From the NCBI RefSeq assembly GCF_018139625.1, contig NZ_JAGSOH010000004.1:62001-126000 (forward strand): a DNA stretch of 64,000 bases, written 5' to 3'. The notes beneath the pieces were generated by a model. That model was not told where the DNA came from, ran no database searches, and worked only from the letters and a program-made list of their open reading frames with translations. Positions 1 to 64,000 of the stretch are shown here, piece by piece. A program made the position numbers and the translations under genes. This DNA is from Actinospica acidithermotolerans. GTDB taxonomy: Bacteria > Actinomycetota > Actinomycetes > Streptomycetales > Catenulisporaceae. Within the stretch, counting starts at the first letter, position 1; each line of letters starts with the position of its first letter.

Positions 1-1531
1 GGCTATGCGGGGCGTTCGAGCGCAGCAGCAGCTCCCCGTGCGCGAGGTCGGCGGCGGCGTTGCCGGAGACGGTCTCGAACTCCCAGAGTTCCTTGACGAA
101 CCATCCGTCCGGCGTCGCGGCCGCGGCCTCGATCTCGGTGTCGCCCTCGCCGGTCAGTGTCAGATACCTGCCGTTGTCGACCGACTGCAGCGTGTGCACG
201 GGGATCGGGCATTGGACGCTCGTTCCCCAGTCCTGGTGCCGGAACGGGCCGAACTCGCCGATCCCGCCGGCGTCCCGCAGCACGACGAGGTCGGCGCCGT
301 CCGCGACGTCGACGGCGGCCGAGGGGAATTCGGCGCGCAGGCCGTCGGCGACGGACACCTCGTAGGGGAGGGTCCCGCTGTACCAGTCGGTCATCACGCG
401 CGAGCCGAGGTGGCCGATCACGGCGACCCGGCCAGGCTCGGCCAGCGGCAGCGCGCCGCCCTCGTTCTTGAGCAGCACGACGGAGGCGAGTGCGGCTTCG
501 CGGGAGAGCTCGCGGTGCTGCGCGCAGTCGATCACGTCGGCGCGGATGCCCGCGTACGGGTCGTCCTCGGGCGCGAACTCGCCGCTGCGGGCGCGCATCA
601 GCAGCACCCGGCGCACGGCGGCGTCCACGTCAGCCTCGGTGATCAGGCCGCGATCGAGCGCCTCGGTGAACCGCTCGATCGTCGGCTGCGAGTCGGCGCT
701 GTTGTCGGTGTAGCTGTCGACGCCGGCCTTCAGCGCGGCCGCGTGCGACTCGGCGTGCGTGGCGAAGAACTTCTCGCGATCGACGAGGTTCGACGGGGCC
801 TGCGCGTCCGAGCAGATCGCGAGCTCCGGGTCCCACGCGTGCAGTACGTCGTTGATCAGCGGGTGCACGTGGTTCGGCACGCCGTTGGTGAGGTTGTAGC
901 CCGGCATCACGCCCGCGGCCACGCCCGCCTCGATCGGTCCGCGGAAGGCCTCGAGCTCGTACTCGCGCAGCACCCGCTCCGGCACCTGGATGTCCACCAG
1001 GTCGCGGTCGGTCTCGGTGTTGTAGGCGAGGAAGTGCTTGAGCACCGGCGTCGTGCGCCACACCGTCGGGTGCTCGCCGCGCAGGCCGGTGCAGTACGCG
1101 GTGGCCAGCTCGGACGTCGCGTACGCGTCCTCGCTGTAGCCCTCTTCGTTGCGCCCCCAGCGCGGGTCGCGCAGCGGGTTGACCACCGGCGCCCAGACGT
1201 TCAGGGAGACCATCGGGAACTTCTCCGTCTGGGCGCTGAGCTGGAAGGCGTTCGCGGTGTCCTGCTTGAACGCCCGCACCTCGGTGGAGACGGCCGCGCC
1301 GACCCGGCGCAGCAGGTCCCGGTCCCAGGTCGCGCCGAGGCCGACCGCCTGCGGGTACACCGTCGCCTTGCCGATCCACGCGACGCCGTGCAGCGCCTCG
1401 CAGCCGGTGTGGAATTTCGCGAGGCCGAGGCGGTCGACGGCGGGCTGGTGCTGGTGAAGAAACGCGATCTTCTCCGCGACGGTCAGCTCGGCCAGCAGCG
1501 CTGCGGCCTGGTCTTCGGGTGCAGGGGTCAC
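1..1531 (-). CDS. Glycoside hydrolase family 3 (beta-glucosidase/beta-xylosidase type), 3' end outside window
   Basis: About 510 codons are visible; the C-terminus lies beyond base 1. The GTG at 1531 is chosen because it opens just after an operator-containing leader. The N-terminal GH3 barrel shows EALHGVAW, the RWGRNEEGYSED stretch and a KHFLAYN motif. The family nucleophile Asp is most likely D242 in ICSDAQ. The second GH3 domain begins near VVLLKNEGGALPL. After it comes a segment (NGRYLTLTGEG...) resembling a fascin/ricin-type beta-trefoil insert, which is my inference. No signal peptide is seen, so the enzyme is probably cytosolic and trims imported oligosaccharides. It is divergent from the transporter operon and shares its palindromic operators. 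Whether it prefers glucose or xylose cannot be decided from sequence. Confidence 0.85.
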   Translation of the reverse strand, partial: MTPAPEDQAAALLAELTVAEKIAFLHQHQPAVDRLGLAKFHTGCEALHGVAWIGKATVYPQAVGLGATWDRDLLRRVGAAVSTEVRAFKQDTANAFQLSAQTEKFPMVSLNVWAPVVNPLRDPRWGRNEEGYSEDAYATSELATAYCTGLRGEHPTVWRTTPVLKHFLAYNTETDRDLVDIQVPERVLREYELEAFRGPIEAGVAAGVMPGYNLTNGVPNHVHPLINDVLHAWDPELAICSDAQAPSNLVDREKFFATHAESHAAALKAGVDSYTDNSADSQPTIERFTEALDRGLITEADVDAAVRRVLLMRARSGEFAPEDDPYAGIRADVIDCAQHRELSREAALASVVLLKNEGGALPLAEPGRVAVIGHLGSRVMTDWYSGTLPYEVSVADGLRAEFPSAAVDVADGADLVVLRDAGGIGEFGPFRHQDWGTSVQCPIPVHTLQSVDNGRYLTLTGEGDTEIEAAAATPDGWFVKELWEFETVSGNAAADLAHGELLLRSNAPHS

Positions 1532-1559
1532 GGGGCAACACTCTCACTCGAGGGATTGA

Positions 1560-1573
1560 TCGAAGCGCTTCGA
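1560..1573. promoter_or_regulatory. LacI-family operator O1, TCGAAGCGCTTCGA
   Basis: A perfect 14-bp palindrome with the central CG step typical of LacI/GalR operators. It lies 29 bases before the GH3 start codon. The same sequence recurs at 9778-9791 in front of the lacI-type gene, which ties both sites to that regulator. Confidence 0.8.
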
Positions 1574-1795
1574 AAGTCGCAGCGAAACCGGGTTCATGTC
1601 AACCCCAGGCATGGCAAAGGACTGCGGGCGTGCGGCCAAGTCTTAGCGATTGTGCAGATCAACTGGGGTGGACGGCGGATGCCCCTGGACCATGGCGGAC
1701 GCGGTGGCCGCGACCGGAAGGCAGGCTGCTCGTAACCGAACCGTAATCGAAGCCCCTTGCCTGGCTCGAACCGCTGTCCTAACCTCAAGCCATCA

Positions 1796-1809
1796 TTGAA
1801 GCGCTTCGA
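1796..1809. promoter_or_regulatory. LacI-family operator O2, TTGAAGCGCTTCGA
   Basis: Matches the locus palindrome at 13 of 14 positions. It is 54 bases upstream of the solute-binding protein start, where a repressor would block the transporter promoter. Confidence 0.78.
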
Positions 1810-1863
1810 CGACTCCATCTCGCGCGGGTCGTGAAGAGCGACCCCACAATCCTGGAGAGTTCA

Positions 1864-3561
1864 ATGCCGAGCTCCACCGCTTTCACCCGCCGCGGGTTCG
1901 TGACCGCGACGGCGGGTGTCGCCGGCGCGATAGCCGCCACGCCACTGCTGTCGGCCTGTGGCAGTTCCGCCGCCAACAAGGGCGGCGTCACCACGTCCAA
2001 GGGCCTCGCCTCGATCCTGCCCGACTACGTGCCGCTGACGAACGGGCCGACGCCGGACATCCCGATCGTGACCGGCAAGGCCGGCGCCACCTCCGACCCC
2101 GGCTTCCTGAGCTACCCGACGAACCTGGTCAAGACCGTCAGCGGGACCCCGGGCTCCGGCGGCTCGTACTCCGCGATCATTCCGCTGTGGGGCACCATTC
2201 CGAAGGCGGGCAACGCCTACTACACGGCCCTGAACAAGGCGCTCGGCACGAACCTCACGGTGAACCCGGCCAACGGCAACAACTACGGCACCACGCTGCC
2301 GACCCTCGTCGCGGGCAACAAGCTGCCCGACTGGATCAACATCCCGTCCTGGAACAACGGCCAGGCCAACACCGGCGAGCTGACCACCGAGCGCTTCGCC
2401 GACCTGACGCCGTACCTGTCCGGCTCGAACATCCGCAAGTACCCGAACCTCGCGGCGATCCCGACCGGCGGCTGGCAGTCCGCCGCGTGGGAGGACAAGA
2501 TCTTCGGCTTCCCGTGCTGGACCTCGGGCAACTCCTTCACCGGCGTGCTCTACTACCGCGGCGACGTCTTCTCCAGCAAGGGCATCAACCCCGGCGAGGT
2601 GAAGAACTCGGACGACCTCTACGCGCTCGGCGCCGAGCTGACCTCGAAGTCCGCGGGCGTGTACGCGTTCGACGGCCTGTGGTACTCGATCCAGCAGATG
2701 TTCAACGCCCCGCCGAACGGCCCCGGCGCGTTCGTGATCAAGGGCGGCAAGGTCATCTCGGCCTACGACACCGACGAGTTCGCCGCCGCGCTGGCCTTCG
2801 CCTACAAGATCGCCAAGTCCGGCTACATGCACCCGAGCGCGGTCGCCGGCGACACGAACGACGGCAAGCAGCGCTTCTGGTCCGGCAAGTCGCTCATCGA
2901 GGCCGACGGCACCGGAGCGTGGGACCTGGCCGACGACACCTCGGGCAAGGGCGCGAACCCCTCGTACGTGCGCAGCGCGTTCCCGATCTTCGCCGCGGAC
3001 GGCTCCACGCCGACGATCCCGCTCGGCGCCTCCAGCGGCATGACGAGCTACCTGAACAAGAACCTCTCCAAGACCCAGATCGAGGAGATCCTGGAGGTCG
3101 CGAACTACCTCGCGGCGCCGTTCGGCTCCTACGAGTACACCATGATCAACTACGGCATCGAGGGCGTGGACTACACCATGACCTCGTCCGGCCCGTCGTA
3201 CACCAAGCAGGGTGACAACGAGTCGAACCAGGCGATCTACCAGCAGCTGGTCACCCCGCAGTCCGCGGTCACCAACTTCGGCGCGTCGGACGTGACGAAG
3301 GGCCTGTGCGCCTGGACCGGCAACGCGGTCAAGTACGCGTACAAGCCGACCTTCTGGGACATGAACATCACCGCCCCCTCCCAGTACCAGACGGCCTACA
3401 GCATGGCCGAGGTCGTGGACATCGTGAACCAGGTGACCTACGGCTCGAAGACCGTCGCCGACTTCCAGACCGCGCTGGCGAACTGGAAGAAGTCGAACGG
3501 CCAGAAGATGCTCGACTGGTACACCGCGAACGTCTACGACAAGTACGGCGACGGTTCCTGA
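1864..3561 (+). CDS. Extracellular oligosaccharide-binding lipoprotein (family 1 solute-binding protein)
   Basis: 565 aa. It captures sugars outside the membrane for the two permeases that follow. The start at ATG 1864 has a GGAGAG ribosome site; an in-frame GTG 33 bases upstream has none. The N-terminus carries a twin-arginine motif (TRRGFV), a hydrophobic stretch and a lipobox ending LSAC with a lipidated Cys, so it is a Tat-exported lipoprotein. The mature part is rich in Trp, Tyr and Asn, typical of carbohydrate binders, and its length suits LplA-like proteins that take complex oligosaccharides. With GH74, GH42 and GH31 neighbours, xyloglucan oligosaccharides are the likely ligand (inference). 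A strong hairpin follows the stop. Confidence 0.9.
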   Translation: MPSSTAFTRRGFVTATAGVAGAIAATPLLSACGSSAANKGGVTTSKGLASILPDYVPLTNGPTPDIPIVTGKAGATSDPGFLSYPTNLVKTVSGTPGSGGSYSAIIPLWGTIPKAGNAYYTALNKALGTNLTVNPANGNNYGTTLPTLVAGNKLPDWINIPSWNNGQANTGELTTERFADLTPYLSGSNIRKYPNLAAIPTGGWQSAAWEDKIFGFPCWTSGNSFTGVLYYRGDVFSSKGINPGEVKNSDDLYALGAELTSKSAGVYAFDGLWYSIQQMFNAPPNGPGAFVIKGGKVISAYDTDEFAAALAFAYKIAKSGYMHPSAVAGDTNDGKQRFWSGKSLIEADGTGAWDLADDTSGKGANPSYVRSAFPIFAADGSTPTIPLGASSGMTSYLNKNLSKTQIEEILEVANYLAAPFGSYEYTMINYGIEGVDYTMTSSGPSYTKQGDNESNQAIYQQLVTPQSAVTNFGASDVTKGLCAWTGNAVKYAYKPTFWDMNITAPSQYQTAYSMAEVVDIVNQVTYGSKTVADFQTALANWKKSNGQKMLDWYTANVYDKYGDGS

Positions 3562-3575
3562 CATCTGATCCGCCT

Positions 3576-3598
3576 CGCGCCCGCCCGCCGCGGGCGCG
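3576..3598 (+). terminator. Intercistronic hairpin after binding-protein gene
   Basis: CGCGCCCGC and GCGGGCGCG form a perfect 9-bp stem with a 5-base loop, in the 76-base gap between the binding protein and the first permease. There is no T tract. In sugar ABC operons such hairpins stabilise the 3' end of the binding-protein message or partly stop transcription, so that it exceeds the permeases. Confidence 0.6.
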
Positions 3599-3637
3599 GG
3601 GCTCCGACTGCGGCTAGGCGAGAACGAGGAGTATCAG

Positions 3638-4645
3638 ATGTCGGCGATATCCGTGCGGAGCGGCACGGCGACGACCGAGACCGGGCCCGGCGGCGCGCCG
3701 GCCCCGGCCAAGCGGAAGAAGGCGCGCACCAGGCTGCCCTTCCGTGTGCGACTGCGCCGCGACTGGCCCCTGCTGCTGATGGCGGTCCCCGCCGTGCTGC
3801 TGGTCATCGCGTTCAACTACCTGCCGATGTTCGGCACGGTCACCGCCTTCGAGTACTACGACTACATCCTCGGCTTCTGGCAGAGCACGTGGGTGGGGCT
3901 GCAGAACTTCTCCGACCTGTTCGCCGACCCGAACTTCTGGCACGCGTTCGAGAACACGATCGTGCTCAGCGTGATCCAGCTGGTGCTCTTCTTCCCGGTC
4001 CCGATCGCGCTGGCGCTGCTGCTGAACTCGGTGCTCAGCAGCAAGATCCGCTCGTTCGTCCAGGCGATCGTCTACCTGCCCCACTTCTTCTCCTGGGTGC
4101 TGGTGATCGTGCTGTTCCAGCAGATGCTCGGCGGCGCGGGACTGCTCAACCACCTGCTGCTCACGCACGGGATGAACGCCTGGAACATCATGACCGACCC
4201 GGGCGCCTTCAAGTACCTGGTCACCGCCCAGTCGGTCTGGAAGGAGGCGGGCTGGGGGATCATCGTCTTCCTGGCCGCGATCGCCGCGATCGATCCCGCC
4301 CTCTACGAGGCGGCCGCGGCGGACGGCGCCAACCGCTGGCGGCGCACCTGGCACATCACCCTGCCCGGCATGCGCGGCGTCATCGTGCTGCTGCTCGTGC
4401 TGCGGCTCGGCAACGCGCTCAACGTCGGCTTCGAGCAGTTCCTGATCCAGCGCAACGCGGTCGGGTCCGGCGCCTCCGAAGTGCTCGACACGTACTCCTA
4501 CTACTACGGCGTCGCGGCCAACAACTTCGGCCTCGGCGCGGCAGCGGGTCTGTTCAAGGGCGTCGTCTCGCTCCTGCTGCTCTACGGCGCGAACAAGGTC
4601 GCGCACTTCTTCGGCGAGGACGGCCTGTACAGGGGAACCAGATGA
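3638..4645 (+). CDS. ABC sugar transporter permease, LplB/UgpA type
   Basis: 335 aa integral membrane protein. After a basic cytosolic N-terminus (about 40 residues), hydrophobic segments begin with WPLLLMAVPAVLLVIAF. The cytoplasmic EAA loop that docks the ATPase is present from about E224 (EAAAADGANRWRR, then HITLPGM). Start ATG 3638 follows a GAGGAG site. Its stop overlaps the next permease start (ATGA), so the two are translationally coupled and should form a heterodimer. No ATP-binding protein gene is in the locus. Actinomycetes commonly use a shared MsiK-type ATPase, which is presumably encoded elsewhere. Confidence 0.92.
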   Translation: MSAISVRSGTATTETGPGGAPAPAKRKKARTRLPFRVRLRRDWPLLLMAVPAVLLVIAFNYLPMFGTVTAFEYYDYILGFWQSTWVGLQNFSDLFADPNFWHAFENTIVLSVIQLVLFFPVPIALALLLNSVLSSKIRSFVQAIVYLPHFFSWVLVIVLFQQMLGGAGLLNHLLLTHGMNAWNIMTDPGAFKYLVTAQSVWKEAGWGIIVFLAAIAAIDPALYEAAAADGANRWRRTWHITLPGMRGVIVLLLVLRLGNALNVGFEQFLIQRNAVGSGASEVLDTYSYYYGVAANNFGLGAAAGLFKGVVSLLLLYGANKVAHFFGEDGLYRGTR

Positions 4646-5583
4646 GCACCGCACTCTCGTTCAAAGCCAAGCCGCACAAGGCTCCCAAGCGCCCCGTCTG
4701 GGAGGAGAAGCCGACCGTCGTCGGCCAGGCGGCCAAGGGCGCGACGCTCACCGTCGTCGTGCTGCTCGTGGTCATCCCGGTCTACGCCGTCGTGCTGACC
4801 AGCCTCTCGCCGCAGAGCTCGGTCAACATCGCGGGCGGCATCGTGCTCGTCCCGCACGGCCTGACGCTCAACGCGTACCGCGAGATGCTGGACGGCGGCG
4901 TGATCACCCGCGCCATGCTGATCAGCCTCGCCATCACCGTCGTCGGCACGGCCGTCTCGATGGTCGTCTCGGTGCTGTGCGCCTACGGCCTGTCCCGGCC
5001 GCGCTCGCTCGGCCACCGCTGGATCCTGATGGCGCTGATCGCCACGATGTTCTTCAGCGGCGGCATCATCCCCAGCTTCATCGTCGTCGCCGACCTGTTC
5101 AACGGCTACGACCAGTACTGGGCGCTGATCCTGCCTGGCGCGGTCTCCGCGTTCAACATCCTGATCATCCGCTCGTTCTACATGAGCACGGCGAGCGAGC
5201 TGATCGAGGCCGCCAAGCTGGACGGAGCCAGCGAGTTCCGCATCCTGTGGTCGGTGGTGCTGCCCACCTCCAAGGCGGTCAACGCGGTCATGGCCTTGTT
5301 CTACGCGGTCGGCTACTGGAGCGCGTTCTTCAACGTGATGCTCTACATGCCGGCCGACAGCTCCAAGTGGACCCTCCAGTACGTCCTGTACACGTACGTC
5401 TCGCAGGGGGCGACGATGCCGGGCCAGAACTCGGCCACGGCGTTCGCCGGAAAGGACCAGCCCGCCCCGCTCTCGCTGCAGATGTGCGTGGTCGTGCTGA
5501 CGCTGATTCCGATTCTCGTCATCTACCCCTTCGTGCAGAAGCACTTCACCAAGGGCATGCTCACCGGCGCTATCAAGGGCTGA
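4642..5583 (+). CDS. ABC sugar transporter permease, LplC/YtcP (MalG) type
   Basis: 313 aa. It pairs with the preceding permease, whose stop it overlaps by four bases. Membrane segments start at about residue 33 (LTVVVLLVVIPVYAVVL). The EAA motif lies at about E189 (EAAKLDGASEFRIL, then VVLPTSKAV). The C-terminus ends in KHFTKGMLTGAIKG, characteristic of the LplC-like family. It is followed after 14 bases by the xyloglucanase gene, so import and extracellular depolymerisation are probably on one transcript. Confidence 0.92.
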   Translation: MSTALSFKAKPHKAPKRPVWEEKPTVVGQAAKGATLTVVVLLVVIPVYAVVLTSLSPQSSVNIAGGIVLVPHGLTLNAYREMLDGGVITRAMLISLAITVVGTAVSMVVSVLCAYGLSRPRSLGHRWILMALIATMFFSGGIIPSFIVVADLFNGYDQYWALILPGAVSAFNILIIRSFYMSTASELIEAAKLDGASEFRILWSVVLPTSKAVNAVMALFYAVGYWSAFFNVMLYMPADSSKWTLQYVLYTYVSQGATMPGQNSATAFAGKDQPAPLSLQMCVVVLTLIPILVIYPFVQKHFTKGMLTGAIKG

Positions 5584-5597
5584 GAGGAATCGACCAG

Positions 5598-7811
5598 ATG
5601 CGCACCTCGAAGAAGAGGCTTGTGCAAGCCTGCGCGCTCGCAGGAGTGCTCGCCGTCCCGCTGTTCGCGGCGCCCGCCGCGACGGCGGAGGCCGGCGGCG
5701 GGTACGTGTGGAAGAACGTGACCATCGGCGCGGGCGGCTTCGTCACCGGCGTCGTCTACAACCCGACGCAGCCCGGCCTGGCCTACCTGCGCACGGACAT
5801 CGGCGGCCTGTACCGCTGGAACGCGTCGGGCCAGACCTGGATCCCGCTGCTCGACTCGACGACGTTCGCGAACTGGAACGAGCTCGGCGTCGACTCGGTC
5901 GCCACCGACCCGATCCGCCCGAACCGGGTGTGGGCCGCCGTCGGCCAGTACGCGTACAGCTGGAACGACGGGCAGCCGGCGGCGATCCTCAGCTCGGACG
6001 ACTACGGCAAGACCTGGCAGACGTACCGGGTGCCGTTCGAGATCGGCTCGAACGACCAGGGCCGGGACTCCGGCGAGCGGCTGGTCGTCGACCCGAACGA
6101 CGACGACGTCATCTACTACGGCACCGAGAACGACGGTCTGTGGAAGTCCACGGACGGCGGCCGCAGCTGGGCCAAGGACAGCGCGTTCCCGGACGCCGGC
6201 TCGAACTCGGCCGCCGGCCTGCAGTTCGTGACCTTCGACCAGACGGAGAAGCACCGCGGCACCCCGACACAGCACATCGTGGTCGGCGACGCGGACACGT
6301 CCTCGCTGTACGAGACCACGGACGGCGGCACGACCTGGAGCAAGGTCACGGGCGGTCCCGGCACGATCCCGATCAAGGCCCAGTTCTCCTCCGACGGCTC
6401 GATGTACGTGGTCTACGACCAGTACACCGGCCCGTACTGGATGGGCACCGGCAAGCTCTACAAGTTCGCCACCGACGGCACCGCCACCGACATCACGCCC
6501 GAGGGCAGCTCGAACTGGTGGGGCTACGACGGCCTCGCGCTCGACCCGAACAACGCGAACACGCTTTACGTGTCAACCAACGACCGATGGAGCCCGGTGG
6601 ACACGATCTACCGCTCCACGGACGGCGGTGAGACCTGGGCCGACGTGTCCGCCTCGACGAAGCTCGACATCTCCTACGAGCCGTACCTCTCCTGGGGCGC
6701 CACGCCCAAGTTCGGCTGGTGGATCGGCACGATCGCTGTCGACCCGTTCGACTCGAACCACGTCGTCTACGGCACCGGCGCGACACTGTTCGGCACCTAC
6801 GACATGGGCGCGATCTCCAGCGGCGGCACGGTCGACTTCTCGGCCACCGCGTCGAAGGGCATCGAGGAGACGGCCATCGAGGCGCTGCTCGTGCCCAACG
6901 GTCCGAGCGACTGCAAGTTGATCAGCGCGATGCACGACCTTGGCGGCTTCTGCCACACGTCGCTGACGCAATCGCCGACCGACACCTTCGACACGAACTA
7001 CAGCACCGCGTCTGGTATCGGCCAGGACGCGAACGGCGGTCTGATCGCATTCGTCGGCGAGAGTGGTTCGAGCAAGCCAGCCGGTCAGTACTCGACCGAC
7101 GGCGGCACGACGTGGACTCAGTTCCCGACCACGCCGAGCTCGATGAGCTGGGGCCAAGGCCAGGTGGCGGTCGCGGCCGACGGCAGCAGCATCGTCTGGA
7201 ACCCGGCGGACGGCTCGACCCCGGTGTACACGACCGACAAGGGCACGACGTGGACGGACGTCAGCGGTCTGCCCACCGGAGTCGCCCCGGTCGCGGACTC
7301 GGCCAACCCGAGCGACTTCTACGCGATCGACTCGTCGACCGGCGTCTTCTACCGCAGCATCGACGGCGGGAAGACCTTCGCCTCGGCGGCGACCGGCCTC
7401 ACTGCCGCGAGCAACGACCAGCTGCTCTCCGCCCCAGGCCACGCCGGCGAGCTGTACTTCGCCGCGCAGACCGGCGGTCTCATGCACTCGACCGACGGCG
7501 GCACGACGTGGACGCAGGTGAACGGCTCGCGGGTGACCGCCGCGTACACGATCGGCTCCGGCGCCGCGGCTCCGGGCTCGCACGTGAAGACGCTGTACAT
7601 GGTCGGCACGGTCGACGGCGTCACCGGCTTCTACATGTCCACCGACTCCGGTGCGCACTGGACGAAGATCAACAGCAGTCAGCAGAACTACGGCTGGATC
7701 CCGACGATCGTCGGCGACCCCAACCACTTCGGCCGCGTCTACCTCGGCACCAACGGCCGCGGCATACAGACCATCGACGTCACGTCGAACCAGAACGACC
7801 AGGGCTGGTAG
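5598..7811 (+). CDS. Secreted GH74 xyloglucanase (endo-beta-1,4-glucanase)
   Basis: 737 aa. A cleavable Sec signal peptide is visible (basic MRTSKKR, hydrophobic core, APAATA cleavage region). The mature protein starts with the GH74 hallmark YVWKNVTIGAGGFVTG and is built of BNR-type repeats (STDGGRSW, TTDGGTTW, STDGGETW and others) that form two beta-propellers. By family comparison the catalytic Asp pair are D67 in RTDIGG and D447 in MHDLGG. No carbohydrate-binding module or linker follows, so it is a single-domain enzyme. It cuts the xyloglucan backbone outside the cell and supplies oligosaccharides to the transporter encoded just upstream. Confidence 0.92.
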   Translation: MRTSKKRLVQACALAGVLAVPLFAAPAATAEAGGGYVWKNVTIGAGGFVTGVVYNPTQPGLAYLRTDIGGLYRWNASGQTWIPLLDSTTFANWNELGVDSVATDPIRPNRVWAAVGQYAYSWNDGQPAAILSSDDYGKTWQTYRVPFEIGSNDQGRDSGERLVVDPNDDDVIYYGTENDGLWKSTDGGRSWAKDSAFPDAGSNSAAGLQFVTFDQTEKHRGTPTQHIVVGDADTSSLYETTDGGTTWSKVTGGPGTIPIKAQFSSDGSMYVVYDQYTGPYWMGTGKLYKFATDGTATDITPEGSSNWWGYDGLALDPNNANTLYVSTNDRWSPVDTIYRSTDGGETWADVSASTKLDISYEPYLSWGATPKFGWWIGTIAVDPFDSNHVVYGTGATLFGTYDMGAISSGGTVDFSATASKGIEETAIEALLVPNGPSDCKLISAMHDLGGFCHTSLTQSPTDTFDTNYSTASGIGQDANGGLIAFVGESGSSKPAGQYSTDGGTTWTQFPTTPSSMSWGQGQVAVAADGSSIVWNPADGSTPVYTTDKGTTWTDVSGLPTGVAPVADSANPSDFYAIDSSTGVFYRSIDGGKTFASAATGLTAASNDQLLSAPGHAGELYFAAQTGGLMHSTDGGTTWTQVNGSRVTAAYTIGSGAAAPGSHVKTLYMVGTVDGVTGFYMSTDSGAHWTKINSSQQNYGWIPTIVGDPNHFGRVYLGTNGRGIQTIDVTSNQNDQGW

Positions 7812-7818
7812 ATCACCG

Positions 7819-9738
7819 ATGCCTTCTTTGCACCAAGCCACGCGCGGCCGACTGCTGTTCGGCGGTGACTACAACCCCGAGCAGTGGCCGCGCGAGGTGT
7901 GGACCGAGGACGTGCGGCTGATGCGCGAGGCGAACGTCAACCTCGCGACGGTCGGAGTCTTCTCCTGGGCGCTGCTCGAGCCGCGCCCGGGGGAGTACGA
8001 CTTCGGCTGGCTCGACGAGGTCCTCGATCTCCTGCACGACAACGGGATCGGCGTGGCCCTGGCCACGCCGACCGCCAGTGCGCCGCCGTGGATGCACCAC
8101 CGCTGGCCGGAGACCTCTCCGCAGGACAAGGACCGCACCGTCCGCACCTACGGTTCGCGCAACGCGTACTGCCCGTCGTCGCCGGTCTACCGCCGGTTCG
8201 CCGACGCGATCAGCGCGCAGCTCGCCGACCGGTACGCGCACCATCCCGCACTGCGCATGTGGCACATCGGGAACGAGTTCGGGACCGTCTGCTACTGCGA
8301 CAGCTGCGCCGGCGCCTTCCGTCAGTGGCTTCAGGCAAAGTACACGGACCTCGACGGCCTCAACGAGGCCTGGGGCACGAGTTTCTGGAGCCAGCACTAC
8401 AGCGAGTGGGACGAGGTCATCCCGCCGCGCAAGGTGCAGTACATCATCAACCCGGTCCAGGAGATCGACTACCAGCGGTTCGCCTCGGACCTGCTGCTCG
8501 ACGGCTTCAAGGCCGAACGCGACATCGTCGTCGAGCGCAATCCCGAGATCCCGGTCGTCACCAACTTCATGGGCTTCTTCAAGGGGACCGACGCCTGGCG
8601 GTGGGCGCGGGAAGAGGACTTCGCGTCGCTCGACTCGTACCCCGACCCGAACGACCCGCTCGGCGCCTGCGCGGGAGCCTTCGCGCAGGACCTGACCCGC
8701 TCGCTCGGCCGCGAGACCCGCGGCGGCGGCTGGATCATGATGGAGCAGAGCGCCGGCGCGGTCGGCTTCCGGCCCGTCGCGACGCCGAAGGCGCCCGGAC
8801 TGTTCCGGCTCTGGTCGATGCAGGCCGTGGCCCGCGGCGCCGACGGCGTCCTGCAGTTCCAGTGGCGCGCCTCCAAGCAGGGAGCCGAGCGCACGCACGG
8901 CGCGATGATCCCGCACGCCGGCCCGGACTCACGGGTCTTCCGCGAGGTCTGCGAACTCGGCAAGGAGCTCGAAAGCCTGGGCGATGTGCTCGGCGCCGAG
9001 GTCGAGGCCGATGTCGCGATCGTCATGGACTGGGACGCCTGGCGCGCGCTCGAGCTCGAACACCAGCCGCTCGAGGGCTTCTCCTACGCGGACCGGCTCT
9101 ACGAGTACTACCGGCCGCTCTGGCAGGCGAACATCACGTGCGACTTCGTGCGCGCGGAAGGCGACCTGAGCCGCTACCGGCTCGTCCTCGCGCCGAACCT
9201 CTACCAGATCACCGACGCCGCCGGCCGGAATCTGGAGCGATACGTCGAGGCGGGCGGGACGCTCGTGGTCGGGCCCTTCAGCGGAGTGACGGACCCCGAC
9301 GAGCGCGTCCGCCTCGGCGGTTACCCGGGCTCGCTGCGCGAGCTGCTGGGTATCCGCATCGAGGAGTACTGGCCCCTCGCGGACGACGTCGAACTGCGCG
9401 TCACGTCCGCGCGGTTCGGCGCCCTCCGGGCACACCGATGGGCCGAATGGTTCGATCTCGACGCCACCGGCGCCGAGATCGTCGCGAGAATCGAGGGCGG
9501 TCCGCTCCAGGGCCAGCCCGCGGTCCTGGCGAACCGGTACGGTTCGGGCATCGCGTGGTACGTCGCGACGCTGCCCGAGCAGGCCGCGCTCGACCGGCTG
9601 CTGCTGGCCGTCGCGTCCGACGCGGGCGCCGAGCCCGTGCTGCCCGACCTGCCCGAGGGAGTCGAGGCGGTGCGCCGCGGCGACCAGGTGTTCGTGCTCG
9701 ACCACCGCACGCGTGAAGTGGAAGTCCGCCATGGGTAG
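7819..9738 (+). CDS. GH42 beta-galactosidase
   Basis: 639 aa, normal for the family. The N-terminal barrel shows GGDYNPEQWP and the acid/base Glu E153 in HIGNEFG. The nucleophile is expected at E309 in MMEQSAGAV. A Zn-type Cys group (CYCDSC) follows the acid/base, as in many GH42 enzymes, then trimerisation and C-terminal beta domains. No signal peptide, so it is intracellular. It starts 7 bases after the GH74 stop, hence same operon. In this context it would remove galactose from imported galactosylated xyloglucan oligosaccharides (inference); family members can also act on arabinogalactan or lactose. Confidence 0.92.
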   Translation: MPSLHQATRGRLLFGGDYNPEQWPREVWTEDVRLMREANVNLATVGVFSWALLEPRPGEYDFGWLDEVLDLLHDNGIGVALATPTASAPPWMHHRWPETSPQDKDRTVRTYGSRNAYCPSSPVYRRFADAISAQLADRYAHHPALRMWHIGNEFGTVCYCDSCAGAFRQWLQAKYTDLDGLNEAWGTSFWSQHYSEWDEVIPPRKVQYIINPVQEIDYQRFASDLLLDGFKAERDIVVERNPEIPVVTNFMGFFKGTDAWRWAREEDFASLDSYPDPNDPLGACAGAFAQDLTRSLGRETRGGGWIMMEQSAGAVGFRPVATPKAPGLFRLWSMQAVARGADGVLQFQWRASKQGAERTHGAMIPHAGPDSRVFREVCELGKELESLGDVLGAEVEADVAIVMDWDAWRALELEHQPLEGFSYADRLYEYYRPLWQANITCDFVRAEGDLSRYRLVLAPNLYQITDAAGRNLERYVEAGGTLVVGPFSGVTDPDERVRLGGYPGSLRELLGIRIEEYWPLADDVELRVTSARFGALRAHRWAEWFDLDATGAEIVARIEGGPLQGQPAVLANRYGSGIAWYVATLPEQAALDRLLLAVASDAGAEPVLPDLPEGVEAVRRGDQVFVLDHRTREVEVRHG

Positions 9739-9751
9739 TCTCACTGCACGG

Positions 9752-9766
9752 TGTGCGGAGCGCACA
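9752..9766 (+). terminator. Weak hairpin after GH42 gene
   Basis: TGTGCG and CGCACA pair around a 3-base loop shortly after the GH42 stop. The stem is only 6 bp and there is no T tract, so this may be a partial terminator or chance. Confidence 0.3.
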
Positions 9767-9777
9767 GAATGACTGTG

Positions 9778-9791
9778 TCGAAGCGCTTCGA
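9778..9791. promoter_or_regulatory. LacI-family operator O3, TCGAAGCGCTTCGA
   Basis: Perfect 14-bp palindrome identical to O1. It lies about 140 bases upstream of the lacI-type gene and 101 bp (centre to centre) from O4, a pair that could support looping. Confidence 0.8.
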
Positions 9792-9878
9792 CGATGGGCC
9801 TAGACAGTCGTCACGTGCGCGGACTAACCTTCCCCTGCAAGACGTATCGCGGGGGCTGCAACTGGGTGCGAGGCTCTG

Positions 9879-9892
9879 TCGAAGCGCTTCAC
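9879..9892. promoter_or_regulatory. LacI-family operator O4, TCGAAGCGCTTCAC
   Basis: Matches the locus palindrome at 12 of 14 positions, with only the last two bases differing. It is 37 bases before the regulator start, consistent with autoregulation. Confidence 0.75.
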
Positions 9893-9929
9893 CTGCGGCC
9901 CCCCGACCCGACCGAGAAGGACATTGTTC

Positions 9930-10946
9930 ATGGTGACGCTGGCCGAAGTCGCCCGCCAGGCGGGCGTCTCGCCCTCGACGGTGTCCTACGTGCTCTCCCG
10001 CAAGCGCTCCATCTCGGACGAGACCCGGCGCAAGGTGGAGGCCGCGATCGAGTCGCTGGGCTACCACCCGCACGCCGGCGCCCGCGCGCTGGCCTCGAAC
10101 CGGTCGAACATCCTGGCTTTGATGATCCCGCTGCGCAGCGACATGTACGTGCCGGTGATCATGGAGATCGCGATGGCCGTCACCACCGAGGCCCGCGAGT
10201 TCGGCCAGGACGTGCTGCTGCTGACCAAGGACGAGGGCACCGCGGGCGTGCGCCGGATCGCCGGCAGCGGCCTGGCCGACGCGATGATCATGATGGACAT
10301 CGAGCTCGAGGACGACCGGATCCCGGTGCTGCGCGAGACCGAGACCCCGGCCGTGCTCATCGGACTGCCCGCCGACCCGGCCGGCCTGGCCTGCGTGGAC
10401 CTCGACTTCGAGGCCACCGGCGCCGCGTGTGTCGAGCACCTGGCCTCGCTCGGCCACCGCGACATCGCGCTGATCGGCGAGGGCGAGGGCGTCTACAAGC
10501 GCAACACCGGCTTCGCCGCGCGCACCCTGACCGGCTTCCAGCGCGCCGCGGCCGAGCACGGGGTCCGCGCCGTGCACCGCTCCTGCGAGGGGACGTACGA
10601 GTCCACCGCCGGCGTGCTCTCCCGGATCCTCGAGGAGCGCCCGGGCACCACCGGATTCGTCGTGCAGAACGAGGCCGCGATCGCCCCGCTGCTCAGCCTG
10701 CTGCGCCTGTCCGGGCGCGCGGTGCCCGAGGACACCAGTGTGGTGGCGATCTGCCCCGACCAGGTCGCGCTGCAGTCCTCGCCGCGGCTGACCAGCGTCT
10801 CCATCCCCGCCGAGGAGATGGGCCGGCAGGCCGTCCGGCAGGTCATGGCCCAGCTCGACCACGCGCCCGAGGGCGCGTCCCAGACCACGATGATCCCCCC
10901 GGCGCTCACCGTGCGCGACTCCAGCGCCCGCGGCCCGGCCGCCTAG
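9930..10946 (+). CDS. LacI/GalR-family transcriptional regulator of the xyloglucan locus
   Basis: 338 aa. The N-terminal helix-turn-helix and hinge are clear (TLAEVARQAGVSPSTVSYVL, then a hinge helix near residues 45-58), followed by a periplasmic-binding-protein-like sensor domain. The start ATG 9930 has a GAGAAGG site; a GTG follows directly and a TTG lies two codons upstream. Two operator palindromes precede the gene and two more lie in the GH3/transporter control region, so it most likely represses the whole locus and itself. The inducer is unknown; a xyloglucan-derived sugar is the natural guess. The GH31 gene follows on the same strand without an operator of its own. Confidence 0.9.
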   Translation: MVTLAEVARQAGVSPSTVSYVLSRKRSISDETRRKVEAAIESLGYHPHAGARALASNRSNILALMIPLRSDMYVPVIMEIAMAVTTEAREFGQDVLLLTKDEGTAGVRRIAGSGLADAMIMMDIELEDDRIPVLRETETPAVLIGLPADPAGLACVDLDFEATGAACVEHLASLGHRDIALIGEGEGVYKRNTGFAARTLTGFQRAAAEHGVRAVHRSCEGTYESTAGVLSRILEERPGTTGFVVQNEAAIAPLLSLLRLSGRAVPEDTSVVAICPDQVALQSSPRLTSVSIPAEEMGRQAVRQVMAQLDHAPEGASQTTMIPPALTVRDSSARGPAA

Positions 10947-11060
10947 CCCGAAGCATCCACCCGGCCCGTCCCCCACAAGTTCACAGATCCGGCGTCCGGC
11001 CCCGCACGGCCGCGCCGCGATCCGTCGCACCCTCTTGCCGATCGAAAGGCTCATTCCGCC

Positions 11061-13118
11061 ATGTCCGAGGAATCCCCCCTCGCCTCGCTTGCCCACGAAA
11101 TCGGCGAGTTCTCGGTCCGCCCCGGGGCGTCGAGCGCCCTGGAGTGGACGGGCCGCCAGGAGGTGCTGCGCATCGAACCCTGGGGCCCGAACTCGCTGCG
11201 GGTCCGTTCGAAAGTCGGCGGCCCGATCCTGGAGGCGCTGCCCGGCGCGCTGCTCGATCCACCGGAAGCCCCGGTCGAGCCGGCCGCCGACGCCGTCGTC
11301 GAGATAACCGACAGGGGCGCCACGATCGTCAACGGCGCCATCACCGCGCGGGTCAGCATGACCGGCCGCATCGTCTACCAGCGCACCGAGGACGGCTCCG
11401 AGCTGCTCTCCGAGCAGGACGCCCACTTCTGGTGGCCGGGCCCGCGCCTGCGCACCGCGCTCGGCAACGGCTACGCCCGCCTCGAGCAGCGCTTCGCCGC
11501 GTATCCCGACGAGAAGCTCTACGGCCTCGGCCAGCACCAGCACGGCCTGTACGACCAGAAGGGCGCGGTGATCGAGCTCGTCCAGCGCAACTCCGAGGTG
11601 ACCATCCCGTTCCTGGTCTCCTCGCGCGGCTACGGCTTCCTCTGGAACAATCCGGCGATCGGCCGCGTCGAGCTCGCCCTCAACGGCACCCGCTGGGTCG
11701 CCGACGCCGCCCGGCAGCTCGACTACTGGATCACCGCGGGCGACCCGGCGGCCATCCAGCGCACGTACGCCGACGTGACCGGCCACACCCCGGAGCTGCC
11801 GGAGTGGGCCGCGGGCTTCTGGCAGTGCAAGCTGCGCTACCGCTCCCAGGAGGAGCTGATGGAGGTCGCGCGCGAGTACCACCGGCGCGGCATCCCGCTC
11901 GACGTGATCGTCGCCGACTTCTTCCACTGGACCCACCTGGGCGAGTGGCGCTTCGACCCGGAGGAGTGGCCCGACCCGGACGCCGCCGTCGCCGAGCTCG
12001 CGAGCTACGGGACGAAGCTGATGGTCTCCGTCTGGCCCTCCGTCAGCCCGCTGTCCGAGTACCACGCCGAGATGGAGCGCCGCGGCTTGCTCATCGGCAC
12101 CGAGTTCGGCCCCGTCGCGCACGCCGACTGGCCGGACAAGGGCGTCGACAAGACGGTCCAGATCGCCTTCTACGACGCGACCAACCCGGCCGCGCGCGAC
12201 TTCGTCTGGGACAAGGTCCGGGCCAACTACCTGGAGCGCGGCATCGAGGTCTTCTGGGCCGACGCCTGCGAGCCCGAGCTCAAGCCCGGCTACTCCGCGA
12301 ACCTCCGCTACTACGCGGGCGCCGGCCTCGAGGTCGGCAACATGTACCCGCGGGAGAACGCGCGGATGTTCTACGAGGGCATGCACGCCGCCGGCAAGCC
12401 CGAGGTCGTCACGCTCAACCGCTCCGCCTGGGCCGGCTCCCAGCGGTACGGCGCGATCCTGTGGTCCGGCGACATCCAGACCGACTTCGCCACCTTCCGC
12501 CACCAGATCGCGGCCGGCCTGAACACCGCGCTCAGCGGCATCCCGTGGTGGAACACCGACATCGGCGGCTTCCACGGCGGCGACCCGAACTCGCCGGATT
12601 ACCGCGAGGTCATGGTCCGCTGGTTCCAGTTCGGCGCCTTCAGCCCGATCTTCCGGCTGCACGGCTTCCGCGAGCCGGCCGAGGCCTTCTCCCCGCAGAT
12701 GACCGGCGGCCCGAACGAGATCTGGTCGTACGGCGAAGAGGCCTGCGAGATCATGGCCTCGTACATCGCCCTGCGCGAGCGCCTCAAGCCGTACGTGCTC
12801 TCCGTGATGAAGGAGGCGCACGAGACCGGCCTGACGCCGATGCGCCCCTACCTGGTCGAGTTCCCCGAGGACCCGAAGTCCTGGACCGTCGACGACGCCT
12901 ACCTCTTCGGCCGCGACCTGCTCGTCGCGCCGGTCCTCGAGGCCGGAGCCCGATCCTGGGACGTCTACCTGCCCAAGGGCGCCACCTGGCGCGACGCCTG
13001 GACCGGCGAGGAGCACGAAGGCGGCCGGACCGTGACCGTCCCCGCGCCCCTCGACCGGATCCCGCTGTTCCTGCGCGACGGCGCGACCCTGCCGATCGCG
13101 GATGGCGGGACTGAGTAG
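11061..13118 (+). CDS. GH31 alpha-xylosidase (alpha-glycosidase family 31)
   Basis: 685 aa. An N-terminal beta-sandwich is followed by the GH31 barrel. The nucleophile is D401 in FWADACEPE and the acid/base D500 in WWNTDIGGF. The FWADACEPE form matches the alpha-xylosidase branch rather than the WIDMNE form of alpha-glucosidases. No signal peptide, so it should remove alpha-1,6-xylose from the non-reducing end of imported xyloglucan oligosaccharides. It lies 114 bases after the LacI gene and probably shares its transcript. It converges on the ABC-2 permease gene with only 6 bases between the stops. Confidence 0.88.
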   Translation: MSEESPLASLAHEIGEFSVRPGASSALEWTGRQEVLRIEPWGPNSLRVRSKVGGPILEALPGALLDPPEAPVEPAADAVVEITDRGATIVNGAITARVSMTGRIVYQRTEDGSELLSEQDAHFWWPGPRLRTALGNGYARLEQRFAAYPDEKLYGLGQHQHGLYDQKGAVIELVQRNSEVTIPFLVSSRGYGFLWNNPAIGRVELALNGTRWVADAARQLDYWITAGDPAAIQRTYADVTGHTPELPEWAAGFWQCKLRYRSQEELMEVAREYHRRGIPLDVIVADFFHWTHLGEWRFDPEEWPDPDAAVAELASYGTKLMVSVWPSVSPLSEYHAEMERRGLLIGTEFGPVAHADWPDKGVDKTVQIAFYDATNPAARDFVWDKVRANYLERGIEVFWADACEPELKPGYSANLRYYAGAGLEVGNMYPRENARMFYEGMHAAGKPEVVTLNRSAWAGSQRYGAILWSGDIQTDFATFRHQIAAGLNTALSGIPWWNTDIGGFHGGDPNSPDYREVMVRWFQFGAFSPIFRLHGFREPAEAFSPQMTGGPNEIWSYGEEACEIMASYIALRERLKPYVLSVMKEAHETGLTPMRPYLVEFPEDPKSWTVDDAYLFGRDLLVAPVLEAGARSWDVYLPKGATWRDAWTGEEHEGGRTVTVPAPLDRIPLFLRDGATLPIADGGTE

Positions 13119-13124
13119 CGGCGG

Positions 13125-13898
13125 CTACATGGACCGCTGGTAGCTGCGGAAGGCGCGCGTCGAGACCCAGGCGCAGAGGACCATGAGCACCGCGAGGTAG
13201 CCCAGGTTCTCGAAGATCGGTCCCCAGTCGGGATCCGCGCCGAGCGCGCCGCGCCCGGCTACCAGCGTCCAGTTCACCGGGTTGAACTTGGTGATGTCCT
13301 GCATCCAATGCGGCATCAGGACCAGCGCCATGAAGCCGGTGGACATGAACTGAAGGGGCATCAGCACGAAGTTGGACGCCGCGATGATCGACTCCTCGCG
13401 GCGGACCAGCAGCGCGAGACCGTAGGAGAGCGCGCCGATCGCCGTGGCCAGCAGGTTCGTGGCCACCATCAGCACCAGCACGCCCATCACCAGGTGGTGG
13501 TAGCTGGCGCCGACCGCCGCACCGAACAGCAGGATGATGATCGCCTGGATGACGATCGAGAGCACCTGCACGATCAGCCGCCCGAGAATCAGCGAGGCGC
13601 GGTTGACCGGCGAGACCAGGAAGCGGTCCAGCACGCCGCGGGTCAGGTCGTCCAGGATCGCCATGCCGCCCCAGCCCGCGCCGAAGAACCCGGACATGAC
13701 CACGATCGAGGGGACCAGGTAGGTCTCGTAGTTCGAGGCGCCGAAGCCCGGCAGCTGGGTCACCGACTTGAACAGCTGCCCGAACAGCAGCAGCCAGATC
13801 ATCGGCTGGATCAGCGTGAAGGCCACATACATCGGCTGGCGCAGGAAGGCACGGAACGCGCGTCCGGTCATGTACCAGGTGTCTGCGAGTGCGCTCAC
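13125..13898 (-). CDS. ABC-2 type transporter permease, DrrB-like
   Basis: 257 aa with six predicted hydrophobic segments (for example MYVAFTLIQPMIWLLLF near the start). It is the membrane half of an exporter whose ATPase is encoded just upstream. The GTG start at 13898 overlaps the ATPase stop (GTGA) and has a GGAGGAG site inside the ATPase 3' end, so the two are coupled. DrrAB-like exporters often give drug or antibiotic resistance, but the substrate cannot be read from sequence. Confidence 0.88.
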   Translation of the reverse strand: MSALADTWYMTGRAFRAFLRQPMYVAFTLIQPMIWLLLFGQLFKSVTQLPGFGASNYETYLVPSIVVMSGFFGAGWGGMAILDDLTRGVLDRFLVSPVNRASLILGRLIVQVLSIVIQAIIILLFGAAVGASYHHLVMGVLVLMVATNLLATAIGALSYGLALLVRREESIIAASNFVLMPLQFMSTGFMALVLMPHWMQDITKFNPVNWTLVAGRGALGADPDWGPIFENLGYLAVLMVLCAWVSTRAFRSYQRSM

Positions 13899-14908
13899 TT
13901 CTTCTCCTCCTTCGCGGCGTGAGCCGCGGCCTGCTCGGCCGCGTTGAAAGAACGCCCGGTGTAGCGCATGTAGACGTCGTCGAGCGAGGGTCGGGCGACG
14001 GTGACCGAAGCGACGTGGATGTCCGCCGCCTCGAGCGCGGCCAGCAGCGCGGGCACCGCGCCGGCGCCGTCCGCGCTTCGTCCGCGCAGGGTCAGCCCGT
14101 CCACGCCGATCTCCGAGAGCACGCCGCCTTGCTCCAGCGCGATCGACTTCGCCGTGTCCGCATCGGAGCCTGCGGCCAACTCCAGACTCACCGCGTCGCC
14201 GTTGAGCTGGGCCTTGAGTTCGTCCGGCGTGCCCTCGACGACGATCCGGCCCTGATCGACGATCGCGAGATTGCGTGCGAGCTGGTCGGCCTCCTCCAGA
14301 TAGTGCGTCGTGAGCAGGATGGTCAGTCCCTGGTCCCAGGCCAGCTCGCGGATCTGCTCCCACATCTCCGACCTCGCCTCCGGGTCCAGGCCCGTGGTCG
14401 GCTCGTCGAGGAAGAGCACCTGCGGCGAGTGCATCAGGCCGAGTGCCACGTCGAGCTTCCGCTTCATGCCGCCCGAGTACGTCTTCACGAAGCGGTTGCC
14501 GACCTCGGCCAGCCCGAAGCGGAGTAGCAGTTCGTCGGCGCGGCGGTTCAACTCGACGCCGCGCATTCCGTACACGCGGCCTTGCAGCAGCAGGTTCTCG
14601 CGCCCGGTGGCCTGCACGTCCACCCCGGAGTTCTGCGCGACGCAGCCGATCGCCCGCCGGACCTGCTTCTGCTGCCTCACGATGTCGAAGCCCGCCACGC
14701 TCGCGGACCCGCCGGTCGGCGCCGAGAGCGTCGTGAGCATTCTGACGAGCGTGGACTTCCCGGCTCCGTTCGGGCCGAGCAGCCCGAAGACGGTCCCGGC
14801 CGGAATGCGCAGGTTCACCCCGCGCACCGCCTGTACCCCGCCCTTGTATGTCTTGACCAGGTCGCTCGCGTCGATCGCGAGCCTCGTTCCAGCCGTGGAT
14901 GCGGTCAC
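13895..14908 (-). CDS. ABC transporter ATP-binding protein, DrrA-like
   Basis: 337 aa. Walker A is GPNGAGKST at residues 45-53; the signature is YSGGMKRKLDVA and Walker B is [14 protein letters not shown]-terminal extension of about 100 residues, found in the DrrA/CcmA export subfamily, follows. The GTG start at 14908 has a GGAAGGGGG site. A perfect 13-bp inverted repeat begins 16 bases upstream of the start and probably holds the operator. No dedicated regulator gene is adjacent. Confidence 0.9.
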   Translation of the reverse strand: MTASTAGTRLAIDASDLVKTYKGGVQAVRGVNLRIPAGTVFGLLGPNGAGKSTLVRMLTTLSAPTGGSASVAGFDIVRQQKQVRRAIGCVAQNSGVDVQATGRENLLLQGRVYGMRGVELNRRADELLLRFGLAEVGNRFVKTYSGGMKRKLDVALGLMHSPQVLFLDEPTTGLDPEARSEMWEQIRELAWDQGLTILLTTHYLEEADQLARNLAIVDQGRIVVEGTPDELKAQLNGDAVSLELAAGSDADTAKSIALEQGGVLSEIGVDGLTLRGRSADGAGAVPALLAALEAADIHVASVTVARPSLDDVYMRYTGRSFNAAEQAAAHAAKEEKK

Positions 14909-14923
14909 GGCAGCCCCCTTCCG

Positions 14924-14964
14924 TCGCGTTATATCGCGTTTGCGAGAGACACGATATAACGCGA
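14924..14964. promoter_or_regulatory. Perfect 13-bp inverted repeat in promoter region of ABC exporter
   Basis: TCGCGTTATATCG and CGATATAACGCGA are exact reverse complements separated by 15 bases. The AT-rich half-sites stand out in this GC-rich DNA. Size and position fit an operator for a dimeric repressor (PadR, MarR or TetR class), or two sites in opposite orientation flanking a -10 region. It lies between the exporter and the divergent zinc-ribbon gene, so it could control both. Confidence 0.65.
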
Positions 14965-15069
14965 ATCCGGGCTGTCAAGTCCCGGGCGGCTTGCGCGCGC
15001 TCGCGCCGGTGCGGTACGAAAATCCCAGTCGCGCGGTGGGAGCGCGAACGACCTGGGAGGGGGTCGGCC

Positions 15070-15729
15070 GTGGCCGACCAGCTTTGGTTCACCGACAACA
15101 GCCGGGACCTGTCGAACGCCTATGGCGACGACGCCGGTTTCGAGTTCGAGTTCTACTGCCAGCGCTGCGGCGACACCTGGCGCTCGGGCTTCGAGAACTA
15201 CACGCTCGGCCGCGCCTCGGGCTGGCTGCGCCGGGCGAGCAGCATGGCCTCGAACGTGACCTCGAACATCGGCTTCGACGTCGCGAACACCGTCGGCGGG
15301 CTCGCCGACGCGGGTTGGCACAAGGCCCGCGACGCCGCGTTCCAGCGCGCGATCACGAAGGCCGACAGCCACTTCCATCGCTGCGCGCGCTGCACCGAGC
15401 ACGTCTGCGACAACTGCTGGAGCGCCGACCGTGGCCTGTGCCGGAACTGCGCGCCGGACCTGCAGACCGAGGTCGAGCAGGCTCGGGCGGAGAGCGAGGT
15501 CCACGCGGCGCGCCAGGCTGCCGCGGAGGCCGGCGCGAAGCTGGCCCAGGGCATCGACGTCACCACACAGCACCGGCTCGTCTGCCCGCAGTGCAGGACC
15601 GAGACGCACGGCGCCAAGTTCTGCCCGGAGTGCGGCCACAAGGTCGGCGGTGCCGCGGCCTGCTCGTCCTGCGCGAACGAGATCCCGGCCGGCGCGAAGT
15701 TCTGCCCGGAGTGCGGAACCCCGGCCTAA
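15070..15729 (+). CDS. Multi-zinc-ribbon protein of unknown function
   Basis: 219 aa. Start GTG 15070 follows a GGGAGGGGG site. Cys pairs occur as CQRCG near residue 29, a middle cluster (CARCTEHVCDNC, then CRNC), and two C-terminal zinc ribbons of the form CPQC...FCPECG and CSSC...FCPECG. Between them is an alanine-rich, probably coiled segment. Tandem zinc ribbons suggest binding of protein or nucleic acid, but no catalytic residues are seen. It is divergent from the ABC exporter across the inverted repeat and converges on the WYL regulator with 7 bases between the stops. Confidence 0.75.
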   Translation: MADQLWFTDNSRDLSNAYGDDAGFEFEFYCQRCGDTWRSGFENYTLGRASGWLRRASSMASNVTSNIGFDVANTVGGLADAGWHKARDAAFQRAITKADSHFHRCARCTEHVCDNCWSADRGLCRNCAPDLQTEVEQARAESEVHAARQAAAEAGAKLAQGIDVTTQHRLVCPQCRTETHGAKFCPECGHKVGGAAACSSCANEIPAGAKFCPECGTPA

Positions 15730-15736
15730 GCCAGGC

Positions 15737-16699
15737 CTAGCCATCCGCTGCCTTCGCGTAGCGCCGCCCGAGCCTGCGGACCGCGTCCACGAGCTCGGGC
15801 GGCGACGTGACCGTGAAGTCGTACCCGATCATGCCGAGATACACGGCGAACATGTCGGCGTCGTCGTTTCCGCTGCTCAGCACGCAGGTGTCGGGGTCGA
15901 TGCTCTGGATCGTGCCCACGTAGCCCGGAATCCGCTCCGCGACGACCGCGGCCGGCGCGTGAACGGTGATGTTCGCGGTGACGCGCTTCGGCGCGGCCGA
16001 GACGCGTTCGGAGACGTACCGCGCGAGGTCCTCGTCCGGTAGCTCGCGCGGCGGGAACTTCGGGCCTGCGGGGAACTTCGGCGTCATCCGGTCGACCCGG
16101 AAGGTGCGCCAGTCCTCGCGGTCGCGGTCCCACGCGACCAGATACCAGCGCCGCCCCCAGTTGACCAGGCCGTACGGCTCGGCGATCCGTCGGCTGCCGG
16201 ATTTGCCGCGGTCTTCGTAGTCGAAGCGCACGAGCTCGTGGTCACGGCACGCCGCCGTCAGCTCCGTCAGCACGCCGGCGTCCACGCGCGGTGAGTTCTC
16301 GTTCGTCGATACCGAGGCCACGTACGTCTGCAGGGCGTTGACGCGCCTGCGCAGACGCGAGGGCAGCACCTTCTCGACCTTCGCGAGCGCCCGGAGCGAG
16401 GTCTCCTCGATACCTGAGATCGATCCCGAAGCCGCCGTCCGCAGCCCGACCGCGACGGCGACCGCCTCCTCGTCGTCCAGCAGCAGCGGCGGAAGCTGCG
16501 CGCCCGCGCCGAGCCGGTAGCCGCCGACCGCGCCACGCGTCGCGTCGACCGGATAGCCGAGATTGCGCAGCCGTTCGACGTCGTTGCGCACGGTCCGGGT
16601 GCTCACGCCGAGCCGTTCCGCCAGCTGCGGGCCGGTCCATTCGCGGGGCGTCTGCAAGAGCGAGAGCAGACGGAGCAGTCGCGCCGAGGTCTCCAACAT
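15737..16699 (-). CDS. WYL-domain transcriptional regulator with N-terminal HTH
   Basis: 320 aa. An HTH_11/DeoR-like helix-turn-helix occupies residues 1-60 (LAERLGVSTRTVRNDVERLR), followed by a WYL domain (YGLVNWGRRWYLVAWDRDR) and a WCX-like C-terminus. I chose ATG 16699; an in-frame TTG lies seven codons upstream. WYL regulators sense ligands, often nucleotides, and can activate or repress. It is divergent from an MFS exporter gene with about 62 bases between starts, so exporter control is likely. Confidence 0.85.
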   Translation of the reverse strand: MLETSARLLRLLSLLQTPREWTGPQLAERLGVSTRTVRNDVERLRNLGYPVDATRGAVGGYRLGAGAQLPPLLLDDEEAVAVAVGLRTAASGSISGIEETSLRALAKVEKVLPSRLRRRVNALQTYVASVSTNENSPRVDAGVLTELTAACRDHELVRFDYEDRGKSGSRRIAEPYGLVNWGRRWYLVAWDRDREDWRTFRVDRMTPKFPAGPKFPPRELPDEDLARYVSERVSAAPKRVTANITVHAPAAVVAERIPGYVGTIQSIDPDTCVLSSGNDDADMFAVYLGMIGYDFTVTSPPELVDAVRRLGRRYAKAADG

Positions 16700-16735
16700 G
16701 TTCTTCAGTCTGCTCCTCAATCAGGAACCAAGCGT

Positions 16736-16746
16736 GCCTAATAGGC
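16736..16746. promoter_or_regulatory. Candidate operator GCCTAATAGGC between WYL regulator and MFS gene
   Basis: A short palindrome with 5-base arms around one base, 15 bases before the MFS start in a 62-base divergent gap. It overlaps where a -10 box could lie. Small size makes chance possible. Confidence 0.4.
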
Positions 16747-16761
16747 TCCTACCTTGAAGGC

Positions 16762-18246
16762 ATGACGACAACGACCGAGAACCCCCGCAAGTGGCTGGGA
16801 CTGTCCGCGCTCCTCGCCGCGACCCTGATGGACCTGCTCGATGCGACGGTCCTGAACATCGCAGGTCCGGCGATCCACCGCTCGCTCGGCGGCAGCACCG
16901 CCGCGCTGCAGTGGTTCTCCGCGGCCTACACGCTGGCGCTGGCCGCCGGCCTGCTCGTGGGCGGCCGCCTCGGCGACATGTACGGCCGCCGCCGGATGCT
17001 GCTCGGAGCGGCCATCGGCTTCACCGCCGCGTCCATGGCCTGCGCCTTCGCCTGGTCTCCGACCTCGCTGATCACCGCCCGCGCGATCCAGGGCGTGATC
17101 GCAGCGATGATGGTGCCGCAGTGCTTCGGCCTGCTCAAGGAGCTGTTCCCTGGCAAGGAGCTGAGCAAGGCCTTCGCGATCTTCGGCCCGGCCATCGGCC
17201 TGTCCACGATCCTCGGCCCGGTCGTCGCGGGCGCGCTGGTCAACGCGAACCTGTTCGGCACCGGCTGGCGCTCGGTCTTCCTGATCAACCTGCTGCTCGG
17301 CGGCTACACGCTGATCGTCGGCCGCCGCGTCCTGCCGGACGTCGTGCCCTCGGCCCGCGGCGCGCGCCTCGACGCGGCCGGTGCGCTGCTCGGCGGCGCC
17401 GGGATGACGATGCTGATCTACCCGCTGATCGAGGGCCGCGAATCCGGCTGGCCCGCCTGGTGCTTCGCGCTGATGATCGGCAGCGTGCCGGTGTTCGCGC
17501 TCTTCGCCCTGCGGCAGCGCGCGCTCGGCCGCCGCGACGGCAGCCCGCTGATCGACCTCGGCGTCTTCCGCAATCGCTCCTACACCTCAGGGCTCGTGTT
17601 CATTCTCTCCTTCTTCGGCGTGGTCGTCGGATTCTCGCTCGCCTTCGGCCTGTTCCTCCAGCTCGGCCTCGGCTACAGCGCGATGCACGCGAGCGTCACG
17701 TCGCTCTCGATGGCTGTCGGCGCCTTCATCGGATCTGCGCTCAGCAGCACCGTCGGAGCGGGCCTGGGCCGACGCATCATCCACATCGGACTGGCCGTGA
17801 TGGCCGTCGGCACGGTCGGCTTCCTGCTCGTGCTCGACCAGGCGGGCGCCGGAGTGACCGGCTGGGACATGGCCGCACCGCTCGTCGTCTACGGCCTGGG
17901 CATGGGTGCGATCTTCGTGCCGCTGTTCGACCTGGTCCTCGGCGATGTGCAGACGCCCCAGATCGGCTCGGCCTCCGGCGTCCTCGAGTGCGTGCAGCAG
18001 TTCGGCGCGGCGCTCGGCGTGGCCGTTCTCGGCACCGTGTTCTTCAACGCCTTCGGATCGCACGGCTACGCCGACCCCTCCCCGGCCGTGCACGCCGCCA
18101 AGCTGATCTGCGAGATCGCGCTCGGCCTGACCGCCGTCTCGTTCCTGCTGGTCTTCCTGCTCCCGAAGCACGGGGCCGCGGAGCACGTGCCGCAGGACGC
18201 CGCGGAACGCGACGAGGTTCAGCAGGCCGAGCTCGCCTCCGTCTGA
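16762..18246 (+). CDS. MFS exporter, DHA2 (EmrB/QacA, 14-TM) family
   Basis: 494 aa. Proton-driven drug efflux family. The N-terminus is typical (LLAATLMDLLDATVLNIAGP), and motif A follows the second helix (GGRLGDMYGRRRML). Length and pattern fit 14 membrane helices. It is divergent from the WYL regulator and followed by a TetR regulator with candidate operators, so two regulators bracket it. A 9-bp-stem hairpin after its stop separates it from the TetR gene. The substrate is unknown. Confidence 0.9.
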   Translation: MTTTTENPRKWLGLSALLAATLMDLLDATVLNIAGPAIHRSLGGSTAALQWFSAAYTLALAAGLLVGGRLGDMYGRRRMLLGAAIGFTAASMACAFAWSPTSLITARAIQGVIAAMMVPQCFGLLKELFPGKELSKAFAIFGPAIGLSTILGPVVAGALVNANLFGTGWRSVFLINLLLGGYTLIVGRRVLPDVVPSARGARLDAAGALLGGAGMTMLIYPLIEGRESGWPAWCFALMIGSVPVFALFALRQRALGRRDGSPLIDLGVFRNRSYTSGLVFILSFFGVVVGFSLAFGLFLQLGLGYSAMHASVTSLSMAVGAFIGSALSSTVGAGLGRRIIHIGLAVMAVGTVGFLLVLDQAGAGVTGWDMAAPLVVYGLGMGAIFVPLFDLVLGDVQTPQIGSASGVLECVQQFGAALGVAVLGTVFFNAFGSHGYADPSPAVHAAKLICEIALGLTAVSFLLVFLLPKHGAAEHVPQDAAERDEVQQAELASV

Positions 18247-18269
18247 CATCTCTCCGCTCCCGCCTCACC

Positions 18270-18298
18270 GGCCGTGCGTGCTGACAGCGCGCACGGCC
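18270..18298 (+). terminator. Terminator hairpin after MFS gene
   Basis: GGCCGTGCG and CGCACGGCC form a perfect 9-bp stem with an 11-base loop, 23 bases after the MFS stop. Confidence 0.6.
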
Positions 18299-18312
18299 CG
18301 TGGCATTTCTAG

Positions 18313-18360
18313 GTACGACGTACGTTGTTTCCTTCGAGCATACTGCGTACGGTGTACGTC
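18313..18360. promoter_or_regulatory. Two GTACG-NN-GTACGT repeats upstream of TetR gene
   Basis: GTACGACGTACGTT (18313-18326) and GTACGGTGTACGTC (18347-18360) are near-identical 14-mers in the same orientation, 34 bases apart. Each contains GTAC twice. They end 30 bases before the TetR start, so they are the probable autoregulatory operators of that repressor. Confidence 0.55.
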
Positions 18361-18390
18361 TTGTCTAGACTCGGTCCGAGGTGATTTCGC

Positions 18391-19101
18391 ATGACAACCG
18401 ATCGGCCCGAGCTGATCTGGCTGCGCCCGGAGCGCAGCGCCCGCGGCCCGGCGCCGGCGCACAGCCGCTCCGCCATCGCGGCAGCAGCGATCGCGCTGGC
18501 CGACGCCGAGGGCCTGGCCGCAGTGTCCATGCGAAAGGTCGCCGCATCGCTCGGCGCGGGCACGATGTCGCTCTACAACTACGTGCCGGCGAAAGAGCAG
18601 CTTTTCGACCTGATGCTCGACGCGGTCGCGGGGGAGTGGGGGCTGCCCGACACCCCGTCAGGCGATGCGCGCGCGGACCTGCTGGAGTTCGCCAAGTGCG
18701 GCCTCGCCGCCATGCGGCGTCACGCGTGGCTCCCTGGGCTCATCCTCACCCGGCCTACGATCGGCCCGAACTCGCTGCGCTGCACCGAGTTCTTCCTGGC
18801 CGTCATGTCCGACAGCGATCAGCCCCCGGACACCAAGATGGAGCTCTTCGCGATGCTCAACAGCTCCATCTGCATGTATGCCCAATGGGAGGCGAACCAG
18901 CGCCAAGCCGGCGGCAGTGAGCGATGGCAGGCGGAACTGGTGGCCTACCTCGGCCAGGCTGCCGCGACCGGCGAATACCCACACCTCGCGGCCACCTTCG
19001 CGGCGAGCACCAACCGCGCGCCCGACCTCGACCCCGATGCGATCTTCACGCGGGCCATCGGCCGCGTCATCGCGATCATCCTGGACCCGCGTACCGTATA
19101 G
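18391..19101 (+). CDS. TetR/AcrR-family transcriptional regulator
   Basis: 236 aa. The N-terminal helix-turn-helix is at about residues 28-72 (AAVSMRKVAASLGAGTMSLY). The C-terminal ligand domain belongs to the group that includes TetR itself (about 150 residues). ATG 18391 is the first start after the repeated GTAC sites, which are likely its operators. Its target may be the upstream MFS exporter or only itself. Confidence 0.85.
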   Translation: MTTDRPELIWLRPERSARGPAPAHSRSAIAAAAIALADAEGLAAVSMRKVAASLGAGTMSLYNYVPAKEQLFDLMLDAVAGEWGLPDTPSGDARADLLEFAKCGLAAMRRHAWLPGLILTRPTIGPNSLRCTEFFLAVMSDSDQPPDTKMELFAMLNSSICMYAQWEANQRQAGGSERWQAELVAYLGQAAATGEYPHLAATFAASTNRAPDLDPDAIFTRAIGRVIAIILDPRTV

Positions 19102-19120
19102 ACATGCGCTCAGTTGCATA

Positions 19121-19138
19121 GTGTTCCACGTGGAACAC
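19121..19138. promoter_or_regulatory. Candidate parS centromere-like site (perfect 18-bp palindrome)
   Basis: GTGTTCCACGTGGAACAC is a perfect palindrome containing GTTCCACGTGGAAC. The bacterial parS consensus bound by ParB is GTTTCACGTGAAAC, and the CC/GG variant is, as I recall, used in Pseudomonas. It lies between the convergent stops of the TetR and Nudix genes, a quiet position suited to a chromosome-segregation site. It could instead be an ordinary operator. Confidence 0.55.
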
Positions 19139-19159
19139 GGTGCGTTCGGCCCGGCGCAC

Positions 19160-19666
19160 CTACGCGTCGTCGTGCCCGTCGTACTCGTTCGCGTACCGCA
19201 CGTCCGCCACCGTCTCGTTGTCGTCGTTCAGCGTGATCTCGGCGTCGAGCTGGTGCCCCGCGAGCACGATCGGCAGCCAGTACTTGGCGTCGTCCCACAT
19301 CCGCTCGAACGGCGGCGCACCGACCGGGTACCACTGCGCAGCCAGCTCATCGGTCTCGGCTACTTCACCCTCGAATCGATCGCACGCGAAGATCGCCACG
19401 AACACGTCCCACTCCGGCCTCGTGGGGAACCGGAACGTCACGGCACCTCGCGGTACCAGGTCGTCGACGTCGACGACGAGTCCGGTCTCCTCGAGAACCT
19501 CGCGCGCACAGGCGTCCTCCAGGCTTTCGCCCGGCTCCACCTTCCCGCCCGGCATCACATGCTTGCCCAGCCCGAATCCGGTCTTCTTCAGCCCGATCAG
19601 CATCTCCGTGACACCCGCCTCGGTCGTCCGGGTGAGCAGGCACTCGCAGGTGAGCGGGAGATTCAC
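19160..19666 (-). CDS. Nudix hydrolase, MutT/MTH1-like
   Basis: 168 aa. The complete Nudix box lies at residues 41-63 (GKVEPGESLEDACAREVLEE, then TGL), with the REXXEEXG metal-binding core intact. The family cleaves nucleoside diphosphate-X compounds; resemblance to MTH1-type enzymes suggests sanitising oxidised nucleotides, but the substrate is not certain. GTG 19666 has a GAGGGAA site; an ATG seven codons upstream is the alternative. Its start is only 27 bases from the divergent GNAT gene. Confidence 0.85.
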   Translation of the reverse strand: MNLPLTCECLLTRTTEAGVTEMLIGLKKTGFGLGKHVMPGGKVEPGESLEDACAREVLEETGLVVDVDDLVPRGAVTFRFPTRPEWDVFVAIFACDRFEGEVAETDELAAQWYPVGAPPFERMWDDAKYWLPIVLAGHQLDAEITLNDDNETVADVRYANEYDGHDDA

Positions 19667-19693
19667 GTGACGTTCCCTCGGTAACATGACGGC

Positions 19694-20155
19694 GTGGAGA
19701 TCGCGATCGACGACCTGAGCAGCCCCGAGATTATCGAACTGCTGGAATCTCACGTAGCCGAGATGAGGCGCGTGACACCGAATCCGGAGAGCGTGCACGC
19801 ACTCGACCTCGACGGCCTGCGCCGCCCGGAGATCACGTTCTGGTCCCTCCGCGACGGCGAGCGGATCGCCGGCTGCGGCGCCATCAAGCGCATCGACTCG
19901 ACGCACGCCGAGATCAAGTCGATGCGGACCTCCGCCGCGTACCAGCGCCGAGGCGTCGCCGCGCGGATCCTCGCGCACATCGAGGCCGAGTCCGCGCGCA
20001 TGGGCCTGACCCGGCTCAGCCTCGAAACCGGCGCCGAGGACTTCTTCGCCCCCGCGCGTGCCCTCTACCTCCGCTCGGGCTTCGAATTCTGCGACCCCTT
20101 CGCCGACTACATACCGGACCCGCTGAGCGTCTTCATGACGAAGTCGATCGCATGA
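19694..20155 (+). CDS. GNAT-family N-acetyltransferase
   Basis: 153 aa. The acetyl-CoA pyrophosphate loop is visible in YQRRGVAARIL after a beta strand (EIKSMRTSA), followed by helices and a C-terminal strand. Start GTG 19694. The acceptor substrate is unknown. It overlaps the following hydrolase by four bases (ATGA), so the two are translationally coupled. Its promoter must overlap the 5' end of the divergent Nudix gene. Confidence 0.85.
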   Translation: MEIAIDDLSSPEIIELLESHVAEMRRVTPNPESVHALDLDGLRRPEITFWSLRDGERIAGCGAIKRIDSTHAEIKSMRTSAAYQRRGVAARILAHIEAESARMGLTRLSLETGAEDFFAPARALYLRSGFEFCDPFADYIPDPLSVFMTKSIA

Positions 20156-20943
20156 ATCCCCTCGCCGAATCAGGCCTCGCAAAGGCGCCCGACGGCACCC
20201 ACATCGCGTACCAGGTCAACGGCGACGGCCCACCCCTCCTGCTGCTCGCCGGCCAGGCGAACAACCACCACTGGTGCGACGGGGTACGCGACGACTTCGC
20301 CGGCGTCCGCACCACGATCACGCTCGACTACCGCGGCACCGGCGACAGCGACAAGCCGGACGCCCCCTACAGCATCGAGATCTTCGCGCAGGACGCCCTC
20401 GCGGTCCTCGACCACCTCGGTATCGAATCCGCCGACCTGTACGGCACCTCGATGGGCGGCCGCACCGCACAGGTCATCGCAGGCCGCTTCCCGCAGCGCG
20501 TGCGAAAGCTGATACTCGGCTGCACGTCCCCCGGCGGCGCGCACGGAATCGAGCGCAGCGACGCCGTGCGCCGATCCCTGGCCCAGCTCGACCGGAATGC
20601 CGCACGCCAGGCGTTGGCCGAGCTGATGTACACCCCCGCCTGGCTGGCCGAGCACCCCGGCCCGCACCAGACGATGGGCGACCTGGATATGCCCGACCAC
20701 GCGCGGCGGCATCACCTGCGTGCCAGCGCCGGCCACGACGCCTGGGACCTGCTCCCCGCCATCCGCTCGCAGACCCTCGTGCTGCACGGCGCCGACGACG
20801 TGTTCAACCCCGCCGCGAACGCCCCGCTGATCACCGGGCGCATCCCCGACGCGCGGCTGCTCATGGTCGAGGGAGCCCGCCACGCATACTTCGAAGAATT
20901 CCGAAGCGTCGCGGGCCCCCTCGCGCTCGATTTCCTGGACTGA
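20152..20943 (+). CDS. Alpha/beta-fold hydrolase
   Basis: 263 aa. The nucleophile elbow is GTSMGG with S100; the acid is probably D216 in HGADDVFNP and the base H244 in GARHAYFEE. DYRGTGDSDKP (residues 59-69) supplies the family's DxRGxGxS oxyanion region. No signal peptide. Coupled to the preceding acetyltransferase gene. The substrate cannot be predicted. Confidence 0.87.
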   Translation: MNPLAESGLAKAPDGTHIAYQVNGDGPPLLLLAGQANNHHWCDGVRDDFAGVRTTITLDYRGTGDSDKPDAPYSIEIFAQDALAVLDHLGIESADLYGTSMGGRTAQVIAGRFPQRVRKLILGCTSPGGAHGIERSDAVRRSLAQLDRNAARQALAELMYTPAWLAEHPGPHQTMGDLDMPDHARRHHLRASAGHDAWDLLPAIRSQTLVLHGADDVFNPAANAPLITGRIPDARLLMVEGARHAYFEEFRSVAGPLALDFLD

Positions 20944-20961
20944 TCCGCCCGCGCCGGCCGA

Positions 20962-21891
20962 TCAGGCCGACGCGCTGTTCAGAGCCGCGATCTCCTCCGC
21001 GGAAAGCGTAAGTCCCACGCTCGGCAGCAGCTCAGCCAGCTGATCGACCGTCCGCGCCGAGGCGATCGGCGCGGCCACGGTCGGTTGCGCGGCGAGCCAC
21101 GCCAGCGACACCGACGCCACCGGGACCTTGTGCGCCGCAGCGACCTCGTCCAGCACAGCGAGCGTCGCGTAACCGCGCTCGTCCCGGTACTTCGCCACGC
21201 CCTCGGCACGCACGGACTCGACCTCCACGCCCGGACGGTACTTGCCGGCCAGGAAGCCGCGAGCCAGCCCGAAATACGGCAGCGACGGAATCGACTCCTG
21301 CGCCAGGAACGGTGCCGTGTCCGCCTCGTACTCGGCACGCTCCAGCAGGTTGTAGTGGTTCTGCAGCGCGCTGTACCGCGCGAACCCCTCGCGCTCCGAG
21401 ACGGCCAGCGCCTCGGCCAGCCGCGGCGCTGTGTAGTTCGAGGCGGCGATGTACCGGACCTTGCCCGCGCGCACCAACTCGTCGAACGCGCCGAGCGTCT
21501 CCTCCAGCGGCACCTCCGGGTCGTCACGGTGCGCGTAGTAGAGGTCGATGTAGTCCGTGCCGAGCCGCGCCAGCGACTCGTCGGCCGCCGCGAGGATGTT
21601 CGCCGCGCCCAGACCCGGGCGGTTCTTCTTCGCCGCCACCTTCGTGGCCAGCACGATCGAGGAGCGGTTGCCGCGCGAGGCGAACCAGCGCCCGAGCAAT
21701 TCCTCGGACAATCCGCCCTCGCCGTTCACCCGGTGGCCGTACGCGTCGGCCGTGTCGATGAAGTTGCCGCCTGCCTGCGCGTAGGCGTCGAGGATGGCGA
21801 ACGAGGACGCCTCGTCCGCCGTCCAGCCGAAGACGTTCCCGCCGAGGCAGAGCCCGTACACATCGAGGTCAGTGGTACCGAGTTTGCTCAT
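20962..21891 (-). CDS. Aldo/keto reductase
   Basis: 309 aa TIM-barrel NADPH-dependent oxidoreductase. The catalytic tetrad is visible as D46, Y51, K84 and H121 (DTADAYGH, LATKVAAKKN, YYAHRDD). The C-terminal cofactor region (APIASARTVDQLAELL) is present. It converges on the hydrolase gene with 18 bases between stops. ATG 21891. The physiological substrate is unknown. Confidence 0.9.
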   Translation of the reverse strand: MSKLGTTDLDVYGLCLGGNVFGWTADEASSFAILDAYAQAGGNFIDTADAYGHRVNGEGGLSEELLGRWFASRGNRSSIVLATKVAAKKNRPGLGAANILAAADESLARLGTDYIDLYYAHRDDPEVPLEETLGAFDELVRAGKVRYIAASNYTAPRLAEALAVSEREGFARYSALQNHYNLLERAEYEADTAPFLAQESIPSLPYFGLARGFLAGKYRPGVEVESVRAEGVAKYRDERGYATLAVLDEVAAAHKVPVASVSLAWLAAQPTVAAPIASARTVDQLAELLPSVGLTLSAEEIAALNSASA

Positions 21892-22040
21892 GTCAGCGCC
21901 AACAAGCGCCCAGGGGCACTTGTTCCCCCACCCTCGGCCCGCAACCTCCCGCCCCTACGAAAGATTCGTTCGTCTGGGCCTTGTTGAACTTTCGATTCAT
22001 TGGTAGCTTCCTCGCATCAGCCCCGAGGAGGTACCTCCGA

Positions 22041-23438
22041 ATGTCCACATCCGTCGTCCCCGGCGTCAGCGGCGTCGACCGCGCCCGGCTCCGCACGCTG
22101 CTGGAACTCGAGCAGGCGCAGTTCGCCGAACGCAACCCGCGCTCCGCGGCGGCGTACCGGAGCGCCGATTCGCTCTTCGGCCGCGTGCCGATGACGTGGA
22201 TGAACAAGACGTCCGCGCACTTCCCGCTCTACCTCGCCACCGCCCGCGGCGCGCACGTGACCGACATCGACGGCCACGAGTACGTCGACTTCTCGCTCGG
22301 CGACACCGGCTCGATGGCCGGCCACAGTCCCGCCGCCGTCACCGAGGCGGTGCGCAGGCGCGTGGAGGACCTCGGCGGCCTGGCCGTGATGCTGCCGACC
22401 GAACAGGCCGAAACCGCCGGCGCGCACCTGGCGAGCCGCTTCGGGCTGCCCCGCTGGTCCTTCTCGCTGACCGCCACCGACGCCAACCGCTGGGCCATCC
22501 GCCTCGCCCGCGCCGTCACCGACCGCCCGAAGATCCTGGTCAACAGCTACTGCTACCACGGCTCCGTCGACGAGTCACTGATCGTCACCGAGCCCGGTAC
22601 CGAGGGCGTGCCCCGCCCCGGCAACGTCGGCGCGCCGGTCGCGGTCACCGAGACCAGCCGCGTCGCCGAGTTCAACGACCTCGAAGGCCTCGAGCGCGAA
22701 CTGGCGCACGGCGACGTGGCGGCGGTGCTAATGGAGCCCGCGCTCACCAATATCGGCATCGTGCTGCCCGAGCCCGGCTACCTCGACGGGGTCAGGGAGC
22801 TGACCAGCCGGTACGGCACCCTGCTGATCATCGACGAGACGCACACCTTCTGCGCGGGCCCCGGCGGCGCGACCAGGACCTGGGGCCTGAACCCCGACAT
22901 CATCACCATCGGCAAGGCCATCGGCGGCGGAATCCCCGCAGGCGCCTACGGCCTGTCCGCCGAGCTGGCCGACCGCCTGCTCAGCCGCGAAGACCTCGAC
23001 CTCGTCGACATGGGCGGCGTCGGCGGCACCCTCGCCGGCAACGCCCTCTCCATCGCCGCCGTATGCGCCACCCTCGGCGAAGTCCTCACCGACAAGGCCT
23101 TCGACCACATGCACGCCCTGGCCGAGCGGTTCGAGGCAGGCGTCGCCGGCGTCATCGCGAAGAACAAACTCCCCTGGTCCGTCACCAGGCTCGGTGCGCG
23201 CGTCGAATACCGCTTCGCCGACCCGGCCCCGCGCACCGGCACCGAGGCCGCCGCCGTGCACGACCAAGAGCTCGACGACTACCTGCACACCTACCTCGCG
23301 AACCGCGGCATCCTCATGACGCCGTTCCACAACATGGCCCTGATGTCCCCGGCGACCACCGAGCAGGACGTAGACCTGCACACCCGCCACTTCGCCGCCG
23401 CCGTCGCCGAGCTCGTCCCCACCCAGGCCACCCGATAG
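22041..23438 (+). CDS. Class III PLP-dependent aminotransferase (glutamate-1-semialdehyde aminomutase-like)
   Basis: 465 aa. Start ATG 22041 follows a strong GAGGAGGT site; longer in-frame starts lack one. The PLP lysine is K292 in ITIGKAIGGGIPAG; the cofactor aspartate lies in LLIIDETHTF. The N-terminal part (TDIDGHEYVDFSLGDTGSMAGHSP) matches the semialdehyde-mutase subgroup. It is followed after 10 bases by an Lrp-type regulator, an arrangement suggesting amino-acid-responsive catabolism rather than tetrapyrrole synthesis. I do not name a substrate. Confidence 0.85.
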   Translation: MSTSVVPGVSGVDRARLRTLLELEQAQFAERNPRSAAAYRSADSLFGRVPMTWMNKTSAHFPLYLATARGAHVTDIDGHEYVDFSLGDTGSMAGHSPAAVTEAVRRRVEDLGGLAVMLPTEQAETAGAHLASRFGLPRWSFSLTATDANRWAIRLARAVTDRPKILVNSYCYHGSVDESLIVTEPGTEGVPRPGNVGAPVAVTETSRVAEFNDLEGLERELAHGDVAAVLMEPALTNIGIVLPEPGYLDGVRELTSRYGTLLIIDETHTFCAGPGGATRTWGLNPDIITIGKAIGGGIPAGAYGLSAELADRLLSREDLDLVDMGGVGGTLAGNALSIAAVCATLGEVLTDKAFDHMHALAERFEAGVAGVIAKNKLPWSVTRLGARVEYRFADPAPRTGTEAAAVHDQELDDYLHTYLANRGILMTPFHNMALMSPATTEQDVDLHTRHFAAAVAELVPTQATR

Positions 23439-23448
23439 CCTCGCCCCC

Positions 23449-23904
23449 ATGACCACCCCGCGCCTGGACGACACCGACAAGCAGATCCTGCGGGCGCTGC
23501 AACACGACGGAAGAGTGTCCTACGCCGACCTGGGCCCGGCCGTAGGCCTCTCCGCCCCCGCCGCCCGCGCCAGAGTCCAGCGCCTCATCGACACCGGCGT
23601 AGTCCGCGTAGTAGGCGTAACCGATCCCATCGCCCTGGGCCTGCCGACCATGGCGATGCTAGGCGTCCGCGCCGAAGGCGACATCCGAGCCGCCGCCGAC
23701 GCCATCTCCGCCTGCGAAGGAGTCATCTACGTAGTCCTCACGGCAGGCGCCTTCGACCTCTTCGTCGAAGTCGTCTGCCACACCCCCGCCGAGCTCCTCG
23801 CCGTGGTCAACGACCGCATCAAGGCCGTGCCGGGAGTCACGCACGTGGAGACGTTCACGTACTTCGGCATCCACACGCACCGGTTCGTCTGGGACGTGCC
23901 GTAA
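23449..23904 (+). CDS. Lrp/AsnC-family transcriptional regulator
   Basis: 151 aa. N-terminal helix-turn-helix at about residues 5-50 (LDDTDKQILRALQHDGRVSY), then the RAM ligand domain at about 70-145 (HVETFTYFGIHTHRFVWDVP at the C-terminus). Such proteins bind amino acids and control adjacent metabolic genes. It lies directly behind the aminotransferase gene and most likely regulates that operon. Confidence 0.9.
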   Translation: MTTPRLDDTDKQILRALQHDGRVSYADLGPAVGLSAPAARARVQRLIDTGVVRVVGVTDPIALGLPTMAMLGVRAEGDIRAAADAISACEGVIYVVLTAGAFDLFVEVVCHTPAELLAVVNDRIKAVPGVTHVETFTYFGIHTHRFVWDVP

Positions 23905-23933
23905 GGGACGAGGTCGGGCGTGCCGCCCTCGGC

Positions 23934-23973
23934 TCTGCCAGAGGCCCGCGGTCGAGACGCCGCGCCTGGCAGA
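23934..23973. terminator. Bidirectional hairpin between convergent genes
   Basis: TCTGCCAG and CTGGCAGA are exact complements 24 bases apart, between the Lrp stop (+) and the small hypothetical gene stop (-). The enclosed GC-rich segment can fold further. It probably serves both transcripts. Confidence 0.5.
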
Positions 23974-23979
23974 ACGCTG

Positions 23980-24189
23980 TCAATCAGTCTCGATGTGATC
24001 GAAGACGTAGACGTTCAACGTCGGGTACTCCGTATCCAGCTGACCGTTCGGCCGATACACGCACCGCTCGCTCCCGGCATCGAGCGTGACCGCCTCCCAG
24101 TTGTGGACGCGAGCGCGGCCGCCGTCGAGTGGTCCGCCGCGTAGCACGATGTTCGGCTCAGGATGATCGACGAACTTCGGCCGGTCCAT
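23980..24189 (-). CDS. Small conserved-looking hypothetical protein
   Basis: 69 aa, not recognised to a named family. It contains LRGGPLDGGRARV and ends in an aromatic/acidic LNVYVFDHIETD. The LRGGPLDGG motif recalls small proteins of actinomycetes and their phages. ATG 24189 has a GGAGGGG site. It starts 4 bases after the stop of the preceding membrane protein gene, so the two are likely co-transcribed. Confidence 0.6.
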   Translation of the reverse strand: MDRPKFVDHPEPNIVLRGGPLDGGRARVHNWEAVTLDAGSERCVYRPNGQLDTEYPTLNVYVFDHIETD

Positions 24190-24193
24190 GGGG

Positions 24194-24613
24194 CTATCCC
24201 CTCCGATTGAAGACGAGTTGGTACGCGCTCGCGCCCCAGACAGCGACCGAGGCGAAGAACGCGAGCAGCGCGTACTGGCTGCCGGTGGCGGCGGCTGCGG
24301 CACATGCGGCGAGTCCGAGGCATCCGGAGACCATGAAGAGCAGCGGCCAGATGTTGTGCGGGCGGTCGACGAACACGGTGACGATCTCGGGCTCGGCAGG
24401 CGGCGGGAGCGGCGGGATGTGGATGTCCACGCCTTCGTGCGCGGTCGTGTTGAACCGCGTCGGCGCCTCCTGGACCACGACCGGACGCTGGGCGCGCTCG
24501 TACGCTGCTGCCTCGCGCAGCAGACCGCGCAGCTCCGAGAGCGTCAGCCTCGCCTCGATCTGGCCGGACCCCGCCGTTGGGCGCTCGACGGAGGTGGTGA
24601 TCTCGGGGTCCAT
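24194..24613 (-). CDS. Hypothetical membrane protein with two C-terminal helices
   Basis: 139 aa. An acidic, soluble N-terminal half (helical LTLSELRGLLREAAAYERA) is followed by a proline-rich patch (HIPPLPPPAEPE) and two membrane segments (WPLLFMVSGCLGLAACAAAA and QYALLAFFASVAVWGASAY). ATG 24613 with an AGGAGAC site is preferred over a frame-open start 186 bases upstream. Function unknown; probably co-transcribed with the next small gene. Confidence 0.65.
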   Translation of the reverse strand: MDPEITTSVERPTAGSGQIEARLTLSELRGLLREAAAYERAQRPVVVQEAPTRFNTTAHEGVDIHIPPLPPPAEPEIVTVFVDRPHNIWPLLFMVSGCLGLAACAAAAATGSQYALLAFFASVAVWGASAYQLVFNRRG

Positions 24614-24752
24614 GATCGGTCTCCTGCTCGGCGTCGTGTGCGGTCCGGCGGCAGGGTTTCCCCGTGCCCTTTTCCACGATCTCGGGAACCGCCGCATCTC
24701 ACCCGCGCTGACGGCTGACCGGGCTACTTCGCATTCACGAACGCCAGCAGAA

Positions 24753-24782
24753 AGCGGCACCACGCAGATCCGCGGTGCCGCT
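24753..24782 (-). terminator. Terminator after MBL-hydrolase gene
   Basis: AGCGGCACC and GGTGCCGCT form a perfect 9-bp stem with a 12-base loop. Read on the minus strand it lies about 50 bases after the MBL stop and is followed by TTTCT, giving a short T tract. Confidence 0.65.
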
Positions 24783-24832
24783 CTGTAGTGCTGATTCACG
24801 GTGCAGCGTGTTCGGAGCCGGCTCAGCTCCCC

Positions 24833-25486
24833 CTACCAGCCCCGCTCGCGCCACGCATCCAGGTACGGTCGCTCGGCTCCGAGCGTCGTGTCCTTCCCAT
24901 GGCCCGGGTAGACCCACGTCTCGTCAGGAAGAACATCGAAGATCTTGCTGACGACGCCCTCGTACAGGGACGCGAACCGCTCAGGGTCCTTCTGGGTGTT
25001 GCCGAGGCCGCCGGGGAACAGGCAGTCGCCGGTGAACAGGTGGGGATGGCCCTTGGGGTCGTCGTAGAGGAGGGCGATCGAGCCGGGGGTGTGGCCGACG
25101 AGGTGGATGGCGCGCAGCCGGGCGTCGCCGAAGGTGATCTCGTCGCCGTCGTCCACGAGGGTGCGGGTGGGGACGGGGATGCCGTCGGCGTCCAGGCGGC
25201 CGGCCAGGGTCTCGGCGCCGGTGGCCTCGACGAGGTCCGCCAGGCCCTGCCAGTGGTCCCCGTGCTGATGGGTCGTCACGACCTTCGCCAGCGAGCCGTT
25301 GACCAGGCGGATCAGGGTCTCGGGGTCGTTGGCGGCGTCGATCAGCAACTGGTCGCCGGTGTAGCGGCAGCGCAGCAGGTAGGCGTTGTTGTCATACGGG
25401 CCGACGGCGACCTTGGTGATGACCAGTTCCGCCAGTTCGCGCACGTCGGGGGCGCCGCCGACGGTGACGTTTCCGTGGTAGTTCAT
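24833..25486 (-). CDS. MBL-fold metallo-hydrolase (glyoxalase II-like)
   Basis: 217 aa. The metal-binding motif THQHGDHW gives H73, H75, D77 and H78. Further ligands lie in [19 protein letters not shown] and YPGHG. This is the hydroxyacylglutathione hydrolase-like subgroup; in an actinomycete the thiol would be mycothiol rather than glutathione. It follows the DinB-like gene, a predicted mycothiol-dependent enzyme, after 34 bases on the same strand, which supports a thiol-linked role (inference). Confidence 0.85.
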
Positions 25487-25520
25487 CTCTCTGCTCCCGA
25501 GCTCTGCTTCTCCACCGCTC

Positions 25521-26294
25521 CTACTTCCACGCCGGCGGCTGGGGCAGCGGGCCGTGCGGCTCCACGTTGAGGCCGTCGCCGTTGCTGCGGCCGATCAGCC
25601 ACGCCACGAGCGCGGCCGACGGGCCGCGGACGATCGGGACCCCGGCGTCCTCGGGGGCGCAGAGAACGCCGTATACGCGGTCGTCGGTGCCGTCCTCGTC
25701 CTCCGAGAGCAGGCGGAACGCCGGGGACTCCGGCGTGAAGACGGGGTTGGAGAACCGCGCGGCGATCATCTGCAGCTCCGGCTCGGTGAAGTACTCCGGC
25801 CAGTGCGCGGGGGAGTAGGCCACGTTCAGGTCGACGTGGTGGATCAGGATCTCCTCGAGCCGCCACCACGGCAGCCACCCCGCCTGCTGCTTTCCGCCGC
25901 GGCGGCCCATGATCTCGTTCTGCCACTGCTCCTCGGTCAGCCGCGCCGCCTGCACGGCGAAGTGCTCGCCGGTCAGGCGCACGTCCGCCAGCAGTTCGGC
26001 CGCGGTACGTCCCGCGCCCGCCTCGATCTCGGCGTCGCGGGCCTCGGGCGAGGCGTACATCGGCGTCTCCTCGCCGGTCGCCGCCCAGGTCAGCAGTCTG
26101 CCTACGGCCTCGGCGTTGCGCGCCACGTGGGTGAGCACGTGGCCGCGGGTCCAGCCGGGGAGCAGGGAGGGTTCGCGCACGGCCGCGTCGTCGAACTGCT
26201 CGGCGGTGGCGATCAGCTGGGCCGTGGACTCGACGACCCGGGCGAGGGTCTCGGTCGGATCCGGCACGGGGATGCCGCTCGGGTCGGTTGCCAT
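25521..26294 (-). CDS. Maleylpyruvate isomerase-family, mycothiol-dependent (DinB-like) enzyme
   Basis: 257 aa. The N-terminal DinB-type four-helix bundle carries the metal-site histidines in [12 protein letters not shown] and [14 protein letters not shown], with [13 protein letters not shown] as the family hallmark. A C-terminal SCP2-like part follows. The family uses mycothiol as thiol cofactor for isomerisation or transfer. It is divergent from uvrA across 195 bases and precedes the MBL hydrolase. I recall this pair near uvrA in Streptomyces. Exact substrate unknown. Confidence 0.82.
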
Positions 26295-26489
26295 GGCTCT
26301 ACTCTGGCGTATCCGGGGCCCGCGCCGCCACGCTCGGCTCCCGCCGGGCGCCCGGGTTCGACCGGACGGCACATTTCTGTCGGTGGGCCCGCCTACGATG
26401 GAGCGAGGTGGTTTCTCCTCGGCCTCGCGCTGCCGGGGGACGGGGAATCGCCGCAGGCCAGTGACCGAGAACACCCAGGGAGCAGAGCA

Positions 26490-29360
<2,871 letters not shown>

Positions 29361-29682
29361 CCGAGACCCCTCGCTGCCCCGGCCGCCCTTTGGCGGTATG
29401 AGGAGCCCGAGCCCGTGCCCCCGACCGCGCCCGAAACGCCCCGACCTGTATAGATTCGGACGGGAAGACCGCCCCGCTCAGGAAATTCTTAACCGGCGAC
29501 CTTGAACCGCCCGTCGGCGCGCTCCGTGACTTGGCCGTGAAGGGCGTCGCCGTACCGGGCCCTGGTCCCGCGATCCACACCGGGGCCGGGTACGCTGGCG
29601 CGTCGAAGGTGTGCATACCGGACGACACGGGCAAGCCGCGTGCCGGGCTGCGCACATCCGAGATCCAAGGAGCGCTAACGAC
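29361..29682. other. Intergenic region between uvrA and Rieske gene
   Basis: About 320 bases without a supported gene. A 5-bp stem CCGCC/GGCGG with a 4-base loop lies at 29383-29396 and may weakly terminate uvrA. Short AT-rich patches near 29445 and 29590 could hold the promoter for the Rieske gene, but I cannot assign boxes. Confidence 0.5.
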
Positions 29683-30132
29683 ATGGCCGAACAGTCCCAG
29701 CCCGCCGCCGCCGACCGCCGTACCGTGCTGCGCACCACCGCGCTCGGTGTCGCCGTCGCCGGTGTGGGCGTCACCGCCGCGGCCTGCAGCAGTTCCAACA
29801 GCACCGCCCAGGGCTCGACCGCGCAGACTGCGGCCGGCGGCTCGTCCTCCACTGTCGCCTCTTCGAAGGTGCCGGTCGACGGCGGCTACATCGACACCAC
29901 GAACAACGTCGTGGTGACGCAGCCGAGCGCCGGCGAGTACAAGGCGTTCACGGCGATCTGCACGCACCAGGGCTGCACCGTGTCGTCCGTGCAGAACAAC
30001 GTCATCCAGTGCCCGTGCCACGGCTCCCAGTTCAGCGCGAAGGACGGATCCGTCATCACCGGCCCGGCCACCTCGCCGCTCGCCTCGAAGACCGTCACGG
30101 TCGCCGGCTCCACCATCACATACGGGGCCTGA
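29683..30132 (+). CDS. Tat-exported Rieske [2Fe-2S] lipoprotein
   Basis: 149 aa. ATG 29683 follows an AAGGAG site. The N-terminus has twin arginines (DRRTVL), a hydrophobic stretch and a lipobox ending TAAAC with lipidated C35, then a Ser/Thr/Gly linker. Cluster ligands are C93 and H95 in CTHQGC, and C110 and H113 in CPCHGS. C98 and C112 would form the usual disulfide. It is an outside-facing electron carrier, but it is small and not beside cytochrome bc genes, so its partner is unknown. A 12-bp-stem terminator follows. Confidence 0.88.
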   Translation: MAEQSQPAAADRRTVLRTTALGVAVAGVGVTAAACSSSNSTAQGSTAQTAAGGSSSTVASSKVPVDGGYIDTTNNVVVTQPSAGEYKAFTAICTHQGCTVSSVQNNVIQCPCHGSQFSAKDGSVITGPATSPLASKTVTVAGSTITYGA

Positions 30133-30161
30133 TCACCACCCCCACCGGATCAGGTCGACCA

Positions 30162-30202
30162 CGGTCCCGGGCCACGGGCGCGCACCCGCGGGCCCGGGAC
30201 CG
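30162..30202 (+). terminator. Terminator hairpin after Rieske gene
   Basis: CGGTCCCGGGCC and GGCCCGGGACCG form a perfect 12-bp stem around a 17-base loop that itself contains GGG/CCC pairing. It starts 29 bases after the stop and ends 30 bases before the uvrC start. Confidence 0.65.
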
Positions 30203-30232
30203 CCTGTCGGTGCGAAGCCGTAGGCTGACACC

Positions 30233-32470
30233 GTGAGCGATCCGACGGCCTACCGCCCCGCCCCCGGCACGATTCCGACCCAGCCCGGGGTCTACCGGTT
30301 CCGCGACCAGTACGGCCGGGTCGTCTATGTCGGCAAGGCCGTCAACCTGCGCTCCCGGCTGTCGAACTACTTCCAGCCGCTCACCTCGCTGCATCCGCGC
30401 ACGCAGTCCATGGTCACGACGGCGACCTCCGTCGAGTGGACCGTCGTCGCCAACGAGGTCGAGGCGCTCGCGCTCGAGTACTCCTGGATCAAGGAGTTCG
30501 AGCCGCGGTTCAACGTCAAGTACCGGGACGACAAGTCCTATCCGAGCCTCGCCGTGACCCTCAACGAGGAGTTCCCGCGGGTTCAGGTGATGCGCGGGCC
30601 CAAGCGCAAGGGCGTGCGCTACTTCGGCCCGTACGCCCACGCCTGGGCGATCCGGGAGACCGTGGACGCGCTGCTGCGCGTCTTCCCGATGCGCAGCTGC
30701 TCGCAGGGCGTCTTCCGCGGCGCGACGCTGACCGGGCGGCCCTGCCTGCTCGGGTACATCGACAAGTGCTCGGCGCCGTGCGTGGGCCGGATCAGCCCCG
30801 AGGACCACCGAAAGGTCGCGGAGGACTTCTGCACCTTCATGTCGGGGCAGACCGCCGGATTCATCCGCAGGCTCGAGCAGGAGATGAAGCAGGCCGCCGC
30901 CGGGCTCGAGTTCGAGAAGGCGGCCCGGCTGCGCGACGACCTCGGCGCGCTGCAGCGGGCCATGGAGCGCAACGCGATCGTGCTCGGCGACGGCACGGAC
31001 GCGGACGTCGTCGGCATCTGCGAGGACGAGCTCGAGGCCGCGGTGCAGGTCTTCCACGTGCGCGGCGGCCGGGTGCGCGGCCAGCGCGGCTGGGTCGTGG
31101 AGAAGGTCGAGGACATCGACACCGGCGGCCTGGTCGGCCAGTTCCTGCAGCAGCTCTACGGCGACCAGGAGCCGGACGCGGTGCCGAGGGAGATCCTGGT
31201 GCCCGCGCTGCCGGAGGACGCCGAGGCGGTCCAGGCCTGGCTGGCCGGCCTGCGCGGCTACGGCGTCGAGCTGCGGGTGCCGCAGCGCGGCGACAAGCGG
31301 ACGCTGATGGAGACCGTCGAGCGCAACGCGAAGCAGGCCCTGGCGCTGCACAAGACCAAGCGGGCGTCGGATCTGACGACTCGCGGGCAGGCGCTGGAGG
31401 ACATCGCCGAGGCGCTCGGCATGGACCAGGCGCCGCTGCGCATCGAGTGCTACGACATCTCGCACACGCAGGGCGCCGAGGTCGTGGCGTCGATGGTCGT
31501 GTTCGAGGACGCGCTGCCGCGCAAGTCGGAGTACCGCCGCTTCACGATCAAGACGGTCGAGGGGCAGGACGACGTCCGGTCCATGCACGAGGTGATCAGC
31601 CGCCGGTTCAAGCGGTATCTCGCGGACGCGGCGAAGTCGGGCGAGGCGCTGCTGCCGGACGCGGAGCTCGAAGATAACAGGCCCACAAGTTCTGCGCTGG
31701 AAGCCGAGTCACCGCTGGAAGAAGACACCCTGCCGGAAGACGCTGAGAACGGAGGGGAGACCGTCGACGTTGGCACCGATACCGACGCCGGCACCGGCGC
31801 CGGCGCCGGCGCCGATACTGATACCGGCAACGGCAACGGCAAGGGCACCGACACCGATACCACCTTCGACACCGACACCGACGTCGACGCCGATACCACC
31901 TTCGACACCGGCAACGAAGCCTCATCCGCCGCGCGCGAGGACAAGCCGCTCAGCCGGAGCGCCTACCCGCCGCAGCTCGTGCTCGTCGACGGGGGTGCGC
32001 CGCAGGTGGCCGCGGCGGCACGGGCCCTTGCCGAGCTGGGCATCGAGGAGGTCGCCGTCGCGGGGATCGCGAAGCGGATGGAGGAGATCTGGCTGCCCGG
32101 CGAGCAGGACCCGGTCATCCTGCCGCGCACCAGCGAGGCGCTCTACCTGCTCCAGCGCGTCCGGGACGAGGCGCACCGGTTCGCGATCACCTTCCACCGG
32201 CAGCGGCGCTCGAAGGCGATGACGGCCGGCGGGCTGCTGGACGGCATCCCGGGGCTCGGCGAGGTGCGGCGCAAGGCGCTGCTCAAGCACTTCGGCTCGG
32301 TCAAGGCGGTGCGGGCCGCGAGCGCCGCGGAGCTCGCCGCGGTGCCCGGGATCGGAGCGGCCACGGCCGCCGCGCTGCACGAGGCGATCGCCGAGCGCTC
32401 CCGTTCCTCCAGCCGTCCGGCGGCGGTCAACACAGCGACCGGTGAGCTTCTGGAAGATGGCGGAAACTGA
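30233..32470 (+). CDS. uvrC: Excinuclease ABC subunit C
   Basis: 745 aa, longer than the usual 600-690. It makes both incisions in nucleotide excision repair. Domains in order: GIY-YIG nuclease ([20 protein letters not shown], residues about 20-95), UVR UvrB-binding motif ([12 protein letters not shown], about 225), RNase H-like endonuclease with CYDISHTQG and VLVDGG, and a C-terminal helix-hairpin-helix pair ([31 protein letters not shown]). Between [15 protein letters not shown] and [11 protein letters not shown] lies an acidic, Thr/Asp/Gly-rich insertion at about residues 467-577 that accounts for the extra length. GTG 30233. Confidence 0.96.
31770..31920 (+). repeat. Acidic low-complexity repeat tract inside uvrC
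   Basis: Hexanucleotide-like runs (ACCGAC, GGCGCC) encode Thr-Asp and Gly-Ala repeats. A 21-base unit encoding DTTFDT recurs exactly at 31854-31874 and 31890-31910, a 36-base period. The tract stays in frame. It is likely to change length by slippage. Confidence 0.8.
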
Positions 32471-32574
32471 ATAGAAAGGGACATAGACTCGGGGCGCGGG
32501 CCGGCGCGCGACCGGCTCGCGCGCGGGGCGGAGACCATGGACAGCGAAGCGTTCCGGGGGAAAGGCGGTTCACG

Positions 32575-33474
32575 ATGAACGACGAGGTCGATGAGGCACC
32601 CGATTCGCCGGAGCCGCCGGAGCTCGTGGTGATCTCCGGGATGTCCGGCGCCGGCCGCTCCACCGCCGCCAAGGTCCTCGAGGACCTCGGCTGGTTCGTG
32701 GTCGACAACCTTCCCCCGAGCCTGATCGCCACGATGGTGGACCTCGCCGCCCGCACCCAGGGCTCGGTGCCCCGGATCGCCGTCGTCGTGGACGTGCGCG
32801 GCCGCTCCTTCTTCGAGCACCTGCACGAGGCGCTCTCCCACATAGAGGCCACCGGCCTTCGGCACCGCATCGTCTTCCTCGAGTCGGCGGACGACGTGCT
32901 GGTGCGCCGTTTCGAGAACGTGCGCCGGCCGCACCCGCTGCAGGGCGAGGGCCGGATCACCGACGGCATCAAGCTGGAGCGGGACCTGCTGCGCGAGCTG
33001 CGCGGCGAGGCCGACCTGGTGATCGACACCTCCAGCCGGAACGTGCACGAGCTGCGCGCGACGCTGGAGGCCGCCTTCGGCCGGGAGAACGGCGAGGGCG
33101 GGCTGCGCGCCACGGTGATGTCCTTCGGCTTCAAGTACGGGTTGCCTGTGGACGCAGACCTCGTACTCGACGTACGCTTTCTGCCCAACCCGCACTGGAT
33201 TCCCGAGCTGCGCCCGCGCACCGGCCTCGACCGCGAGGTGAGCGCCTACGTGCTGGCCCAGCCCGGAGCCAAGGAGCTGCTCGAGTCCTACAGCGAGACC
33301 CTGCGGATCATCACCGCCGGGTACCGCAAGGAGGGCAAGCGCTACGTGACCCTCGCGGTAGGGTGCACCGGCGGGAAGCACCGGAGCGTCGCGATGGCCG
33401 AGCAATTCGCGGCGCGATTGAGCAGCGACGGCGTGGACACGACGGTGGTCCACCGGGACGTAGGGCGTGAGTGA
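32575..33474 (+). CDS. rapZ: RNase adapter / nucleotide-binding protein RapZ (YvcJ family)
   Basis: 299 aa. Walker A is GMSGAGRST (residues 22-30), with the family DNLPP motif (WFVVDNLPPSL). The C-terminal domain carries GCTGGKHRSVAMAEQFA. In enterobacteria RapZ controls glmS through small RNAs; in Gram-positives the role is less clear, though the protein binds nucleotides and is linked to cell wall precursor control. It overlaps the yvcK start by four bases (GTGA), in the conserved uvrC-rapZ-yvcK-whiA cluster. Confidence 0.95.
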   Translation: MNDEVDEAPDSPEPPELVVISGMSGAGRSTAAKVLEDLGWFVVDNLPPSLIATMVDLAARTQGSVPRIAVVVDVRGRSFFEHLHEALSHIEATGLRHRIVFLESADDVLVRRFENVRRPHPLQGEGRITDGIKLERDLLRELRGEADLVIDTSSRNVHELRATLEAAFGRENGEGGLRATVMSFGFKYGLPVDADLVLDVRFLPNPHWIPELRPRTGLDREVSAYVLAQPGAKELLESYSETLRIITAGYRKEGKRYVTLAVGCTGGKHRSVAMAEQFAARLSSDGVDTTVVHRDVGRE

Positions 33475-34478
33475 GCGAACAGCGAGACGGCAAGGCCCCG
33501 CAGGGCGACGGCGCTCCGCGGGTGGTCGCCTTCGGCGGCGGGCACGGCATGCATGCCTGCCTCTCGGCCCTGCGAACCCTGACCGACCGGCTCACCGCGA
33601 TCGTCACGGTGGCCGACGACGGCGGGTCCAGCGGCCGGATCCGGCAGGAGCTCGGCGGCCTGCCCCCCGGTGACCTGCGGATGGCGCTCGCGGCGCTCTG
33701 CGGGGACGACGAGTGGGGCCGGACCTGGGCGAAGGCGCTGCAGCACCGCTTCGGCGGCTCCGGCCACCTGTCCGGGCACGCCCTGGGCAACCTGCTGATC
33801 ACCGCCCTGTGGGAGGAGCTCGGCGAGCCGGTCGCGGCGCTTGACTGGGTCGGCCGGCTGCTCGGCGCGCGCGGCCGGGTGCTGCCGATGGCGGCCGTGC
33901 CGCTGGAGATCGAGGCGCAGGTGCGCGGCGTGGACCCGGGGCACCCGCTGCGGGTGAGCACGGTGCGCGGGCAGCACTCGCTGGCGAAGACACCCGGCGA
34001 GGTGCTCAGCGTCCGGCTGCTGCCGCAGGATCCGCCGGCCGTGCCGGACGCGGTCGCGGCGATCGACGAGGCGGACTGGGCCGTGCTCGGCCCCGGCAGC
34101 TGGTTCACCAGCGTGCTGCCGCACCTGATGGTGCCGGAGCTGGCCCGGGCGCTGCTGCGCACCGACGCCAAGCGGCTGCTGGTGCTCAACCTCGGGCCGC
34201 AGATCGGCGAGACCGACGGCTTCACCCCGGCCGACCACGTCGAGGTGCTCGCGGCGCACGCGCCGGAGCTACGGCTGGACGCGGTGCTGGTCGATCCGTC
34301 CTCGCTGCGCGAGCCGCACGAGGAGCGCAAGCTCCAGGAGGTCGCCGCCTCGGTCGGCGCCGAGGTGTACACGGCGGCGGTCGCGGCGGGCGGCGAGCAG
34401 CCGTACCACGACCCGGTCCGGCTGGCCGCGGCCATCGCGGCGATCTTCGCGGGCGCGCGCACCGGAGCCGTCGCCTGA
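33471..34478 (+). CDS. yvcK: Gluconeogenesis factor YvcK/CuvA family protein
   Basis: 335 aa. The UDP-sugar-binding CofD-like fold is marked by AFGGGHGMHACLSAL near residue 19 and VTVADDGGSSGRIR, then GDLRMALAAL. Family members bind UDP-GlcNAc and are needed for envelope integrity during growth on gluconeogenic carbon sources. GTG 33471 overlaps the rapZ stop. It precedes whiA by 165 bases. Confidence 0.94.
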   Translation: MSEQRDGKAPQGDGAPRVVAFGGGHGMHACLSALRTLTDRLTAIVTVADDGGSSGRIRQELGGLPPGDLRMALAALCGDDEWGRTWAKALQHRFGGSGHLSGHALGNLLITALWEELGEPVAALDWVGRLLGARGRVLPMAAVPLEIEAQVRGVDPGHPLRVSTVRGQHSLAKTPGEVLSVRLLPQDPPAVPDAVAAIDEADWAVLGPGSWFTSVLPHLMVPELARALLRTDAKRLLVLNLGPQIGETDGFTPADHVEVLAAHAPELRLDAVLVDPSSLREPHEERKLQEVAASVGAEVYTAAVAAGGEQPYHDPVRLAAAIAAIFAGARTGAVA

Positions 34479-34643
34479 CCGCTTCCCGGCGGCGGCGCTC
34501 CGGGCCGAGAATCCGATTAATGATCCGTCCGTGGGTCATCCCTGCCGGTGATCCAGGGGCGTATCCGGGCCCCGGGGTGGTCACTGACCGTTAACCTGGA
34601 TGGCAGCCCATCCCGCCCTGTACCGATAGGAGGCCGCGTAGCC

Positions 34644-35642
34644 ATGGCGATGACCGCGGCGGTCAAAGACGAGCTGAGCCGGCTCACGGTGGTCAAGCCG
34701 TGCTGCCGGAAGTCCGAGACCGCGACCCTGCTGCGCCTGGCCGGATCGATCCACCTGGTGCAGGGCCGGATCGTGATCGAGGCCGAGCTGGACGCGGCCG
34801 CGGCGGCGCGCCGGCTGCGCAAGAACATCTCCGAGATCTACGGGCACACCTCAGAGCTCGGCGTGATCGCGCCCGGCGGTCTGCGCCGCGGCAGCCGCTA
34901 CGTGGTGCGGGTGGTGCGCGACGGCGAGGCGCTGGCCCGGCAGACCGGCCTGGTGGACGGCCGCGGGCACCCGGTGCGCGGGCTGCCGCCGCAGGTCGTC
35001 GCCGGTTCCGTGTGCGACGCCGAGTCGGCGTGGCGCGGCGCTTTCCTCGCGCACGGCTCGCTGACCGAGCCCGGCCGCTCCAGCGCGCTGGAGATCACCT
35101 GCCCCGGGCAGGAGGCGGCGCTCGCCCTGGTCGGTGCGGCCCGCCGGCTCGGTGTGGGTGCGAAGAACCGCGAGGTGCGCGGCGTGGAGCGGGTCGTGGT
35201 GCGCGACGGCGACGCGATCGGCGCGCTGCTCACCCGCCTGGGCGCGCACGACTCGGTGCTCGCCTGGGAGGAGCGCCGGATGCGCCGCGAGGTGCGGGCG
35301 ACGGCGAACCGGCTCGCGAACTTCGACGACGCCAACCTGCGCCGTTCCGCGCGGGCCGCGGTGGCCGCCGGGGCGCGGGTGGGCCGGGCGCTGGAGATCC
35401 TCGGCGAGAACGCGCCGGAGCATCTGGCGCTCGCCGGGCGGCTGCGCCTGGAGCACCGGCAGGCCTCGCTGGAGGAGCTCGGCGCGCTCGCCGACCCGCC
35501 GCTGACGAAGGACGCCGTCGCCGGACGGATCCGCCGGCTGCTGGCCCTCGCCGACCGCCGTGCCACAGACCTCGGCATTCCGGGGACCGAGGCCTGCCTG
35601 ACGCCGGAGCTTTTCGCCGCGGCCGGGGTCGCCGACGTCTGA
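34644..35642 (+). CDS. whiA: Sporulation/cell division regulator WhiA
   Basis: 332 aa. It has the N-terminal LAGLIDADG-like domain ([15 protein letters not shown]) and a C-terminal helix-turn-helix ([20 protein letters not shown], about residues 273-292). In Streptomyces WhiA activates division genes during sporulation; it is widely conserved in Gram-positives. ATG 34644 follows an AGGAGG site by 10 bases; an in-frame upstream GTG-type extension has none. It follows yvcK after a 165-base gap that probably contains its own promoter. Confidence 0.95.
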
Positions 35643-35832
35643 CGTTTCGTGGGCGCACAAGATTCAACCAGCCGGAAACATGCTTGCTACCAGCGGGTAA
35701 TTCCACATGCCGGGCCGGGTGGTCGAGCCGGTGTGCCTGCCTGTAGGTTGAGACTGAATGTAGTCGGAATCACATGCACCACGGCGGCGGCAATGGGGCC
35801 CTCGTACAAGGTGCTCGAAAGAGGAGACCTTC

Positions 35833-36858
35833 GTGACCGTTCGCGTTGGCATCAACGGCTTCGGCCGTATCGGCCGTAACTTCTTCCGGGCCACTGCGGC
35901 GTCGGGCGCCGACATCGAGATCGTCGGCATCAACGACCTCGCCAGCCCGAAGATCCTGGCTCACTTCCTCAAGTACGACTCCGTCCTGGGCCGCTTCCCG
36001 GGCTCCGTCGAGGCGACCGAGGACTCCCTGGTCATCAACGGCAAGGCCATCAAGGTCCTCGCCGAGCGCGACCCGGCGGCGCTGCCGTGGAAGGAGCTGG
36101 CGGTCGACGTCGTCGTCGAGTCCACCGGCCTGTTCACGAACGCCGACGACGCCGCCAAGCACCTCGAGGCCGGCGCGAAGAAGGTCATCATCTCCGCGCC
36201 CGCCACCGGCGACGCGAAGACCCTGGTCATGGGCGTGAACCACGACGAGTACGACGCGGCGACGCACCACGTCCTGTCGAACGCCTCGTGCACCACCAAC
36301 TGCCTGGCCCCGCTGGTCAAGGTGCTGCTGGACGAGTTCGGCATCGAGCAGGGCCTGATGACCACGGTCCACGCCTACACCACCGAGCAGCAGCTGCAGG
36401 ACCAGATCGCGCTGACCCGCAAGGGCACCATCGACCTGCGCCGCGCCCGGGCCGCGAACCTCTCGGTGATCCCGGCCTCTACCGGTGCCGCGCGCGCCAT
36501 CTCGCTGGTCATCCCCGAGGTCAAGGGCAAGCTGGACGGCTTCGCCATGCGCGTGCCGGTCCCCACCGGCTCGGTGACCGACCTGACGGTGAACCTCTCC
36601 CGCGAGGCCACCAAGGACGAGATCAACGCCGCGTTCAAGAAGGCCGCGTCGGAGGGCAAGCTCAAGGGCTTCCTGAAGTACAACGAGGACGAGATCGTCT
36701 CCTCGGACATCGTGACCGACCCGTCCTCCTGCATCTTCGACTCCACCCTGACCATCGCCCAGGGCTCCCAGGTCAAGGTCGTCGGCTGGTACGACAACGA
36801 GTGGGGCTACTCGAACCGCCTCATCGACCTCATCACGCACGTCGGCGCCGGTCTCTGA
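35833..36858 (+). CDS. gap: Glyceraldehyde-3-phosphate dehydrogenase, type I
   Basis: 341 aa. NAD-binding [13 protein letters not shown] at the N-terminus, catalytic C153 in [13 protein letters not shown] and the conserved His in [10 protein letters not shown]. It oxidises glyceraldehyde 3-phosphate in lower glycolysis. GTG 35833 follows GAAAGAGGAG. A strong hairpin separates it from pgk, so gap can be expressed apart from pgk-tpiA. Confidence 0.97.
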
Positions 36859-36888
36859 CCGTCGCACGCAGCCTGATGTAGCACTGCG

Positions 36889-36919
36889 GGCCCGCACGAC
36901 CTCACCGGTCGTGCGGGCC
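36889..36919 (+). terminator. Strong hairpin between gap and pgk
   Basis: GGCCCGCACGACC and GGTCGTGCGGGCC form a perfect 13-bp stem with a 5-base loop, followed by TTCGTC. It begins 30 bases after the gap stop and ends 39 bases before pgk. It may terminate part of the gap transcripts or protect the gap mRNA 3' end. Confidence 0.75.
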
Positions 36920-36958
36920 TTCGTCGGATTGAAGCATTCTCACTTCAGAGGGTTACAG

Positions 36959-38155
36959 ATGAAGACGATTGACGACCTCGACGTCGCCGGCAAGCGCGTC
37001 CTGGTGCGCGCCGACCTGAACGTCCCGCTCGACGGCACGCGCATCACCGACGACGGCCGGATCCGCGCCTCGGTCCCGACGCTGCAGGCGCTGCTTGAGC
37101 GCGGCGCCAAGGTGATCGTGACCGCGCACCTGGGCCGCCCGAAGGGCGTCGACCCGGAGGCGGACGCCAAGTTCTCCCTCGCGCCGGTCGCGGTCCGCCT
37201 GGGCGAGCTGCTCGGCAAGCCGGTCGCGTTCGCCACCGACACCGTCGGCCCCTCCGCGCGGGAGACCGTCGCGGCGCTGCGGGACGGCGAGATCGCGCTG
37301 CTCGAGAACGTCCGGTTCAACCCGGCCGAGACCAGCAAGGACGCCGTCGAGCGCGGGAAGTTCGCCGACGAGCTCGCCAGGTTCGCCGACTTCTTCGTCT
37401 CGGACGGCTTCGGCGCCGTGCACCGCCGGCACGCCTCGGTCTACGACATCGCCGAGGACCTGCCCAGCGCCGCCGGCCGGCTGATCACGACCGAGCTCGG
37501 CGTGCTCAAGAAGCTCACCGAGGACGTCGAGCGGCCCTACGTGGTCGTGCTCGGCGGCTCGAAGGTCTCCGACAAGCTCGGCGTCATCGACAACCTGCTG
37601 GACAAGGCCGACCGGATCCTGATCGGCGGCGGCATGGTCTTCACCTTCCTCAAGGCCCAGGGCCACGAGGTCGGCAAGTCGCTGCTCGAGCAGGACCAGC
37701 TGGAGACCGTGGTCGGCTACCTGGAGCGGGCCAAGGACTCGGGCGTGGAGATCGTGCTGCCGGTCGACATCGTCGCCGCCACCGCGTTCGCCGCGGACGC
37801 CGCGCACGACGTCGTCGCGGCCGACGCGATCCCGGCCGACCGGATGGGCCTGGACATCGGCCCCGAGTCCGGCAAGCTGTTCGCCGCGAAGCTCGCCGAC
37901 GCGCGCACGGTGTTCTGGAACGGCCCGATGGGCGTGTTCGAGATGGACGCCTTCGCGGGCGGCACCCGGGCGGTCGCGCAGGGCCTGCTCGACTCCCCGG
38001 CCTTCACCGTCGTCGGCGGCGGCGACTCGGCCGCGGCCGTGCGCGCGCTCGGCTTCGACGAGGCCGCGTTCGGCCACATCTCCACCGGCGGCGGCGCGTC
38101 GCTGGAGTACCTCGAGGGCAAGGCCCTGCCCGGCATCACCGTTCTGGAAGGCTGA
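36959..38155 (+). CDS. pgk: Phosphoglycerate kinase
   Basis: 398 aa. Start ATG 36959 follows AGAGGG. Motifs: [17 protein letters not shown], the nucleotide loop [11 protein letters not shown] and GGGDSAAAV. It makes ATP from 1,3-bisphosphoglycerate. It is followed by tpiA after 4 bases, so pgk and tpiA are coupled. Confidence 0.97.
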
Positions 38156-38159
38156 GTAA

Positions 38160-38945
38160 GTGAGCACGCGCACCCCGCTGATGGCGGGCAACTGGAAGAT
38201 GAACCTCAACCACTTCGAGGCCATCGCCCACGTTCAGAAGATCGCCTACGCCCTCAACGACAAGGACTTCGCGGCGGTGGAGGTGGCGGTGCTCGCGCCG
38301 TTCACCGACCTGCGCTCGATCCAGACGCTGGTGGACGGCGACAAGTTCAAGATCAAGTACGGCGCCCAGGACGTCTCGCAGCACGAGTCGGGCGCGTACA
38401 CCGGCGAGATCTCGGCCGCGATGCTGGCGAAGCTCAAGTGCGACTACGTCATCGTGGGGCACTCCGAGCGGCGCGAGTACCACGGCGAGAGCGACGCCGA
38501 GGTCGCGGCCAAGGCGGCGATCGCGCTCAAGCACGAGATCTCCCCGATCATCTGCTTCGGCGAGAAGCTGCACGTACGCCAGTCCGGCGAGCACGTCGCG
38601 CACTGCGTCGAGCAGCTGACCGGATCGATCGCGGGCCTCACCGGCGAGCAGCTGCGCAAGTCCGTGCTGGCCTACGAGCCGGTCTGGGCGATCGGCACCG
38701 GCGAGGTGGCCACCCCGGCCGACGCGCAGGAGGTCATCGGCGCGTCCCGGGCGAAGCTCGCCGAGCTGTACGACGCCGAGACGGCCGACGCCGTCCGCAT
38801 CCTGTACGGCGGCTCCGTCAAGGGCTCCAACGCGGCCGGCATCATGGCCGAGAAGGACGTGGACGGCGCGCTGATCGGCGGCGCCTCGCTGGACCCCGAG
38901 GACTTCGTCCGGATCGTGCGCTACCGGGACACCGCGGTCGCCTGA
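38160..38945 (+). CDS. tpiA: Triosephosphate isomerase
   Basis: 261 aa. Catalytic residues K13 (GNWKMN), H101 (IVGHSERR) and E173 ([11 protein letters not shown]) are present, as is the phosphate-binding [13 protein letters not shown] 38160, four bases after pgk. It interconverts triose phosphates; secG follows. Confidence 0.97.
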
Positions 38946-39050
38946 CCATGAGAGACGGCTACTGGTCTCGCACCCGCCGGACCAGGTAATCTGAGGCGGT
39001 TGCCGCACGCCGCGGCAACCGCCGGCCGTCCACCGAGAGAGAAGCGCCCC

Positions 39051-39278
39051 GTGATCCTCACCCTTGAGATCATCCTGGGTATCACCAGCCTGCTGCTGAT
39101 CCTGTTCGTCCTGCTGCACAAGGGCAAGGGCGGCGGTCTTTCCGACATGTTCGGCGGCGGTTTCACCTCGCAGCACGGCGGTTCCTCGGTGGTCGAGAAG
39201 AACCTCGACCGCATCACGATCGTGCTCTCGGTGATCTGGCTCGCCTGCATCGTCGGCATCGGAATCGCCTACAAGTAG
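39051..39278 (+). CDS. secG: Preprotein translocase subunit SecG
   Basis: 75 aa with two membrane segments (LEIILGITSLLLILFVLL and ITIVLSVIWLACIVGIGIAY). The connecting loop carries the family motif HKGKGGGLSDMFGG. It assists SecYEG-dependent export. The GTG start at 39051 is downstream of a GAGAGAGAAG site. Position behind gap-pgk-tpiA is conserved in many actinobacteria. Confidence 0.95.
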   Translation: MILTLEIILGITSLLLILFVLLHKGKGGGLSDMFGGGFTSQHGGSSVVEKNLDRITIVLSVIWLACIVGIGIAYK

Positions 39279-39294
39279 GACAGATCCGGGCGAA

Positions 39295-39315
39295 TCCGCT
39301 CCGATATCGGGCGGA
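39295..39315 (+). terminator. Hairpin between secG and rbpA
   Basis: TCCGCTCCGAT and ATCGGGCGGA pair over about 10 bp with one bulge, 16 bases after the secG stop. No T tract. It may end the gap-secG transcripts or be a 5' element of rbpA. Confidence 0.35.
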
Positions 39316-39427
39316 ACCGGGGGGATGCGCACCCGCGTCTGACCTAACGCTCGTACACTGGTGCATCGCGCCTTTTGTACGGCGACGGTGGAGCACTACG
39401 CGGTCTGCGGCAGGGAGACGGATAAAA

Positions 39428-39763
39428 GTGGCTAGTGGCAACGCGATTCGCGGCAGCCGGGTCGGCGCCGGCCCGATGGGCGAGGCCGAGCGGGGCGACA
39501 CCGCGCCGCGCGTCTGGATCACCTTCTACTGCTGCAACGGGCACGAGACCCGGCCGAGTTTCGCCAGCGACGCGGCGATCCCGGAGAGCTGGGACTGCCC
39601 GCGCTGCGGCTTCCCGGCCGGTCCGGACCGGGACAACCCCCCGGCTCCGCCGCGCACCGAGCCGTACAAGACGCACCTCGCGTACGTGCGCGAGCGGCGC
39701 AGCAACGAGGACGGCGAGGCCATCCTGGCCGAGGCGCTGGCCAAGCTGCGCGGCGAGATCTGA
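39428..39763 (+). CDS. rbpA: RNA polymerase-binding protein RbpA
   Basis: 111 aa. Actinobacterial factor that binds the housekeeping sigma factor and stabilises the open promoter complex. The signature is clear: YCCNGHETRPSFA, WDCPRCGFPAG, and a C-terminal sigma-interaction segment KTHLAYVRERRS...EAILAEAL. The Cys residues form the zinc-binding core. GTG 39428. I see no sigma-R type promoter (GGAAT-N18-GTT) of the kind recalled for Streptomyces rbpA. Confidence 0.95.
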   Translation: MASGNAIRGSRVGAGPMGEAERGDTAPRVWITFYCCNGHETRPSFASDAAIPESWDCPRCGFPAGPDRDNPPAPPRTEPYKTHLAYVRERRSNEDGEAILAEALAKLRGEI

Positions 39764-39789
39764 GCTCCCGCGCCGCCTAGAATCGGCCC

Positions 39790-40932
39790 ATGGCGGATTG
39801 GGACGAGACCACGCGCAGGTTCGAGATCTTCATCGATCGCGAGGTGCGGGAGAGCTCCCCGCTCTACACGGCGCTTACCCAGTACGTCTCGGACGACCTG
39901 GCCGCGCGCGGCTACTTCCTCGAGGTGCTCGGCCAGGCGCCGCACCGGCAGCGCATCCCCAACCTGCTCCTCGCCTCGGTGCACCGGGTGTTGTTCGATC
40001 ACCCGAACGAGTCCCTGGCGGAGTACTACCCGTCGCTGGGCGGTTCTCGGGAGCCGGATGAAAACCTTCCGAAGGTCTTCGCCGAGTTCGTCGCCGCGCA
40101 CCGCGCGGAGATCGATCCGCTGCTGGCGAACGGCGAGACGCAGACGAACGAGGTGCAGCGCAGCGCGCAGCTGCTGCCCGCCTTCGGCTGGGTGCAGGCG
40201 ACGACGCGGCGCCCGCTGGGGCTGATCGAGATCGGCCCCAGCGCCGGCCTGCTGCTGCACGCGGACCGCTACGACTTCCGCTACGAGTTCGCCGACGGCA
40301 CGGTGCTGGAGGGCGGCGAGGCGTCCGCTGACGGCGTTCCCGCGCTGCATTGCCCGATCCACGGCTCGTGCAGGCCGGAACAGCTCGCGCCCTTCGTCAC
40401 CAAGCCGCTGCGCGTCTCCTCGCGCGTCGGCCTGGACCTGAATCCGCTCAGCCCGACCGATCCCGAGGCGTGCGCCTGGCTGCGCGCCCTGGTGTGGCCC
40501 GAGCACGCCGAGCGCCGTGCCCGGCTCGAAGCGGCCCTGGCGCACGCCGCGCGACGGCCGGTGCGCCTGCGCAAGGGCGACGCCGTGCGCATCCTCGCGG
40601 ACGCCGTGGATTCCGTGGCGGACAACGCGATCCCGTGCGTCTTCGTCTCGAACAGCCTGCCGCACTGGAGCCCGGAGGGCCGCGAGGAGCTCGTCCGGCT
40701 GGTCCGCGAGCTCGGTGCGCGGCGCGACCTGGTGTTCATCATCAAGGAGGCGCACCGGATCGGACTCGGCCTGTTCAGCGGTGAGCCCGATCCGGCTGCG
40801 CCCGAAGGCAAGGACGTGCACGAGGTGCTGGGCGCGGTCGTCTACCTCGGCGGCCGCGAGCGGCTCTTCCGCCTCGGTGCGGCCGGAATGCACGGCGCGT
40901 GGCTCGACTGGGCTCCGCGTCCGCTGGGCTGA
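39790..40932 (+). CDS. DUF2332-family protein
   Basis: 380 aa. Matches the DUF2332 pattern: an N-terminal helical part (SPLYTALTQYVSDD), NLLLASVHRVLF, the loop QTNEVQRSAQLLPAF, and a glycine motif LIEIGPSAGLLLHADRY recalling a methyltransferase-like SAM site. Function unknown. ATG 39790, 27 bases after rbpA. It converges on the NiCoT gene. A methyltransferase role is my inference from EIGPSAG only. Confidence 0.82.
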   Translation: MADWDETTRRFEIFIDREVRESSPLYTALTQYVSDDLAARGYFLEVLGQAPHRQRIPNLLLASVHRVLFDHPNESLAEYYPSLGGSREPDENLPKVFAEFVAAHRAEIDPLLANGETQTNEVQRSAQLLPAFGWVQATTRRPLGLIEIGPSAGLLLHADRYDFRYEFADGTVLEGGEASADGVPALHCPIHGSCRPEQLAPFVTKPLRVSSRVGLDLNPLSPTDPEACAWLRALVWPEHAERRARLEAALAHAARRPVRLRKGDAVRILADAVDSVADNAIPCVFVSNSLPHWSPEGREELVRLVRELGARRDLVFIIKEAHRIGLGLFSGEPDPAAPEGKDVHEVLGAVVYLGGRERLFRLGAAGMHGAWLDWAPRPLG

Positions 40933-40972
40933 TCGCGCCGCCGGCCGGTTTGCCGCTGCCGGGCTGGTCTGG

Positions 40973-42103
40973 CTAGTCCGCGGTCTCCTGCTTCGTCCAG
41001 CGGTGCTCGATCCTCCCGAACCGCCACACCAGCACGGCCGCGATCCATGTCGCCGCGAACAGGCCGGCGATGGTGAATCCGGCCCGGTTGATGTCGAAGT
41101 CCGCCATGTAGTCCCAGAATCCGCCGGACAGGTGCAGCTCGCCGGTCAGCACGCCGAGCATCTCGACCGTGCCGATGATGAACGCGGCGGCGATCGACAG
41201 CCCCGTGATCACGAGGTTGTAGTAGACCTTGCGGACCGGTTTCGCGAAGGCCCAGCCGTAGGCGAAGTTCATGAAGCAGCCGTCGAGCGTGTCGAACAGG
41301 GTCATGCCGCCGGAGAACAGCAGCGGCAGCGCGAGGACCGCGTAGAACGGCAGGCCGCTGGTCGCCGCGTACGCCGTGGCCGCGAGCAGCACGACCTCGG
41401 TCGCGGTGTCGAATCCGATGCCGAAGGCGCAGCCGACGAGGTACATCTGCCAGGTCTTCGTGATCGAGCGCATGAAGCGGCCGAAGAAGCGCCACATCAG
41501 CCCGCGGGCCTGGAGCTGCCTCTCCAGTTCCTCCTCGTCGAGGTCGCCGCGCCGCATCTGCTTGAACACCTTGGCGATCCCGGCCAGCACGACCAGGTTC
41601 AGCGCGGCGATCAGGTACAGGAAGCCCGCCGCCGTGATCGTGCCGATGGTGCCGCCGAGCGTCTCATAGGTCGAATTCGGGTCGACGAGAGCGCCGAACA
41701 CGGCCTTAGCCGCGACGGTGATCCCGACGCCGACCGCGACGACGATGCTGGAGTGGCCGAGGGCGAACACGAAGCCGACCGCGATCGGGCGCTCGCCGTC
41801 GGACATCAGCTTGCGGGTGACGTTGTCGATCGCCGAGATGTGGTCGGCGTCGAAGGCGTGCCGGGCGCCGAGGGTCCACGCGGTGACGGCCACGCCGAGG
41901 CCCACGCCGAGTTTCGCGTACGCGAAGTGATGCGGCATCACCGTGAAGACGTAGATGCCCCAGCCGGAGCCGTTGATCGCGAGAACTACCAGGGCGATCA
42001 GGCCGAGGCGGCCCCATTCGCGGGGCTCGAGGGCGTGAACCAGGGAACGCCGTCGGGGCGAGGGGATTCCGGGCGCGGGCGCGGGCAATTGGGCGCGAGG
42101 CAT
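40973..42103 (-). CDS. Cobalt/nickel permease, NiCoT (HoxN/NixA) family
   Basis: 376 aa membrane protein. The metal-selectivity signature HAFDADHI lies at residues 82-89, followed by GFVFALGHSSIVV and later FDTATEVVLL, all family motifs. I chose ATG 42103, with a GGAAGGA site; the longer open frame to 42184 would run into the riboswitch. A cobalamin riboswitch lies directly upstream, which makes cobalt for B12 synthesis the likely cargo. Confidence 0.92.
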   Translation of the reverse strand: MPRAQLPAPAPGIPSPRRRSLVHALEPREWGRLGLIALVVLAINGSGWGIYVFTVMPHHFAYAKLGVGLGVAVTAWTLGARHAFDADHISAIDNVTRKLMSDGERPIAVGFVFALGHSSIVVAVGVGITVAAKAVFGALVDPNSTYETLGGTIGTITAAGFLYLIAALNLVVLAGIAKVFKQMRRGDLDEEELERQLQARGLMWRFFGRFMRSITKTWQMYLVGCAFGIGFDTATEVVLLAATAYAATSGLPFYAVLALPLLFSGGMTLFDTLDGCFMNFAYGWAFAKPVRKVYYNLVITGLSIAAAFIIGTVEMLGVLTGELHLSGGFWDYMADFDINRAGFTIAGLFAATWIAAVLVWRFGRIEHRWTKQETAD

Positions 42104-42139
42104 CGCGGGCCAATCCTTCCATCGAGGCTGGCTGAGCGT

Positions 42140-42286
42140 GCGCGCGCCGAGAGGCGACCGGACTTCCCCGGGAACAGGGATCACCGTTGCGGGACAGTGC
42201 CGGATTCACACCGGCTTCGCTCTCCGCGCGCGGCCCCGGCGAGGGCCGGGGCAGGGTGCATCGTACTGCCTGGCACCGCGGATGCG
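42140..42286 (-). ncRNA. Cobalamin (B12) riboswitch upstream of NiCoT permease
   Basis: Read on the minus strand, the region contains the conserved core GCCGGTGTGAATCCGGC, then ACTGTCCCGCAACGGTGA, and a B12-box-like AGTCCGGTCGCCTCTC near 42150-42165. Supporting stems are GGCAG...CTGCC and CCCCGGC-CCTC-GCCGGGG. Adenosylcobalamin binding is expected to shut down the permease. The 3' edge is close to the ribosome site, so control may be translational. It begins only a few bases after the toxin stop. Boundaries are approximate. Confidence 0.88.
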
Positions 42287-42288
42287 GC

Positions 42289-42591
42289 TCACTGCGGATG
42301 CGGAGCCTTGGCGACCATGATGACGGTGACCGTCGCGTTCTTCTCCGAGACCTTGTAGAGCACCCGGTAGTACCCGAGCAGCAGCCGGCGCAGTCCGCCC
42401 CGGCCGAGGTTGGCGCTGTTGCCCGGCCGGGGGTTGTCGCCGAGCTCGTACACGGCCGTCAGCACCAGCTGCGCGCCCAGCTTGTCCTCGCGGTACAGCA
42501 GGGTCGCCGCGTCGATGGCGGCCGGCTTCCAGTCGATCCAGTAGGTCCTGCGCTGTTCCTCGTCGGTCTCCTTGTCCTTGTGACGGGGCAC
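42289..42591 (-). CDS. RelE/ParE-superfamily toxin
   Basis: 100 aa. Pattern of RelE-like ribonuclease toxins: N-terminal helices, GDNPRPGNSANLGR, then the strand RLLLGYYRVLYKVSEKNATVTVIMV. The GTG start at 42591 directly follows the antitoxin stop codon with no gap, so it is translationally coupled. It would cleave ribosome-bound mRNA when free of antitoxin. The stop lies at the 5' edge of the B12 riboswitch. Confidence 0.85.
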   Translation of the reverse strand: MPRHKDKETDEEQRRTYWIDWKPAAIDAATLLYREDKLGAQLVLTAVYELGDNPRPGNSANLGRGGLRRLLLGYYRVLYKVSEKNATVTVIMVAKAPHPQ

Positions 42592-42855
42592 TTAGCTGTC
42601 CTCGTCCATTCCCAGGAGCTTCCTGACCTGGTCGTGCGGCACGAGATCGTCGTCCTGCGCCAGGATCCGCTCGGCCAGCGCGACGTCGGCCTCGTCCTCG
42701 CGGCGCCGGAAGTACTCCAGCACCTCGTAGGGCACGATCGCCGCCACCGGCGTGCCATGCTGCGTGATGGTGATGATCTCGCCGCCGTGGTGCGACTTGG
42801 CGACGAGATTGCCGAGGCGCGTGCGCGCGTCGGTGAGGGTCACTGTCTCTGACAT
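42592..42855 (-). CDS. Phd/YefM-family antitoxin
   Basis: 87 aa. The N-terminal DNA-binding part (TLTDARTRLGNLVAKSHHGG, then EIITITQHGTPVAAIVP) is typical, followed by an acidic C-terminal toxin-binding helix. ATG 42855 is chosen because a promoter with a 17-base spacer ends 6 bases before it, implying a leaderless message, and an inverted repeat overlaps the start. It neutralises the RelE-like toxin and autorepresses. Confidence 0.87.
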   Translation of the reverse strand: MSETVTLTDARTRLGNLVAKSHHGGEIITITQHGTPVAAIVPYEVLEYFRRREDEADVALAERILAQDDDLVPHDQVRKLLGMDEDS

Positions 42856-42869
42856 GTACAAAACGTACA
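42855..42869. promoter_or_regulatory. Antitoxin operator TGTAC-N5-GTACA
   Basis: A perfect 5-base inverted repeat with a 5-base spacer overlaps the antitoxin start codon and its -10 box, the classic autorepression position for Phd/YefM antitoxins. Confidence 0.65.
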
Positions 42870-42890
42870 CTTTGCAGACTTTGTTGTAAA
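42862..42890 (-). promoter_or_regulatory. Promoter of toxin-antitoxin operon
   Basis: On the minus strand TTTACA (-35) and TACGTT (-10) are separated by 17 bases. The -10 box ends 6 bases before the ATG, so transcription should start at or beside the start codon. Confidence 0.6.
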
Positions 42891-42892
42891 GA

Positions 42893-42924
42893 GTGGGCCC
42901 CGCGGTCGCGACCGCGGGGCCCAC
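42893..42924 (-). terminator. Perfect 32-bp palindromic terminator of the pentose phosphate operon
   Basis: Each 16-base half (GTGGGCCCCGCGGTCG and its exact complement) forms a long hairpin with a minimal loop. It lies 34 bases after the pgl stop, followed on the minus strand by CTCTTTAC. It should insulate the TA promoter immediately downstream from readthrough. Confidence 0.85.
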
Positions 42925-42958
42925 AGTGGTACTCGGTACTGCTCGGTGGTGCGGCGCT

Positions 42959-43723
42959 CTACCGCAGCAAACCCGCCGCGGCCTCGTCGACGAGCCAGAG
43001 CGTCGCCTCCGTGCCGTGGGCGCCCACCGCGGGCGTGTGCACCTGGTCGGCGCTGGAGAGCGCGCGGGCCACGGCCTCGGCCTTCTCGGCCCCGGACGCC
43101 ACGACCCACACCTCGCGCGCGGCCTGGATCACGCGGAAGGTGAGCGAGATCCGGTCGGGCGGCGGCTTGGGGGAGTTGTGCACCGCGATCACGGACGGCG
43201 CGACCTCGCGGGTGCCCGGGTGGTCCGGGAACAGCGAGGCGATGTGGCCGTCCGGGCCCATGCCGAGCAGCAGCACGTCGAACTCCGGGGCGTCCTTGCC
43301 GTCGGAGCCCGCGTACTTCGCCAGCTCGGCGGCGTAACGCTCGGCCGCGGCCGCCGCGTCATCGCCGTCCGGGCCGTCGCTCGGGGCCATGACGTGCACG
43401 AACTCCGGGTTCAGCGGCAGCCCGTCCAGCAGGGCTTCCCTGGCCTGGGTCTCGTTGCGCTCCTTGTCCCCGGCGGGGACGAAGCGCTCGTCGCCCCACC
43501 ACAGGTGCACCCGGCCCCAGTCCACGGCCTCGCGCGCGGGCAGCTGCGCGAGCGCGGCCAGCGTGCCGATGCCGATCGTGCCGCCGGTCAGCACCAGGTG
43601 CGCCACGTCCCGCTCGGCCAGCACGTCGACCAGCTTGGTCGCTAGCCGCGCCGCCGCCGCCGAAGCCAGGACCGGGCCGGACGGGTGGCGGATGACGCGG
43701 GCTCCGGCGCGCGCGGCAGTCAA
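42959..43723 (-). CDS. pgl: 6-phosphogluconolactonase
   Basis: 254 aa, DevB/SOL type. Motifs: LVLTGGTIGIGTLAAL near residue 43, VHLWWGDERFVP, and GMGPDGHIASLFP with the active-site His region. It hydrolyses the lactone made by Zwf. Start TTG 43723 overlaps the opcA stop (TTGA); no better start exists nearby. Last gene of the operon, followed by the palindromic terminator. Confidence 0.94.
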   Translation of the reverse strand: MTAARAGARVIRHPSGPVLASAAAARLATKLVDVLAERDVAHLVLTGGTIGIGTLAALAQLPAREAVDWGRVHLWWGDERFVPAGDKERNETQAREALLDGLPLNPEFVHVMAPSDGPDGDDAAAAAERYAAELAKYAGSDGKDAPEFDVLLLGMGPDGHIASLFPDHPGTREVAPSVIAVHNSPKPPPDRISLTFRVIQAAREVWVVASGAEKAEAVARALSSADQVHTPAVGAHGTEATLWLVDEAAAGLLR

Positions 43724-44799
43724 GCCGACTCCCCGGTCGGGGCCCCGGCGTCCGCCGCGGACCCGTCAGCGGACCCGTCCCCGGCCTCGTCGGCGTCCTC
43801 GGCCTCGTCGACCGCCACGGGGGCCGGCTCGCCGAGGCGCGCGGCCTCCTTGGCGGCCTTCTCGACTGTCGGGCCAGCCACCTTCAGCGGCTCGGTGAAG
43901 GGCACGTCCACCTCGGCCAGCATCCGGGCGTAGACGTCGTCCTGGTCCAGCCGGCGCAGCTCCTCGGCGATCAGCTCGGCGGTCTCCCGCCGCTTGAGCG
44001 CCACCGGGCGGTCCGGCTGGCCCGGGATGGAGAGCGTGGCCAGCTCGCCGTCCGGCCGGCTCAGCCGGATCGGGCCGTCCGCGGTCATCAGCTCGACCGA
44101 GGTGATGCCCGGGCCCTCGTCCGCGGTCCGGGTCACCGGCACGCCGAGGCGCTGCCGCAGCCACACGGCCAGCACCCGCACCGAGGGGTTGCCCTCCTCG
44201 CCGGAGACCGCGACCGAGCTGACCGCGCGCGGGAACTGGTCCAGCGCGGCGGCCAGCATCGAGCGCCACGGGGTGAGCCGGGTCCAGGCCAGGTCGGTGT
44301 CGCCCGGCTGGTAGCCGGCCGCGCGCGCCACGAGCTTGGTCATCGGCTTGTAGTACTCGGCCGCGTCGGTGATCCGGCGCTGCGCGAAGGCGCCCAGCGG
44401 GTCCTTCGACGGCGCGTCCGGGCCCTCGTCCGGCCACCAGGTGACGACCGGGACGTCCGGCAGCAGCAGCGGCAGCACGACCGAGTCGGCGTGCGTGGCC
44501 AGCTCGCCGTACAGCCGCAGCACCACGACCTCGCCGGGGCCGTTCTCGTCGCCGGTGCGCACCTCGGCGTCCAGCCGGGTGCGCGTGGTGTCCGGCCGGC
44601 CGATCGCGATGATGATCCGCGCCGGGTGCTCCCGGGCGGCCCGGCTCGCGGCCTTCATCGCGTCGTAGTGGTGCCGCTCCTCGGTGGAGACGACCAGCGT
44701 CAGCACGGCGCCCGTGGTCGGGGTGCCGCTCTTGTGCCGGGCCGCCACCAGCGTGGAGGCGATCTTGCCGGACGTCGTGTCGGTCAGATCGATGATCAC
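43720..44799 (-). CDS. opcA: Glucose-6-phosphate dehydrogenase assembly protein OpcA
   Basis: 359 aa. Actinobacteria and cyanobacteria use OpcA to assemble or activate Zwf. The family pattern is visible: an N-terminal alpha/beta part (VVSTEERHHYDAMKAASRAA), PLLLPDVPVVTWWPDEGP and TRLTPWRSMLAAALDQ. An acidic C-terminal tail (DEAEDADEAGDGSADG) follows. GTG 44799 has a GGAGGT site. It lies 49 bases after zwf and overlaps pgl. Confidence 0.94.
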   Translation of the reverse strand: MIIDLTDTTSGKIASTLVAARHKSGTPTTGAVLTLVVSTEERHHYDAMKAASRAAREHPARIIIAIGRPDTTRTRLDAEVRTGDENGPGEVVVLRLYGELATHADSVVLPLLLPDVPVVTWWPDEGPDAPSKDPLGAFAQRRITDAAEYYKPMTKLVARAAGYQPGDTDLAWTRLTPWRSMLAAALDQFPRAVSSVAVSGEEGNPSVRVLAVWLRQRLGVPVTRTADEGPGITSVELMTADGPIRLSRPDGELATLSIPGQPDRPVALKRRETAELIAEELRRLDQDDVYARMLAEVDVPFTEPLKVAGPTVEKAAKEAARLGEPAPVAVDEAEDADEAGDGSADGSAADAGAPTGESA

Positions 44800-44848
44800 G
44801 ACTCGACACCTCCGTGGGCCGCGCCGGTCGGATCGATGGCGCACTTGT

Positions 44849-46453
44849 TCATGGCCGCCTCCAGCTGCGTTCGTCGCGCGCGAGCATCTCGTCGGCCTCG
44901 GCCGGTCCCCAGGTGCCCGCCGGGTACTGCGCCGGCTTGCCGTTCTCCGCCCAGTACTTCTCGATCGGGTCGAGGATCTCCCAGCCCAGCTCGACCTCCT
45001 CGGTGCGCGGGAACAGCGGCGCGTCGCCGAGCAGCACGTCCAGGATGAGCCGCTCGTAGGCCTCAGGGGAGGACTCGGTGAACGCCTCGCCGTACTGGAA
45101 GTCCATCGACACGTCGCGCACCTCCATCGAGGTGCCCGGCACCTTGGAGCCGAAGCGCACGGTGATGCCCTCGTCCGGCTGCACCCGGATGACCAGGGCG
45201 TTCTGCCCGAGCTCCTCGGTCATCGTGTCGGTGAACGGCAGGTGCGGGGCGCGCTGGAAGACCACCGCGATCTCGGTGACGCGGCGGCCGAGCCGCTTGC
45301 CGGTGCGCAGGTAGAACGGCACGCCGGCCCAGCGCCGGGTGTCGATCTCCAGCTTGATGGCCGCGTAGGTGTCGGTGATGGAGTCCGGCGCGATGCCGTC
45401 CTCCTCCAGGAAGCCGAGCACCTTCTCGCCGCCCTGCCAGCCGCCGGTGTACTGGCCGCGCACGGTGTGCTGGCCGAGGTCCTCCGGCAGCTGCACCGCC
45501 GAGAGCACCTTGACCTTCTCCGCGAACACCGCGTCCGCCTCGAAAGACCCCGGCTCCTCCATGGCGGTCAGCGCGAGCAGCTGCAGCAGGTGGTTCTGGA
45601 TCACGTCGCGGGCCGCGCCGATGCCGTCGTAGTACCCCGCGCGGCCGCCGATGCCGATGTCCTCGGCCATGGTGATCTGCACGTGGTCGACGTAGTTGCG
45701 GTTCCAGATCGGCTCGAACATCGTGTTGGCGAAACGCAGCGCCAGGATGTTCTGCACCGTCTCCTTGCCCAGGTAGTGGTCGATCCGGAAGACCGACTTG
45801 GGCGCGAAGACTTCGGCGACGACCCGGTTCAGCTCCCTGGCGCTGGCCAGGTCGTGCCCGAAGGGCTTCTCGATGATGACCCGGCGCCAGGATTCCGGGC
45901 CGCCGTCGGACAGCCCGGACTCCTTGAGCTGCTGGACCACGTTCGGGAAGAACTTCGGCGGCACCGAGAGGTAGAACGCGTGGTTGCCGTTCGTCCCACG
46001 CAGCCGGTCCAGCTCGTCGATGGTCTCCTTGAGCTGCGCGAACGCGGCCGGGTCGCCGAACTCGCCGGGCACGAAGCGGAAGCCCTGGGCCAGCTGGTTC
46101 CAGACCTCCTCGCGAAAGGGCGTGCGCGAGTGCTCCTTGACGGCCTCGTACACGACCTGCGAGAAGTCCTGGTCCGCCCAGTCCCGCCGGGCGAAGCCGA
46201 CCAGGGCGAAGCCCGGGGGCAGCAGCCCCCGGTTCGCCAGGTCGTAGATCGCCGGCATCAGCTTCTTGCGGCTCAGGTCGCCGGTGACGCCGAAGATCAC
46301 CAGGCCGCAGGGTCCGGCGATCCGCGGCAGCCGCCGGTCCTGCGGGTCGCGCAGCGGGTTCGCCAGCGTGGTGCCCGCGTGCTCGACCTCGTCGAGGTGC
46401 CGGTGCGTGATCGACGGCCCGAAGACGTCGCCGTCTCTGCCGACAGGGCTCAC
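44849..46453 (-). CDS. zwf: Glucose-6-phosphate 1-dehydrogenase
   Basis: 534 aa. NADP-binding [14 protein letters not shown] and the substrate-site motif RIDHYLGKE are intact; EKPFGHD precedes it. It commits glucose 6-phosphate to the oxidative pentose phosphate pathway and makes NADPH. GTG 46453 overlaps the tal stop (GTGA) with a GGAGGC site. OpcA is encoded directly downstream. Confidence 0.97.
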
Positions 46454-47565
46454 GCCTCGCCTCCGAGCTTGGTGAGCTCCGCCTCGGTCGCGTCCAGCAG
46501 TTCCTTCCAGGACGCCTCGAACTTCTCGACGCCCTCGTCCTCGAGCAGCTGGACGACCTCGTCGTAGGAGATGCCCAGCTTCTCGATGTCCTCGATGACC
46601 TTCCTGGCCTCGGCGTAGGTGCCGCGCACCGCGTCGCCGTTCGGGGCGCCGTGGTCGGCCTCGGCGTTCAGGGTGGCCTCGGGCATCGTGTTCACGACGC
46701 CGGCGACGATCAGGTCGTCCACGTACAGGGTGTCCTTGTACGCCGGGTCCTTCACGCCGGTCGAGGCCCACAGCGGACGCTGCGCGGTGGCGCCGGCCGC
46801 CTTCAGCGGCGCCCAGCGCTCACTCGAGAAGACCTCCTCGAAGGCCTCGAAGGCGAGCCGGGCGTTGGCCACGGCGGCCTTGCCGAGCAGCGCGTTCGCC
46901 GCGTCGCCGCCGATGGCCTTGAGGCGCTTGTCGATCTCGGTGTCGACGCGGGAGACGAAGAACGAGGCGACCGACTGGATCTTGCTGAGGTCGTGCCCGT
47001 TCGCCTTCGCCTGCTCGATGCCGGCGATGAACGCGTCCATGACCTCGCGGTAGCGCTCGAGCGAGAAGATCAGGGTCACGTTGACGCTGATGCCCTCGGC
47101 CAGCACCGCGGTGATGGCCGGCAGGCCCGCGCGGGTCGCCGGGATCTTGATCAGGATGTTCTCCCGGTCGACCAGCCACCACAGCTGCTTGGCCTCGGCG
47201 ATCGTGGCCTCGGTCTCGTGCGCGAGCCGCGGGTCCACCTCGATCGAGACGCGGCCGTCCACGCCGTGCGTCGCGTCGTAGACCGGGCGCAGCACGTCGG
47301 CGCCGTCGCGCACGTCGCGGGTGGTGATCATCCGGACCGCCTCGTCCACCGTCACCCGGCGCACGGCCAGGTCGCGGACCTGCTCGTCGTAGGTGGCGGA
47401 GCCGGAGATGGCCTTCTGGAAGATGGTCGGGTTGGTGGTCACGCCGGTGACGTGCTTGTCCCGGACGAGCTCGGCCAGGTTCCCGCTGCGGATCCGGTCG
47501 CGGGACAGGTCGTCGAGCCAGATGGAGACGCCGTCCTCGGACAGCTTCTTGAGGTTCTCGTACAT
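46450..47565 (-). CDS. tal: Transaldolase
   Basis: 371 aa, the longer actinobacterial TalB-related type. The Schiff-base lysine is K140 in [20 protein letters not shown] near residue 41 and the SVNVTLIFS strand fit the family barrel. ATG 47565 follows GAGAAGG. It lies 26 bases after tkt and overlaps zwf. Confidence 0.96.
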
Positions 47566-47591
47566 GGTGTGCCTTCTCTCCCCTAGATTCC

Positions 47592-49718
47592 TCAGACCTC
47601 GACCGCGGCCAGCGAATCCCGCGCGGCGGCCTCGACGGCCTCGGCGGTGATCCCGAACTCGGTGTACAGCTTCTTGTAATCGGCGGAAGCGCCCCAGTGT
47701 TCCAGCGAGACGATCCGGCCGGCGTCGCCGGTGAAGCGGTACCACGGCTGGGCGATACCGGCCTCGACGGCCACCCGCGCCTTGACCGCGGCGGGCAGGA
47801 CCGACTCCCGGTACCCCGCGTCCTGCGCATCGAACCACTCGGTGCACGGCATCGACACGACCCGGGTCGGCACGCCGGAGGCCTCGAGCCGCTCGCGCGC
47901 CTCGACGGCGAGCGCGACCTCGGAGCCGGTGCCGATGAGGATCACCTTCGGCGCGCCGCCGGTGGCCTCGGCCAGCACGTAGCCGCCGCGCTTGACGCCC
48001 TCCTCGACGCTCACCGCCGTGCCCAGCGCGTCGCGGTCGAAGGTCGGCACGTTCTGCCGGGTCAGGGCGAGGCCGACCGGGCCGTGCTGCTCCAGCGTCG
48101 CCTTCCAGGCCGCCACGGTCTCGTTGGCGTCGGCCGGGCGCACGAAGTGGAACTCGGGGATCGCCCGCAGCGCCGCGAAGTGCTCGACCGGCTGGTGCGT
48201 CGGGCCGTCCTCGCCGAGGCCGATCGAGTCGTGCGTCCACACGTAGGTGACCGGCGCCTGCATCATCGCGGCGAGCCGGACCGCCGGGCGCATGTAGTCG
48301 GAGAACTGCAGGAAGGTGCCGCCGAACACGCGGGTGTTGCCGTGCAGGGCGATGCCGTTGAGGATCGAGCCCATCGCGTGCTCGCGGATGCCGAAGTGCA
48401 GGATCCGGCCGTACGGGGAGGAGCCGCCGAACTCGCCGCCCTCCTCGGAGTAGGGCAGGAAGGACAGCCCGCCCTTGATCGTGGTGTTGTTCGAGCCGGC
48501 CAGGTCCGCGCTGCCGCCCCAGAACTCGGGCAGCTGCTCGGCGATCGCCTGGATCGCGGCCTCGGAGGCCTTGCGGGTGGCCACGTCCTTGCCCGCCGGG
48601 AAGACCGGCAGCTTCTCGTCCCAGCCGGCCGGCAGCTCGCGCGCGGCGATCCGGTCGAAGTCCGCGGCGCGCTGCGGGTTGGCCGCGCGCCAGGCCTCGT
48701 AGCCCTTGTCCCACTCGGCGCGGGCCGCGGCGCCGCGCGCGACGACCTTGCGGGCGTGGGAGAGGACCTCGTCGGCGACCTCGAAGGTCTTCTCCGGGTC
48801 GAAGCCGAGGATGGTCTTGGTGGCCGCGACCTCCTCGGCGCCGAGCGCCGAGCCGTGCGCCTTCTCGGTGTTCTGCAGGTTCGGCGCCGGCCAGCCGATG
48901 ATGGTGCGCAGCCGGATGATCGAGGGGCGGCCGGTCTCGGCCTCGGCGGCGAGGATCGCCCGGTGCAGCGCCTCGACGTCCTCGTGGTAGCCCTCGACGT
49001 CGGTCTCGGACCTGGTCCACTCGACGGACTGGGTGTGCCAGCCGTACGCCTCGTAGCGCTTGAGCACGTCCTCGGTGAACGCGACCTTCGTGTCGCCCTC
49101 GATCGAGATGTGGTTGTCGTCGTAGATCACGACGAGGTTGCCCAGCTTCTGGGTGCCCGCGATCGAGGAGGCCTCGGAGGTCACGCCTTCCTCGAGGTCG
49201 CCGTCGGAGGCGATGGCGTAGATCGTGTGGTCGAACGGCGAGGCGCCCTCGGGCGCCTCGGGGTCGAACAGCCCGCGCTCGTAGCGCGCCGCCATCGCCA
49301 TGCCGACCGCGTTGGCCAGGCCCTGGCCGAGCGGTCCCGTGGTGGTCTCGACCCCGACGGTGTGGCCGTGCTCCGGGTGACCCGGCGTCAGCGAGCCCCA
49401 CGTGCGGAACGCCTGCAGGTCGGACAGCTCGAGGCCGTAGCCGGAGAGGTAGAGCTGGATGTAGAGCGTCAGGCTGGAGTGCCCGGGGGAGAGCACGAAG
49501 CGGTCCCGGCCGACCCACTGCGCGTCGGCCGGGTCGTGGCGCAGGTGCTTCTGGAAGAGGAGCGTCGCGACCGGGGCCAGCGACATGGCGGTGCCTGGGT
49601 GGCCGTTGCCGACCTTCTGCACCGCGTCCGCGGCGAGCACGCGGACGGTGTCGACCGTCCTACGGTCCAGATCGGTCCACGAGAACGGGGAGTTCGAAAC
49701 AGCGGGCAGCTCGCTCAA
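47592..49718 (-). CDS. tkt: Transketolase
   Basis: 708 aa. Thiamine-diphosphate enzyme: H40 in [13 protein letters not shown], the cofactor motif ASDGDLEEG, and [14 protein letters not shown] in the second domain. First gene of the minus-strand operon tkt-tal-zwf-opcA-pgl. The TTG start at 49718 is chosen because AAGGAAGGA lies 8 bases upstream; the open frame extends to 49835 but without a ribosome site. It is divergent from ctaB. Confidence 0.96.
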
Positions 49719-50080
49719 CGCGCGCGTCCTTCCTTGGGTGCGGAGCCGTCGTCCTCGGGGTGGAGGCGACGCTGCCCACCGGGCGGCGCTCGGGTCCGGA
49801 CAGGTCCGCACGGCCCGTCCGAGTGGCCAGAGCACAGCCCATTCCCCGCGCGGCGGAGGCTGTGAAATCTGTTATGTCGGCACCACCCTACCCCGCTCAG
49901 GGCCGTCAACTCATGTGCAGTCCGCCGAACGGGAGTGAGGCGTCCGAAACGGGTGCGCATGCTCCCGTCTTCGGCGTTTCACCCCACCCGGCCGCAGGCT
50001 CGCGCGGGGCACGGTCTAGAGTTTCGCTGTCTTCGGAAAACTCCGGGCGACGGGCAAACGAGATGCAGGGGTGTGCGCTG
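49719..50080. other. Divergent control region between tkt and ctaB
   Basis: About 360 bases without a supported gene. It must hold promoters for the pentose phosphate operon and for ctaB. I see no long inverted repeat or RNA motif. An alternative ctaB start (ATG 50063) lies at its right edge. Confidence 0.6.
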
Positions 50081-51049
50081 GTGACTGCGGTCGAATCCCT
50101 TCCGGCGACTCCGGTCGTGGCCGCTCCGGCGCGGGAGCAGGTCCCGGCGCGGCGCGCGTCGGCGGCCGACACCGTGCGCGCGTACGTCGCGCTCACCAAG
50201 CCGCGGATCATCGAGCTGCTGATCATCACGACGATCCCGGTGATGTTCCTGGCGAAGGGCGGCGTGCCGAACCTGTGGACGGTCGTCGCCGTCACCGTGG
50301 GCGGCTACCTCTCCGCGGGCAGCGCGAACGCGCTCAACTGCTGGGTCGACCGGGACATCGACACCGAGATGCGGCGCACCCGGCGCCGGCCGCTCGCCAT
50401 GCACACCGTCACGCCGAACGCCGCGGTGGTCTTCGGCCTGGTGCTCGGCGTGCTCTCCACGCTGTGGCTCGGCTTCGCCGTCAACTGGCTCTCCTCGATG
50501 CTGGCGCTCGCCGCGAACGTGTTCTACGTGGTCGTCTACTCGATGATCCTCAAGCGGCGCACCTCGCAGAACATCGTCTGGGGCGGCGCCGCCGGCTGCT
50601 TCCCGACCGTGATCGGCTGGACCGCCGTCACCGACCACCTGGCCTGGCCGCCCGCCGTGCTGTTCCTGGTCGTGTTCATGTGGACGCCGCCGCACTTCTG
50701 GTCGCTCGCCATGCGCTACCGCGAGGACTACGCCGCGGCCAACGTCCCGATGCTCCCGTGCGTCGCCCCCGAGCGGCACGTGGCCTGGCAGATGGTGCTC
50801 TACACCTGGGCCACGGTCGCCTGCTCGCTGGCCGTCTGGCCGATCGCGCACACCGGCTGGGTCTACGGAATCGGCGCGGCGGTGCTCGGCGCCGGGTTCC
50901 TGGTCGTGGCGCACCAGCTGCACTGGCAGGCCCGGAAGGGCGTGAGCGGCGTGGCCCTGAAGCCGATGCGGATGTTCCACTTCTCCAACAGCTACCTGGC
51001 GCTGCTGTTCGTCCTTCTCGCGGTGGATCCGCTGGTGCGACGATTCTGA
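50081..51049 (+). CDS. ctaB: Protoheme IX farnesyltransferase (heme O synthase)
   Basis: 322 aa, UbiA-superfamily membrane prenyltransferase. The catalytic NxxxDxxxD motif is NCWVDRDIDTEMRRTRRRPL, with ALTKPRIIELLIITTIPVM before it and VYSMILKRRT and YREDYAAANVPM later. It adds farnesyl to heme b for cytochrome oxidase; ctaA, the next step, lies 9 kb away on the other strand. GTG 50081 has an AGGGG site; ATG 50063 is possible. Confidence 0.95.
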   Translation: MTAVESLPATPVVAAPAREQVPARRASAADTVRAYVALTKPRIIELLIITTIPVMFLAKGGVPNLWTVVAVTVGGYLSAGSANALNCWVDRDIDTEMRRTRRRPLAMHTVTPNAAVVFGLVLGVLSTLWLGFAVNWLSSMLALAANVFYVVVYSMILKRRTSQNIVWGGAAGCFPTVIGWTAVTDHLAWPPAVLFLVVFMWTPPHFWSLAMRYREDYAAANVPMLPCVAPERHVAWQMVLYTWATVACSLAVWPIAHTGWVYGIGAAVLGAGFLVVAHQLHWQARKGVSGVALKPMRMFHFSNSYLALLFVLLAVDPLVRRF

Positions 51050-51194
51050 AACGATGAACGCCACGCCCACGTTATGTTGAGCGTTCGTTCAGTTCGTATC
51101 GGTAAAGTGCGCGAAGCACTTCACGGGCGCGGTGCCGTCGAGACGCCGCGCGCGACGCCGACCGAGCCGGAAACGTCCTGATGGGGGTCCACGC

Positions 51195-52403
51195 GTGGAT
51201 CTGTTGGGTAACACCGTCCAGCCCTACGCCTGGGGATCGCGCACCGCGATCGCCGAGCTGCTCGGAGAGCCTTCGCCGAGCGCCGGACCGCAGGCCGAGC
51301 TGTGGATGGGCGCCCACCCCAGCGCCCCGTCGGTGCTCACCCGGGACGGCGTGACCGGCACGCTGACCGCCGCCATCGCCGCGAATCCCTCGCTGGAACT
51401 AGGCGTGCGCGTCGCGGCGAGATTCGGCGGCCGACTGCCCTTCCTTCTCAAGGTACTGGCCGCGGAGAAGGCGCTGTCGATGCAGCTGCATCCCACGCGC
51501 GAACAGGCCGAGGCGGGCTTCGCCCGCGAGGAGCGGAGCGGGGTCCCGCGCAACGCCCGCGAGCGGGTCTACGTCGACGACTGGCCCAAGCCGGAGATCC
51601 TCTGCGCGCTCACCCCCTTCGAGGTGCTGGCCGGCCTTCGGCCCGCCGAGCAGGCGGCCGAGGCGCTCGAGGGCCTCGGTGTCCCCGAGCTGAAGGAACT
51701 CGTCGGCGCCCTGCGCGCCACCCCCACCCCCCGCGGCGTCGCCGACGCGCTGACCCACCTGCTCACCTGGCCCGCCGACAGCCGCGAGGCGCTGGCCGCC
51801 AAGGTCGTCGACGCCGCCGCCGTCGAGTCCGGCAAGGGCGGCCCCTACGCGGCGGCGTACGACGCGATCGTGCGCGTGAGCGCCGACCACCCGCGCGACA
51901 TCGGCCTGGTCTGCTCGCTGCTGATGAACCACCGCGTCGTCGAGCCCGGCGAGGCCCTGTACATGGACGCGGGCGGCGTGCACGCCTACATCTCGGGCGT
52001 CGGCGTCGAGCTGATGGCCAACTCCGACAACGTCATCCGCGCCGGCCTGACGCCCAAGCACATCGACGTCCCGGAGCTGACCCGCGTGCTCGTCCCCGAG
52101 GTGGAGGTGCCGGTGATCACGGCCGTGCAGACCGCTCCCGGCGTCGAGGTCTTCGACACACCGGCCCCCGAGTTCCGCCTCAGCCGCCTCACCCTCGCCG
52201 AAGGCGCGACGCTCACCGTCCCCGGCGACGGCGGCCCCCGCGTGCTCTTCTGCGCGGCGGGCGAGGCCTCCGTCAGCTGCGGCACCGAGCCCGACGGCCA
52301 CTTCGTCCTCGCCCGCGGCCAGTCCTGCTTCCTGTCCGCCGCCGACTCCAACGTCCTGCTCACCGGCTCCGGCCGCTTCTTCCTGGCCGAGGCGGGGATC
52401 TGA
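51195..52403 (+). CDS. manA: Mannose-6-phosphate isomerase, type I
   Basis: 402 aa. Metal-dependent cupin: N-terminal NTVQPYAWGSRTAIAELLG, ELWMGAHPSAPS, the zinc-site SMQLHPTREQAEAGF, and AGGVHAYISGVGVELMANSD with NVIRAGLTPKHID. It interconverts mannose 6-phosphate and fructose 6-phosphate for glycan and mycothiol-independent sugar metabolism. GTG 51195 follows GGGGG. It converges on a membrane protein gene with 9 bases between stops. Confidence 0.93.
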   Translation: MDLLGNTVQPYAWGSRTAIAELLGEPSPSAGPQAELWMGAHPSAPSVLTRDGVTGTLTAAIAANPSLELGVRVAARFGGRLPFLLKVLAAEKALSMQLHPTREQAEAGFAREERSGVPRNARERVYVDDWPKPEILCALTPFEVLAGLRPAEQAAEALEGLGVPELKELVGALRATPTPRGVADALTHLLTWPADSREALAAKVVDAAAVESGKGGPYAAAYDAIVRVSADHPRDIGLVCSLLMNHRVVEPGEALYMDAGGVHAYISGVGVELMANSDNVIRAGLTPKHIDVPELTRVLVPEVEVPVITAVQTAPGVEVFDTPAPEFRLSRLTLAEGATLTVPGDGGPRVLFCAAGEASVSCGTEPDGHFVLARGQSCFLSAADSNVLLTGSGRFFLAEAGI

Positions 52404-52412
52404 CGGGTCGCC

Positions 52413-53066
52413 TCAGCGGGCCCCGAGCATCCGGTCGAGGTCCTTGCGCGCGCGGCCGTGCAGGGCGTAGGAGACGACGGTCATGCTCGCGGCGAGCAGC
52501 CAGATCAGCGCCCAGAGGCCGATGTTGACGGCGGCGGGCACGGCCTGATGCAGCGTGATGAGCCGCGCGATGAACAGGATGAAGATCAGCACCGCTGCCA
52601 GCTTGTTCAGCGCGGTGGCGCGGACCAGGCCCGGTATCCGGGAGAGGCGGCGGTATCCGATGTCCGGTCGGGTGCCGACGACCGCCACCGCCCGGGCCAG
52701 CCACGTCGTCTTCCGCATCCGCTGGCCGATGAGAACGAAGCTGACCAGAAGCAGCCAGAACACGGGGTAGAGGTTCTTGCCCGCCGCCATGCCGATGCTG
52801 GTGGCCGCGATCAGGACGTAGTAGCCGCAGCTGACCCACGTGAATCGGACGGTGTTGCGCCAGGCCTCGTCGAGATCCGCGGCGGCGGGCGGGTTGGCCC
52901 GGATGAGGCCCTTGAGCCACGTCGGCAGGTCTTCCCGTCTCACCTTCTTCGGCAGGGCGGCGGCCTCGGCGGCCGTGGCCGCCCGGTTCGGCGCGGCCCA
53001 GGGGTCGCATACCGTGCATGTGCCGGTCTCGGTCGCCGTCGTCGAGCCGCATCGGGTGCAGGCCAT
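52413..53066 (-). CDS. Hypothetical membrane protein with N-terminal zinc ribbon
   Basis: 217 aa. CTRCG and CTVCD at residues 3-20 form a zinc ribbon, followed by a helical linker and about four membrane segments (for example TWVSCGYYVLIAATSIGMAAG and LWALIWLLAASMTVVSY). Not recognised to a named family. ATG 53066. The hairpin at 53070-53121 covers its ribosome site region. Confidence 0.7.
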   Translation of the reverse strand: MACTRCGSTTATETGTCTVCDPWAAPNRAATAAEAAALPKKVRREDLPTWLKGLIRANPPAAADLDEAWRNTVRFTWVSCGYYVLIAATSIGMAAGKNLYPVFWLLLVSFVLIGQRMRKTTWLARAVAVVGTRPDIGYRRLSRIPGLVRATALNKLAAVLIFILFIARLITLHQAVPAAVNIGLWALIWLLAASMTVVSYALHGRARKDLDRMLGAR

Positions 53067-53069
53067 CTG

Positions 53070-53121
53070 TGCTCAGTCCCCCTTGAGATCAGTTGCCTGC
53101 GATCACAGGCGGGGCTGAGCA
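53070..53121 (-). terminator. Hairpin between SDR gene and membrane protein gene
   Basis: TGCTCAG-T-CCCC and GGGGCTGAGCA pair over 11 bp with one bulge; the enclosed 30 bases contain a further GATC pairing. It lies just after the SDR stop and overlaps the leader of the next gene, so it may terminate or attenuate. Confidence 0.5.
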
Positions 53122-53129
53122 TAGTGCCT

Positions 53130-53900
53130 TCAGTGCACCGAGAATCCGCCGTCCACGAACAGCATCTGGCCGGTGACGAAGCCGGCCGCGTTCGAGGCCA
53201 GGAAGAGCGCGGCGCCCTGGAAGTCGTCGGGCAGGCCGTTGCGGTTGGCCATGTGGCGTGCGGCCAGGGCGGTCACGCGCTCGGTGTCCTTGGCGGTTTC
53301 GGCCGTGAGGGGGGTCAGCACGAAACCGGGGATGATCGTGTTCACCGAGACGCCGCGCGGCGACCAGGCTTCGGCCTGCGAGCGGGTGAGGCCGGCGAGG
53401 GCGGCCTTGGCGGCGCCGTAGCCGCCGCTGTTGCCGAAGGCGGAGATCGACTGCTGCGAGCCGACGTTGATGATCCGGCCCCAGCCGCGCTCGGCCATGC
53501 GCGGGCCGAAGCGCTGGCCGAGCAGGAACGGCGCGTCCACGCAGGCGGCGAACTGGACGTCCCACAGCTCCGTCGTGAGCTCGCCGAGCGGCGGGCGGTA
53601 CATGTTCGCCGCGCAGTTCACCAGGATGTCGATCTCGCCGACGAGCTCGACGGCCTCCTCCGCCGCGCGGGCCAGCGCCGCGCGGTCGGTGATGTCCGCC
53701 GTGACGGCGTGCGCCTCGCCGCCCTGGGCCGCGATCCGCCCGACAGCCTCCTTCAGCGGCCCCTCGCGCCGCGCGAGCAGCACCGTCCGCGCCCCGGCGC
53801 ACGCGATCGCCTCGGCCATCGCATAGCCGATGCCCGAACTGCCTCCCGTCACCAGCGCGGTGCGGCCGTCGAGCGAGAAGAGATCCTCGATCATGCTCAT
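53130..53900 (-). CDS. Short-chain dehydrogenase/reductase (SDR), classical
   Basis: 256 aa. Cofactor motif TGGSSGIGYAMAE at residues 18-30, NCAAN structural motif, and catalytic S148, Y161 and K165 (INVGSQQS, GGYGAAKAAL). The arginines after the first strand (LLARREG) suggest NADP(H). ATG 53900 lies 20 bases after the TPR gene stop on the same strand, so it may be the last gene of the HSP90 operon or independent. Substrate unknown. Confidence 0.9.
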   Translation of the reverse strand: MSMIEDLFSLDGRTALVTGGSSGIGYAMAEAIACAGARTVLLARREGPLKEAVGRIAAQGGEAHAVTADITDRAALARAAEEAVELVGEIDILVNCAANMYRPPLGELTTELWDVQFAACVDAPFLLGQRFGPRMAERGWGRIINVGSQQSISAFGNSGGYGAAKAALAGLTRSQAEAWSPRGVSVNTIIPGFVLTPLTAETAKDTERVTALAARHMANRNGLPDDFQGAALFLASNAAGFVTGQMLFVDGGFSVH

Positions 53901-53920
53901 GGCCGGACTCTAGCAATGCG

Positions 53921-56830
53921 TCAGCCGCTGAGATCCTCCGCGAGCTTCGTCAGGATCTCGACCGCCTGCCGGTGGCCCACCTCCCGGGCGCGGCTGATCA
54001 CCGGTGCGAGCCTGGCCACGGCCTGCTTGCGCCGGCCGAGACGCCCCTCCAGCGTCGCCGCGATCCGCGCGGACTCGGCGTACTTCCCGAAGGTCTGATC
54101 GCCGCCGACGCGCCACGCGGCGATCGCCGCCTCGGCGGCGGCGAGGGCCTCCTCGTGGCGGCCCGCGGCGCGCAGCACCCGGCCCCGCAACTCGGCGTTG
54201 TAGCCGGTCTCCGGCCATCGCCGGTAGCGGTGGCCAGGTTCGTCGACCTCCTCGGCGGCCTCGTTGACCTCGTCGGCACGGTCCAGGTACGCGAGAGCCT
54301 GCGCGAACCCCTCGGCACCGCGGTTGAGCGCGGCCGTGGCGCCCTCGCGCAGCGCGACTTCGAGGGCCGCCGGGTTGGGCCCCTCGGCGTTCGCGGCGAC
54401 GGCGCGGTCCACGGCCTTCGACGCCTCGTCCGGCATCCCGGCCTGGAACAGCGCCCCGGCCAGCTCGCACACGACCAGCGTGCGCGCGGGGCTCGGGCTC
54501 GAGTCCGCCATGTACTCGGCGAGCCGGGCGAGCACCTCGGCCGCCGCCTGGGGCTCGCCCTCCTCCTTCAGCGCCATGCCGAGGTCGAGCCGGAGCTGCC
54601 AGCGCTCCTCCCGCTCCATGCGCTCCTCGGCCGGTTCGTCGAGCACGGACTCGAGCACGGCCACCGCGTCCACCCGCCGGTCCGCGGCCAGCAGCGCCTG
54701 GCCGAGCTCCGCGCGGGTACGCACCGCGCCGAGCTCGTCGCCGGCCCGGTCGTACCGGGCGGCCGCCGTGGTCAGATGGGCGATCCCGGCGGCTCTGTCC
54801 CCTGCCCGCATGCGGTTGTGTGCCAGGCTCTGCAGGATGACGGCCTCGGCCGCCGCCTCGGGGGGCCACTCGGCGAGCGCGCGGTGCAGTGCCGCGAGGC
54901 CTTCGTCGAGCCGACCGAGGGCGGTCAGCAGCCGGCCCTGCTGCAGCAGCACGGGAGCCAGGGCCCAGGGCCGATTCGCCGCTTCGAGCAGCGGGATCGC
55001 GATCTCGAGCTGTCCGAGCGCCGGTTCGAGCCGCCCGGTGCCGGCCATCGCCTCGGCCGCCGTCACCGCCGCGGTGGCGACGCTGACCGGTACGCCGAGC
55101 CGGATCGCGTCCGCGCGGTAGGCCTCCACCTCCCGCTCGAACACGGCCAGGGCCGCCGAGCCGCCGGCGGACCGGTCCTCCCGGCCCAGGACGGCGGCGT
55201 GCAGGTCGTCCAGGGCCGCGGCGGCCCGGTTCCGGCGGACCGTCAGGTACTCGGTCGCGGAGATGGATTCCGAGGCCTGGTACTCCTCGGCCGTGGCGAG
55301 CAGGCCGTCCAGCTCCGTCCACAGCGCCTCCCCGCCGTCCTGCGCGGCGCGGGACGCGAGCCATGCGGCGCGGGCCCGCCGTGCCACGGCCCGGCCCGGT
55401 TCGCCGGCCTCCTCGTAGAGGTCCGCCGCCGCGCGCACCTGCGCCGCCGCCTCGGCCCAGGCGCTCTCGCGGATGAGCGGTGCGGCGGCGTGCTCGGCGA
55501 GTTCCGCCCGGAGCACGCCGTCGAGATCCGCCTCCTTCTGCGCACGCTCGGCGACGGCGTCCCACAGGTCGCCGGACGTCGGCTTACCGGTCTTGGCTGC
55601 CTCCCGCGCCTCGGCCAGCAGCTCTCCGAAGTCCTCCGGTACTTCGTGCCCGGCCGGCGCCGTGGCCGGGGAGGCCGTCGTGGCCGCGGCGGCCGGCGCG
55701 GCCGTCAGCGGCGTGACCCGCACGCCGAGCGGCAGGGGCTCGCTCGTCAACGCCGTCCCCGCGCACCGGGCGCGGTGCGTGTCGCCGACGTGCGTGGTCC
55801 CGTTGCGTTCGTCGAAGCGGCGCGCCAGCTCGTCCGACTCCGCGATCAGCTCGGCGAGCAGCGAACCCGCGGTGTGCGTCCCGCCGCCGGGGCCGGGCAC
55901 CGGCACGTCGGCGTGGCCGTCCGCCGCCAGCTCCGCCAGCAGGACGCGGATTCCCTGGAGGAACGAGAGCCGGTCTGCCGGGCTCATCGGCGCGTCGAAC
56001 CGGCCGCGGTTCTCCGCGAGCAGTTCCAGGCCGCGCGCCGCGTTGCCGGTGCGCGCGAGGAACTCCAGATGCCGGCCGACCTCGCTGTTCATCGAGACCT
56101 TGCCGCGCGTCTGCCGGTAGCCCGTCCGGTGCGCCGCGGCGGCCTCCTCCAGCCGACCCGTCCGGACCAGCGAGAACAGCGCGTGGGAGACCGTGGCGGC
56201 GGGCTCCTCCGCGCAGCCGAGCTTGCCGTCCAGCACCGGCTGCCAGGCGCGCAGGGCCCGCTCGTCGTCGCCGCGCTGCGCCCAGTAGATCCCCCGGTTG
56301 CGCGCTTCGCAGGCTTCGCAGTCGCTGAACTCGTCGCGCGGCCTGGACGCCCACAGCTCGTACGCGAAGTCGAGGTCGACGCCGGTGTGGGTCGCCAGAT
56401 GCATGCGCGAGGTGTACACCGCGCTCAGCGGCTTGTCCGCCGCCGAGTAGTACGTCCTCATGTGCGCGATCCAGCCCTCGATCGTGGCCAGCGGCATCTC
56501 CGGGAGGGCCAGCAGCGACGTGGTGATCCACTTGAAGCACCAGAACATCCGGTGCGTGGCCCACTCGTCGAACGCCTCGGGCTTCTCCTCGCGCAGCTTC
56601 AGGATCCTGCTGAACAGGACCGGCGCCTTCGGGATCTCGCCGCCGTACTCGTAGGCGCCCAGCAGTTCGAGCATCGCGTAGGCGTACGCCTCGTCGTGGC
56701 CGAGCCGTTCCGCGGCGTCGACGAGCTCTTCCGTCCGCGCGGTCCTCGCCGTGCCGTACGGCTCTTCGCGCATCTGTTGCAGCGCGTCGAATATCTGCTG
56801 CTCCGGCATCGCGTTCTGTTCGCCGCTCAC
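53921..56830 (-). CDS. Large tetratricopeptide-repeat protein linked to HSP90 homologue
   Basis: 969 aa. It is helical throughout. The C-terminal half (about residues 430-960) is a run of TPR-like pairs, with Ala-rich repeats such as LGQALLAADRRVDAVAVLES and LRAAGRHEEALAAAEAAIAAW. The N-terminal half resembles TPR helices with aromatic insertions (THRMFWCFKWITTSLLALP). A Pro/Ala linker near residue 370 separates them. The GTG start at 56830 overlaps the HSP90 stop (GTGA) with a GGAGGACG site. The upstream part of the same open frame, to 59104, is a shadow of the HSP90 gene. A co-chaperone or client-adaptor role is inferred from coupling and TPRs. Confidence 0.8.
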   Translation of the reverse strand: MSGEQNAMPEQQIFDALQQMREEPYGTARTARTEELVDAAERLGHDEAYAYAMLELLGAYEYGGEIPKAPVLFSRILKLREEKPEAFDEWATHRMFWCFKWITTSLLALPEMPLATIEGWIAHMRTYYSAADKPLSAVYTSRMHLATHTGVDLDFAYELWASRPRDEFSDCEACEARNRGIYWAQRGDDERALRAWQPVLDGKLGCAEEPAATVSHALFSLVRTGRLEEAAAAHRTGYRQTRGKVSMNSEVGRHLEFLARTGNAARGLELLAENRGRFDAPMSPADRLSFLQGIRVLLAELAADGHADVPVPGPGGGTHTAGSLLAELIAESDELARRFDERNGTTHVGDTHRARCAGTALTSEPLPLGVRVTPLTAAPAAAATTASPATAPAGHEVPEDFGELLAEAREAAKTGKPTSGDLWDAVAERAQKEADLDGVLRAELAEHAAAPLIRESAWAEAAAQVRAAADLYEEAGEPGRAVARRARAAWLASRAAQDGGEALWTELDGLLATAEEYQASESISATEYLTVRRNRAAAALDDLHAAVLGREDRSAGGSAALAVFEREVEAYRADAIRLGVPVSVATAAVTAAEAMAGTGRLEPALGQLEIAIPLLEAANRPWALAPVLLQQGRLLTALGRLDEGLAALHRALAEWPPEAAAEAVILQSLAHNRMRAGDRAAGIAHLTTAAARYDRAGDELGAVRTRAELGQALLAADRRVDAVAVLESVLDEPAEERMEREERWQLRLDLGMALKEEGEPQAAAEVLARLAEYMADSSPSPARTLVVCELAGALFQAGMPDEASKAVDRAVAANAEGPNPAALEVALREGATAALNRGAEGFAQALAYLDRADEVNEAAEEVDEPGHRYRRWPETGYNAELRGRVLRAAGRHEEALAAAEAAIAAWRVGGDQTFGKYAESARIAATLEGRLGRRKQAVARLAPVISRAREVGHRQAVEILTKLAEDLSG

Positions 56831-58659
56831 CGCTCGTCCTCCGTGCCCTGTCCCGAATCGTGGGTCGCGTGCTCCAGCAGCCCGAGGAACGCGCGGTTGA
56901 GCTGCGCGTGCTCCGAGGGACGCAGCGGGCGCCGGCTCAGCAGCAGCGCCTGGCCGTACAGCCCTTCGACGGCCGTCTCGGCCAGATGCGTGTCGGCGAT
57001 CGCGGCGACGCGGCGCACCAGCGGGCACTGGTGGTTCAGCACGAGCTGGGCCCGCGGTGCGGCCGAGCGCAGGGCGCCGAGGATGTCGGCCCAGAGCCCG
57101 TCCGAAGCGGCCTCCTGCTCCGCGCGGCGCCGCTCGTGCCTGGCTTCGCGGTTGTCGATCAGCAGCGCCGGCACCGTCACCGGGTGGAAGCTGCGCAGCG
57201 CCACGTCGCAGCCGTAGCCGTCCACGACCTTCCTGGCCAGCGCGAGGAACCGGGCCGCGGCCAGTTCGACGGCCGGATCCACGCTGTCCAGGTGCGCGGT
57301 GACCGTGTCCGGGTCGAGGTCCAGCACCGAGGTGCCCGGGCGCAGGTCGGGCAGCCGGCGCACCAGGTCGCGATCGTAGGCGTAGCCGCCGTTGACCACG
57401 CCGAGCCCGGCCGCCGCGGCGATCGAGGAGACCTGCCGGAACTCCTCCACGGTCTGGGTGACCAGGATCGTCGGGTGGCTGCGGCTGAACTCGTCGAGCG
57501 TGACGGAGCCGTCCGTGGTCTCGAACGGCAGCCACGGCAGCAGGGCGCGCAGCAGTTCGTCGTCGTAGCGGGCCAGGGCCTTGACCGCGAGGTGGTGCGC
57601 GGACAGGAAGCGGCCGAGCAGGGCCGGATCGCTCGCGGCGAGCCCGGCCAGCCAGTCCCGCAGGCGGGTGCCGAGCGCCTCCCGGACCGCGGCCAGGGAT
57701 TCGTCCTCGTACAGTGCCTCGCGCGAGGCCGTCGGGCGCAGCCCGTCCGAGTCCACGACGCAGCGCACGAAGAAGGCCCAGTCCGGCAGCAGTTCGGCCG
57801 CCTGGTCGGAGACCAGCATGCCCTTGAGGTGCACGCGGTGGCCCGCCTTGCGGCTCGGCGGAGCCGAGGTCGGCAGCACGTAGGCGACGCCGCGCAGTCC
57901 GACGAGCGGGATGTCGAGGTCGATCACGTCCAGCGGCTCGAACTCGAACAGTTCGCGGCAGTGCGCGTCGAGCGCCTCGCGCCGGGCGCGCGGCGAGGCC
58001 TGCGGCCGGTCCCAGACCGCCGGGGTGTCGCTGATCGGGACCGGGATTCCGTCCGAGCCGGTGAGCGTGACGGGGTAGCGCAGCAGCCTGCCGTAATGCC
58101 GGGCGAGCTCGGCCAGCCGGGCCGCACCGAACCACTCCTCGGCGCCCGGCCGCGGCACGAGGGTGACCGTCGTGCCCGGCTCGATCCCGGCCCCGGCCGG
58201 CAGCGTCCGGATGGCGTAGCGGCCGTCCGCGTACCCGTGCCACTGCACCGCGGGCGCCTCCGGATCGCGCGCCGAGCGGGTGACCACTGTGATCTCGTCG
58301 GCGACGACGAAGCAGGCCAGCAGGCCGATGCCGAACTGCCCGACGAATTCCGAGCGCGCCTCGATCAGCCCGTCGGCGTCCCGCTTGGAGCTGCGGCCGA
58401 TGGTGGCGAGGAACCGGTGCACCTCGTCCTCGGTCAACCCGACACCCGAGTCCGTGACGGTGAGCCGGTCGCCGACCCGGATCTCCACGGCGGCGGGCGC
58501 CGCCGGGTCCAGCAGCCGCCGCGCCGTGATCGCGTCCACCGCGTTCTGCATCAGCTCCCGGATGTAGACGCGGGGACTGGAGTAGAGGTGGTGCGAGAGC
58601 AGGTCGACCATGCCGCGCAGGTCGACCTGGAAGGTATGCGCGGGTTCGGGTTCGGGCAC
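56827..58659 (-). CDS. HSP90-family (HtpG-like) chaperone ATPase
   Basis: 610 aa. The GHKL ATP site is complete: ELMQNAVDA (E35, N39), DSGVGLT (D70) and GQFGIGLL (107-114). A middle domain with HRVHLKGMLVSD and LRPTASREALYED follows. The C-terminal third is divergent from HtpG, ends GQGTEDER, and lacks the MEEVD tail that eukaryotic TPR partners bind. GTG 58659 has an AGAAGGTC site. It is coupled to the TPR gene and lies 36 bases after a helical-protein gene. Confidence 0.9.
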   Translation of the reverse strand: MPEPEPAHTFQVDLRGMVDLLSHHLYSSPRVYIRELMQNAVDAITARRLLDPAAPAAVEIRVGDRLTVTDSGVGLTEDEVHRFLATIGRSSKRDADGLIEARSEFVGQFGIGLLACFVVADEITVVTRSARDPEAPAVQWHGYADGRYAIRTLPAGAGIEPGTTVTLVPRPGAEEWFGAARLAELARHYGRLLRYPVTLTGSDGIPVPISDTPAVWDRPQASPRARREALDAHCRELFEFEPLDVIDLDIPLVGLRGVAYVLPTSAPPSRKAGHRVHLKGMLVSDQAAELLPDWAFFVRCVVDSDGLRPTASREALYEDESLAAVREALGTRLRDWLAGLAASDPALLGRFLSAHHLAVKALARYDDELLRALLPWLPFETTDGSVTLDEFSRSHPTILVTQTVEEFRQVSSIAAAAGLGVVNGGYAYDRDLVRRLPDLRPGTSVLDLDPDTVTAHLDSVDPAVELAAARFLALARKVVDGYGCDVALRSFHPVTVPALLIDNREARHERRRAEQEAASDGLWADILGALRSAAPRAQLVLNHQCPLVRRVAAIADTHLAETAVEGLYGQALLLSRRPLRPSEHAQLNRAFLGLLEHATHDSGQGTEDER

Positions 58660-58695
58660 GACGAGACCTTCTTCGGGCGGTGGGACGGCTGCCGG

Positions 58696-59733
58696 TCAGG
58701 CGCCGGCGCGCTTGTACGCGGTGTTGCGGAACCGGGTGTAGAGGTCGATCGGATCCCCGGAGTAGTAGTTCCACCCGGTGGCCACGCCCTCGGTGATCTC
58801 GAACGCCGCCTTGGCCTGCGGCCACATCTCGGCGTAGTAGAAGGCCAGCGCGAACATGTTCGGCCCGAAATAGGGATTGCGCGGACACGAGTAGTCGGCT
58901 CGGAAGACGCTCCGCTCGGCGGCCTCGAGCAGTTCGGCACGCGATTCGGCCGACTTGACGAAGTCGCGCTCCCCGGTGTCCTTGGGCAGGTCGAGGTAGT
59001 GCTCGACGTACGAGACGGCCACGAGCTCGCCGAGGACGTCGCCGTACGGACCGCGCATTGCCTCGGTCGCGAACTCGTGCATCGACTCGTGCGAGCCGAA
59101 CCATTTCTTGTGCAGGTAGGTGTGCATCCGGCGGTACGCGCCGGCGTGTCCGGGCACGCGGTTGATCGTGGACTCGAAGCGCTGCTGCTGGGCCTCGCGT
59201 CCGACCTGCAGCCCGATGCCCGACTGGAGCAGGCCGAACCAGCCGATCGAACTGTCCGGGTCGAGTTCGATCGACGCGTAAAGGTGCTCCTCGGCGGCGC
59301 GCAGGATCTCGTGGAAGCGCCGGAACTGGTCCTGGGAAACGTGCTGGGCGCGCTTGGCGGTCCGCACCGCCCAGCCGGCGTTGATCAGGTGCATGCCGAG
59401 CGCGGCCTGTGCGATCGGATCGTCACCGGCATCCTTGAGCGTCTCGGGCAGCCAGTCGCCGAGCAGGCCGGCATCCGCGCACACACCGGAGATGAGCGCC
59501 CCCTGGTCGTAGCCGGCGAAACCGGCGAAGCCGGCCCGCAGCGCGGTCCAGTCGCGCGCCTCGGCCAGCTTGAGCAGCGCGACGAGATCGGCGTCCCCGC
59601 CGCCGCGCAGGGTGCGCGCCTCGGGCAGGCCGGGGAGCGCCTTCGCGGCCGATGGAGCAGGGGGCGCCGAGACCGTCGGCCGGCCCGCCGCGGCCGAAGC
59701 GCTCTTCTTCTTGCCCAGCCCGAATATGGGCAT
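58696..59733 (-). CDS. Hypothetical helical protein, first gene of HSP90 operon
   Basis: 345 aa, not assigned to a named family. A short basic N-terminus (MPIFGLGKKKS) and Ala/Pro linker precede a helical domain rich in aromatics. It carries a possible TPR-like section (EEHLYASIELDPDSSIGWFG) and conserved-looking His/Trp motifs (YLHKKWFGSHESMHEFATEA). ATG 59733 has a GGAGGGG site; the frame stays open to 59805 without a better start. It heads the group with HSP90 and the TPR protein. DUF4034 is a possible relation that I cannot verify. Confidence 0.7.
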   Translation of the reverse strand: MPIFGLGKKKSASAAAGRPTVSAPPAPSAAKALPGLPEARTLRGGGDADLVALLKLAEARDWTALRAGFAGFAGYDQGALISGVCADAGLLGDWLPETLKDAGDDPIAQAALGMHLINAGWAVRTAKRAQHVSQDQFRRFHEILRAAEEHLYASIELDPDSSIGWFGLLQSGIGLQVGREAQQQRFESTINRVPGHAGAYRRMHTYLHKKWFGSHESMHEFATEAMRGPYGDVLGELVAVSYVEHYLDLPKDTGERDFVKSAESRAELLEAAERSVFRADYSCPRNPYFGPNMFALAFYYAEMWPQAKAAFEITEGVATGWNYYSGDPIDLYTRFRNTAYKRAGA

Positions 59734-59825
59734 AAGCCGACCCCTCCGCCACGCTCTGCGCCCTGATGGTCGCCCGATCCTACTGAGGCGCCCAGGGGAG
59801 AGCAAACTGCTGATATGGCGTCAGA

Positions 59826-60773
59826 TCAGTTCCGCACGCGCAGCGACATCAGCACGCGCCAGGCCGCGATCCAGGTCAGGCAGGCGCCGGTCATGTGCAG
59901 CAGGACCATCCAGGCGGGCAGCCCGGCGAAGTACTGCGTGTAGCCGATGACGCCCTGGATGATCAGGACCGCGAACATGTCCCGCACGGCGCGCACGCTC
60001 TCCGGCCGGGCGTCGGCCGCCTTCAGGGCGAACCAGAGCGCCACCGTCAGGCCGACGACGATGAAGACCAGGTCGGCGTGCGCCTGGGTGATGTCGAGGG
60101 CCTTGAACGGCAGGCGCTTGCTGGCGTCACTAGCGCCAGCGTGCGGGTCGGTGCCGGTGACGAGGGTGCCGATGGCGACGACGGCGCCGGTCGCGGTGAC
60201 GAGTACGCGGCCGAGCCAGAGGATCTCGCGGCGGGTGAGCAGTTCGAGGGGGCCGTCGCCCTCGCGGGAGCGGATCCACAGCACGTACGAGACGGCGATC
60301 ATGCCCATCGAGATGCACATGTGCGCGGCGACCCATTCCGGAGCCAGCTTCGTCAGCACGGTGATGCCGCCGACGACCGCCTGGAGCACCACGCCGAGGA
60401 ACAGCATCCAGGACAGTTTCACCAGGACCGGCCGGCGCGGCCTCTGGAACATCGCGGCCAGGATCGCCGCGCCGACGGCCGCCGAGACCGCGTAGGTCAG
60501 CATGCGGTTCGAGAACTCGATGACGCCGTGGTAGCCGAGCGTCGAGACCGGCACGACCGAGCCGCCGGTGCACTCCGGCCACGTCGGGCAGCCCAGGCCC
60601 GAGTTCGTCAGCCGCACCGCGCCGCCGGTGATCACGATCAGCGTGTTGGCCAGCAGCGCGGCGAAGCACGCCCACTCGACCTGCTTCGGCGTCGGGCTCC
60701 AGCGAATGAAGCGGCGCCCGACCTGCTCCCCGGACTCGCGCGCTGCCGGGATTCTCGTCTCCTGCTGGGTCAC
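59826..60773 (-). CDS. ctaA: Heme A synthase (COX15/CtaA family)
   Basis: 315 aa membrane protein, about eight helices. Motifs: GGAVRLTNSGLGCPTWPECTG with its Cys pair (CPTWPEC), YHGVIEFSNRMLTY, EWVAAHMCISMGM and ALDITQAHADLVF, which contain the heme-ligand histidines. It oxidises the heme O methyl group to give heme A for cytochrome oxidase. GTG 60773. It follows the ABC-2 permease gene by 7 bases on the same strand, so it may be co-transcribed. Confidence 0.94.
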   Translation of the reverse strand: MTQQETRIPAARESGEQVGRRFIRWSPTPKQVEWACFAALLANTLIVITGGAVRLTNSGLGCPTWPECTGGSVVPVSTLGYHGVIEFSNRMLTYAVSAAVGAAILAAMFQRPRRPVLVKLSWMLFLGVVLQAVVGGITVLTKLAPEWVAAHMCISMGMIAVSYVLWIRSREGDGPLELLTRREILWLGRVLVTATGAVVAIGTLVTGTDPHAGASDASKRLPFKALDITQAHADLVFIVVGLTVALWFALKAADARPESVRAVRDMFAVLIIQGVIGYTQYFAGLPAWMVLLHMTGACLTWIAAWRVLMSLRVRN

Positions 60774-60780
60774 GACCCGC

Positions 60781-61605
60781 CTACTCCCACTTGAAGAACC
60801 GGGCCGCGCCCGCGACCGCCACGACCGTCCAGACGGCCAGGATGCCCACCGGGCCCCAGGGCATCGCCGAACCGCTCTGCAGCACCTCGCGCAGTCCGTC
60901 GGTCAGCGCGCTGATCGGCAGGAACTGCAGCACGGACTGCGCGCCGTGGCCGAACTTGCTCAGCGGCACGACGACGCCGCCGAGGCCGATGAAGACCAGG
61001 AACATGAAGTTGGCCACGGCCAGCGTCGCCTCGGCGCGCACCGAGCCGGCGAGCCACAGCGCGAGGCCGCTGAACGCGGTCGTGCCCAGCGCGAGCAGCA
61101 CCAGCACGGCCAGCGGATCGCCGTGCGGCGACCAGCCCATGGCCAGCGCGATCCCGATGAGCAGCACCAGCTGCACGCACTCGACCATCAGGATGCTGAG
61201 CGCCTTGCCGGCCAGCAGGCCCCAGCGCGGCAGCGGCGTGGCGCCGAGGCGCTTGAGGACGCTGTACCGGCGCTCGAAGCCGGTCGCGATCGCCTGGCTG
61301 GTGAACGCCGTGGAGAGCACCGCCATGCCGATGATGCCGGGGGCGTAGTAGTCGATCCGGCTGCCGCCGCCGGTGATCGTGCCGAGCGGCTCGGCGGCGA
61401 ACGCGATCAGCATCAGAGCCGGGATGATGATCGCGAGCAGCAGCTGCTCGCCGTTGCGCAGCAGCAGCTTCGTCTCGAAGCGCGCCTGCGCCAGCACCAT
61501 CCGCGGCACGGGGGCGGGGCGCGGGTCCGGCCGGAAGGAGCCGGGCGCGCCGAGCGGCCGCTCGTCCGCGGCCTCGATCTGCTTGGTCAAGGTTTCGGCA
61601 CTCAT
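60781..61605 (-). CDS. ABC-2 type transporter permease
   Basis: 274 aa with about six membrane helices (for example LLLAIIIPALMLIAF, then IIGMAVLSTAF). A cytosolic N-terminus of about 40 residues precedes the first. The ATG at 61605 is one base after the ATPase stop. It forms an exporter with the preceding ATPase. I recall an ABC pair between sufR and ctaA in Streptomyces too, which hints at a conserved role near heme or Fe-S genes. Confidence 0.88.
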   Translation of the reverse strand: MSAETLTKQIEAADERPLGAPGSFRPDPRPAPVPRMVLAQARFETKLLLRNGEQLLLAIIIPALMLIAFAAEPLGTITGGGSRIDYYAPGIIGMAVLSTAFTSQAIATGFERRYSVLKRLGATPLPRWGLLAGKALSILMVECVQLVLLIGIALAMGWSPHGDPLAVLVLLALGTTAFSGLALWLAGSVRAEATLAVANFMFLVFIGLGGVVVPLSKFGHGAQSVLQFLPISALTDGLREVLQSGSAMPWGPVGILAVWTVVAVAGAARFFKWE

Positions 61606-61606
61606 C

Positions 61607-62533
61607 TCAGCGCAGCTCCCGTCCGGTCAGGTCCAGGAAGACGTCCTCGAGGCTGCGCTGCTCGATCTGCAGGTTGCGCGGCATGATGCCGAGGCTCGCG
61701 CACCACGCCGTCGTCGCCGCCAGGGTATCCGGGGTGATCTCGCCGGTCACGCGGTAGCCGCCCGGGAACGGCTCGGCCGCCTGCGCGGGCGCCACCGCGA
61801 TCGCCAGCGCCGTCAGGTCCAGGCCGGCCGGCGCCTCGAAGCGGATCGAGTCCTGCTCGCGCGTCGTGTCGGCCAGCCGCTGTGGCGAATCACACGCGAT
61901 GACCCGGCCGCTGTCGATGATCGCGACCTTGTCGGCCAGCCGCTCCGCCTCGTCAAGCAGGTGCGTGGTGAGCACGATGGTCACCCCGTCGCCGCGCAGC
62001 TGCTCGATCAGCTCCCAGGTCGCGTGCCTGGCCTGCACGTCGAGACCGGCGGTCGGCTCGTCCAGGAACACCAGCTCGGGGCGTCCGACCACGGCGAGAG
62101 CGAGCGAGAGCCGCTGCTGCTGGCCGCCGGACAGCCGCCGGTACGGGGTCCGGCCGCAGGAGTCGAGCCCGAGCCGTTCGGCCAGCTCGTCCGCGTTCAG
62201 CGGGTTCGCGTAGAGGCTCGCGACGTGCCGGAGCATCTCCATCGCTCGAACGGCCTGGTAGACGCCGCCCGACTGGAGCATCACGCCGATCCGGGGGCGC
62301 AGCTTCGGCGCGTCGGCGATCGGGTCCAGGCCCAGCACGCGCACCCGGCCGCCGTCCGGCCTGCGATATCCCTCACACACCTCGATCGTGGAGGTCTTGC
62401 CCGCGCCGTTGGGCCCGAGCACCGCGGTGAGCCCGCCGCGTTCGACCACGAGGTCCAGGCCCTGGACCGCGGTCTTGTCTCCGTACCGCTTGACCAGGCC
62501 GGAGATCTCCACGGCGGCTTCGGTCTGCTGCAT
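61607..62533 (-). CDS. ABC transporter ATP-binding protein
   Basis: 308 aa. Walker A GPNGAGKTS at residues 40-48; signature RLSGGQQQRLSLA; Walker B LVFLDEPTAGLD; switch LTTHLLDEAERLADK. ATG 62533 is the first plausible start; the frame is open to 62584. It is divergent from sufR with a 102-base gap and pairs with the next permease gene. Confidence 0.9.
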   Translation of the reverse strand: MQQTEAAVEISGLVKRYGDKTAVQGLDLVVERGGLTAVLGPNGAGKTSTIEVCEGYRRPDGGRVRVLGLDPIADAPKLRPRIGVMLQSGGVYQAVRAMEMLRHVASLYANPLNADELAERLGLDSCGRTPYRRLSGGQQQRLSLALAVVGRPELVFLDEPTAGLDVQARHATWELIEQLRGDGVTIVLTTHLLDEAERLADKVAIIDSGRVIACDSPQRLADTTREQDSIRFEAPAGLDLTALAIAVAPAQAAEPFPGGYRVTGEITPDTLAATTAWCASLGIMPRNLQIEQRSLEDVFLDLTGRELR

Positions 62534-62624
62534 GGCGCCGAGTTTACGTGGGGAATCCGTGCGGCCCGGCACCCGGGGCAGCACTTAGGCCACCCTTAGT
62601 TGCAGCCCGGAAATGAATAAGCGC

Positions 62625-62639
62625 ACACTGGTGTTGTGA
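62625..62639. promoter_or_regulatory. Candidate SufR operator ACACT-N5-TGTGA
   Basis: ACACTGGTGTTGTGA covers the sufR start codon. As I recall, mycobacterial SufR binds ACACT-N5-TGTGA upstream of the suf operon, and this copy matches every defined base. Its position would block sufR-sufB transcription. Confidence 0.65.
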
Positions 62640-63364
62640 AAAACGTGGCGGCGCTCGAGGAGCAGGAGGAGAGGCAGGCGACCCGTAACCGGGTGGCCCG
62701 TTCCATCCTGTCCGAAGGACCGCGCACCGCGGCGGAGCTGGGCATCAGTCTAGGCCTGACCGCGGCGGGTGTCCGCAGGCACCTCGACGCTCTCCTCGCC
62801 GAGGGACTCGTGGAGGCCCGCGAGCAGCGGGTGTACGGCCAGCGCCACCGCGGCCGCCCCGCCAAGGTCTTCGCGCTCACCGACCAGGGCCGCGCCGTCT
62901 TCCACCACGACTACGACGTGCTGGCCGTCGACGCGCTGCGGTTCATCGCCGAGACGGGCGGCGAGCAGGCGGTCGCGGCCTTCGCCCGGCGCCGCTTCGC
63001 CGACCTCGCCGCTCGCTACCAGGGCGTGCTCGCCGAGGCCGACCCCGACCAGCGCCCCCGGCTGCTGGCCGAGGCGCTGACCGCCGACGGCTATGCCGCC
63101 TCCACCCGGGAGGCCGAGAACCTCCCCGGCGAGCAGCTGTGCCAGCACCACTGCCCCGTCCAGCACGTCGCCGAGCAGTTCCCGCAGCTGTGCGAGGTGG
63201 AGACGCAGGTCTTCGCCGAGCTGCTCGGCACCCATGTCCAACGCCTGGCCACGATCGCGCACGGCGACGGCGTCTGCACCACGTTCATCCCGACGGCCGC
63301 CGTCGCGCGCCAGCGTGCGCAAAGCCCGGAGCCGATCCAGTCAGAAGGAGATGCTTCAGCATGA
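62636..63364 (+). CDS. sufR: SufR: Fe-S cluster-binding repressor of the suf operon
   Basis: 242 aa. Winged helix-turn-helix at about residues 18-60 ([20 protein letters not shown]). C-terminal Fe-S ligands are C169, C173 and C186 ([20 protein letters not shown]). Start GTG 62636 lies inside the operator and has no clear ribosome site, so a leaderless message is possible. Its stop overlaps the sufB start (ATGA). It senses Fe-S status and represses its own operon. Confidence 0.93.
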
Positions 63365-64000
63365 CCACCACTCACGACGAGCTCGCCGGCCTCGGCAACT
63401 ACGAGTTCGGCTGGGCCGACCCGGACGTCGCCGGAGCCACCGCGAAGCGCGGCCTGAACGAGGACGTGGTCCGGGAGATCTCCGCGCTCAAGAACGAGCC
63501 GCAGTGGATGCTCGACTTCCGGCTCAAGGCGCTGCGGCTGTTCGAGCGCAAGCCCATGCCGAACTGGGGCGCGGACCTGTCGGGCATCGACTTCGACAAC
63601 ATCAAGTACTTCGTGCGCGCCACCGACAAGCAGGTCACCTCCTGGGACGACCTGCCCGTCGACATCAAGAACACCTACGACAAGCTGGGCATCCCGGAGG
63701 CCGAGAAGCAGCGGCTGCTGGCCGGCGTCGCGGCCCAGTACGAGTCGGAGACCGTCTACCACTCCATCAACGAGGACCTCGAGCGCCAGGGCGTGATCTT
63801 CCTGGACACCGACACCGCGCTGAAGGAGCACGAGGACCTGTTCCGCGAGCACTTCGCCAGCGTCATCCCGTCCGGCGACAACAAGTTCGCCGCGCTCAAC
63901 TCGGCGGTGTGGTCCGGCGGCTCGTTCATCTACGTGCCGAAGGGCGTGCACGTGGAGATCCCGCTGCAGGCCTACTTCCGGATCAACACCGAGAACATGG
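63361..64000 (+). CDS. sufB: Fe-S cluster assembly protein SufB, 3' end outside window
   Basis: 213 complete codons are visible. The start ATG 63361 overlaps the sufR stop and follows GAAGGAG. The N-terminus is typical ([41 protein letters not shown]), and the beta-helix core begins near [20 protein letters not shown]. It is the scaffold subunit of the SufBCD complex. The rest of the suf operon should follow. Confidence 0.96.

Follow-up and report, generated by a model that had tools for sequence, protein, structure and literature searches.

A TPR protein gene coupled to a distinct clade of bacterial HSP90 encodes a candidate dedicated partner

Eukaryotic Hsp90 operates with TPR co-chaperones, such as Hop, FKBP51/52 and PP5. 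A study of bacterial HSP90 published in 2013 noted that obligate HSP90 co-chaperones had not been identified in bacteria, and excluded the long-branch paralogues hsp90B and hsp90C from its analysis (PMC3708813). Exact-phrase searches of the open-licence literature returned no obligate bacterial HSP90 co-chaperone reported since then. In the same literature, the HSP90-TPR pair, PRK14083 and lmo0941/0942 yielded unrelated or passing mentions only, although an earlier description may exist elsewhere; lmo0941, for example, is mentioned as a hypothetical protein that carries selection signals in invasive strains of Listeria (PMC6901971). The closest annotated family, NF010683 (PRK14083, 'HSP90 family protein'), is annotated by name only, and its partner gene is annotated as 'hypothetical protein'.

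We analyzed a stretch of 64,000 nucleotides from Actinospica acidithermotolerans (hereafter, the window), in which genes for a helical protein (HEAD), an HSP90 family protein and a TPR protein follow one another. The first-pass annotation had described them as three minus-strand genes in series at 53921–59733, with HEAD and HSP90 lying 36 nt apart and the HSP90 and TPR genes overlapping as GTGA. ORF inspection confirmed this arrangement, the HSP90 stop and TPR start overlapping by 4 nt, and codon-usage gene calling chose the same three ORFs. The features discussed below are as follows:

58696..59733, minus strand: HEAD gene, encoding a helical protein of 345 aa with a distant relationship to DUF4034/TPR-like proteins; candidate for an accessory adaptor
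56827..58659, minus strand: gene for the HSP90 family protein, 610 aa, identified by NF010683/PRK14083 score, tree and fold
58324..58557, minus strand: N-terminal ATP-site elements of HSP90 (E35, N39, D70-x-G72-x-G74, G107-G110-G112), invariant in 81 sequences
57721..57723, minus strand: R313 of HSP90, catalytic-arginine position (SRE motif) in the middle domain, invariant in 81 sequences
56827..56830, minus strand: GTGA stop/start overlap of the HSP90 and TPR genes, a signature of translational coupling
53921..56830, minus strand: TPR protein gene, 969 aa, identified by ORF, profile matches of its relatives and predicted structure
55763..56803, minus strand: conserved N-terminal helical domain (N-domain) of the TPR protein, residues 10–356, shared with Listeria and Paenibacillus; pLDDT mostly above 90
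56213..56320, minus strand: Cys motif within the N-domain, C171-x2-C174-E...C206, invariant across 48 Actinomycetota sequences and retained in Bacillota
53927..55630, minus strand: C-terminal TPR superhelix, residues 401–968, matching LGN TPR by VIA-align

The GC content of the three-gene cluster is close to that of its surroundings, and is somewhat higher within the TPR gene. The cluster had been placed between ctaB and ctaA. ctaA (59826–60773) is indeed the direct neighbour upstream of HEAD, but between ctaB (50117–51049) and the TPR gene there are a manA-like gene, a 217-aa ORF and a short-chain dehydrogenase gene. Throughout the genus of the window, the trio is kept at this one inherited ctaB-ctaA site, and in one member of the genus HEAD overlaps HSP90 as well, by 4 nt. 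From its position between ctaB and ctaA, the cluster had been thought to look lineage-specific, which holds for the insertion site; the module itself is distributed far more widely, as described below.

The HSP90 of the window is a full-length member of NF010683, scoring 834.8 bits over residues 6–603 of 610 against a curated cut-off of 455 bits. Its score against the canonical HtpG model NF003555 was 192.1 bits, below that model's cut-off of 371 bits. A tree built on the N-terminal and middle domains separated the NF010683 clade from canonical HtpG with a support of 100/100 (19 rows, including Listeria and Paenibacillus), long branches leaving the order inside the clade uncertain. Canonical HtpG shares with this protein the N-M-C architecture of HSP90 and the same ATP-site residues. 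Judged by these residues, the ATP site is intact at every position checked, as the first-pass annotation had read it, and all tested residues are invariant across 81 family sequences. None of these sequences (0/81) ends in an EEVD-like tail, again in line with that annotation, so that the MEEVD-type tail by which the HSP90 of a carboxylate-clamp co-chaperone is recognized is lacking here.

The C-terminal third had been described as divergent. Pfam HSP90 (PF00183) indeed matched residues 276–383 only and left the C-terminal third unrecognized, but the NF010683 match spans nearly the whole protein. The predicted model, of modest confidence (pLDDT 75), aligned with TRAP1 over residues 13–604 (Z 21, rmsd 16.6, the latter presumably owing to domain placement), and Foldseek matched it to full-length Hsp90 and HtpG. 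These results indicate that the C-terminal third, although divergent in sequence, matches the C-terminal region of HSP90. The genome containing the window also encodes a canonical HtpG and a third, 860-aa HSP90-like protein. The gene for the latter (contig C9, L190:8209-10791) scored 339 bits against NF010683, which is below the cut-off, and a 120-aa TPR-like ORF begins 3 nt after it; a relative on a Pseudanabaena plasmid (L162) lies near TIR and TPR genes.

The first-pass annotation had named rare adjacency in other genomes as grounds for abandoning the proposed module. In 60 relatives, however, this TPR gene lies directly downstream, on the same strand, of every HSP90 gene above the cut-off (61/61). 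The pair is likewise adjacent in 80/80 named loci from Streptomyces, Kitasatospora, Streptacidiphilus, Actinacidiphila, Catenulispora and Embleya, which are not independent because they are the best-scoring loci and are mutually related; the TPR start falls between –4 and +8 nt from the HSP90 stop in 79 of the 80. Across the 60 genomes, both genes were present in 44, neither in 14, TPR alone in two and HSP90 alone in none (Fisher P 7e-12), whereas canonical HtpG displayed no association with the TPR gene (P 0.36). Furthermore, the HSP90 and TPR distances correlated within subclades (r 0.91–0.98), which partly reflects common descent. Among 296 evenly sampled Actinomycetota genomes, ten contained an HSP90 above the cut-off, and the module is thus limited in distribution; the loci retrieved from this sample, including two more distant ones (G287 and G308), again contained the pair. 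No HSP90-TPR gene fusion was noticed among the loci read.

The pair is also found in a second phylum. On a replicon of Paenibacillus and in records from Listeria, two genera of Bacillota drawn from a plasmid collection, an HSP90 of the NF010683 clade is followed by a gene for a 320–353-aa protein. This gene overlaps the HSP90 gene by 4 nt in Paenibacillus; in Listeria it comes 11 nt after the HSP90 gene, and two partner copies are present there (lmo0942-lmo0941 type). The Bacillota partner corresponds to the conserved N-terminal domain only (about 330 aa) of the window TPR protein and retains the Cys motif; a single hhalign comparison of the two gave a probability of 100 and an E-value of 3.4e-38 over 310 columns. 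The N-domain is therefore the minimal conserved partner, and the C-terminal array appears to have been added on the actinobacterial side. The adjacency in 61/61 genes and 80/80 loci, and across phyla, supports a dedicated HSP90-TPR module.

With respect to the partner itself, Pfam TPR profiles gave 19.7 bits on the window protein, below their cut-offs, and TPR_12 matched 44 of its 48 relatives at E <= 0.01. No sequence match for this protein of about 1000 aa was found in the PDB. Its AlphaFold model (pLDDT 93.2, pTM 0.85) is almost all-helical and consists of two parts, residues 10–356 and 401–968, joined by a low-confidence linker. Residues 621–966 aligned with the TPR of LGN (VIA-align; Z 25.1, rmsd 4.5 over 331 residues), so that the C-terminal array has the same fold as TPR superhelix proteins such as LGN and O-GlcNAc transferase; in contrast to those proteins, the partner also carries an N-domain with a CxxC...C motif, which was seen here in this protein group only. 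The array evolves faster than the N-domain (conservation 0.49 versus 0.64), and most of the invariant residues lie in the latter, including C171, C174 and C206. These cysteines might form a metal site; this stays a guess because the candidate fourth ligand, a His after C206, is absent from the window protein.

TPR proteins of this group also occur outside the pair. Solo genes were found in G019 and G050, as a second copy in G052, and as paralogues on contig C298 of the genome containing the window, and the TPR protein can thus persist without its HSP90. The G052 copy (L213:6551-9379) occupies the recG core site without an HSP90, and a complete pair is present elsewhere in that genome. On contig C298 (L191:6037-11227; L192, L193), two large TPR proteins are adjacent and conserved in the genus; the first carries the same CxxC...C motif in its N-domain, and HSP90 is absent nearby. 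A replicon of Actinomyces oris (L197:5229-9979) encodes a TPR protein that has the same N-domain and lies next to a YbjN-domain protein; no HSP90 accompanies it.

We consider it probable that the products of the HSP90 and TPR genes make up a single ATP-driven chaperone machine, in which the TPR protein is the dedicated partner of a distinct HSP90 clade. The pairing, the coupled starts, the intact ATPase, the combination of a conserved domain with a variable array and the lack of an EEVD tail together agree with a dedicated adaptor or co-chaperone docking via its N-domain. The binding, the docking surface, the handling of clients and the role of HEAD, which we infer, would be as follows. The N-domain of the TPR protein, the almost obligately paired partner of this HSP90, is proposed here as the docking module and would bind HSP90 through a contact that does not involve an EEVD tail. 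The variable C-terminal TPR array, proposed as the client-binding part, would recognize or scaffold clients during the ATP cycle, and translational coupling would hold the two proteins at matched levels. HEAD might be an optional second adaptor gained in one subclade. Such a system would work like eukaryotic Hsp90 in that an HSP90 acts with a partner of TPR fold; it differs in that the HSP90 has no MEEVD tail and that the putative binding partner is a two-part solenoid of roughly 1000 aa.

These results suggest that some bacteria possess a built-in HSP90 helper. Because it lies behind every checked HSP90 of the clade, in the relatives and in two genera of Bacillota, the TPR gene provides a concrete candidate for an HSP90 co-chaperone, which makes the question of bacterial co-chaperones testable in tractable hosts, laboratory strains of Streptomyces among them; if the binding is real, bacterial HSP90 has a TPR partner that is independent of the EEVD tail. 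More tentatively, and with somewhat less than even confidence, we propose that bacteria evolved their own HSP90-TPR system, independent of the MEEVD/carboxylate-clamp arrangement, with a Cys-containing docking domain conserved in Actinomycetota and Bacillota, and that HEAD-type adaptors may be exchanged between this chaperone and an M16-like peptidase.

The main alternative, which we regard as unlikely, casts the TPR protein as the sole dedicated client: a large sensor or scaffold whose folding or assembly depends on an HSP90 of its own. A large repeat protein translated, in a coupled manner, right after its chaperone is compatible with this idea, and the occurrence of TPR without HSP90, but never the reverse, would follow if the function resides in the TPR protein and the HSP90 only assists. 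The solo genes of G019, G050 and G052 fit a client somewhat better, and the presence of the N-domain in proteins without an adjoining HSP90 (the C298 pair and Actinomyces oris) also speaks for it. However, the compact Bacillota partner, of about 320–350 aa, would hardly need a private HSP90, and what is conserved together with HSP90 is the N-domain rather than the whole TPR protein.

The three genes had been proposed as one module, of which the HSP90-TPR pair stands; HEAD is not a core part but the accessory of one subclade. It was found upstream of HSP90 in 30 of the 80 named loci, at a distance of 11–384 nt save for one locus at 1.2 kb, and is missing from the other Streptomyces subclade and from Bacillota. 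The pairs without HEAD occupy one fixed core chromosomal site in Streptomyces, by recG and DhaL-domain/rpmB genes, in 41/50 loci. Around the HEAD-type loci, flanking genes are common to at most 3/30 loci, while the module genes stay together, and some copies are located on megaplasmids.

The megaplasmid copies, and weak N-terminal matches to the PADLOC TmtA and type II restriction enzyme models, could be taken to indicate a defence or conflict system in which an HSP90-like ATPase acts with TPR sensors, and a role in defence had been suggested earlier. We consider this improbable: the matches are partial and limited to the common ATPase fold rather than family-wide, the module contains no nuclease, TIR or other effector gene, and the window locus sits among cta and sugar-phosphate genes. 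Together with the lack of effectors, the fixed core location of the no-HEAD type disfavours defence. A stress role, also suggested earlier, found no support at the DNA level, as operator searches detected neither HAIR nor CIRCE near the module; a sigma-70 scan found nothing, such scans being ill-suited to the host organism. Finally, it is very improbable that the genes are merely co-transcribed neighbours without functional linkage, as the single inherited site in the genus of the window might suggest, because their adjacency persists over different chromosomal sites, plasmids and two phyla.

Two further candidates were considered and rejected. A biochemically characterized HtpG of Streptomyces hygroscopicus with an E88G/N92L pocket (PMC3603443) was not assignable to the NF010683 family: the no-HEAD clade shares the leucine at N92 with canonical actinobacterial HtpG, and none of the sequences compared carried G at E88. 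A viral origin was set aside, as no relative was found in a scan of viral contigs and the sole phage-labelled near-relative is an unverified 6.6-kb fragment. This record (MT837560.1, labelled Bacteriophage sp.; L198:1915-6488) carries an HSP90-TPR pair with a 4-nt overlap, and is probably a mislabelled bacterial fragment because the neighbouring genes look like bacterial sigma-factor-type genes.

HEAD resembles DUF4034-containing proteins by sequence match, aligning with a DUF4034 protein of Deinococcus (E 1e-5). The PF13226 (DUF4034) profile did not match the HEAD of the window and matched only two of 23 relatives, weakly (best E 0.016); a solo HEAD paralogue matched it at E 2.4e-4. In Streptomyces, solo HEAD paralogues (L208:4569-7318, L209:6121-8901 and L210:4738-7520) adjoin a gene for an M16-like peptidase with an HLVEH motif, with a start/stop overlap in L208 and L210 and a spacing of 87 nt in L209, which hints that HEAD serves different enzymes as an adaptor.
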